Assembly: GCA_937968125.1 (NCBI GenBank)
Contig: CALBUI010000103.1
Coordinates: forward strand, 1-38,749
Origin: an uncultured Anaerolineales bacterium
Lineage (GTDB): Bacteria > Chloroflexota > Anaerolineae > Anaerolineales > UBA4823
Length of the DNA stretch: 38,749 nt
Direction: 5' to 3'
The position numbers and the translations under genes were made by a program. Positions 1 through 38,749 of the stretch are shown one piece after another; position 1 is the stretch's first letter, and the number at the start of each line of letters is the position of its first letter. The notes under the pieces were generated by a model, which made no database searches, had not been told where the DNA came from, and worked only from the letters and a program-made list of their open reading frames with translations.

Positions 1-732
1 TGCGCTCGATTCTCTTATATCGACCACGCGTAAATCGGGTGCGATGCCCTCGATTTTGAGGATCGGGCCACCCAGAAATGCAAATATTGCGCCCCCAACC
101 AGCCCGCCCATATGACCCCAGTTATCGATCCCTGGTGAAAGCCCGATGATAAAGTTGACAACCGCGATCATAATGATATTGTTAAGCGCTCGCCGGGCGA
201 CACCCCCCAAGATTTTTTGATTCTGATATAGGAATACCCCTTCCGCGGCGAGCAATCCGAAAATGGCGGTCGATGAACCGAGTGAAGGAGAAGCGGAAAA
301 CATGAAGGATAGCACATTGCCTGCAAAGGCCCCCAGGAAATATAAGAGGATGTAGCGACCGTGACCGTAATAACGCTCCAAACCTGGGCCGAATATGTAC
401 AAGGCATACATATTGAAACCCAAATGGAGAATGGAGCCATGCAGGAATACGGGGGTGAACAAACGCCAGTATTCCCCTTCAATGATCAATTCGTTGATCT
501 TCATGCCCATGGCGGCGACCAGATCGTATCCGAATAAGGCTTCGCCAGCAGATTGCAGAATGAAGACAACGATGGTGATGGCCAGCAACGTATAAGTAAC
601 ATAGGGGCGGCTGGTGGGTGTGCTTATTGGCACCCGCTGGGTTTGTGGTGGCGGCGGAGGGGGCTGGCTGTCCGGGTATTCAGGATAAGAGGCTTCAGGG
701 GGATAATCAGAGCTGGAGGGATCTTGAGTCAC
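1..732 (-). CDS. Rhomboid family intramembrane serine protease, C-terminus truncated by window edge
   Basis: My reverse-strand translation gives VTQDPSSSDYPPEAS...MKINELIIEGEYWRLFTPVFLHGSILHLGFNMYALYIFGPGLERYYG...GSSTAIFG...NWGHMGGLVGG. These are rhomboid hallmarks with Ser and His motifs. The GTG start overlaps the gmk stop (GTGA). The supplied ORF track misses this frame. Confidence 0.85.
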   Translation of the reverse strand, partial: MTQDPSSSDYPPEASYPEYPDSQPPPPPPQTQRVPISTPTSRPYVTYTLLAITIVVFILQSAGEALFGYDLVAAMGMKINELIIEGEYWRLFTPVFLHGSILHLGFNMYALYIFGPGLERYYGHGRYILLYFLGAFAGNVLSFMFSASPSLGSSTAIFGLLAAEGVFLYQNQKILGGVARRALNNIIMIAVVNFIIGLSPGIDNWGHMGGLVGGAIFAFLGGPILKIEGIAPDLRVVDIRESSA

Positions 733-1355
733 AAGGTTACCTTTTTGGGTGTAGTACGGTGGTGTTCGGCGCGAATAATGGCGAGGATGGTATCGACTGC
801 CTCTTCAAGATGATCGTCCCGGTTGATAACCACATAATCAAACTCGTCCTTGCGTTTGAGCTCTTCTCGGGCGGTAGTGATGCGATTTTGTAAACCATCC
901 GCAGTCTCAGTTTTGCGCAGCTTTAAGCGATTGATCATCTCAGCCTCGTTTTGCGTGGTTAGAAAGATGAGCAAAGCTTCTGGCGAGATACCCCGAATGG
1001 TCGCCGCCCCCTGGACATCGATGCGCATGACGACGTCTTTGCCGCTGGCCAATGCCTGGCTGACCTGTTTTTTCGAGATACCTTTGTTATCACCATAGAC
1101 AATGGCGTGTTCCAAAAGTTCATCAGCCTCGATCATCTGGGCAAATTCTTCGGGAGAGATAAAAAAATAGTCCACCCCATGCTGCTCATAATCCCGCGGG
1201 GGGCGCGAGGTCGTAGTGACGACGAAATGGAAAGGCAGATTGCGCTCCTTCATCGCTTGTAGCACACTGTCTTTGCCTACGCCAGATGGTCCGGAGATGA
1301 CGATCAAGAGGGGCACGGTTTGTGATGATGGATAAAGGTTGTTATTACTGGTCAT
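729..1355 (-). CDS. gmk: Guanylate kinase
   Basis: ISGPSGVGKDSVL P-loop, TTTSRPPRDYEQHGVDYFFISPEEF motif. Confidence 0.96.
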   Translation of the reverse strand: MTSNNNLYPSSQTVPLLIVISGPSGVGKDSVLQAMKERNLPFHFVVTTTSRPPRDYEQHGVDYFFISPEEFAQMIEADELLEHAIVYGDNKGISKKQVSQALASGKDVVMRIDVQGAATIRGISPEALLIFLTTQNEAEMINRLKLRKTETADGLQNRITTAREELKRKDEFDYVVINRDDHLEEAVDTILAIIRAEHHRTTPKKVTL

Positions 1356-1378
1356 GTAGTGTCGACCTCACAGGAGGG

Positions 1379-1384
1379 TATAAT
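1379..1384 (+). promoter_or_regulatory. Candidate -10 box (TATAAT) for the FmdB-like gene
   Basis: Perfect TATAAT in the gmk/FmdB divergent gap, about 30 nt before the ATG; no clear -35. Confidence 0.45.
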
Positions 1385-1415
1385 TGCTGGGTAAAAGTCC
1401 CTCAGGAGAATAGTT

Positions 1416-1811
1416 ATGCCGAGCTATGAATACCGGTGTAAGGATTGCAAACAACGCTTTGAAGTATACCTGTCTTATGATGAATATGGCAAACAAGAAG
1501 TCCGCTGCGTTAATTGTAACAGCCTAGATGTGCAGCGGACAATAGGCCGCATCCGTGTCGCGCGTTCTGAAGAAAGCCGCTTGGAAAACCTGGCCGATCC
1601 TGCCAACCTGGCGGGGCTGGAGGATGATCCCAAAGCATTAGCCCGGATGATGCGCGAGATGGGATCAGAGATGGGGGAGGATATGGGACCTGAATACGAT
1701 GAAGTTCTCGACCGGTTGGAGTCCGGCCAATCTCCTGAAGAGATTGAGTCCTCGATGCCTGATTTAGATGATGCGGGAGGCATGGGCGGGCCGGATCTAC
1801 CAGATTTCTAA
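1416..1811 (+). CDS. FmdB-family zinc ribbon protein with acidic C-terminal tail
   Basis: MPSYEYRCKDCKQRFEVYLS...VRCVNCNS with CxxC-x(n)-CxxC; AGGAG upstream. Confidence 0.9.
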   Translation: MPSYEYRCKDCKQRFEVYLSYDEYGKQEVRCVNCNSLDVQRTIGRIRVARSEESRLENLADPANLAGLEDDPKALARMMREMGSEMGEDMGPEYDEVLDRLESGQSPEEIESSMPDLDDAGGMGGPDLPDF

Positions 1812-1837
1812 TGATGGGGGAATTTGCTGGTTAGCTG

Positions 1838-2464
1838 TTATGAGCCGACCGGCGTGATCAACCGGTCTTTGACCACCCGACGTAAAGCAGCCTGGACGTC
1901 ATCCTCAAAGCCCCCAGCTTCGATCATTACCCAGCGCCCGGGTTCCGATTCGGCCAGGCTGTGATAGCCCTGGCGCACACGCTGGTGAAATTCCAAGCTG
2001 TACGCGTCCAGACGATTCCATTCACTGCCGCCGGCTTTGCGCTTTAATCCCTCTTCAACATCCATATCCAGCAGTAAAGTTAAATCCGGTTTTAGGCCGC
2101 CTGTGGCAAAGTTGATCAGAATCTTGATCTCTTCGAGATCGTTCTGGTGACCGTATCCCTGGTAAGCCAAAGTTGAGTCGGCGTAGCGATCGCACAGGAC
2201 AATGAAACCATCCTTCAGATGTGGTTTGATAACCTGGTGCACGAGCTGCGCCCGCGCGGCGAGAAATAGAAGGGTTTCGCTGTGGGAGTGCATGCCGGTA
2301 TTTTTTAAATCGGAGAGGATGAGCCGAATCTGGTCGCCGATCTCCGTGCCGCCAGGTTCGCGAGTTATCAAAACAGAATATCCCTGACCTTTTAGATAAT
2401 CAGCCAGGGGGTTGATATGGGTGGATTTTCCACTCCCATCCGGTCCTTCGAGGGTGATGAACAT
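1838..2464 (-). CDS. tmk: Thymidylate kinase
   Basis: MFITLEGPDGSGKSTHINPLADYL, REPGGTEIGDQIR, DRYADSTLAYQG. Confidence 0.96.
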   Translation of the reverse strand: MFITLEGPDGSGKSTHINPLADYLKGQGYSVLITREPGGTEIGDQIRLILSDLKNTGMHSHSETLLFLAARAQLVHQVIKPHLKDGFIVLCDRYADSTLAYQGYGHQNDLEEIKILINFATGGLKPDLTLLLDMDVEEGLKRKAGGSEWNRLDAYSLEFHQRVRQGYHSLAESEPGRWVMIEAGGFEDDVQAALRRVVKDRLITPVGS

Positions 2465-2478
2465 TATGGAAACGGCTT

Positions 2479-4080
2479 TCAGTCTCGGAAGATCCGCACC
2501 CGGCGGTAGGGTTCTTTACCGTACGAATGGGAGGTCAGGTTGGCCTGACGGGCCATTTCGTGCTGAAGACGGCGGATGTAGGCGAGGGCGGGGGGCAGCT
2601 CTATCCAGCGTTCTCCGTTCAAGACAGCATTAATGGCGCCTTCCGTATCCTGGATGACGCGCTCAACGGTTTTTTCTTCACCAGAATCGCGAGAGATGTT
2701 GAATAAATCGCTGAGGAACTTCTGCATCTGGTTTACGGTGTTCGATCGCAAGACATAAATTGGCATACCGCGGTTTTCGGCATCAACGATCGGGCGTTGT
2801 CGTTTGCGGTAGTAGGTACGCAATGTCACCAAGACATCCGCCTCGCCAAATTCCTTGACAACCATTACCGGAACGCCCAAGCGTTTGGCAGCCTGGATCA
2901 ACCGGTTGCGTGCGACCCCGTAAGGGTAAATACGCATTGTTTGCAAGGGGGAATCGGCAGCTCCCGGTTCGGGCTGGCCATCCCCTGATTCAGCGGGCTG
3001 TTGCTGACGCCTTGGACCTCCGTTTGCCATGCGCCGGAAACCTCCCTGGGATTTACCAGGTTGTGAAGTAGTCGACACCGGGCTGCCTTTCTCGACTTGA
3101 ATCTCACCATCCGTTCCGCGAGTACGGATTTCTGTTGGCAGTGGGTAGCCGCGTAAGAGGGCATCAACAGCTTCCGAGACATCGTGGTTGACTGCCAGGC
3201 GATCCCGGGTCTGGATCTCGATCAATACATCAAAAGTAGGTGGGGAGCGCCGTTCGAGGACAGTTTTTTGGGTGCCGCGGCGACGAGCCTCCTCATCGGA
3301 TAGGGTGACGGATTCGATCCCGCCAACCAGGTCGGAGAGAGTCGGATTGAGCAGTAAATTCTCGAGGGTATTGCCATGGGCTGTGCCAATCAGCTGGACT
3401 CCCCGCTCGGCAATCGTGCGCGCAGCGGCAGCTTCTAATTCTCGCCCAATCTCGTCGATCACGATCACCTCAGGGTTGTGGTTTTCCACGGCTTCGATCA
3501 TGACTTCGTGCTGCAGTGAGGGAGTCAAGACCTGCATGCGCCGCGCCCTACCGACTGCTGGGTGGGGGACATCCCCATCACCACCGATCTCATTGGAGGT
3601 GTCCACAATGACCACGCGCTTGGTTTCGGCCAGAATGCGGGCCGCTTCCCGCAGCTGGGTGGTTTTTCCAACACCAGGTCGACCGAGCAGCAGCAGCCCT
3701 TTTCCGCTCTCAATCAGGTCTTTGATCAGGTCCGTTGTGCCGTAAACAGCCCGGCCAACCCGGCAGGTCAGCCCAACGATATGGTTGCGGCGGTTGCGGA
3801 TAGCTGAAATGCGGTGTAAGGTACGTTCGAGTCCGGCACGATTATCACTGTCGAATTCTCCGATGCGGCCGGTGACATATTCGATATCTTCACGGGTTAC
3901 TTCGGCCTGGCTAAGGACAACCTCTCGGTCGATGAAGCGCGCAGTGGGGACCCTCCCAAGGTCCATAATTACTTCTAATAAGTTGTCGCTGTCATCTTCT
4001 TCGAGGACTGCGTTGCGAATGTGCTCTGGCAGCACTTCCATTAAAGCTTGTAAATCGTCAGTAATGCGACGTTGGGTCAT
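2479..4080 (-). CDS. SpoIIIAA-like AAA ATPase with C-terminal R3H nucleic-acid-binding domain
   Basis: GRPGVGKTT Walker A, VIVIDEIG Walker B, C-terminal RRLQHEMARQANLTSHSYGKEPYRRVRIF (R3H RxxxH). Confidence 0.88.
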   Translation of the reverse strand: MTQRRITDDLQALMEVLPEHIRNAVLEEDDSDNLLEVIMDLGRVPTARFIDREVVLSQAEVTREDIEYVTGRIGEFDSDNRAGLERTLHRISAIRNRRNHIVGLTCRVGRAVYGTTDLIKDLIESGKGLLLLGRPGVGKTTQLREAARILAETKRVVIVDTSNEIGGDGDVPHPAVGRARRMQVLTPSLQHEVMIEAVENHNPEVIVIDEIGRELEAAAARTIAERGVQLIGTAHGNTLENLLLNPTLSDLVGGIESVTLSDEEARRRGTQKTVLERRSPPTFDVLIEIQTRDRLAVNHDVSEAVDALLRGYPLPTEIRTRGTDGEIQVEKGSPVSTTSQPGKSQGGFRRMANGGPRRQQQPAESGDGQPEPGAADSPLQTMRIYPYGVARNRLIQAAKRLGVPVMVVKEFGEADVLVTLRTYYRKRQRPIVDAENRGMPIYVLRSNTVNQMQKFLSDLFNISRDSGEEKTVERVIQDTEGAINAVLNGERWIELPPALAYIRRLQHEMARQANLTSHSYGKEPYRRVRIFRD

Positions 4081-5033
4081 ATACTGTTTTGTCTCTCCGA
4101 ATTAACAAAAGGAGTAGTAATTTCCTGGGTCCCACTTTCCAGGTTTGGGATGGCAAAGGAGTTGCGCACTTTTTTGGCAACCGCAAGGTGCTTCACCATC
4201 ACAACCTGCATCGGCCCAGGATCTGCCTGCAGGTCTTCCAGGGCATTCTCCAGCCAGGACTGGTACGAGCGAATGCAGAAATAAACCGGTCGTGAATGAC
4301 GGTTGGGCAAATTAATAAGAAGATCCCTGACCAGTTCGGTTATATCCCGAATATCGGGATGGATGAACGGTTTCACCCAAATTCCCTGCTGCCCGTATCT
4401 GATCTCAGCATAAGCCATCAATTCGTCATCCACGTAATAAACGAGCCCTTTCATGCGCTTATTTAGGAGTGATTCAACTTGTTGAACCAATGCAGGAACC
4501 AGCATGTCGTATAAAGAGCGCACTGCAATGGCATCTTGGCTGGTAATATCTCGCCATTGGGATTGGCTTTCCGTTTGCTGAATATCCGTGGGACTTTGCC
4601 AGATGCGCTGGTGGACATACTGCGCAAATCCAGCCTGGCGCAAGTTTTCAAAGGTGGGAGAGCGCTCTTCGACTTCTGCCAACAAATGGAAGGCACCGCG
4701 CTTACCGATCTGCTGCACGATATGATCCAGCAGGGCGAATAAATTGTCATCATCAAGAGCGGTCACCGGCGCCAGGAAAGAAAGGTGGGCCAGCTGTTTG
4801 CCCTGCCCATGGGTAACCTGCCCAAGCAAAGTTTCACCCTGCTTATCCTCAGGTGTGCAAAGGTAGGTATAGACACCAATCGTGGAGGCGAAATAGGAGA
4901 GCATTGCCCTGGAAGGCACTAGAATTTCCCCTCGCGTGAGCACTGAGGCGTAATCGAAGAATATGCCCCGATGCCGATATCTCAGCAATAATGGGAGATC
5001 GCGCCAATCGAACTGTCTAAGGTTCATAAACAA
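4077..5033 (-). CDS. GNAT-like (acetyltransferase-fold) protein, function unknown
   Basis: Long ORF with 4-nt overlap to the R3H ATPase; GNAT-like architecture (LTRGEILVPSRAML...VTHGQGKQLAHLSFLAP) without clear catalytic signature. Confidence 0.55.
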   Translation of the reverse strand: MFMNLRQFDWRDLPLLLRYRHRGIFFDYASVLTRGEILVPSRAMLSYFASTIGVYTYLCTPEDKQGETLLGQVTHGQGKQLAHLSFLAPVTALDDDNLFALLDHIVQQIGKRGAFHLLAEVEERSPTFENLRQAGFAQYVHQRIWQSPTDIQQTESQSQWRDITSQDAIAVRSLYDMLVPALVQQVESLLNKRMKGLVYYVDDELMAYAEIRYGQQGIWVKPFIHPDIRDITELVRDLLINLPNRHSRPVYFCIRSYQSWLENALEDLQADPGPMQVVMVKHLAVAKKVRNSFAIPNLESGTQEITTPFVNSERQNSI

Positions 5034-5080
5034 TGGTTGCTCTTAGCTGAGGTTGGTCCTTCATTTGTCAGGGCTTTGAA

Positions 5081-5665
5081 TTAATTACTCACAAGGGAGA
5101 GGAAATACCGATGGAAGCGATCATCAGGAGTGAGTTCAGGATGGAAGGAAGTAGCCAATAGATTACCTTGCTGGGCAGCAACGATGCGACCATCCGGGAG
5201 GGAAGCCAATGAGCGGGCTGTCCCGTCAACGGATTCGATCAATGGAGCCCGGATAAAGACTGCATGGAAAGGCTGCTCATTTTGTGGGTCAAATTCATGA
5301 AGGACTGATACCTCGATCTCGATTTCGAAGCTTTCTACCTGCCGGCCAAAAGCGTTTCGCTCAACAGTTATATCCATTAACCCCAACAATGGCTGCTTGC
5401 GGCGGACGTCCTTGGAGAGAAAAATCGCGCCTGCACAAGTGCCCCAAATGGCGTGCGTTTTGCTAAATTCCTGGATCGGTTCGATGAGATGGAAATCTTC
5501 AGCCAGTTTACCGATGGTAGTTGATTCACCACCGGGGATAATCAGCCCATCCAGGGATTCAAGCTGTGCAGGTAGACGGACCTGGCGTGTTTCAATACCC
5601 AATTTTTCAAGGGTTGCACTGTGTTCGGCAAAATCACCTTGAAGCGCGAGAATGCCTATTTTCAT
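5081..5665 (-). CDS. pdxT: Pyridoxal 5'-phosphate synthase glutaminase subunit
   Basis: MKIGILALQGDFAEH, LIIPGGESTTIGKL, WGTCAGAIFLS. Start trimmed from 5725 to the MKIGILALQG Met. Confidence 0.95.
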   Translation of the reverse strand: MKIGILALQGDFAEHSATLEKLGIETRQVRLPAQLESLDGLIIPGGESTTIGKLAEDFHLIEPIQEFSKTHAIWGTCAGAIFLSKDVRRKQPLLGLMDITVERNAFGRQVESFEIEIEVSVLHEFDPQNEQPFHAVFIRAPLIESVDGTARSLASLPDGRIVAAQQGNLLATSFHPELTPDDRFHRYFLSLVSN

Positions 5666-5705
5666 GCTGTTAATTCTGAGGCTGGGGTCAATTATTGGCG
5701 ACCAT

Positions 5706-6593
5706 CTACCAACCCCGGTCGGCAATCAACTCGGCATCCGGAATAGCGGAGACCTGTCGTCCCACCATTGGGTCTCCCAGGTTGCGGCTGACCTCTGCCA
5801 GGATGTAAGGATCATCATAGTGGGTGGTGGCTTTGACGATCGCCTCAGCACGCTTGGCTGGATCACCTGACTTGAAGATGCCGGAGCCGACAAAAACACC
5901 ATCCACACCGAGCTGCATCATCATGGCAGCATCTGAGGGGGTGGCGAGGCCACCAGCGGCGAAATTAACGACTGGGAGACGCCCCAACGCACGGGTTTCC
6001 AATACCAGCTCGTATGGTGCACCAATATCCTTGGAATAACCCATCAATTCTTCCTCAGGCATGTTTTGCAGGCGGCGGATCTCGCCTAAAACGGAGCGCG
6101 CGTGACGCACGGCTTCAACCACATCCCCGGTTCCAGCTTCGCCTTTGGTGCGGATCATAGCTGCACCTTCGCCAATGCGACGCAAAGCTTCGCCAAGATT
6201 TCGACAACCACATACGAAGGGAACTTTGAAGTCGTGCTTGTTAATGTGATACGCCTCATCGGCTGGCGTCAGAACTTCTGATTCATCGATGTAATCAACG
6301 CCAATCGCTTCAAGTACCTGAGCTTCCACGAAATGCCCAATGCGGGCTTTGGCCATGACCGGGATCGTAACGGCATCCATTATTTGCAGGATCAGTTCGG
6401 GATCACTCATCCGGGCTACCCCACCATGCTCGCGGATATCGGCAGGGACACGTTCAAGGGCCATAACGGCTACTGCGCCGGCGTCTTCCGCGATGCGGGC
6501 GTGTTCATGGGTAACTACATCCATAATTACGCCGCCCTTTAGCATTTGAGCCAAGCCTTTTTTGACAGCAAAAGTGGCAACTTGCTTTTCCAT
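5706..6593 (-). CDS. pdxS: Pyridoxal 5'-phosphate synthase lyase subunit
   Basis: [53 protein letters not shown]. Start trimmed to MEKQVATF. Confidence 0.96.
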
Positions 6594-6803
6594 AACTTTC
6601 TCAACCTCCAGGATAAATGCGAACAAATTTCGCTAGCTGCATTCTACCACGCGGCGAAAAGGCTGACAAATGGTGTCAAATTTCTGAATTCTCTTCTAAT
6701 AGGAATTTAACAATCCCCTTCATTTTCTCGAAGAAACCAGGTTTCCAGTATTAGAGGGAGTCCGTTCCAACACAGAGCCCCGCATCAAGAAAGCGGGATC
6801 AAG

Positions 6804-6878
6804 ACATTGGAACAAAGTACGTGTTTCAATACAGGCATTGAAACAAAATGCGTATTTCAATACAGGCATTGGAACGAG
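6804..6878. repeat. 31-bp direct tandem repeat (about 2.4 copies) with embedded inverted repeats
   Basis: ACATTGGAACAAAGTACGTGTTTCAATACAG / GCATTGAAACAAAATGCGTATTTCAATACAG / GCATTGGAACGAG (partial). Confidence 0.85.
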
Positions 6879-6975
6879 AAAATGGGAGAGGGGTGTTCCA
6901 TAGCTCAAAGGGGATTTGCTAACCCCTTGATGGCCTTATCGCAGGATTACAAATCCTGCCAGAGCGGGAAGCATA

Positions 6976-7002
6976 AACTCCACCATAGCAGATGGTGGAG
7001 TT
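6976..7002. terminator. Perfect 11-bp hairpin downstream of the KamA gene (candidate terminator or structured 3' end)
   Basis: AACTCCACCAT-agcag-ATGGTGGAGTT; no strong T-tract on the minus strand. Confidence 0.5.
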
Positions 7003-7036
7003 CGGAATGGTTTAGAGTCTCAAAAATAGATTGCTG

Positions 7037-8383
7037 TCACTTCTCTTCAGAGTCTTCCTCTTGATCATCACCGCTGCCGATGCCCAAGGGCACCCATTTA
7101 CTGGCATCTTTGAGACGGTGCTGGGCGCCGCCGCGATCATGCACCTGGTCGAAGTTCTCTGGTTTGATGAACAGTTCGTCGCCATCCAATAAACCGCTGA
7201 TCCCGGATTGGCCGGGCTCTGAACGCTTCAAGGTGGATTTGGCGGCGTCCTCCGGCTTGTAGTCGGTGGGTTCTTCATAAGTGGTGATAAAACCCTCGAA
7301 ATTTCGCAGGATGATCTTGTGATCCGACATGCTGATCTGATAGTTAGGTCCGACCGGAATCTTGCCTCCACCACCCGGTGCATCAACGATGAAGACCGGC
7401 ACGGCGTAGCCCGAGGTATGACCGCGCAAACCTTCGATAATTTCAATACCTTTAGCAACCGGAGTACGAAAATGCCCTGCTCCTTCAACCAGGTCGCACT
7501 GGTAAAGGTAATAGGGGCGAACCCGCATGCGAACCAAATCATGCACCAGCTGTCGCTGAATGTGAACATTATCGTTCACGCCTGCCAGCAGCACGGATTG
7601 GTTGCCGAGAGGTATTCCCGCCCTGGTCATCCGGTCGCAGGCATCCGCAAGTTCGGCGGTAATCTCGTTGGAATGGTTGACGTGGATGTTGAGCCACATG
7701 GGGTGAAATTTCTGGAGGATGTCGGTCAGCTCTTCCGTAATTCGCATGGGTAAGAAGACCGGTACGCGTGAACCGATGCGAAGGATCTCCAGGTGAGGGA
7801 TCTCCCTCAGGCGGGTGAGGATCTCTTCCAAAATCTTGGGCGCCAGCACCAATGGATCGCCCCCCGAGAGGAGCACGTCCCGGATTTGTGGGGTGCGCTG
7901 GAGATACTCAATCTGCATTTCGAATTCGGAACGCGAGAAAGTTGCTGAAGGATCGCCAACGATGCGAGAACGAGTGCAGTAGCGGCAATAGGAAGCGCAT
8001 TGGGTTGTGACCAGCATCAACGCCCGGTCCGGATAACGATGCACCAAGCCAGGGACGGGTGAATGACGGTCTTCGGCAAGCGAATCTTCCATCATCGCTG
8101 TAAAAGGCGTCATTTCGACTTCGGTGGGGACGACTTGCTTGCGAATTGGATCGTTGGGATCATCGGGATCGATCAGCGAGATGAAATATGGGGTGATATC
8201 GACCCGGAATAGATGGGCCGCGGATAATGCCTTGTGTTCGCTATCCGTCAAGGGAATCACCTCTTCAAATTCTTCTGGCGTGTTGATGCGATTACTCAAT
8301 TGCCAACGCCAGTTATTCCACTTATCATCGGGCACATCAGCGTAAATCGGAGCTCTTTTTGAAGGAAAGGTATGCTTCACCAT
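7037..8383 (-). CDS. kamA: KamA-family radical SAM aminomutase, likely lysine 2,3-aminomutase
   Basis: CASYCRYCTRSR radical SAM cluster motif, DVLLSGGDPL, YQCDLVEGAGHFRTP, VDAPGGGGKIPVGPNY. Start at MVKHTF (8383) supported by AGGAGA upstream; the longer ORF to 8434 would overlap the upstream gene. Confidence 0.9.
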   Translation of the reverse strand: MVKHTFPSKRAPIYADVPDDKWNNWRWQLSNRINTPEEFEEVIPLTDSEHKALSAAHLFRVDITPYFISLIDPDDPNDPIRKQVVPTEVEMTPFTAMMEDSLAEDRHSPVPGLVHRYPDRALMLVTTQCASYCRYCTRSRIVGDPSATFSRSEFEMQIEYLQRTPQIRDVLLSGGDPLVLAPKILEEILTRLREIPHLEILRIGSRVPVFLPMRITEELTDILQKFHPMWLNIHVNHSNEITAELADACDRMTRAGIPLGNQSVLLAGVNDNVHIQRQLVHDLVRMRVRPYYLYQCDLVEGAGHFRTPVAKGIEIIEGLRGHTSGYAVPVFIVDAPGGGGKIPVGPNYQISMSDHKIILRNFEGFITTYEEPTDYKPEDAAKSTLKRSEPGQSGISGLLDGDELFIKPENFDQVHDRGGAQHRLKDASKWVPLGIGSGDDQEEDSEEK

Positions 8384-8417
8384 AAGGCAACTTTCTCCTA
8401 GGGGATTCCAATAAGAT

Positions 8418-10319
8418 TCATTGATCTTTTTCAATCAAAATCCAACCTGAAAAAGACGGGTGTATTTCTTCTTCGCCAGTAATCTCAGCCACGGTTTCCC
8501 CAAGACGTATGCGCCAGATCCGCAGGAACTGATCCTGCTCATAAAGCAGGAACTCACCATCTGGGGAGATGCTCAATGGTTGAATTCCAGCGCCTGGCAA
8601 GAGAAGAACATGGGTGTTGTCTTCAGGGAGATACTGATAAAGACCATTCTGATCGGCTGCCGCGCCGCTCAAACCATAATATAGTGAGCCATCCTGCGCC
8701 CAAACAGGATAGGCTGCAGAACCTTGTGAATTGTTCGTCAGCGGCGTCAGGTTGCTGCCATCCGGATGGGCACGGTAAAGCCTGGTTGGGAAATTGTCGG
8801 CTTCCGTGGCGTTCTGATCGAGACCAAACGCTATCCAAGTTCCATCTGGGGACCAGGCGGGCGTATGCGCGCCTGCGATCAAGGTCTCACCTTCGGTCTC
8901 GCTGGTGTTAATCGTCGACGCGATAACAACCTGGGCAGTATTGGAGAATAGATCGACGATGGTTAACCCTGGGCTGGTGTTGCACGAATCACCGTAATCC
9001 AGGCCTGTAAGAGCTAATTTATCCCCATCTGGAGACCAGGCTGCTCCAGTATCGCAACCGAATCCGCGAACACCCTCGGGAGTGGGTAGATCGTGCCAGG
9101 TAGGATCTTCAATAGATATCCACCCATGACGGGTTGGTTCATTCTCATCTTCTGGATGAAGAGCTACGTGCAACCGTCCTGTGTTCGACCACGAGCGCGG
9201 CAGGTAGTAGCCACCATCAGGCGGAAGCAGCAGATTGGTTGTTGATTGGGTTTTTAGTTCAAAGACGTTCAATCCGTCATCTTCGCTAAAGGCCAGGAGA
9301 TCGCCATCAGGAGTCAACACTGCCCCGCGGAGATCGCCACGCTTGGTGAATTGAGAGGGCAGGGTGAGCATATTGAATAAATCAAAGCCGAAGAAATTTC
9401 CGTCATAGGTATAGGACATTACCATCCCTAACCCAGTGGGTACAGAAAGGATTTCATGCAATTCGGCCGCCAGCTGCCAGGCTTGATCTACCGTGTCTTG
9501 ATCCGGATTTCCAACACCCGTACCTGAAATCATCAAGTGCTGGATTTGGTCGTCCTCCGTGCGCTGGTCGTCCAAACTGGCAAATTTTGAGCGAAGCTCA
9601 TCCAAGCCAGCCATGCGGCTTTCCGGCGTCGGTATTTGCCAGAAATCATTCCGGCAATCATCAACGAAAATAGACGAACTGTCTTGGTAAATTCTCAAGT
9701 TTTCACACAGGGCCTCAGCACCATCATTGCGGATAAATGTAAAGACTGGCTCTTGATCCGCGCCAAAGGTGTCCTCCAGCAGCTGCTTAACGCCCACAGC
9801 CAGATCATAGCTGTGCTGCCGGTTTAACTCCAGGGTATCTTCTGCGGTATAAGAAGGCAGGGCTTCGGCATGGGTATACAGGGGGTGTCCCAGCTCGTTG
9901 TCAAAGGCCGTTATCATGTTGAACTGGGAAGGTCCGTTACCAGTGGCGTCCTCCCTGATCCTTTCAAACAGTGATTCAACTCTATAGGCTTCAGCTTCTT
10001 GTTTGGAAATGCTGTAAGGTTCTCCCCAATTACCTTCAGCGTCTAAATCCAGTCGCTGAGCGACGCGAATCATATCATCTGCAATTACCAAACGGATCAT
10101 CCACTGTTCATCCTGGTTCCTCTCGTCCGCTTCGATGTAATAATCGGTGGTGCTGCTGTTCTCCCACTTCTCGATGGCAGCATCGATTTCGGATATGGGG
10201 GGCACCTCTGGCGTTGGGAGAGATGGTAGTTCGACTTCTTCCGTAGGTGTTGGCGTGCTGCAGGCAACAGCAAAGAAAGCCAGGCACAATAAAGTTACTG
10301 ATAATAATTCAAATTTCAC
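8418..10319 (-). CDS. Lipoprotein with TolB/WD40-like beta-propeller (PD40-type repeats)
   Basis: Lipobox LAFFAVACS; repeats AAWSPDGDKLALTG, PAWSPDGTWIAFG, LSISPDGEFLLY. Confidence 0.8.
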   Translation of the reverse strand: MKFELLSVTLLCLAFFAVACSTPTPTEEVELPSLPTPEVPPISEIDAAIEKWENSSTTDYYIEADERNQDEQWMIRLVIADDMIRVAQRLDLDAEGNWGEPYSISKQEAEAYRVESLFERIREDATGNGPSQFNMITAFDNELGHPLYTHAEALPSYTAEDTLELNRQHSYDLAVGVKQLLEDTFGADQEPVFTFIRNDGAEALCENLRIYQDSSSIFVDDCRNDFWQIPTPESRMAGLDELRSKFASLDDQRTEDDQIQHLMISGTGVGNPDQDTVDQAWQLAAELHEILSVPTGLGMVMSYTYDGNFFGFDLFNMLTLPSQFTKRGDLRGAVLTPDGDLLAFSEDDGLNVFELKTQSTTNLLLPPDGGYYLPRSWSNTGRLHVALHPEDENEPTRHGWISIEDPTWHDLPTPEGVRGFGCDTGAAWSPDGDKLALTGLDYGDSCNTSPGLTIVDLFSNTAQVVIASTINTSETEGETLIAGAHTPAWSPDGTWIAFGLDQNATEADNFPTRLYRAHPDGSNLTPLTNNSQGSAAYPVWAQDGSLYYGLSGAAADQNGLYQYLPEDNTHVLLLPGAGIQPLSISPDGEFLLYEQDQFLRIWRIRLGETVAEITGEEEIHPSFSGWILIEKDQ

Positions 10320-11326
10320 GGAGCGAGTAGGACCTCCACACTGGAGAGATTTACGATACCGGGAATTCGATCGCCGGTCTCCCAGACTTGAACACGTGCA
10401 CTCTGTGTATTGCTTACGGTATAAGGTACATCAATGGCGAACGTACCATAAGAATTTTCCTCGGAATAGGTCACAGAAACCTGTCTGGTGCCAACGATTT
10501 TACCATCGCTGGAAACAATTTCTATCCTCAATGGTTGGTCAGATCGGGTTCGCGCCAGACCTGAGACGCGCATTTTACCATCCTGGATCAAGCGGTTGGC
10601 GAGCGGGGATTCTAAGACGATGTCCTCGAGTAAATCTGAGGGGAGGTTGAGGTCCTGGTCTCCAACAGAGTGCAGAATTAATTCAACAGAGGATACTGAT
10701 TCAAAGCGACCATGCTCATCTTCGACGCTGATCTGCAAGCGCCCTGGTTCTTCAGCCCCATTAACGCCGTAGGAAACTTCACTCCCCAAACTGATCCAAT
10801 CAGTTTGAGGGGATTCATAGCTGCGGATCTCCCGCATGAGTAAGCGACCATCCTCGCCCAGCAGCTCGATGTGGACGACCGAGTCTTGACTGGGTTTGAT
10901 AGCTGCTCTGAGAATAAAGGGTGAGATCACTTTTGATCCAGATCCGGGGCTGATGATCTGGTTGGGAGATTGAGGGATGCCATCCGGCGAAGGCAGATCC
11001 TCAAGGGATCGATTTGGATCTGAGGTCGGGGTGGGAGTTTCGGAAGGTGAAACTTTGGAAGGCGTTGGGGAGGGTGGCAGCGTGGGGGAGGCAGTTGCGG
11101 TTGAAAATTCTCCAGGATTATTTGGAGGAGACTCGATATCCTGTGCGGCGACTGTCATGGCTATCACAGTTGGAACATACTGTGTTGGAAAAAGGGTTGG
11201 CACTGGTGTGGTAGCTGTGCTGCTGCAGCCGGACAGGATGATGAAAACGGAGATCAGAAAGAGAAGCGATGATACCTTTAATAAAGACATGCTCGGAGTG
11301 ATCCTGGGCTGTGATCTGGAGATCAT
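10316..11326 (-). CDS. Lipoprotein with Pro/Thr/Ser-rich linker and Ig-like (Gmad2-like) domains
   Basis: Lipobox LSGCSS; linker TLPPSPTPSKVSPSETPTPTSDP; ISPGSGSKVISPFILRAAIKPSQDSVVHIELLGEDGRLL. 4-nt overlaps on both sides. Confidence 0.7.
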   Translation of the reverse strand: MISRSQPRITPSMSLLKVSSLLFLISVFIILSGCSSTATTPVPTLFPTQYVPTVIAMTVAAQDIESPPNNPGEFSTATASPTLPPSPTPSKVSPSETPTPTSDPNRSLEDLPSPDGIPQSPNQIISPGSGSKVISPFILRAAIKPSQDSVVHIELLGEDGRLLMREIRSYESPQTDWISLGSEVSYGVNGAEEPGRLQISVEDEHGRFESVSSVELILHSVGDQDLNLPSDLLEDIVLESPLANRLIQDGKMRVSGLARTRSDQPLRIEIVSSDGKIVGTRQVSVTYSEENSYGTFAIDVPYTVSNTQSARVQVWETGDRIPGIVNLSSVEVLLAP

Positions 11327-11688
11327 CCGCCAGTATATCGCTCAATCACATCCTGTAAGGTTTGCAAGCGAATTGGCTTAGCCAGGAACTCTTCTGCGCC
11401 GGCCTCCATTGCCACCTGGCTGGCATCAATCTCTGGACTGGCAGAGAGCATGACCACTGGGATATCAGCTGCCGCGGGATTGCGCTTAAAGTCTTTTACC
11501 AAAGTTAAACCATCAATATCGGGCAGCATCATGTCAGTCAGTATCAAATCCGGAGGCTGGTCACCGAGTAAAGTCTGCGCCTGTTCACCGGAGCTGGCAA
11601 GGACCGCCTCATGCCCGAATATTTCGGCAGATCTTTTCAAAGTCTCCAGGGTTAAAGGATCATCATCGATAAATAAAATGCGGGCCAT
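11323..11688 (-). CDS. Stand-alone response regulator receiver (REC) domain protein
   Basis: ILFIDDDPLTLE, LILTDMMLPDIDGL, PVVMLSAS, FLAKPI; no output domain. Confidence 0.92.
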   Translation of the reverse strand: MARILFIDDDPLTLETLKRSAEIFGHEAVLASSGEQAQTLLGDQPPDLILTDMMLPDIDGLTLVKDFKRNPAAADIPVVMLSASPEIDASQVAMEAGAEEFLAKPIRLQTLQDVIERYTGG

Positions 11689-11713
11689 TGTTCTCCTCCT
11701 CCCAAATTTCCCC

Positions 11714-13222
11714 TTATAGCTGGTATATCTCAGAGTATTTCCCGGTCAGGTAGCGCATGTAAGGTCCCTGATCAATTTTGCTGCCAGTGATACGCTGGAC
11801 CAATTCCTGTGGTTCGTACTTGGCGCCATGTCGATGAACCTTGTCCACCATCCAACCGGTCAGCTGCCCAAATTCTCCCCTCTGGATTTGTGAATCAATA
11901 TCGGGAATATCTCCTAGCATGCACTCCCAAAGCTGAGCTGAGATCAAGTTGCCCAAAGCGTAGGTTGAGAAATAACCAAAATATCCCTGGGACCAATGCA
12001 CATCTTGCAAAACACCCAGGGCATCGTCTGGGGGAGTGAGCCCGAGGAAATCTTGCATACCCTCATTCCAGGCTTCTGGGAGGTCTTTCACCGCGAGCGA
12101 TCCTTCGATGAGTGCGATCTCCAATTCGAGCCGCAGCATGATATGCAAGTTGTAAGTGGCTTCATCTGATTCAACGCGGATCAGAGATGGCTCAACTTTG
12201 TTGATGGCTTTGTAAAAATCTTCTAGAGCGATCTCACCCAATTGGGCGGGGAAGTAATCCTGAAGCCGGGGATAATAATGTGACCAAAAGTTCTTCGAGC
12301 GTCCGATCAGGTTTTCATACATACGGGATTGTGATTCATGAATCGCCAGGGAAGCGCCATTTGCCAGCGGGGTGCGTGCCAGGCTGGGAGCCACTCCCTG
12401 GGCGTATAGTCCATGTCCACTTTCATGGGTTGTGCTGAAAAATGCTGAAGGGAAATAATCCTCTAGTACACGGGTAGTAATGCGGACATCGCCTGCACCA
12501 ACATCCTGTGTGAAAGGATGAGCTGCTTTATCCTGCCGACCGCGCTGCCAATCATAGCCGTAATCGGTGATCACTTCAACCCCAAAGTCCCATTGAGCCT
12601 GCTCGTCGAAGTGCAGGTGTAAAAACGAGTCGTCCACCTGGGGGTGAGCCTTGATTGCCTGCACTAATTCAACCTGCTGAGGCCTTAAGGACGAAAAAAT
12701 TCCCTGCACATCGGCTGTCTTCAGGCCGGGTTCGTAATCATCAAGGAGAGGATCATAGATATGGTCGAAAGGGCGAAAGTGATCAGCGTACTGCCGTTTT
12801 AAGGAGATAATTTTTTCAAGGGAAGGACTGAAGCCTTCAAAATTGGCTGTTTCTCTCGCTCTAACCCATACACCGTGCGCGATGGCGGTTTCCTTGGCGA
12901 TCTCAGCCATCAGGTTGGCTGGAATCAGGGAACGCTTATTGTATAAGCGCTTGGTAACCAAGATCAAGCGAGCATCATCCGAATCCCGATCGAGCTCATT
13001 TGCGTACGGAGTAAGATCTTCGAGCAGCTGGCCCACCTCATCCGAGGTGAATTTCTTGTGGGCAATCCTGGTGAGAGTCGCGAGCTGGTGACCACGTGCC
13101 TGTGAGCCCCCAGGAGGCATATAGGTCTCAAGATCCCAGTGGAGCAAGCCCAGCGTGGCTACCAAATCGGTGTATTCGTTGATGATTGTTTTCAACTCGA
13201 CTAATTGGGTTTCGGGGTTCAT
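11714..13222 (-). CDS. Carboxypeptidase Taq (M32 metallopeptidase)
   Basis: FSTTHESGHGLYAQG (HExxH), IHESQSRMYENLIGRS, full-length M32 architecture. Confidence 0.95.
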   Translation of the reverse strand: MNPETQLVELKTIINEYTDLVATLGLLHWDLETYMPPGGSQARGHQLATLTRIAHKKFTSDEVGQLLEDLTPYANELDRDSDDARLILVTKRLYNKRSLIPANLMAEIAKETAIAHGVWVRARETANFEGFSPSLEKIISLKRQYADHFRPFDHIYDPLLDDYEPGLKTADVQGIFSSLRPQQVELVQAIKAHPQVDDSFLHLHFDEQAQWDFGVEVITDYGYDWQRGRQDKAAHPFTQDVGAGDVRITTRVLEDYFPSAFFSTTHESGHGLYAQGVAPSLARTPLANGASLAIHESQSRMYENLIGRSKNFWSHYYPRLQDYFPAQLGEIALEDFYKAINKVEPSLIRVESDEATYNLHIMLRLELEIALIEGSLAVKDLPEAWNEGMQDFLGLTPPDDALGVLQDVHWSQGYFGYFSTYALGNLISAQLWECMLGDIPDIDSQIQRGEFGQLTGWMVDKVHRHGAKYEPQELVQRITGSKIDQGPYMRYLTGKYSEIYQL

Positions 13223-13248
13223 TAACTCTCCTTAGGTTTGAGGCGAGG

Positions 13249-14190
13249 TTAGACGATCTTCCACCTCAGCGGATCACCTTGTAAAGCCGCTAATACTTCG
13301 GTGGCGATATCGACCGCCGCGCGGGACTGCGCTTCGATGGTTTGGGCGCCAATGTGGGGGGTGGCGATCACATGCGGGTGTGAAACGAGCGCTGACATAC
13401 CGGGTGGTTCCGTCTCAAACACATCCAGCGCAGCTCCAACCACCTGCCCTGATTCCAGGGCACTCAGCAGGGCAGTTTCATCGATTATCCCTCCCCGGGC
13501 AGTGCACACCAGACGAATACCGCGTTTCATCGAACCAAATGCAGCTCCATCAATCATCCCCCTGGTTTCGGGGTTGAGGGGGACATGGATTGATAGGAAG
13601 TCAGATTGAGTGTAAATTTCCTGTAAAGACGTTGGCTGTGCCCCCCGGCGCTCAATTTCAGCCTCTGAGATCAAAGGATCATATCCGAGACTCTCCATCC
13701 CCAGGGATTTCGCCTTTTGGGCAACCGAGCTGCCAATATTTCCCATACCGATGATGCCCAATATCTTGTCTTGGAGCTCGATCCCCTTGAGTTGGTTTTT
13801 ATTCCATAAGCCCGATTTCATCGAGCTATCTGCGGTGGGGATCAAACGGGCCAGGGAGAATAACAGTGCCAGGACATGCTCAGCGACAGCCTGGATCGTG
13901 GCAGAGGGGGAATTGACCACGGTGACGTTGTGCAGGTTGGCGGCAGCCAGATCGATATTGTCTACCCCAACCCCAGCCCGACCGACGACCTTTAGATTAG
14001 TCGCAGCTGAGAAGACCTCCGCATTCACTTGTGTGCGTCCGCGAACAACCAAAGCATCGTATGCAGAGACTCGTTCAAGCAATTCATCGGGGGAAATATC
14101 CACGTGCTCGTCGACCTGGGCAGAATCCATCAAGATCTTGACTCCGCTGTCATCGAGGCGGTCCGTGATGATTATTTTCCAGTCTCCCAT
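13249..14190 (-). CDS. serA: D-3-phosphoglycerate dehydrogenase-like 2-hydroxyacid dehydrogenase, no ACT domain
   Basis: GRAGVGVDNIDLAAA, GIIGMGNIGSSVA, TARGGIIDETAL, ATPHIGAQT. Start trimmed to MGDWKIIITD. Confidence 0.88.
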   Translation of the reverse strand: MGDWKIIITDRLDDSGVKILMDSAQVDEHVDISPDELLERVSAYDALVVRGRTQVNAEVFSAATNLKVVGRAGVGVDNIDLAAANLHNVTVVNSPSATIQAVAEHVLALLFSLARLIPTADSSMKSGLWNKNQLKGIELQDKILGIIGMGNIGSSVAQKAKSLGMESLGYDPLISEAEIERRGAQPTSLQEIYTQSDFLSIHVPLNPETRGMIDGAAFGSMKRGIRLVCTARGGIIDETALLSALESGQVVGAALDVFETEPPGMSALVSHPHVIATPHIGAQTIEAQSRAAVDIATEVLAALQGDPLRWKIV

Positions 14191-14416
14191 GAAATGCTCC
14201 CGATGGCGCTTGAGGTTCCACCCTGGATGGATGTGCAACCAGCCCCGATTGTACCTCAGATCACATAAGTAAGAATATCGGGCTCATTTCCATCTTAATT
14301 ATTAGATATATGTCAAAATGGCATGCAAACCCTTGACTTTTGTCATTAGTCTGGGTAACATCGGCGAGTTATAATATCGCTGAGAATTAGTTTCGAATTA
14401 TGAGGTGGAGGTTTAA

Positions 14417-14749
14417 ATGGCAAATATACCAGAGATCGATGAGAGCACATTTGAGAGCGAGGTACTGACAGGTCCCGATCCGGTGCTGGTCTATTTTTCT
14501 GCTGTCTGGTGCGGTCCATGCAAGATGCTGGACCCAATCGTTGAGGAGCTGGCCTCTGAATGGACTGGAAAGGTTAAAGTCGTCAAGCTAGATGTTGATC
14601 ATTCTCCTGGCGTAGCCATGCAGTACCAGGTGATGGGTGTCCCAACCCTGATGCTTTTTGTGGATGGGGAGTCGCGAGAAAGGATCACCGGTTTCCAACC
14701 GAAGGATCGCATCCTTTCGAAGTTGAACCCGCATATTAACGGTAATTAG
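14417..14749 (+). CDS. trxA: Thioredoxin
   Basis: FSAVWCGPCKMLDP active site, VMGVPTLMLF; GAGGTGGAGG upstream. Confidence 0.95.
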   Translation: MANIPEIDESTFESEVLTGPDPVLVYFSAVWCGPCKMLDPIVEELASEWTGKVKVVKLDVDHSPGVAMQYQVMGVPTLMLFVDGESRERITGFQPKDRILSKLNPHINGN

Positions 14750-14772
14750 AGATTTACCGCAACGAAAGTTGT

Positions 14773-14804
14773 GTCCCAGTCGTGATAAGCGGCTGGGACT
14801 TTTT
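14773..14804 (+). terminator. Rho-independent terminator of trxA
   Basis: GTCCCAGTCG-tgataag-CGGCTGGGAC followed by TTTTT (10-bp stem, one wobble). Confidence 0.92.
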
Positions 14805-14805
14805 C

Positions 14806-14834
14806 TTGCATTAACACCAAGACTAATTTATAAT
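14806..14834 (+). promoter_or_regulatory. Candidate sigma-70-like promoter of the Fur-family gene
   Basis: TTGCAT (14806-14811), 17-nt spacer, TATAAT (14829-14834). The -35 matches consensus only at TTG. Confidence 0.6.
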
Positions 14835-14871
14835 AATCGTTATTGCAACTAGTTGCAATAACGATTATTAT
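14830..14871. promoter_or_regulatory. 42-bp perfect palindrome, candidate Fur-family operator
   Basis: ATAATAATCGTTATTGCAACTAGTTGCAATAACGATTATTAT equals its own reverse complement. It overlaps the -10 box and ends 2 nt before the ATG. Confidence 0.85.
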
Positions 14872-14872
14872 T

Positions 14873-15313
14873 ATGGCGAAGAGATATTCTGACTTAGATT
14901 GGCTGAGAGAACAGGGGTATCGCTTAACCCCACAAAGGTTAGCGATATTGGAAGTTCTAAAACAGGCAGATGGTCATTTATCCCCAACTGAGATATTCAA
15001 CCAGGTTGTGCAGGAAATCCCGGGATTGACTGAAGCGACTGTCTACAGAACCTTAAATTTTTTGGCAGAACAGGGTTTGGTTCTGGTTGCACATCTTGGT
15101 CGAGGGCAGCTGGTTTATGAATTCGCAGAGCATGATCACCACCATCTAGTATGCAGGAATTGCGGTGAAATGCAAGAGATAGATCATCGCCAGCTAAAAC
15201 AGCTCTACGATAATTTTCTCGACGACACTGGTTACCAGATCAATACCATCCACGCCACATTTTTCGGTTTCTGCCCCGAGTGTATTGCTAACAACAGGTC
15301 TGGATCTAAATAA
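14873..15313 (+). CDS. Fur-family metalloregulator (Fur/Zur/Nur type)
   Basis: LREQGYRLTPQRLAILEVL, SPTEIFNQV, TEATVYRTLNFLAEQGLV, HDHHHLVCRNCGE, FCPEC. ATG at 14873 chosen; the TTG at 14843 lies inside the palindrome. Confidence 0.92.
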   Translation: MAKRYSDLDWLREQGYRLTPQRLAILEVLKQADGHLSPTEIFNQVVQEIPGLTEATVYRTLNFLAEQGLVLVAHLGRGQLVYEFAEHDHHHLVCRNCGEMQEIDHRQLKQLYDNFLDDTGYQINTIHATFFGFCPECIANNRSGSK

Positions 15314-15340
15314 TTTGGTGGGATCGTAAAGGAGGTCGGA

Positions 15341-16297
15341 TTGCTTTTATCGGTTGAAGCGCTGCATATACCTGATGGGTTTTTATCAGTTTTGATCTCT
15401 GCGATCTTGTGGATCGTTTCAATCATTGTTGTGGTGTATTCGCTTCGACGGGTGGGGCAAAACTTAGATGAACGCCAACTGCCTTTGTTAGGGGTGTTAG
15501 CGGCCGGGATATTTGCAGGACAAATGTTAAATTTTGCGGTGGTTGGCGGGACGTCTGGGCACTTAATGGGGGCAGCATTAGCAACAATTCTGGCAGGTCC
15601 ATGGGCAGCAATTCTGATTATGACCAGCGTCGTCAGCATCCAGGCTTTGATATTTCAGGATGGGGGTCTGCTGGTACTGGGGGCAAATATTTTCAACATG
15701 GGGATCATCGGGGTGACGGTGTCTTATATGGCATACCGCACAGGGATCAGTTTAACAGGTAATTCAAAACGCGGAATCCTGGCTGCCGGTTTCAGCGCAG
15801 CGTGGTTGTCGGTTTTCATTGTTTCCCTATCTGTAGGTATTCAATTAGCCCTTTCAGGAACTTCGCCTGCATACCTGGCGATTCCTGCTATGGCAGGAGT
15901 CCATGCGTTAATCGGGGTGGGTGAAGGTTTGATCACAATAGGGGCTTTATCATTCCTGCTCTCGACTCGCCCGGGGCTGGTTCAGCCAGAGGAGGGGCAA
16001 TCGGTAAGCGGTATGGTGGTATGGTTGGCCGGTTTATTAATCGCACTTGTTTTGGTAATCCTCTCCCCTTTAGCGTCCACCCGGCCAGATGGCCTTGAAT
16101 GGGTGGCTATTGAATTTGGGTTTATGGATAAAGCGCGAGATTCATTGTTTCAAATAATTCCTGGTTATGAATTATCAGGTATCAGTGCTGGACCTGCGGC
16201 CACGATAGCAGCGGGTATTTTGGGAGTAGTCCTGATCCTGTTAGCTTCCGCTGTCGTGATGTATTCCCGACGTCAACGCCAAATTTCCGGTAAATAA
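15341..16297 (+). CDS. cbiM: ECF cobalt/nickel transporter S component CbiM fused to a C-terminal PDGLE (CbiN-like) domain
   Basis: LHIPDGFLS, GTSGHLMGAALATILAGPWAA, GVHALIGVGEGLIT, then STRPDGLEWVA plus a final TM. TTG start supported by GGAGG; see the finding on an alternative CTG. Confidence 0.92.
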   Translation: MLLSVEALHIPDGFLSVLISAILWIVSIIVVVYSLRRVGQNLDERQLPLLGVLAAGIFAGQMLNFAVVGGTSGHLMGAALATILAGPWAAILIMTSVVSIQALIFQDGGLLVLGANIFNMGIIGVTVSYMAYRTGISLTGNSKRGILAAGFSAAWLSVFIVSLSVGIQLALSGTSPAYLAIPAMAGVHALIGVGEGLITIGALSFLLSTRPGLVQPEEGQSVSGMVVWLAGLLIALVLVILSPLASTRPDGLEWVAIEFGFMDKARDSLFQIIPGYELSGISAGPAATIAAGILGVVLILLASAVVMYSRRQRQISGK

Positions 16298-16299
16298 TT

Positions 16300-17106
16300 T
16301 TGCATATTCATTATTTGGATCCATATCAGGCAGGTTACAGCCCGGTCCATCACACGGATGCTCGCGTTAAAGTGGTCTTCAGCGTGGCATTCATCTTAAC
16401 CACTGCTCTTATCCCCATCGGATCGTGGCCCATGTTTGTTCTGCTGTATGCAATCCTATTCTCGCTTATCATCCTGGCTGATGTCGGGGTAGGCAGGGTA
16501 TTGCAACGCTCCATTCTAGCTGTGCCATTTGTCCTGGCAGCCTTGCCGTTAGTTTTCACTACCTCAGGGGAGCAGATTTTGATCCTAGATTTGGGATTAT
16601 GGAGAGTCACTGCTACATCGGAAGGGGTGGAGAAATTCTTGAGTATTGGCTTGAAATCGTGGATCTCCATCCAGGCTGCCACCTTGCTGATATTTACCAC
16701 TCAATTTCCAGACATTCTCGCAGCGCTGCGTGCACTGCGTGTCCCGCGCTTATTGGTGGCCATATTTGGATTGATGTGGCGTTATTTATTTGTATTGGCG
16801 GATGAAGCAATTAAGCTGCGGCGAGCCAGGGCGGCACGCAGCGGCGACTCGGGGATTCGTGGGATGAACAAAGGGGGGAGTGTCTCCTGGCGGGCAAAAA
16901 TTGCAGGAGGTATGGCGGGCAGCCTGTTTATACGTTCCCTTGACCGCAGCGAACGGATATATGTGGCCATGCTCTCACGGGGCTATGATGGCGAGGTGCG
17001 TTCAATACCACTTTCCAGGCTAAAACCATCCCAATGGACGATTCTGATCTTTGGTTTGGGTATCTTAGGAATCATTATGCTTATCTCGGCATTGTTCTGG
17101 GGATAA
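16300..17106 (+). CDS. cbiQ: ECF transporter T component CbiQ
   Basis: HHTDARVKVVFSVAFIL, YLFVLADEAIKLRRARAARSG, MLSRGYDGE; 2-nt gap to cbiM. Confidence 0.93.
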   Translation: MHIHYLDPYQAGYSPVHHTDARVKVVFSVAFILTTALIPIGSWPMFVLLYAILFSLIILADVGVGRVLQRSILAVPFVLAALPLVFTTSGEQILILDLGLWRVTATSEGVEKFLSIGLKSWISIQAATLLIFTTQFPDILAALRALRVPRLLVAIFGLMWRYLFVLADEAIKLRRARAARSGDSGIRGMNKGGSVSWRAKIAGGMAGSLFIRSLDRSERIYVAMLSRGYDGEVRSIPLSRLKPSQWTILIFGLGILGIIMLISALFWG

Positions 17107-17110
17107 GACG

Positions 17111-17824
17111 ATGCACCATTCTATTGAAATTGAAGGTTTATCATTTTCATACCCTGACGGGCAGGAAGCATTAAGAGATGTGTCCCTGGCAATCCAACCG
17201 GGTGAGAAAGTTGCATTGGTGGGACCTAATGGGGCAGGAAAATCCACCTTGCTCCTGAATTTAAACGGAATTCTTGCTGGTAATGGTTCAATTACGGTTT
17301 GCGGGTTGAGAGTTGAAAAAGAAACTCTGGGACGTGTGCGGGCGATGGTAGGCATGGTCTTTCAATCTCCAGATGATCAATTATTTTCTCCAAGAGTTTT
17401 CGATGATGTGGCTTATGGCCCTCTATACCAGGGTTTGCCCCTGGAGACTGTCCACGAGCGGGTCAGTGAGTCGTTGGCTGCGGTCTCCATGAGTGATTAT
17501 GCACAACGCGTGTCTCATCACTTAAGCATGGGTGAGAAGAAACGAATCGCTATCGCAACCGTGCTCTCAATGAATCCAGAGGTGCTGGTTTTGGATGAAC
17601 CGACGGCAGGTCTTGATCCACGTGCCCGGAGGTCTTTGATTAATTTGCTGGACGAGCTACCACTGACTATGATCGTTTCGACACATGATATGCCCTTGGT
17701 CAAGGACCTTTTCGCAAGAATGGTTATCCTGGACAGGGGAAGTGTCGTTGCTGATGGTGCAACCAATGAGCTGATGGACGATATCCATCTTCTGGAAGCA
17801 CATGGTCTTGAACGTCCGTATTAA
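17111..17824 (+). CDS. cbiO: ECF transporter ATPase CbiO
   Basis: GPNGAGKSTLLLNLNG, VFQSPDDQLFSPRVFDDVAYGP, LSMGEKKRIAIA, LDEPTAGLDP. Confidence 0.95.
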   Translation: MHHSIEIEGLSFSYPDGQEALRDVSLAIQPGEKVALVGPNGAGKSTLLLNLNGILAGNGSITVCGLRVEKETLGRVRAMVGMVFQSPDDQLFSPRVFDDVAYGPLYQGLPLETVHERVSESLAAVSMSDYAQRVSHHLSMGEKKRIAIATVLSMNPEVLVLDEPTAGLDPRARRSLINLLDELPLTMIVSTHDMPLVKDLFARMVILDRGSVVADGATNELMDDIHLLEAHGLERPY

Positions 17825-17909
17825 CCCCCCATTCTCAAATAAAAATGACTGGGTGCCAGTACTTTATGGAAATCAGGCATCCCGGTCAAACTATTTTAAC
17901 AGCTTGGAA

Positions 17910-19148
17910 TCAATCAGCTGCTAAGGCGGTTTTTTCACCTAAGCCTGCGGCGATGCGCAGCTGTTCAGCCTTGTCTGTCTGCTCCCAGGTCAAATCCAGG
18001 TCATCGCGACCAAAATGGCCATAGGCTGCGATCTGGCGATAAATTGGGCGGCGCAGCTGTAAATCACGAATGATCGCCCCTGGGCGCAGGTCGAAATGCT
18101 CATCGATTAAATCTGCGATCTGATCGGGAGGGATGCGGTCCGTACCGAAGGTCTCGACGTTGACGCTTAACGGCTGGGAAACACCGATAGCGTAGGCGAC
18201 TTGAATCTCGCAGCGATCGGCCAAGCCAGCCGCGACGACGTTTTTTGCCACCCAGCGAGCAGCATAAGCTGCGGAGCGATCGACTTTTGTGGGGTCTTTG
18301 CCGCTGAAGCAGCCGCCGCCATGACGACCCATGCCTCCGTAGGTATCAACAATGATCTTGCGTCCGGTCAGCCCCGAATCTCCCATCGGGCCACCGATCG
18401 CGAATCTACCTGTTGGGTTGACATAAATCTTCATCTGGTCATCGACCATCTCAATGGGAATTACAGGTTGGATAACATGCTCGATGATCGCAGCCCGGAT
18501 TACTTCCTGTGATATGTCGGGAGCGTGCTGCGTGCTCACCAGGACAGTGTCGACTCTTTTTGGAACACCGTAACTGTACTCAACTGTCACCTGGCTCTTG
18601 CCATCCGGACGCAGCCAGGGCAAGGTGCCATCTTTGCGGATTTCCGTCAGGCGGCGAGCGAGATTGTGCGCCAGGTAAATTGGCAGGGGCATCAGCACAG
18701 GTGTTTCGTTGCAGGCATAACCAAACATCATCCCCTGGTCGCCTGCACCAACCGCATCAATCTCTTCTTCGCTGACTTCACCAGACCGGGTTTCCAGGGA
18801 ATGGTTGACGCCGATTGCGATATCGGCAGATTGCTTGGCGATGGCAACCTGGACCCCGCAGGTCGTACCATCAAAACCCTTTGCGCTGTCATCGTAACCA
18901 ATTTCAGTGATGACTTTGCGGGCCAGCTCGTCGTAATTGAGATTCGCCTGGGTGGTGATCTCGCCCAAAAACATGACGAAGCCAGTCTTAGTGGCCACTT
19001 CGCAGGCCACGCGAGACATCGGATCAACCTCCAGGCAGGCATCCAGAACGGCATCGCTAAGCTGATCGCAAATCTTGTCTGGGTGTCCCTCGGTGACAGA
19101 TTCCGAGGTGAACATCAAGCTCGGCGATTCCATGAAGGTAGTGCTCAT
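17910..19148 (-). CDS. metK: S-adenosylmethionine synthetase
   Basis: [51 protein letters not shown]. Start trimmed to MSTTFMESP with GGAGG upstream. Confidence 0.97.
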
Positions 19149-19171
19149 TAGTATTGTCCTCCGAAAATAAA

Positions 19172-19199
19172 ATTGCCCTTCGGGACATGAAAGGGCAAT
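19172..19199 (-). terminator. Intrinsic terminator of the SAM riboswitch expression platform
   Basis: On the minus strand: ATTGCCCTT-tcatgtcccg-AAGGGCAAT followed by TTTATTTT. Confidence 0.9.
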
Positions 19200-19218
19200 G
19201 ACAGGATTGTACGGCTGC

Positions 19219-19384
<166 letters not shown>

Positions 19385-19439
19385 CCGAAAAAGGCTATTA
19401 GTTTGTTGGTGAGGATGATACCATGCCAGGATAGGGATG

Positions 19440-20258
19440 TCAAATTACGACCCAAATGATGAAATAGTAGCCAATCAGCGCGGCCCACAACCATGAATCG
19501 ATGCGATCAAAGACGCCGCCATGACCGGGGATCAAATTGCTGGAGTCTTTGACACCGCTCTGGCGTTTAATCATGCTTTCGCCAAGGTCGCCCAGGGTAG
19601 TGATCGTGCTGAGCAGGAAGCCCAGCATTGCAGCCTGGAGAGGGGTGATTGAGAATTCTGGGCCAGCCCAGATCTGCCACAGATATGCCAACCCAACTGC
19701 GCCAAGAGTGCCAACTACGACCCCGCCCAAGTAACCTTCCCAGGTTTTCTTGGGGCTGAGGCGTGGGCTGAGTTTATGGCGGCCGAAACTACGTCCGATA
19801 AAGTAGGCGCCCGAATCCGCAAACCACACGGTTGGTAAGACCAATAATATCCACCAGAACCCTTCAGGCAGCTCGCGTATCGAGATCAAATAAGCCCCAA
19901 GCCAGCCGATATACATTGCGGCGGAAAAGGTCACCGCGAAATCAGTGCCAGCCTGGTCGCGGCCGCGTTCGTAGGCCACCATGTGGTAGATCATGCTGAT
20001 AATTAAGATCAGGCTGATCAGCAGCGGCGCGCTATCGAAACCATTCCAGGCTCTACCTAAGGCAAGGGCTGCTGCTCCGGCAATGGCGACGACCATTACA
20101 GGTTGGTAACCGCTGCCCTTAAAAATCTGGCTGTATTCCCAGGCCGCCAGGCCGACGATCAAGGTGACAAAGGCGGTGAATGCCCAACCGCCAATATAAA
20201 TGATGACCAACCCGATAGGTAACAGGATGGCCGCAACGATGACGCGTGTTCTGAGCAT
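19440..20258 (-). CDS. cdsA: Phosphatidate cytidylyltransferase
   Basis: Polytopic; SPKKTWEGYLGG and IKRQSGVKDSSNLIPGHGGVFDRIDS signature. Confidence 0.95.
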   Translation of the reverse strand: MLRTRVIVAAILLPIGLVIIYIGGWAFTAFVTLIVGLAAWEYSQIFKGSGYQPVMVVAIAGAAALALGRAWNGFDSAPLLISLILIISMIYHMVAYERGRDQAGTDFAVTFSAAMYIGWLGAYLISIRELPEGFWWILLVLPTVWFADSGAYFIGRSFGRHKLSPRLSPKKTWEGYLGGVVVGTLGAVGLAYLWQIWAGPEFSITPLQAAMLGFLLSTITTLGDLGESMIKRQSGVKDSSNLIPGHGGVFDRIDSWLWAALIGYYFIIWVVI

Positions 20259-20269
20259 AATGGATTCTC

Positions 20270-20998
20270 TTAAACGGATTGGGGAATTTCGCCGAATCGT
20301 CTTTGGCGATGTTTGAATTCTTCCAAGGCGCGGGCCAGTTCTTCTTTGCCAAAGTCAGGCCAAAAGGTGGGGGTGAAGTACCATTCGGAGTAGGCACCCT
20401 GCCAGATCAGGAAATTGCTGCCGCGCAGTTCACCCGAGGTACGGATGATCAGATCGGGATCGGGAACTCCAGCGGTGAAGAGGTACTGGCTGACTAATTC
20501 ATCGGAGACTTCATCTGGCTTGACGCCATTTTCAATCATGTGCTGGATGGCACATACTATCTCATCCCGGCCACCGTAATTAAATGCCACACACAATACC
20601 AGGCGGTCATTGTCCTTGGTGTATTCGATGGCCTCGAGTACTTTTTGGTGCAAGGATGGCTTGAGTCTGTCCAGGCGCCCGATGTGCCGGAGTTGAACCC
20701 CCTGCTTGTGCAGTTCCTTAAGCTCGCGATCGATGACATCTTCCAGGATGCGCATTAAACCACGCACCTCTTCTAATGGGCGGCCCCAGTTTTCGGTTGA
20801 AAAAGCGTACAGGGTGAGATATTTGACATCGAATTCTACGCAGGCTTCGATCACCCGGCGCAAATTTTCCGTTCCGGCACGATGACCAGCCAAGCGCGGC
20901 AGTCCCCTTGATAGCGCCCAGCGACCATTCCCATCCATGATGATAGCGATGTGGGTAAGGGTATGTTCAGGTGAATTTGAAGATTCTTTGCTCATCAA
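20270..20998 (-). CDS. uppS: Isoprenyl transferase (undecaprenyl diphosphate synthase)
   Basis: HIAIIMDGNGRWALSRGLPRLAGHRAG, YAFSTENWGRP, PDLIIRTSGELRGSNFLIWQGAYSEWYF. Confidence 0.96.
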   Translation of the reverse strand: MMSKESSNSPEHTLTHIAIIMDGNGRWALSRGLPRLAGHRAGTENLRRVIEACVEFDVKYLTLYAFSTENWGRPLEEVRGLMRILEDVIDRELKELHKQGVQLRHIGRLDRLKPSLHQKVLEAIEYTKDNDRLVLCVAFNYGGRDEIVCAIQHMIENGVKPDEVSDELVSQYLFTAGVPDPDLIIRTSGELRGSNFLIWQGAYSEWYFTPTFWPDFGKEELARALEEFKHRQRRFGEIPQSV

Positions 20999-21552
20999 AC
21001 TTCGAGGATTTCTTTCTCCTTGCGTTCGCCGATGGCGTTGATCTCTTCAATAAATCGATCGGTTATTTTTTGGATCTCTTCTTCACCACGTTTTCTCTCG
21101 TCTTCAGAGAGCATTTTTTCTTTTTCGAACTCCAGCAGGTCCTTTATCTCGTCACGGCGCACGTTGCGGACTGCAATACGGGCTTCTTCGACCCGGTTGT
21201 GGACGATTTTACTCAATTCTTGACGGCGTTCCTGGGTGAGGGGAGGCAGGTTCAGGCGAATTGTTTTACCATCATTGTTGGGGGTCAGACCCAGGTCAGA
21301 GGCCTGGATCGACCTTTCGATGGTTTTCAGGCTGCCGGGGTCGAAAGGTCGAATGAGCAGCGTACGCGGCTCGGGAACACCGATGCTGGCAAGCTGGATC
21401 AGCGGTGTCGGGGTACCGTAATAATCTATCATTAATCGTTCTACGAGCGCTGGGCTGGCACGCCCGGTGCGTATTCCGGCCAGGTCTTCTTCTAAAGCTT
21501 GAATGGCCCCCTTCATCCGGGCTTCGGCCTCGTTGTAAATGTCTTTGAGCAT
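20995..21552 (-). CDS. frr: Ribosome recycling factor
   Basis: LAGIRTGRASPALVERLMIDYYGTPTPL, LPPLTQERRQELSK, VRNVRRDE. Start at MLKDIYNEAE with GGAGG spacing. Confidence 0.96.
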   Translation of the reverse strand: MLKDIYNEAEARMKGAIQALEEDLAGIRTGRASPALVERLMIDYYGTPTPLIQLASIGVPEPRTLLIRPFDPGSLKTIERSIQASDLGLTPNNDGKTIRLNLPPLTQERRQELSKIVHNRVEEARIAVRNVRRDEIKDLLEFEKEKMLSEDERKRGEEEIQKITDRFIEEINAIGERKEKEILEV

Positions 21553-21631
21553 ATCGGCCTCCACAGATACTGCCTTTTTTCAGCACGCAATCTATAGGAT
21601 ACCCGAAAACTCCACTTGAGAAAAGGGTGAA

Positions 21632-22375
<744 letters not shown>

Positions 22376-22387
22376 TTAGAGAATAAA

Positions 22388-22411
22388 AAGTCCAACCAAT
22401 GGGTTGGACTT
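22388..22411 (-). terminator. Intrinsic terminator/attenuator between tsf and pyrH
   Basis: Minus strand AAGTCCAACC-catt-GGTTGGACTT followed by TTTATT. Confidence 0.85.
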
Positions 22412-22420
22412 AATTGATGC

Positions 22421-23029
22421 TCAGCTGGTCATGCTTTCGCCTAATTCCCAACGCTCAAAGCGCCGGATGACAATATTCTCGCCCATAGCAGCTACATTTT
22501 GATGCAGCAGCTGCTCAATGGTTAGCTCATCATCCCTTATATAATCTTGACTGAGCAAACAAGCTTCATCCATGAATTTCTTGATACGTCCTTCCACGAT
22601 CTTTTCCACGATTTCCTCAGGTTTCCCCTCTGCCAGGGCTTCCTCCCGCTCAGTCTGACGCCTTTGCTCAAGTGCCTCTTCAGGAATATCCTCGACGCTG
22701 ACATAACTGGGAGAAGAAGCCGCGACCTGGAGGGCGATTTCGTGAGCAAAAGTTCGAAAGGCTTCTGAGCGGGCGACGAAGTCTGTTTCGCAGTTTACCT
22801 CAACCATCACGCCGACCCGACCCCCGCCGTGAGAATAGAGATCTAAAACGCCTTCAGAGGTCTCCCGTTCACCGCGCTTGGCAACAGTTGCTAACCCTTT
22901 TTCTCGAAGAGCTTCGACTGCTTTATCATAATCTCCATTTGCATCCTCAAGCGCCTGGCGGCAATCAAGGATACCCACCCCGGTTTGCTCACGAAGAGCT
23001 TTGATTTGATCTACTGAAACTGCCATCAT
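22421..23029 (-). CDS. tsf: Elongation factor Ts
   Basis: VDQIKALREQTGVGILDCRQAL, VEVNCETDFVARSEAF; 4-nt overlap with rpsB. Confidence 0.96.
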   Translation of the reverse strand: MMAVSVDQIKALREQTGVGILDCRQALEDANGDYDKAVEALREKGLATVAKRGERETSEGVLDLYSHGGGRVGVMVEVNCETDFVARSEAFRTFAHEIALQVAASSPSYVSVEDIPEEALEQRRQTEREEALAEGKPEEIVEKIVEGRIKKFMDEACLLSQDYIRDDELTIEQLLHQNVAAMGENIVIRRFERWELGESMTS

Positions 23030-24093
23030 TCAGCCTTTTCCTCTTCTACGATGGATTCACCTTCTGACTCATCATTTTCATCAGCTTCTTCTTCAACAAC
23101 CTCGGCTTTAGCTTCTGCTTCAATAATCTCGGCTTCAGCTTCATCAACCTCAGCCTCAGCCTCTGTACCTTCTGCGACAGGCGCTTCATCTACCGGTGTG
23201 CTACTGGCTTCAGCCTCAGCAGCTGCTTCCACAGATTCTGCCAGAGACTCGTCTCCACCTTCCGCCACTGGTTCTCCCTCGGGCTCCAATTGCCGGGAGG
23301 GCAATTTTGCCAGCGTGGCTTCGCCCAAAAGCTCTTCATCGGAAAGCTCGGGTTCATCAGAAACCACCATGGCAGGTTCTTCCGGCATGGCTTCGATCTC
23401 GTCTTCCTTGCGCATGGCTTTGCCTTCCATGACCGCATCTGCAACTTTACCAACCAGAAGTTTGATGGCTCGAATGGCATCATCGTTGGCAGGGATGACA
23501 AAGTCAATGGCGCCTGGATTACAGTTGGTGTCAACCATGGCGATGACTGGAATCTCCAACAGGTTGGCTTCGTGGATCGCAGTTGCCTCACGATAAACAT
23601 CGACCACGAAAACCAAGTCGGGCAGACCAGTCATATTGCGGATACCGCCCAAGAGATAATCCAGCCGGTCCATTTTACGCTGCAGGATCAGGGCTTCTTT
23701 CTTGGTAATGCGGGTGAATTCACCTGAATCTCGCATGCGTTCCAAGCGATCAAGTTCATTGACCCGCTGGCGAATTGTGCGCCAGTTGGTGAGCATCCCA
23801 CCCAACCAGCGAGTGGTGACATAAGGCATCTCGACCCGTTCTGCTTCGTCCCTGATGGTATCTTGCGCCTGGCGTTTTGTACCAACAAAAAGCACCGTGC
23901 CACCTTCTGCTACGGTGTCTCTGACGAGTTTATATCCCTCGTCCAGGGCTTTGACAGTTTTTTGCAGGTCGATGATGTGGATTCCATTACGCTCAGTGAA
24001 GATATAGGGCTTCATGGCGGGATTCCATTTATGGGTCCGGTGACCGAAATGCACACCGCTCTCCAAGAGCGCTTTCATCGAAACAACAGCCAT
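23026..24093 (-). CDS. rpsB: 30S ribosomal protein S2 with long acidic C-terminal extension
   Basis: MKALLESGVHFGHRTHKWNPAMKPYIFTERNGIHIIDLQKT, TTRWLGGMLTNW, VDTNCNPGAIDFVIPANDDAIRAIKL; last ~130 aa are Ala/Glu-rich. Confidence 0.96.
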   Translation of the reverse strand: MAVVSMKALLESGVHFGHRTHKWNPAMKPYIFTERNGIHIIDLQKTVKALDEGYKLVRDTVAEGGTVLFVGTKRQAQDTIRDEAERVEMPYVTTRWLGGMLTNWRTIRQRVNELDRLERMRDSGEFTRITKKEALILQRKMDRLDYLLGGIRNMTGLPDLVFVVDVYREATAIHEANLLEIPVIAMVDTNCNPGAIDFVIPANDDAIRAIKLLVGKVADAVMEGKAMRKEDEIEAMPEEPAMVVSDEPELSDEELLGEATLAKLPSRQLEPEGEPVAEGGDESLAESVEAAAEAEASSTPVDEAPVAEGTEAEAEVDEAEAEIIEAEAKAEVVEEEADENDESEGESIVEEEKAE

Positions 24094-24191
24094 TATTAAA
24101 CTCCTTTTGTTTAGCCTCCGCCTCTCTCATCCCATCCCGGAACCGGCTTGCGGCACACCCGGTCAGGTCAAGAGGCGTGTGTGATGTATCA

Positions 24192-24232
24192 GCCCCCAGG
24201 GGGGCGTGACATCTCCCGCCGAATGGCGGGAG
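24192..24232 (-). promoter_or_regulatory. Structured 5' leader of rpsB (two strong GC hairpins)
   Basis: CTCCCGCC-gaat-GGCGGGAG (24213-24232) and GCCCCC/GGGGGC (24192-24205) between the promoter and rpsB. Confidence 0.6.
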
Positions 24233-24239
24233 CGTGGCG

Positions 24240-24268
24240 AGTATACCATATGGGTTTGGATTCGTCCA
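24240..24268 (-). promoter_or_regulatory. Candidate rpsB promoter
   Basis: Minus strand TGGACG, 17-nt spacer, TATACT. Confidence 0.6.
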
Positions 24269-24522
24269 GAAATTACTCTGCAAGTTAGCACAAAGTAGAA
24301 ATGTCCCAATTTCTGTGAAGTATAGATAAGCGATTTTCTTGGAAGCACTCCATATATTAAGCACATAGGGAGAGTTGTGCACCACAGAACGATGATAGAC
24401 ATCGGACTAAACTGATGTGACACTGTAATTAACTTTCAATTTCCATAATCGATCATCACAACAAACGACTATTCTGGGCGAAGTAAGCTCTCCCAAAGGT
24501 TGTGATGGGGTAAAATCGCGGT

Positions 24523-25311
24523 ATGGACCTCAACTCCCTCCAATCGTGCTTATCCAGATTACCGCTCGGTCAAATAGCATATTTTGACGAAATAGACTCG
24601 ACGAATGAATATGCATTGTCCTGGGCAGAGGCGGGCGCGCGGCATCTATCTCTGGTAGTCGCCGATGAGCAGACCGCCGGACGGGGGCGAAGTGGGCGAA
24701 CCTGGTTCACCCCACCAGGCGCAGCTTTAGCCTTCAGCCTGGTGCTGAATCAGGAGGAGCTGGGGTTTAACCAGATTACCAGAATCACTGGCCTGGGTGC
24801 ACTGGGGGTGTGCCAGGTGTTAAAGAAAATCTATGGGCTTGGTTCCCAGATCAAGTGGCCGAATGATGTTCTTGTCGGCGGGAGCAAGTTAGCAGGTGTG
24901 CTGGCAGAAGCTAACTGGGGTGGGGATGAGCTCCAATCTATGGTACTGGGGATTGGCATTAATGTTGCACAAGAATCCGTACTCCCCAAGAGCGAACTGA
25001 ATTTCCCTGCCACAAGCGTGGAGACCGCGCTCGGTAGACCGGTTGACCGGTGGGAAATGCTCAAAGAACTTCTGGAGGCGATTATTGGCTGGCTGCCATA
25101 CCTCGATCAAACGGAATTTCTCCAGGCCTGGGAGGAAAATCTGGCTTACCAAAAGGAGTGGGTGCAGCTGATCAGTGAATATTCCAAACCGGTCAAAGGT
25201 CGTTTGCTTGGATTGGAGAGTGATGGCTCACTGCGCCTAGAACTTCCAGGTGGAGAAACCAGGTTTTTCCAGGTTGGCGAAGTTCATCTGCGGGTGGTTG
25301 ACAGATCTTAG
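24523..25311 (+). CDS. birA: Biotin--[acetyl-CoA-carboxylase] ligase lacking the N-terminal HTH
   Basis: DEIDSTNEYALSWA, DEQTAGRGRSGRTWFTPPGAALAFSLVL, IKWPNDVLVGGSKLAGVLAE, LGIGINV. Confidence 0.93.
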   Translation: MDLNSLQSCLSRLPLGQIAYFDEIDSTNEYALSWAEAGARHLSLVVADEQTAGRGRSGRTWFTPPGAALAFSLVLNQEELGFNQITRITGLGALGVCQVLKKIYGLGSQIKWPNDVLVGGSKLAGVLAEANWGGDELQSMVLGIGINVAQESVLPKSELNFPATSVETALGRPVDRWEMLKELLEAIIGWLPYLDQTEFLQAWEENLAYQKEWVQLISEYSKPVKGRLLGLESDGSLRLELPGGETRFFQVGEVHLRVVDRS

Positions 25312-25392
25312 AAATGGGCTACACTATTACCATATCAGGTCAAGAGCGGCGCTATAAAAGATTCGCATTAAATTAAGAAAGAGGACTGTATT

Positions 25393-25629
25393 TTGGAGAC
25401 AGACAATTTAGACGAATTACGCGAAGAGGCATACGCTTCCCCATATTTCGATGATGAGAGTGAGGAGTATTTCGACGAAATAAAACCTTACAGTTCGCGA
25501 GGAAAACTTCTCGGGATGACTTCTGCACAGCGGCTAGTGATCGCTATCATGCTTTTCATCATGACCTGCATCGTGGGCAGCCTCATGCTGCTGGTCTTCG
25601 AAATCGTTGTTCCACCAGCCTTTTTCTAA
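25393..25629 (+). CDS. Small membrane protein, one C-terminal TM helix, function unknown
   Basis: TTG start after AGAGGA; acidic N-terminus then LVIAIMLFIMTCIVGSLMLLVFEIVV. Confidence 0.6.
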   Translation: METDNLDELREEAYASPYFDDESEEYFDEIKPYSSRGKLLGMTSAQRLVIAIMLFIMTCIVGSLMLLVFEIVVPPAFF

Positions 25630-25752
25630 AAGTGCCCAGGTTGACATAGTAATTTTGTGCGGGAAGTGGATCTACCTCTGCTGAGGACGGCGGAGGGAGC
25701 GGAATTTCTGGGTTGAGCGAGTTCTGAGAAATCCCCAAAGTTATAAAAAATC

Positions 25753-25781
25753 AGCGGTCTAGAAAATGCATCTAGACCGCT
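25753..25781 (-). terminator. Rho-independent terminator of gyrA
   Basis: AGCGGTCTAGA-aaatgca-TCTAGACCGCT with GATTTTTTATAA after it on the minus strand. Confidence 0.93.
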
Positions 25782-25788
25782 TTGTCGT

Positions 25789-28320
25789 TTACTCGGCTTT
25801 CTCACCTTTATCATTGGAGGGTAGATCGGGCAGTGCGTTCGCTTTGGCGATCTCCTCCTCGCTCGCGCCTACCAGGCGCAGATCAGCCTCTGCGATGCGG
25901 GCTACAGAGGCGACGCTATCCCCATCTTTCAATCCAATTATGCGCACACCTCGGGTTGCTCTTCCAGCCTGTTTGATCTGCTTAACTTTCGTGCGCAGGA
26001 CGACAGCATTAATTGAGATGATCGTCAGGTCATCGGCTTCCTGGACCACCCGAGCGGTGGCAATAATTCCGATTTCCGGGATGGCTTTCTTATTAATTGT
26101 GGTTATTCCCAGGGTTGCCCGGGATTTGGTCGCATATTGGCTCAGGGGTGTGCGTTTCCCGTACCCTCCAGTCGTCACGACCAGCAAATCGCCACCTTCC
26201 TCGACGATCTCCATGCTGGTCACGCGATCATCTCCTTTGAGCCTGATCCCGATCACCCCGGCTGCCGTTCGCCCGACCGGTCGCACCTGCTTTTCAGAAA
26301 AGCGCAGGGCCTGTCCACGTTCTGTGATCAATATGGCTTCACAATCTCCATCGGTTTGTCTCACCCAGCGCAGTTCGTCACCTTCAGCGACATTAATGGC
26401 GATCAATCCAGAAGGGCGGACGGAGGCAAATTGAGAGAGCGAGATGCGCTTGACTCGCCCGCGGCGGGTAGCCATCAGGCAGTAGTCATCCGCTTCAAAT
26501 TTGGATACAGCCACGGCCGCGGTGATGGTCTCTCCCGGGTAGAGGGCGAGCACATTGACGATGGGGATACCGCGGGCAGTACGCTGTGCATCTGGGATTT
26601 GAAACGCCCTTTCAGAATAAACCTTTCCTTTATCTGAGAAGAAGAGGATCGTATCCAGCGTGCGGGCTGGCATTAATATCAGCATCTCGTCTTCTTCTTT
26701 CATAGCATGCCCGGTGACACCCCGGCCGCCGCGCCGCTGGGCGCGGAAAGACTTGGCTGACATGCGCTTGATATATCCCCGCTCGGTGATGCTGATCAAG
26801 ACTGCCTCATCGGCGACCAAATCCTCTTCATTTAATTCATCACTGGCGCCTGCAGCGATGCGCGTGCGGCGTTCATCACCATAGGTCTCTTCGATCTCTG
26901 CCAGATCAGACTTGATTAAATCCAGGATCTTCTTCGGGCTGGCAAGTATATCTTCCAATTGGGCAATACGCTCGAGAACCTGTTTCTGTTCGTCCTCGAT
27001 CTTCTGGCGTTCCAGGGCTGCCAACCTGCGCAGCTGCATGTCCAGGATGGCGACGGCTTGTTTTTCCGACAGTGAGAAACCGGTCATAAGGCGTTCTTTG
27101 GCGATGTCAGCGTCAGGTGATTCGCGGATGGTCTGGATGACGTCATCCAGGTGCCGCAGGGCGATCAACAGACCTTCAAGGATATGAGCTCGAGCACGGG
27201 CTTTGTCCAATTGGAACTGGGTACGCCTGGTGATTACTTCCTGCCTGTGGTCGATAAAATGGCGCAGCGCCCGTTTGAGGGACAGCAAGCGTGGTTCGCC
27301 TTCCACCAGGGCCAGCATTTGCGCGCCGTATGTGGATTGCAGGGGGGTAAATTTATACAGCTGGTTGAGCACCTTGCGCGGCTGGGCAGTCCGTTTGAGC
27401 TCTACAATAATGCTCATACCCCGCCGGTCAGACTCGTCTCGCAGATCAGAGATATCGCCGATGCGCCCCGAGCGAGCTAGATCGGCGATACGTTCGATCA
27501 AGGTGTTCTTGTTGAGCTGGTAGGGAATCTCGGTGATCACGATCCGGAAGCGGCCGCCTTTCATCTCTTCAATGACGGCCATCCCACGCAGTACGATGCG
27601 CCCACGCCCGGTGCTGTATGCCTGGCGAATGCCGCTATCGCCGACAATCACGCCGCCGGTGGGGAAATCCGGCCCGGGCAGATATTCCAGCAGGTCTTCG
27701 ACGGAAACCTCGTCGATCTGATCGTAATTGTCGATCATGTACGATAATGCGGAGACCAATTCTCCCAGATTGTGCGGGGGGACATTGGTTGCCATCCCGA
27801 CTGCAATGCCCGCTGATCCGTTGAGCAGCAGGTTAGGGATCCGAGAGGGGAGTACGGTGGGTTCTTTCAGGGAGCCATCAAAGTTCTCACTGAAATCGAC
27901 CGTGTTTTGCTCGATATCCAGTAAAATTTCCTCAGCCATGCGGGTTGTGCGCGCCTCGGTGTAGCGCATGGCGGCAGGAGCATCGCCGTCGATCGATCCG
28001 AAATTTCCCTGACCATCGACTAGCAAATAGCGCATCGAAAAGTCCTGAGCCATGCGCGCCATAGAATCGTAGACCGCAGAATCACCATGTGGGTGATATT
28101 TTCCGAGCACTTCACCGACGATTCGGGCTGATTTGCGGTAGGGGGTATTTACGCGGATGCCCATATCATGCATGGCGTAAAGGATGCGCCGGTGGACAGG
28201 TTTGAGCCCATCCCGGGCGTCTGGCAAGGCGCGCGCCACGATCACGCTCATCGCGTAATCGAGGTAAGCAGACCGCATTTGATCGTCAATATCTACTTGT
28301 CGGACGGTACCGATATCCAT
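25789..28320 (-). CDS. gyrA: DNA gyrase subunit A
   Basis: [45 protein letters not shown], GyrA-box-like QRRGGRGV. Confidence 0.96.
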
Positions 28321-28414
28321 ATCAGCCTTTCGAGAAATTCATATTGTAAACTCGAGGCAGGGCAGCAAACAAAATTGCAAATAAGGGAGTATCCCTGCTA
28401 ATATAAGTGCAAAA

Positions 28415-28445
28415 AAGATGTGTACGCCACTGGCGCACACATCTT
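28415..28445 (-). terminator. Rho-independent terminator downstream of the GltD-like gene
   Basis: AAGATGTGT(a)CGC-cactg-GCG(c)ACACATCTT with TTTTT on the minus strand. Confidence 0.85.
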
Positions 28446-28495
28446 AATTATACCGCAGCATGGAAAAAACTGCGTTTAAATGTCTATTTGAGGTG

Positions 28496-29935
28496 TTATT
28501 TCGACCCGTTAAGATACTCGTCGATTGCGGCTGCAGACTTGCGTCCAGCGACCATGGCAGTCACCACCAGGTCAGGCCCGGTCACCCCATCACCGCCGGC
28601 GAAGACGCCGGGGCGGCTGGTGGCGCCGGTTTCCCAGTCGGCGACGATCAAGCCCCATTTATGGGTATCCAGGTCCGGAGTGTTGTCACCAAGGACTGGA
28701 TCAGGCCAATAACCTAGGGCCAGCACGGCGGTATCTGCTTCGACAATGAATTCGGAACCTTCAATAGGCACGGGTCTCCGGCGGCCTGAGTCATCAGGCG
28801 CACCTAGTTCCATCCTCAGGCACTCGATCTCTGCCAGGCGCCCATCTTCTCCGGGGATAAACCTGACCGGTTGGGTGAGAAACTGGTAGATAGCACCCTC
28901 TTCCCTGGCCAACTGCCGGTCGTGCAATCCACCAGGCATCTCTCTTTCCGTCCGGCGGTAGAGGCAGGTAATCTCCTTGGCTCCTAGGCGCAGTGCTGAG
29001 CGCAGGCAGTCGGAAGCGGTGTCACCGCCACCGATTACGGCCACCTTCTCCCCCACATCTGGGCGTCCACGCATATCGGCGGGCAGCAGCATCTTATCTT
29101 CCAAACTGCAGCGGATCAGGAATTCAGTCGCCTGCATCACGCCAGGTAAATCGTCGCCAGGCGCTTCCAGGGGGGCGTCAACGCCAACGCCAACACCAAC
29201 AAAGACTGCCTGGTAGCCATCTGAAAGCAGATCGTCAATAGATTTGTCTTTACCAATGTATGTCTCAGGAACAAATTCTACGCCCGCGGATTGTAATTCA
29301 CACCAGCGGTTGAAAACAACATCTTTGGGCAGTTTGAAATTGGGGATCCCGTAGGTCATCAAGCCTCCAGGAGCGGGTTTGGCGTCAAATATGGTGACCG
29401 CATGCCCATCCTGGATGAGCTGTTCTGCACAAGCCATCCCAGCCGGTCCTGCGCCGACGATGGCTACTTTTTTACCGGTCGATTCCCCTACTTCAATTTC
29501 AACACCGACTGTTTGTCTTTCATAATCAGTTACAAATGCCTCTAATGGTCCGGTCATCACCGGTTCGAAAGATTTTTGGTGGGTGCAGGAGCCCTGGCAA
29601 AGCTGCTCTTGCGGGCATACCCGTCCACACACTGCCGGCATGGAGCTGGTCTGGCGATAAATTTTGGCTGCCTCCAGGAATTCACCCTGTTCGATCAACC
29701 ACATCGCCGAGGGGATGTCGTTGTGGGCAGGACAGGCTTCAACACAAGGTGCAGGATCGGGACAATGCACGCAGCGGGCAGCCTCCATTTGGGCCTGCTC
29801 GGGCGTCATGGGGATGACGACATCTTCAAAATCGCAAATCCGCTCCTTCACGGAACGGGTCGAAACTTCCAAGGAGGGGGTGCGGGCGCGTTCTTTGCGA
29901 TCGATAGCAAGATATTCACTGTCTATGGCTGGCAT
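28496..29935 (-). CDS. GltD-like FAD/NAD(P) oxidoreductase (glutamate synthase small-subunit family)
   Basis: CVHCPDPAPCVEACPAHNDIPSAMWLI, CGRVCPQEQLCQGSC, AIVGAGPAGMACAEQL, VIGGGDTASDCLRSAL. Confidence 0.9.
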   Translation of the reverse strand: MPAIDSEYLAIDRKERARTPSLEVSTRSVKERICDFEDVVIPMTPEQAQMEAARCVHCPDPAPCVEACPAHNDIPSAMWLIEQGEFLEAAKIYRQTSSMPAVCGRVCPQEQLCQGSCTHQKSFEPVMTGPLEAFVTDYERQTVGVEIEVGESTGKKVAIVGAGPAGMACAEQLIQDGHAVTIFDAKPAPGGLMTYGIPNFKLPKDVVFNRWCELQSAGVEFVPETYIGKDKSIDDLLSDGYQAVFVGVGVGVDAPLEAPGDDLPGVMQATEFLIRCSLEDKMLLPADMRGRPDVGEKVAVIGGGDTASDCLRSALRLGAKEITCLYRRTEREMPGGLHDRQLAREEGAIYQFLTQPVRFIPGEDGRLAEIECLRMELGAPDDSGRRRPVPIEGSEFIVEADTAVLALGYWPDPVLGDNTPDLDTHKWGLIVADWETGATSRPGVFAGGDGVTGPDLVVTAMVAGRKSAAAIDEYLNGSK

Positions 29936-30237
29936 TGAGGACCTCCAATAAATTCAACTAATAGTTCTAATGTAGATATTAACGACAATACTGGTTTAGT
30001 TTCAGTCGCGGATGTCATGGATTTTAGTGACGATTGTCACAATACAGATTCGTAGTATTGCCAATTTCCAGGGAAAAGAAAACAATGAGGATGAGAATAA
30101 AGTAAAAAATCCTCTCCCGGGCACCCGCCAGACAAAGATCAGTTAAAATATCCCAGAAAGTACAAACAAATTATTCGCGCTCGATCTGACAGTCACAATT
30201 AGTCAAGAAATTACTTGGCAGGAGTTGGGAGGTCGCA

Positions 30238-30921
30238 ATGAGTGATTGGGTAATCGAAGCTGAAGACTTGACCAAAGTTTACTTAATGGGCGAGGTTGAG
30301 GTACATGCCTTGCGCGGCCTTTCAGCTAAGATCGAACGCGGTGAGATGGTCTCTATTATGGGCCCCTCCGGTTCTGGTAAATCGACCTTGATGAATATTA
30401 TTGGCTGCCTGGACCGGCCAACCTCCGGTGAGTTTATCCTGGATAGAGAGCGGGTTTCAGAATTGAATGACGACCAGCTGGCCTCGATCCGCAACCAGAA
30501 AGTTGGTTTCGTTTTTCAAACTTTCAACTTATTACCTCGGGCGACGGCTCTGGCCAATGTCGAACTGCCAATTCGTTATTCAGGCTCGAGACGAGACCGC
30601 AGAGCACGGGCACAAGCAGCGTTAGAGGCGGTCGGGTTGGAGGATCGCATTCGGCATAGGCCAAACGAGCTCTCAGGAGGCCAACAGCAGCGGGTGGCGA
30701 TCGCCCGAGCTTTGGTCAACGATCCCGCCATCATCCTGGCTGACGAGCCGACTGGTAATCTAGATACCACCTCTGGCGATGAGATTATGCAAATATTGAT
30801 CGACTTAAACAAGGATCGAGAAACTACCCTCGTTATTGTTACCCACGATCCGGAAATTGCTGAACAAACCCAGCGCGTTATCCAGATCAGGGATGGCGTG
30901 GTTGTGGAGGCAGGTGAATGA
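30238..30921 (+). CDS. MacB/LolD-type ABC transporter ATP-binding protein
   Basis: [75 protein letters not shown]. Confidence 0.94.
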
Positions 30922-32144
30922 ATTTCGTACAATCTTTTTGGGAAGCGCTGGAGAGCTTATCCGCCAACAAGATGCGCTCCGGATTGACTGTTTTGGGAAT
31001 CGTGATTGGAGTGGCGGCGGTGATCGCCATGATCTCTATTGGCCGGGGGGCTGAGAATACGATCACCGGCTCGATTCAAGGGATTGGCACCAACCTGATT
31101 TTCGTATTTAGCGGTGGTTCGGAGGAAGCCAGGAACGTGAAACCGATCACTTTCGGCGATGCCGAGGCGATCGATGATCCATTCCAGGCACCATCAGTCG
31201 CGGCGGTCGCTCCCGTGATGCAGGGGCAGGCAGCCTTATCATTTGCCGGGGAAACGGCTAATATCCAAATTCAAGGGATCACCTCAGATTTTGATACCGT
31301 TCGCAATCGAACAGTGAAGGAGGGTGAATATATTAACGAGGCGCATATCCTGGGGAGAGCATCAGTCGTCCTGCTGGGTATAGACACCGCGGACAAGCTT
31401 TTCGGGCGTACATCAGGGTTGGTAGGCGAGACTGTGCGCATCGAAGGTCAACCCTTCCGGGTGATCGGGATTCTCGAAGAACGCGGCGGCTCTTCCTTCA
31501 ATAATGAAGACGACATTGCCCTGGTACCCATCTCGACCGCTCAAACCCGTTTGCTGCGGCGTTCACAACCTGACGCTGTTGATATGCTCATGGTTCAGGC
31601 AGCCAGCGCGGAGGTCGTGCCAGACGCCAGTCAGGAGATCGCCCAGATTTTACGCTCGCGCCACCGCACAGAAATCGGAGCGGATGACTTCACCATCCTC
31701 ACCCAACAGGATTTCCTGTCCACAGCTGAAACGATCACCGGCGTATTAACCATCTTCCTGGGGGGCATCGCGGCCATTTCCCTTCTCGTCGGTGGGATCG
31801 GCATCATGAATATCATGCTGGTCTCCGTCACCGAAAGGACACGCGAGATCGGACTGCGGAAAGCCCTGGGCGCCCGCAAGACAGATATCCTGATTCAATT
31901 TTTGACCGAATCCTCGGTGTTGAGCCTGTTTGGGGGTTTGATCGGGATCGCCTTGGGTTGGGCGATATCGTTGGTTGTGGGGCAGATCGCGGCCGCCAGC
32001 GATACGCCGATCGTTCCGGCGATCAGCATTGATATCATTTTGCTGGCGACGCTGTTCTCCACCGCGGTTGGTCTCTTCTTTGGAATATATCCCGCCAACC
32101 GGGCGGCGAATCTTGAGCCGGTGGAAGCGCTGCGTTACGAGTAG
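30918..32144 (+). CDS. MacB-type ABC transporter permease (MacB_PCD plus FtsX domains)
   Basis: [60 protein letters not shown]; 4-nt overlap with the ATPase. Confidence 0.94.
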
Positions 32145-32252
32145 TTGTCCGCGAATGACCACGAATTTTCGCTTATTAATTTATAAATACGATCAAGGGG
32201 GAGTGACTTCACTGTAATAAACACAAGCTTGCCGCCGAGGATCCCGTTTCGC

Positions 32253-32357
32253 GGGACAGGCCCCGGAACTCCATCCGGGACAGGCCCCGGAACTCCGTCC
32301 GGGACAGGCCCCAGAACTCCGTCCGGGACAGGCCCCAGAACTCCGTCCGGGACAGGC
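32253..32357. repeat. 24-bp tandem repeat, 4 copies plus a partial
   Basis: GGGACAGGCCCCGGAACTCCATCC / ...GGAACTCCGTCC / ...AGAACTCCGTCC / ...AGAACTCCGTCC / GGGACAGGC. Confidence 0.93.
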
Positions 32358-32515
32358 TTTCGACAAGAGCAAGTAGGGTTAAGTAAAAGGCCAGATTTAT
32401 AAGCGAAGGGATATTTATCCGCGAATTACACGAATTATCGCGAATTTTTTTTAATCCATAAGGTTTCTATCCCACCGACATTTGTCTGCACGAATTGAGT
32501 GTTAAATGAATATAT

Positions 32516-32547
32516 GGGGCTGGAATTTTCCCCTCATTTCCAGCCCC
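32516..32547. terminator. Hairpin downstream of the 23-aa-repeat gene (candidate terminator)
   Basis: GGGGCTGGAA-(12 nt)-TTCCAGCCCC; no long T-tract. Confidence 0.55.
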
Positions 32548-32567
32548 AAATATGGAAAGTTCATTGG

Positions 32568-33029
32568 CTATCTTTCCGCACCAAGCCACTCGCTCCGCTG
32601 GTAGGCATTGAACGGTTTACCATCGTATAGTCGTTCCGCGGGCTTGATAGTGTTCCTCTCGCTCGCGTGATAAATCGCCATACCTTCTTGTGTAGTACCC
32701 ACCAGCTGGACAGGGGCGTTGTTGCGCTCGCTTTCAAAGTAAATGGCCAAACCTTCTTCATTAGAAAATGTCGGCCCGACTGAGGAAGTGTTACGCTCAC
32801 TTTTGTGATAGATGGCCATCCCTTCCTGGATCACCCTGAAAGGTACACCCCGGTAGTCAGCCCACTCACTCTGTTGATAAATCTTCATGCCAGCTTCATT
32901 AACGCTTTGGTCGGAAGCCTGGTCTCGCGGGTTGTCTGAGTTGGAAGCGAAGACACCAAGAATGGAAAACGAAACAGCAAACATTACCACCAGAATGGCA
33001 AGCACTAGAACTAATCGAATTTTAGACAT
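32568..33029 (-). CDS. Secreted or membrane-anchored protein with five 23-aa YxxSE repeats, unknown function
   Basis: N-terminal hydrophobic segment LVLVLAILVVMFAVSFSILGVFAS; conserved Tyr at residues 51, 74, 97, 120, 143, each followed by xxSE. Confidence 0.8.
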   Translation of the reverse strand: MSKIRLVLVLAILVVMFAVSFSILGVFASNSDNPRDQASDQSVNEAGMKIYQQSEWADYRGVPFRVIQEGMAIYHKSERNTSSVGPTFSNEEGLAIYFESERNNAPVQLVGTTQEGMAIYHASERNTIKPAERLYDGKPFNAYQRSEWLGAER

Positions 33030-33169
33030 TTTGAACTCCTTTCCTTGTTAATTTGTTCCTGATTTGAGAAACCAATACCCACTTGGCCATGTGGCGTCGA
33101 TAGTGGCTCCAGGTTAGCATTATTAGTGCAACTACGGAAGACGGGGAAAAGGAGAGGCTTTTTGGAGTT

Positions 33170-33199
33170 GGGGGGAGGGGAAAAGGGGGGATTTTAGGG
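33170..33199 (+). other. Canonical G-quadruplex motif
   Basis: GGGGGG-A-GGGG-AAAA-GGGGGG-ATTTTA-GGG. Confidence 0.6.
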
Positions 33200-33307
33200 T
33201 AAATGTAAAAAAATCAGATATACTCTATATACTTTGGTTAAATTGGTAAGGAGGGGGACAATCAATGTCCCCCATTTCCTATAAGGGATATCTCCGGATT
33301 TACTGTT

Positions 33308-36300
33308 ATGGAAAACCTGGGCGAAAGAACAATCAAAGGCTATGAATTAATTGAGCGGATAGGTGCTGGGGGATTCGGCGCCGTTTATCGTGCTTACCAA
33401 TCGACTATCGGCCGGGAGGTAGCGGTCAAAATCATCCTGCCCAGCTATGCCAACCAACCGGAATTTATTCGCCGATTCGAGGCAGAAGCGCGACTTGTAG
33501 CTCGACTGGAACATTTACACATCGTGCCACTTTATGATTATTGGCGCAGTCCAGATGGCGCATATCTGGTCATGCGTTGGCTGCGCGGCGGCAACCTTAA
33601 GGAAGCACTCGCAGAGGAACCATTCGATTTGGAGGCGACTGGACTGCTGCTCGATCAGGTAGTGTCTGCTCTGGCGACTGCGCATGCGAATGGCATCGTT
33701 CACAGAGATTTAAAAACTTCAAATGTACTGCTTGACGAGGAAGGGAATGGCTATCTGGCTGATTTTGGGATTGCATTAGATATGGGTCAAATGGGTGACA
33801 CCTCCACCACAGGTGAACAGATAATTGGCTCACCCTCTCCAGAACAGGCGCGTGGCCAGCCGGTTACGCCACAAACGGATATCTACTGCCTGGGGATTAC
33901 CCTGTATGAAATCCTGACAGGTTCGCCTCCATTCCCTGGATTGAACGCCATCGAGCGCTTATACAAACATATCAACGATCCTATCCCGCCGATCGAATCG
34001 CTCGACCCCCACGTTCGAGATGATATCAATGCCGTCCTGCAGCGGGCAACCGCCAAGGATCCAAAACATCGCTACGTGGATGTCATCGCGATGTCAGCCG
34101 AATTCCGCGAGGCTGCTAAGTTGAGCGAGACAGGCAGAGCCGCTGACCTCCTGGAATCGTTGACCCTAAGGGAGCAAGAAATCCTGGGCATGATCGTCCA
34201 GGGACACACCAACCGGCAGATCGCACAAGATTTGTATATTGAACAATCCACTGTCAAGTGGCATATCCGCCAGATCTATAAGAAGCTGGGGGTGAGAAGC
34301 CGCAAGCAGGCAGTTGTGCGAGCTCGAGAATTGAAACTATTAATTGAGGATGGGTCAGAAAAGAAATCTGACGATATGAAAACTGACCTCCTCAGCGTCT
34401 CTGCGCTGCAGCCGGTGAATCCTTTCAAAGGACTACGCTCTTTCGAAACATCCGACAGGCGAGACTTTTTTGGCAGGGAGTCATTTCTAGAAAAGATTCT
34501 GGGCAGGCTGGCTGCTAACAATTCCCATATCCCTGCTCAAGATTCCAATAAATATGGTAACCGGTTTCTGGCCATAATTGGCCCCAGCGGGAGCGGCAAA
34601 TCCAGCCTGGTGAATGCTGGGTTGATCCCGCAGCTTTGGGAGGGCGCAGTTGAAGGTTCAGAGCGCTGGTTTATCGTGGGAATGACCCCAGGCTCGCGAC
34701 CGTTGGACGAATTGGAGGTGGCGCTGCTCCGTGTCGCCGCCGATCAGGCAGGCAATATTCGCGAGCAGTTGGAAAGGGACCGCAATGGACTGCTGCGCGC
34801 GGTCGACTTAATCCTGCCCAGGGATACCAGCGAGCTCCTTTTGGTGGTTGACCAGTTTGAAGAACTGTTCACCCTGGTCTCGGATGAATCCTCCCGGGCA
34901 CACTTTCTGGAGGTTCTGACCGCGGCAGCAACCGATCCACGCAGTAGGGTGCGCATCATCATCACCCTGAGGGCCGACTTCTACGATCGCCCGTTACATT
35001 ACCCCGAATTTGGTGAATTGATCCGCAACCATATCGAAACTGTCCTGCCCCTCACCGCTGAGGAATTGGAAAGGGCAATCGTATATCCGGTTGATCAAAT
35101 GGGGGTTGCGTATGAACCTGGACTGGTGGCCACTATTATCGATGATGTGCTCTACCAACCCGGCGCCCTGCCCCTGCTGCAATATGCCCTGACAGAGTTG
35201 TTCGAAGGCCGCGCTGGACTAACCCTGACTCGCGCGGCCTATGAGGAATTCGGAGGAACTGCTGGTGCACTTGCCCGCAGGGCGGAGGAACTATATCACG
35301 AGCAGGAAAGCGCAGGGCAGGAGGCGATCCGCCAGATGTTCCTGGGACTGGTCACGGTGGATGATGATTCTGCTGACTCTCCTGAAACCCGGCAGCGAGT
35401 AGCTCGTTCAGAACTGACCGCCATTGTTAAGGACGAAGAACTGGTGGATGAGATCATCGATGAGTATGCTGCTTACCGCCTGCTGACGCTTGACCACGAT
35501 CCCGAGAGCCGCAATCCAACGGTCGAGATCGCTCACGAAGCCCTGCTGCGTGAATGGGGGCGCCTGCGCGGCTGGCTGGATGAGAACCGCGATGACCTCC
35601 GCATACGGCGCCAGCTGACCCGTGCGGCAGAAGAGTGGCGCCAGGCTGACCAGGATGCCAGCTTTGCCTTGCGAGGCACGCGGCTGGAGCAGTTCGAATC
35701 CTGGAGCGAGACAACCCAGTTAGCCCTGACCCAAAGCGCACATGATTATCTTCAAGCCAGCCTAACGCTGCGCGATGAGCGAGAGGCGGCTGAGACTGCC
35801 CGCCGGGCACGGGAGGCGAAACTGGAACAACGCGCCGGGCGGGTGCTAAGGGTATTGGTGGTTATCTTCTTGCTGGCTGCGTTAATAAGTTCCGGGCTTG
35901 CAATCATAGCCGTCAACCAGCGTCAATCTGCTTTAGAGAGCGCGGCCGATGCCCAAAATGTGGCCCTGGTAGCCGGCTCGCAAGCGGCCCACGCCAATAA
36001 CGACGGTGATACAGCGCTGGCCCTTGCCTGGCAGGCTGTTTCGCTCAATCCCGACTCAGCCCTTGCGCAAGCGCAGTTGAGTGAAGCCGCTTATGCATCG
36101 GGCACTGTTCGCATCCTTACCGGCAATACAGATATGGTGACTTGGTCAGCCCTCAGTCCCGATGACAGAACTCTTTTCGGCGGGACAGATGACGGATTTG
36201 TTCATCTCTGGGAGCTGGAGACAGGTAAATTGCTTTGGGAGCACAAAGTACCTACGAAGTCAGATCCACCCTGGGTTACAAATGTCGCCTTCAGCCCTGA

Positions 36301-38023
36301 TGGGGGAGTTGTGGCTGCCACTTTCAATGACCTGATCATATTCTGGCAGGCAGATACGGGTGAGCTCATTCGCCATATTGATTCAAACGTCTATCGGCAA
36401 AAAATTGCCTTTCACCCGAATAGTGAACAATTTGCCACGATCGGATCTGAAGAACAGAGCCGCCTGGTAATATGGGACTATGCCTCGGGTGAAGTCCTTC
36501 GCCAATTCCATCATGGATCCTATATAGAAGACCTTGTCTACACCGCGGATGGATCGGCCATTCTGATCGCCGGTGTAGATGGTGTATTAACTTTGATAGA
36601 CACCCATACAGGACAGGTCATCCGTGAATTTGAGCATTACCAGGGGTCCACCTCTGTTCGGCTGCGTTACGTCGCAATCAGCCCGGATGGCACCCGGGTG
36701 ATCGGAGCTTTACTTGAAGCTGGGCTGGCGATTTGGGATTTCGCGACGGGTGAGCTGCTGCATACTTATACCTATGGAGGTGTCGTCTCTTTGGCATTTC
36801 ACCCGCTAGATGGCACGGTTTTGATCGGCGATTACAGTATTCTCCGGGTTATCGACCCGCAGACGGGCGCCATCTTACGATCCAATGTCGGTCACAGTCG
36901 GGGTATTCTAAGCATAGTGATTACATCGGATGGCTCATATGCTGTCACGACAGGAGTTGATTTAACAGTGCGGGTGTGGGAACTGCAGGGCGGGCAACTT
37001 GTTCGTCGATTTAGCGATCCTGGTGTGATTCTAGGGGATGTCGCTCTCAGCCCCGATGGTCGAACCATGTTGAGTGGTTCCGGAGATGGCTCCGTCACCT
37101 TGTGGGATGTTGAAACAGGAGAGATCATTCGCGCCTTTACGGATGATCAACCAATTACTGATTTGACCTTTTCACCGGATGGAAAAAAAGGGTTGGTTGG
37201 GGCGGGTTATTTAAATGCAGAGAAGGAAGAATCAGGGCATATCATCCTGTGGGATGTGGAAACCGGGGAGGAAATTCGCCGCTTCGTGGGACAACCTTAT
37301 GCAGTAGAGGCTGTTGATTTTAGCCCTGACGGTCGATTTGCGGTGTCTTCCGGCCCTGGCGCAATTGCGATTCTCTGGGATGTGGAAACGGGGACAGAAA
37401 TTCGACGCTTTGAAGATTACTGGGTGGACAGCATGTGGGGGACCGAATCGTATTGGGATGTAAGTTTTAGTCCTGATGGCAAGCAGATATTCGCCGCATA
37501 TTCCTACGGACCAATCATCGCATGGGATGTGGAAAGCGGCACAAAAATCCATGAGCTGGCCGGACATCGTACAGCGGCGAGGGGCATAACCTTCAGCAAG
37601 GACGGTCAGCAGCTCGTCTCTGGAGGCTCAGATTCCCAGATCATTCTCTGGGACATGGGTACAGGGAGCATACTACGCCGCTTCGCTACCCACGCTGGTG
37701 GAAGCGGGCAAATCCAGTTCTCTCCAGATGAAACGCTGCTATTAGGTGGTAGTTTGAGCGGTATTACCTCTCTTTGGCAAGTAGATACTGGTGAAGAAAT
37801 CCGGCGCTATACGGATGGTTTTGCTCCAAGTAAAAACTTCACCCCGGATGGGAATCATGCAGTGGTCGGGTTCCTTGACGGAACCGTGGAGCTATGGCGC
37901 ATTGACTCGAAGTTAGAAGAATTACTCACCTGGACACAGAACAATCGCTATATCCCTGAATTGACCTGCGAGCAGCGTGAGCTCTACCGCGTCGAGCCGC
38001 TGTGTGAACCCGAGTCAGGTTGA
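33308..38023 (+). CDS. Hanks-type Ser/Thr kinase - LuxR-type HTH - STAND NTPase - TM - WD40 repeat fusion protein (1571 aa)
   Basis: Kinase [149 protein letters not shown]; many FSPDG...LWDVETGEEIRRF repeats. Confidence 0.96.
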   Translation: MENLGERTIKGYELIERIGAGGFGAVYRAYQSTIGREVAVKIILPSYANQPEFIRRFEAEARLVARLEHLHIVPLYDYWRSPDGAYLVMRWLRGGNLKEALAEEPFDLEATGLLLDQVVSALATAHANGIVHRDLKTSNVLLDEEGNGYLADFGIALDMGQMGDTSTTGEQIIGSPSPEQARGQPVTPQTDIYCLGITLYEILTGSPPFPGLNAIERLYKHINDPIPPIESLDPHVRDDINAVLQRATAKDPKHRYVDVIAMSAEFREAAKLSETGRAADLLESLTLREQEILGMIVQGHTNRQIAQDLYIEQSTVKWHIRQIYKKLGVRSRKQAVVRARELKLLIEDGSEKKSDDMKTDLLSVSALQPVNPFKGLRSFETSDRRDFFGRESFLEKILGRLAANNSHIPAQDSNKYGNRFLAIIGPSGSGKSSLVNAGLIPQLWEGAVEGSERWFIVGMTPGSRPLDELEVALLRVAADQAGNIREQLERDRNGLLRAVDLILPRDTSELLLVVDQFEELFTLVSDESSRAHFLEVLTAAATDPRSRVRIIITLRADFYDRPLHYPEFGELIRNHIETVLPLTAEELERAIVYPVDQMGVAYEPGLVATIIDDVLYQPGALPLLQYALTELFEGRAGLTLTRAAYEEFGGTAGALARRAEELYHEQESAGQEAIRQMFLGLVTVDDDSADSPETRQRVARSELTAIVKDEELVDEIIDEYAAYRLLTLDHDPESRNPTVEIAHEALLREWGRLRGWLDENRDDLRIRRQLTRAAEEWRQADQDASFALRGTRLEQFESWSETTQLALTQSAHDYLQASLTLRDEREAAETARRAREAKLEQRAGRVLRVLVVIFLLAALISSGLAIIAVNQRQSALESAADAQNVALVAGSQAAHANNDGDTALALAWQAVSLNPDSALAQAQLSEAAYASGTVRILTGNTDMVTWSALSPDDRTLFGGTDDGFVHLWELETGKLLWEHKVPTKSDPPWVTNVAFSPDGGVVAATFNDLIIFWQADTGELIRHIDSNVYRQKIAFHPNSEQFATIGSEEQSRLVIWDYASGEVLRQFHHGSYIEDLVYTADGSAILIAGVDGVLTLIDTHTGQVIREFEHYQGSTSVRLRYVAISPDGTRVIGALLEAGLAIWDFATGELLHTYTYGGVVSLAFHPLDGTVLIGDYSILRVIDPQTGAILRSNVGHSRGILSIVITSDGSYAVTTGVDLTVRVWELQGGQLVRRFSDPGVILGDVALSPDGRTMLSGSGDGSVTLWDVETGEIIRAFTDDQPITDLTFSPDGKKGLVGAGYLNAEKEESGHIILWDVETGEEIRRFVGQPYAVEAVDFSPDGRFAVSSGPGAIAILWDVETGTEIRRFEDYWVDSMWGTESYWDVSFSPDGKQIFAAYSYGPIIAWDVESGTKIHELAGHRTAARGITFSKDGQQLVSGGSDSQIILWDMGTGSILRRFATHAGGSGQIQFSPDETLLLGGSLSGITSLWQVDTGEEIRRYTDGFAPSKNFTPDGNHAVVGFLDGTVELWRIDSKLEELLTWTQNNRYIPELTCEQRELYRVEPLCEPESG

Positions 38024-38187
38024 GAGCTGATTCTCCGCGAATTGCGTCCCGCACTTCGTACGGTAAAACTTCTTACGCGAATTTACGCTAATTTCGTTAA
38101 ATTACACGTTCGAGGGGGCGTCTCTTCACCTCGCCACCAAGGATCCCGTGTTACGGGAGCTTGAGCGAGTTTTATTCAAAGATCTAT

Positions 38188-38517
38188 TTAATCCTGTCGA
38201 GTTACATCTTTTATCCAACCCAGATAATCTTCAGAGCCCATAATGATCGGCAAGGCGATGATCTCGGGTACATCATAGGGGTGTACCGCCTTTACCGCGG
38301 GGATCAAATCTTCTTCAAATAAATCAGCTCTACTTTTGACGATCAGCAGCATTTCCTCATCGCGGTTGATCTCCCCCTCCCAGGTATACAGCGAAGTCAC
38401 TGGTGTCATCACATTGACACAGGCAGCCAGTTTCTGGTCCAGCAATGTGTTGGCGATCTGCTGGCTGATTTCCTCATTGGGGCAAGTAATAAAAACGATG
38501 ATGTATTCCACGTTCAT
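38188..38517 (-). CDS. cutA: CutA1 divalent-cation tolerance family protein
   Basis: FITCPNEEISQQIANTLLDQKLAACVNVMTPVTSLYTWEGEI, VKAVHPYDVPEIIALPI. Confidence 0.95.
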   Translation of the reverse strand: MNVEYIIVFITCPNEEISQQIANTLLDQKLAACVNVMTPVTSLYTWEGEINRDEEMLLIVKSRADLFEEDLIPAVKAVHPYDVPEIIALPIIMGSEDYLGWIKDVTRQD

Positions 38518-38585
38518 GGTTCGCGCTCCTATTTTCTGGCTGATTCAACAATACTCAATTTGACCTCGATAAAGTGCGTCGCACT

Positions 38586-38749
38586 TTAAGGATTGTAGTG
38601 ATTTCGCAAGTAAAAATATATCAGGCCGTTGAAAAAGTAGGTGTTGTAGCGTGCCTTGAACGCTAGATAAAGCTCTTTGAATAAATAAAATAGTTCAATG
38701 CTTTTGTGATTTACCAACCTTTTCAGGTTCTGTCCTGTTGCTACCATCA
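38586..38749 (-). mobile_element. IS-type DDE transposase C-terminal fragment, running off the right edge
   Basis: My minus-strand translation: MVATGQNLKRLVNHKSIELFYLFKELYLAFKARYNTYFFNGLIYFYLRNHYNP*. The ATGQNLKRLV motif is typical of transposase C-termini. Overlapped by a TIR-like CAGGCCGTTGAAAAAGT. Absent from the ORF track because it is under 60 aa. Confidence 0.65.

What the first reader, a model, noticed from the sequence alone, without database searches (positions are those of the whole stretch)
32568..33029. Small exported protein built from five exact-period 23-aa YxxSE repeats
After a hydrophobic N-terminal segment, conserved Tyr residues fall at 51, 74, 97, 120 and 143, exactly 23 aa apart. 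The repeats read KIYQQSEWAD, AIYHKSERNT, AIYFESERNN, AIYHASERNT, NAYQRSEWLG. I do not recognise this as a named domain. Invariant Tyr/Ser/Glu plus Trp/Arg in exact register suggests a solenoid or a repeated ligand-binding or adhesive motif. It lies directly upstream of, and divergent from, the kinase-STAND-WD40 gene.
Basis: partly seen in the sequence, partly recalled or inferred. Interest (0 to 1): 0.62.

Follow-up and report, generated by a model that had tools for sequence, protein, structure and literature searches.

The report
Membrane-anchored repeat protein paired with STAND regulators
A small, previously unnamed membrane-anchored protein made of repeated Tyr-x-x-Ser-Glu-Arg/Trp motifs sits next to a large signalling switch gene in an Anaerolineae bacterium, and several other switches of the same kind in this genus also face a small exported protein, so it is probably the surface output (or sensor) of that switch.

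Summary
ORF 32568-33029(-) encodes 153 aa: one N-terminal transmembrane segment, then five Y-x-x-S-E-[R/W] motifs exactly 23 aa apart. It matches nothing in Pfam, NCBIfam, PADLOC or PDB sequences. Four homologues were found, all Anaerolineae: a 7-repeat paralogue in the same genome, its 8-repeat orthologue in a congener, and two more distant proteins. All share topology and motif, but spacing varies (18-28 aa). Motif cores are under strong purifying selection (dN/dS about 0.07). The exact 23-aa register, and hence a solenoid, is therefore not a family trait; structure prediction was low-confidence and inconsistent.

The strongest result concerns the neighbour. The repeat gene and the divergent kinase-LuxR-nSTAND1-WD40 gene are the only genes in a 6.0-kb islet absent from the same site in three congeners. 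The paralogue sits with two SARP-NB-ARC-TPR genes in a second islet. In this genus 11/24 STAND regulators face a small exported protein across 131-329 bp (control 2/39 large ORFs, p=2e-4; 6/276 ORFs, p=6e-10). Three of these have other tandem motifs. A different family's genome showed 0/22.

Best reading: an extracytoplasmic, multivalent motif-on-a-string protein controlled by the adjacent STAND transcription regulator. The direction of control is inferred.

The parts
32568..33029 (-). CDS, 153-aa N-anchored YxxSE[R/W] repeat protein
   Evidence: no match in Pfam, NCBIfam, PADLOC or PDB
33036..33042 (-). Shine-Dalgarno-like AAAGGAG, 6 nt before the ATG
   Evidence: read from the sequence
32952..33011 (-). 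transmembrane segment, residues 7-26
   Evidence: hydropathy 2.92 and charge asymmetry; AlphaFold helix 3-28, pLDDT about 83
32862..32891 (-). repeat core 1, GMKIYQQSEW
32793..32822 (-). repeat core 2, GMAIYHKSER
32724..32753 (-). repeat core 3, GLAIYFESER
32655..32684 (-). repeat core 4, GMAIYHASER
32586..32615 (-). repeat core 5, PFNAYQRSEW (lacks the G-[ML]-x-I lead-in)
32510..32553 (-). hairpin after the stop codon, probable terminator (no T-run)
   Evidence: 16-nt arms, 94% complementary
33030..33307 (.). 278-bp divergent intergenic region shared with the regulator gene
33253..33273 (.). palindrome GGGGGACA-atcaa-TGTCCCCC, candidate operator or leader hairpin
   Evidence: function untested
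33308..38023 (+). Ser/Thr kinase - LuxR/GerE HTH - nSTAND1 - WD40 regulator, 1571 aa
   Evidence: Pkinase 4e-44, nSTAND1 1.5e-117, WD40; GerE 9.5e-20
32145..38187 (.). islet carrying exactly these two genes between macB permease (30918-32144) and cutA (38188-38517)
   Evidence: the same junction is 34, 102 and 37 bp in G003, G004 and G002
32252..32357 (+). 24-bp DNA tandem array, 4.4 copies, inside the left end of the islet

Best explanation
The gene encodes a small type-II (N-in/C-out) membrane-anchored protein. Its extracytoplasmic part is a string of short conserved motifs (core G-[ML]-x-I-Y-x-x-S-E-[R/W]) joined by variable linkers, so it is a multivalent display of one binding motif rather than a rigid solenoid. 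It is functionally coupled to the divergently transcribed kinase-LuxR-nSTAND1-WD40 protein, a STAND-type transcription regulator. The most likely mechanism has three steps. A cytoplasmic stimulus is read by the WD40 (or TPR) part and switches the STAND ATPase. The DNA-binding part then activates the shared divergent promoter. The repeat protein is made and displayed at the cell surface as the output. Shown here: gene, motif, family, topology prediction, purifying selection, co-occurrence with STAND genes at two variable sites, and a genus-wide excess of STAND regulators facing small exported proteins. Inferred: the direction of control, surface display, and a binding or adhesive role for the motif.
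For: Five family members in at least three Anaerolineae lineages share one N-terminal TM with N-in charge asymmetry and 5-8 motifs. Motif cores are under purifying selection between orthologues (dN 0.052, dS 0.737) while leader/TM is looser (0.32/0.81). The repeat gene and regulator are the only genes in a 6,043-bp segment between macB and cutA; three congeners have 34-102 bp there. The 8-repeat orthologue lies with two SARP-NB-ARC-TPR genes between FTR1 and HPRT in G004, where G003 has FTR1 directly followed by HPRT; the same gene set adjoins HPRT in the window's genome and is absent beside HPRT in G001. Such regulators are few (11 BTAD hits and 6 nSTAND1 hits over cut-off in the window's genome). 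In this genus 11 of 24 STAND regulators have a divergent small exported neighbour within 400 bp, against 2/39 large control ORFs and 6/276 control ORFs (Fisher p 1.9e-4 and 6.5e-10). Three of those partners are N-anchored tandem-motif proteins with other motifs. The regulator has a LuxR/GerE HTH, consistent with transcriptional control.
Against: No expression, localisation or binding data. The paralogue and its orthologue are convergent, not divergent, with their STAND gene (78 and 84 bp). The two distant homologues lack a direct STAND neighbour: in G335 a SARP gene is 3.7 kb away, and L058 adjoins a PAS-GAF-HD-GYP gene at a contig end. G335 shows no excess of divergent exported partners (0/22). 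The 24 regulators include related paralogues and one orthologous pair, so they are not fully independent, and the window's own locus is among them. No operator shared between loci was demonstrated. Islet absence in congeners could be loss rather than gain.
Confidence: 0.5

Rival explanations
1. The repeat protein is an input rather than the output: a membrane-anchored sensor or inhibitor whose extracellular motifs bind a ligand and whose short cytoplasmic tail controls the STAND regulator.
For: Membrane topology and genetic linkage at two sites; divergent pairs can also encode a regulator and its sensor.
Against: The cytoplasmic tail is only about 6-19 residues and is not conserved across the family, leaving little to transmit a signal.
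Confidence: 0.2
2. The locus is a STAND-based conflict or immunity module of multicellular bacteria, with the small membrane protein as effector (membrane perturbation) or decoy.
For: nSTAND1 with kinase and WD40 resembles the parts list of reported conflict systems (PMC7159879, PMC10907252); two-gene islets with patchy presence.
Against: The STAND partners carry DNA-binding domains (GerE, or BTAD of SARPs), pointing to transcription. PADLOC matches are to the generic kinase domain and TPR only; the repeat protein has none. Conserved polar motifs do not resemble a membrane toxin.
Confidence: 0.12
3. The motifs form a short beta- or alpha-solenoid, a single folded binding surface.
For: Exact 23-aa register here, near-regular 20-22 aa in the paralogue; best AlphaFold model of the 8-repeat orthologue shows one strand per motif (pLDDT 57, pTM 0.44).
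Against: Spacing varies 18-28 aa in homologues; the window protein modelled as unconfident isolated helices (pLDDT below 50); the models disagree in secondary structure.
Confidence: 0.12
4. The repeats are a multi-copy peptide precursor: exported, cleaved and released as several short signalling peptides that the STAND regulators sense in a population.
For: Conserved cores separated by variable spacers, basic residue at the core end in most units, export signal, adjacent regulator.
Against: Cores are not identical within one protein, R is replaced by W in some units and throughout the G335 protein, and no processing site or protease gene was seen to be linked; STAND sensors are cytoplasmic.
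Confidence: 0.06
5. Spurious or neutral ORF made by tandem DNA duplication.
For: Tandem arrays occur nearby (24-bp array).
Against: dN/dS about 0.07 in motif cores, good ribosome-binding site, conserved architecture in distant Anaerolineae.
Confidence: 0.02

Closest known systems
AfsK-AfsR-AfsS cascade of Streptomyces
   Same: Ser/Thr kinase plus SARP/STAND ATPase regulator that activates the gene of a small protein (afsS, 63 aa; PMC6988585, PMC4415409). Here SARP-NB-ARC-TPR genes or a kinase-GerE-nSTAND1-WD40 fusion adjoin a small repeat protein gene.
   Different: AfsS is a 63-aa protein described as acting on transcription of other regulators; ours is predicted to be membrane-anchored with extracytoplasmic motifs. 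No homology was tested or claimed. The kinase, HTH and STAND are fused in one protein here. Control of the small gene is not shown.
STAND / nSTAND1 conflict systems of multicellular bacteria (PMC7159879, PMC8195603, PMC10907252)
   Same: nSTAND1, kinase and WD40 domains in one protein; patchy islet distribution; Chloroflexota among the reported hosts.
   Different: DNA-binding domain instead of an effector or adaptor domain; the partner is a small N-anchored tandem-motif protein without a known effector domain.
Exported short-repeat surface proteins (choline-binding and similar cell-wall repeats; recalled, not tested against beyond profile searches)
   Same: About 20-aa units with a conserved aromatic residue, extracytoplasmic.
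   Different: No profile match at or above cut-off in Pfam or NCBIfam; the motif Y-x-x-S-E-[R/W] is unrelated and linkers vary.

Membership tests
YxxSE[R/W] tandem-motif family (defined here) | Single N-terminal TM with N-in/C-out charge asymmetry followed by at least 5 Y-x-x-S-E motifs | tested here: met
   All five proteins
YxxSE[R/W] tandem-motif family (defined here) | Fixed 23-aa period | tested here: not met
   18-28 aa in homologues, so it is not used as a defining feature
Known repeat family (Pfam, NCBIfam, PDB) | Profile or sequence match above cut-off | tested here: not met
Solenoid repeat protein | Confident regular inter-repeat packing | tested here: inconclusive
   pLDDT 45 and 57, contradictory secondary structure
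AfsR/AfsS-type regulator-target pair | Small gene adjacent to a SARP/STAND-type regulator with a DNA-binding domain | tested here: met
   GerE; BTAD, NB-ARC, TPR; adjacency
AfsR/AfsS-type regulator-target pair | Regulator binds and activates the small gene's promoter | not testable with these tools
   Only a palindrome at 33253-33273 as a lead
AfsR/AfsS-type regulator-target pair | Small protein is an AfsS homologue | not tested
   No AfsS sequence compared; the predicted membrane anchor argues against it
nSTAND conflict or defence system | Effector or adaptor domain on the STAND protein, or a recognised defence partner | tested here: not met
   PADLOC hits confined to generic kinase and TPR; none on the repeat protein

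The most novel reading that the evidence does not exclude
In this Anaerolineae genus, STAND transcription regulators form a modular surface-display system. Each regulator travels as an islet with its own divergently encoded, membrane-anchored tandem-motif protein, and the motif (YxxSER, ARYQGLAD, SRLEELARVKDE) is exchanged between modules, giving clone- or state-specific multivalent cell surfaces, for example for filament or kin adhesion.
Probability: 0.2. Interest if true: 0.8.

Novelty: new variant of a known kind. Interest (0 to 1): 0.55.

Why it matters
STAND regulators are numerous in filamentous Chloroflexota and, to my knowledge, their outputs are largely unknown. A simple, recurring arrangement (regulator facing a small exported protein, sometimes built of tandem motifs) gives concrete candidate targets for 11 of 24 of them in one genus. 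It also names a short surface motif whose binding partner could be sought directly with synthetic peptides. The two islets suggest that the repeat gene and STAND regulators move together.

Tried and rejected
Protein searches of 32 family and 396 class genomes gave only congeners; other class hits at E 0.003-0.008 were inspected and rejected as unrelated. A single-motif DNA pattern gave chance hits in unrelated proteins. A three-motif gapped pattern worked and found the G335 and S25.Bin185 homologues; other hits (Oceanobacillus, Anaerotignum, Proteiniphilum and others) were rejected by reading frame or motif. Viral contigs and plasmids: nothing. Pfam weak hits (Lectin_leg-like, DUF5669, DUF2371) are below cut-off and not shared by the family. 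Kinase phosphorylation of the repeats was rejected on topology. A conserved neighbourhood across the whole family was rejected: distant members have other neighbours. Generality of the divergent pairing was tested in G335 and not found. A shared repeat flanking the islet was considered; the similarity between its ends is weak (29 bp, 79%, E 0.09-0.26) and was not pursued. Low-confidence models were not sent to fold search.

Full report
OBSERVATION. The 153-aa ORF at 32568-33029(-) is real. It has a good ribosome-binding site (AAAGGAG, 6 nt from the ATG) and a hairpin after the stop. Five Y-x-x-S-E-[R/W] motifs lie exactly 23 aa apart; shuffling the mature region 200,000 times never gave more than one copy. 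Units 1-4 share their cores (45-91% aa identity) but not their linkers (0-17%), and units 2 and 4 are 91% identical in core aa but only 73% in core DNA. This is what selection on the protein sequence would leave.

FAMILY. No Pfam, NCBIfam, PADLOC or PDB match. In the window's own genome there is one paralogue, G000:C338:12256-12855, with 7 motifs. A congener (G004) has its orthologue with 8 motifs. Whole-class searches by protein found no others. A three-motif gapped DNA pattern found two more distant members: L056:8368-8931 (contig JABTUK010000002.1, Anaerolineales H5_CFX5, motif YHQSEW) and L058:179-604 (contig JAABUE010000036.1, Anaerolineales S25.Bin185). All five proteins have one N-terminal TM, a net positive N-terminal side, and repeats after it. 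Spacing is 23 in the window, 20-22 in the paralogue and orthologue, 18-26 in G335 (counting one degenerate copy) and 18-28 in S25.Bin185, so a fixed period is not a family feature. Between the paralogue and its orthologue, dN/dS is 0.07 in motif cores, 0.10 over the last two units and 0.40 in the leader/TM.

STRUCTURE. AlphaFold2 on the window protein with its four relatives: TM helix confident (pLDDT about 83), the rest below 50 with weak helices at each motif. With the 8-repeat orthologue first: one weak strand per motif, pLDDT 57, pTM 0.44, five models from 35 to 57. The two disagree; the fold is unresolved. I favour motifs on a flexible string because of the variable spacing.

GENE CONTEXT, SITE 1. 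The neighbour 33308-38023(+) is Pkinase - GerE/LuxR HTH - nSTAND1 - WD40; K, HRD and DFG kinase motifs are present in its sequence. In congeners G003, G004 and G002 the macB permease is followed by cutA after 34, 102 and 37 bp; in the window the same two genes are 6,043 bp apart, and the intervening segment holds only the repeat gene and the kinase-STAND gene. Gain in this lineage is the simpler reading; loss in the others is possible.

SITE 2. In G004, between FTR1 and HPRT, lie two SARP-NB-ARC-TPR genes and the YxxSER gene; in G003 FTR1 is followed directly by HPRT (209 bp); in G001 HPRT has other neighbours; the window's genome has HPRT, YxxSER and two SARP genes. Thus at two unrelated sites the YxxSER gene is present or absent together with STAND regulators. 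Such regulators are few: 11 BTAD hits and 6 nSTAND1 hits over cut-off in the window's 4.26-Mb genome, partly overlapping.

GENERAL PATTERN. I fetched loci of the other BTAD/nSTAND1 genes in G000, G003 and G004 and random regions of G003. Of 24 STAND regulators with a visible upstream neighbour, 11 face a divergent protein of at most 350 aa with an N-terminal hydrophobic segment within 400 bp (131-329 bp); the same holds for 2 of 39 large control ORFs and 6 of 276 control ORFs (p 1.9e-4 and 6.5e-10). Three of the partners, besides the window's, are N-anchored tandem-motif proteins with different motifs: SARYQGLAD (L135:8846-9616; L140:2766-3716) at 26-aa spacing and SRLEELARVKDE (L143:7958-8464) at 23 aa. 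In 400 kb of G003 control sequence the only repeat hit was a low-complexity Asn/Asp-rich protein. Caveats: the 24 are not fully independent (paralogues, one orthologous pair, the window itself is included), thresholds were chosen here after a first look at the loci, and genome G335 of another family shows no such excess (0/22).

MECHANISM. A divergent arrangement across a short intergenic region with a DNA-binding regulator suggests control of the small gene by the regulator; the closest precedent is AfsK-AfsR-AfsS (PMC6988585, PMC4415409). A palindrome GGGGGACA-N5-TGTCCCCC ends 34 bp before the regulator's ATG and may be an operator or a leader hairpin. The motifs are predicted outside the cytoplasm, so direct contact with the cytoplasmic WD40 or kinase is unlikely. 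I therefore place the repeat protein as output, with sensor as the main rival. Surface binding or adhesion is inference.

VERDICT. Observation confirmed; solenoid not supported; kinase-STAND link supported and extended. New protein family; as a system, a new variant of a regulator-target pair.

Noticed in passing
L135:8846-9616 (G000:C257): 256-aa N-anchored protein with seven or eight SARYQGLAD-type motifs at mostly 26-aa spacing, 197 bp divergent from a SARP regulator.
   Followed up: partly
L140:2766-3716 (G003): 316-aa N-anchored protein with nine SA[RH]YQ[GY]xAD motifs, divergent from a 1778-aa SARP-nSTAND1 regulator; shares the motif with L135.
   Followed up: partly
L143:7958-8464 (G003): 168-aa N-anchored protein with SRLEELARVKDE repeats at 23-aa spacing, divergent from a 1277-aa nSTAND1 gene.
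   Followed up: partly
L144:2823-3764 (G003): 313-aa lipoprotein (lipobox LTAC) with short PEEV-type repeats near its N-terminus, divergent from a SARP-nSTAND1 gene.
   Followed up: no
window 32252-32357: 24-bp DNA tandem array (CGGGACAGGCCCCAGAACTCCGTC, 4.4 copies) inside the left end of the islet, found nowhere else in the window.
   Followed up: partly
window 32145-32256 and 38024-38158: Weakly similar stretches at the two ends of the islet (29 bp at 79%), each with CGCGAAT-type sequence; could be remnants of the insertion mechanism.
   Followed up: partly
L138, L147, L148 (upstream of SARP genes): A related 160-179-aa non-exported protein with CxxC-type sequence, possibly transposon-derived, faces a SARP gene in three congeneric genomes.
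   Followed up: no
L056:4807-6339: 510-aa protein without a Pfam match between a SARP gene and a beta-helix-like exported protein upstream of the G335 YxxSEW gene.
   Followed up: no
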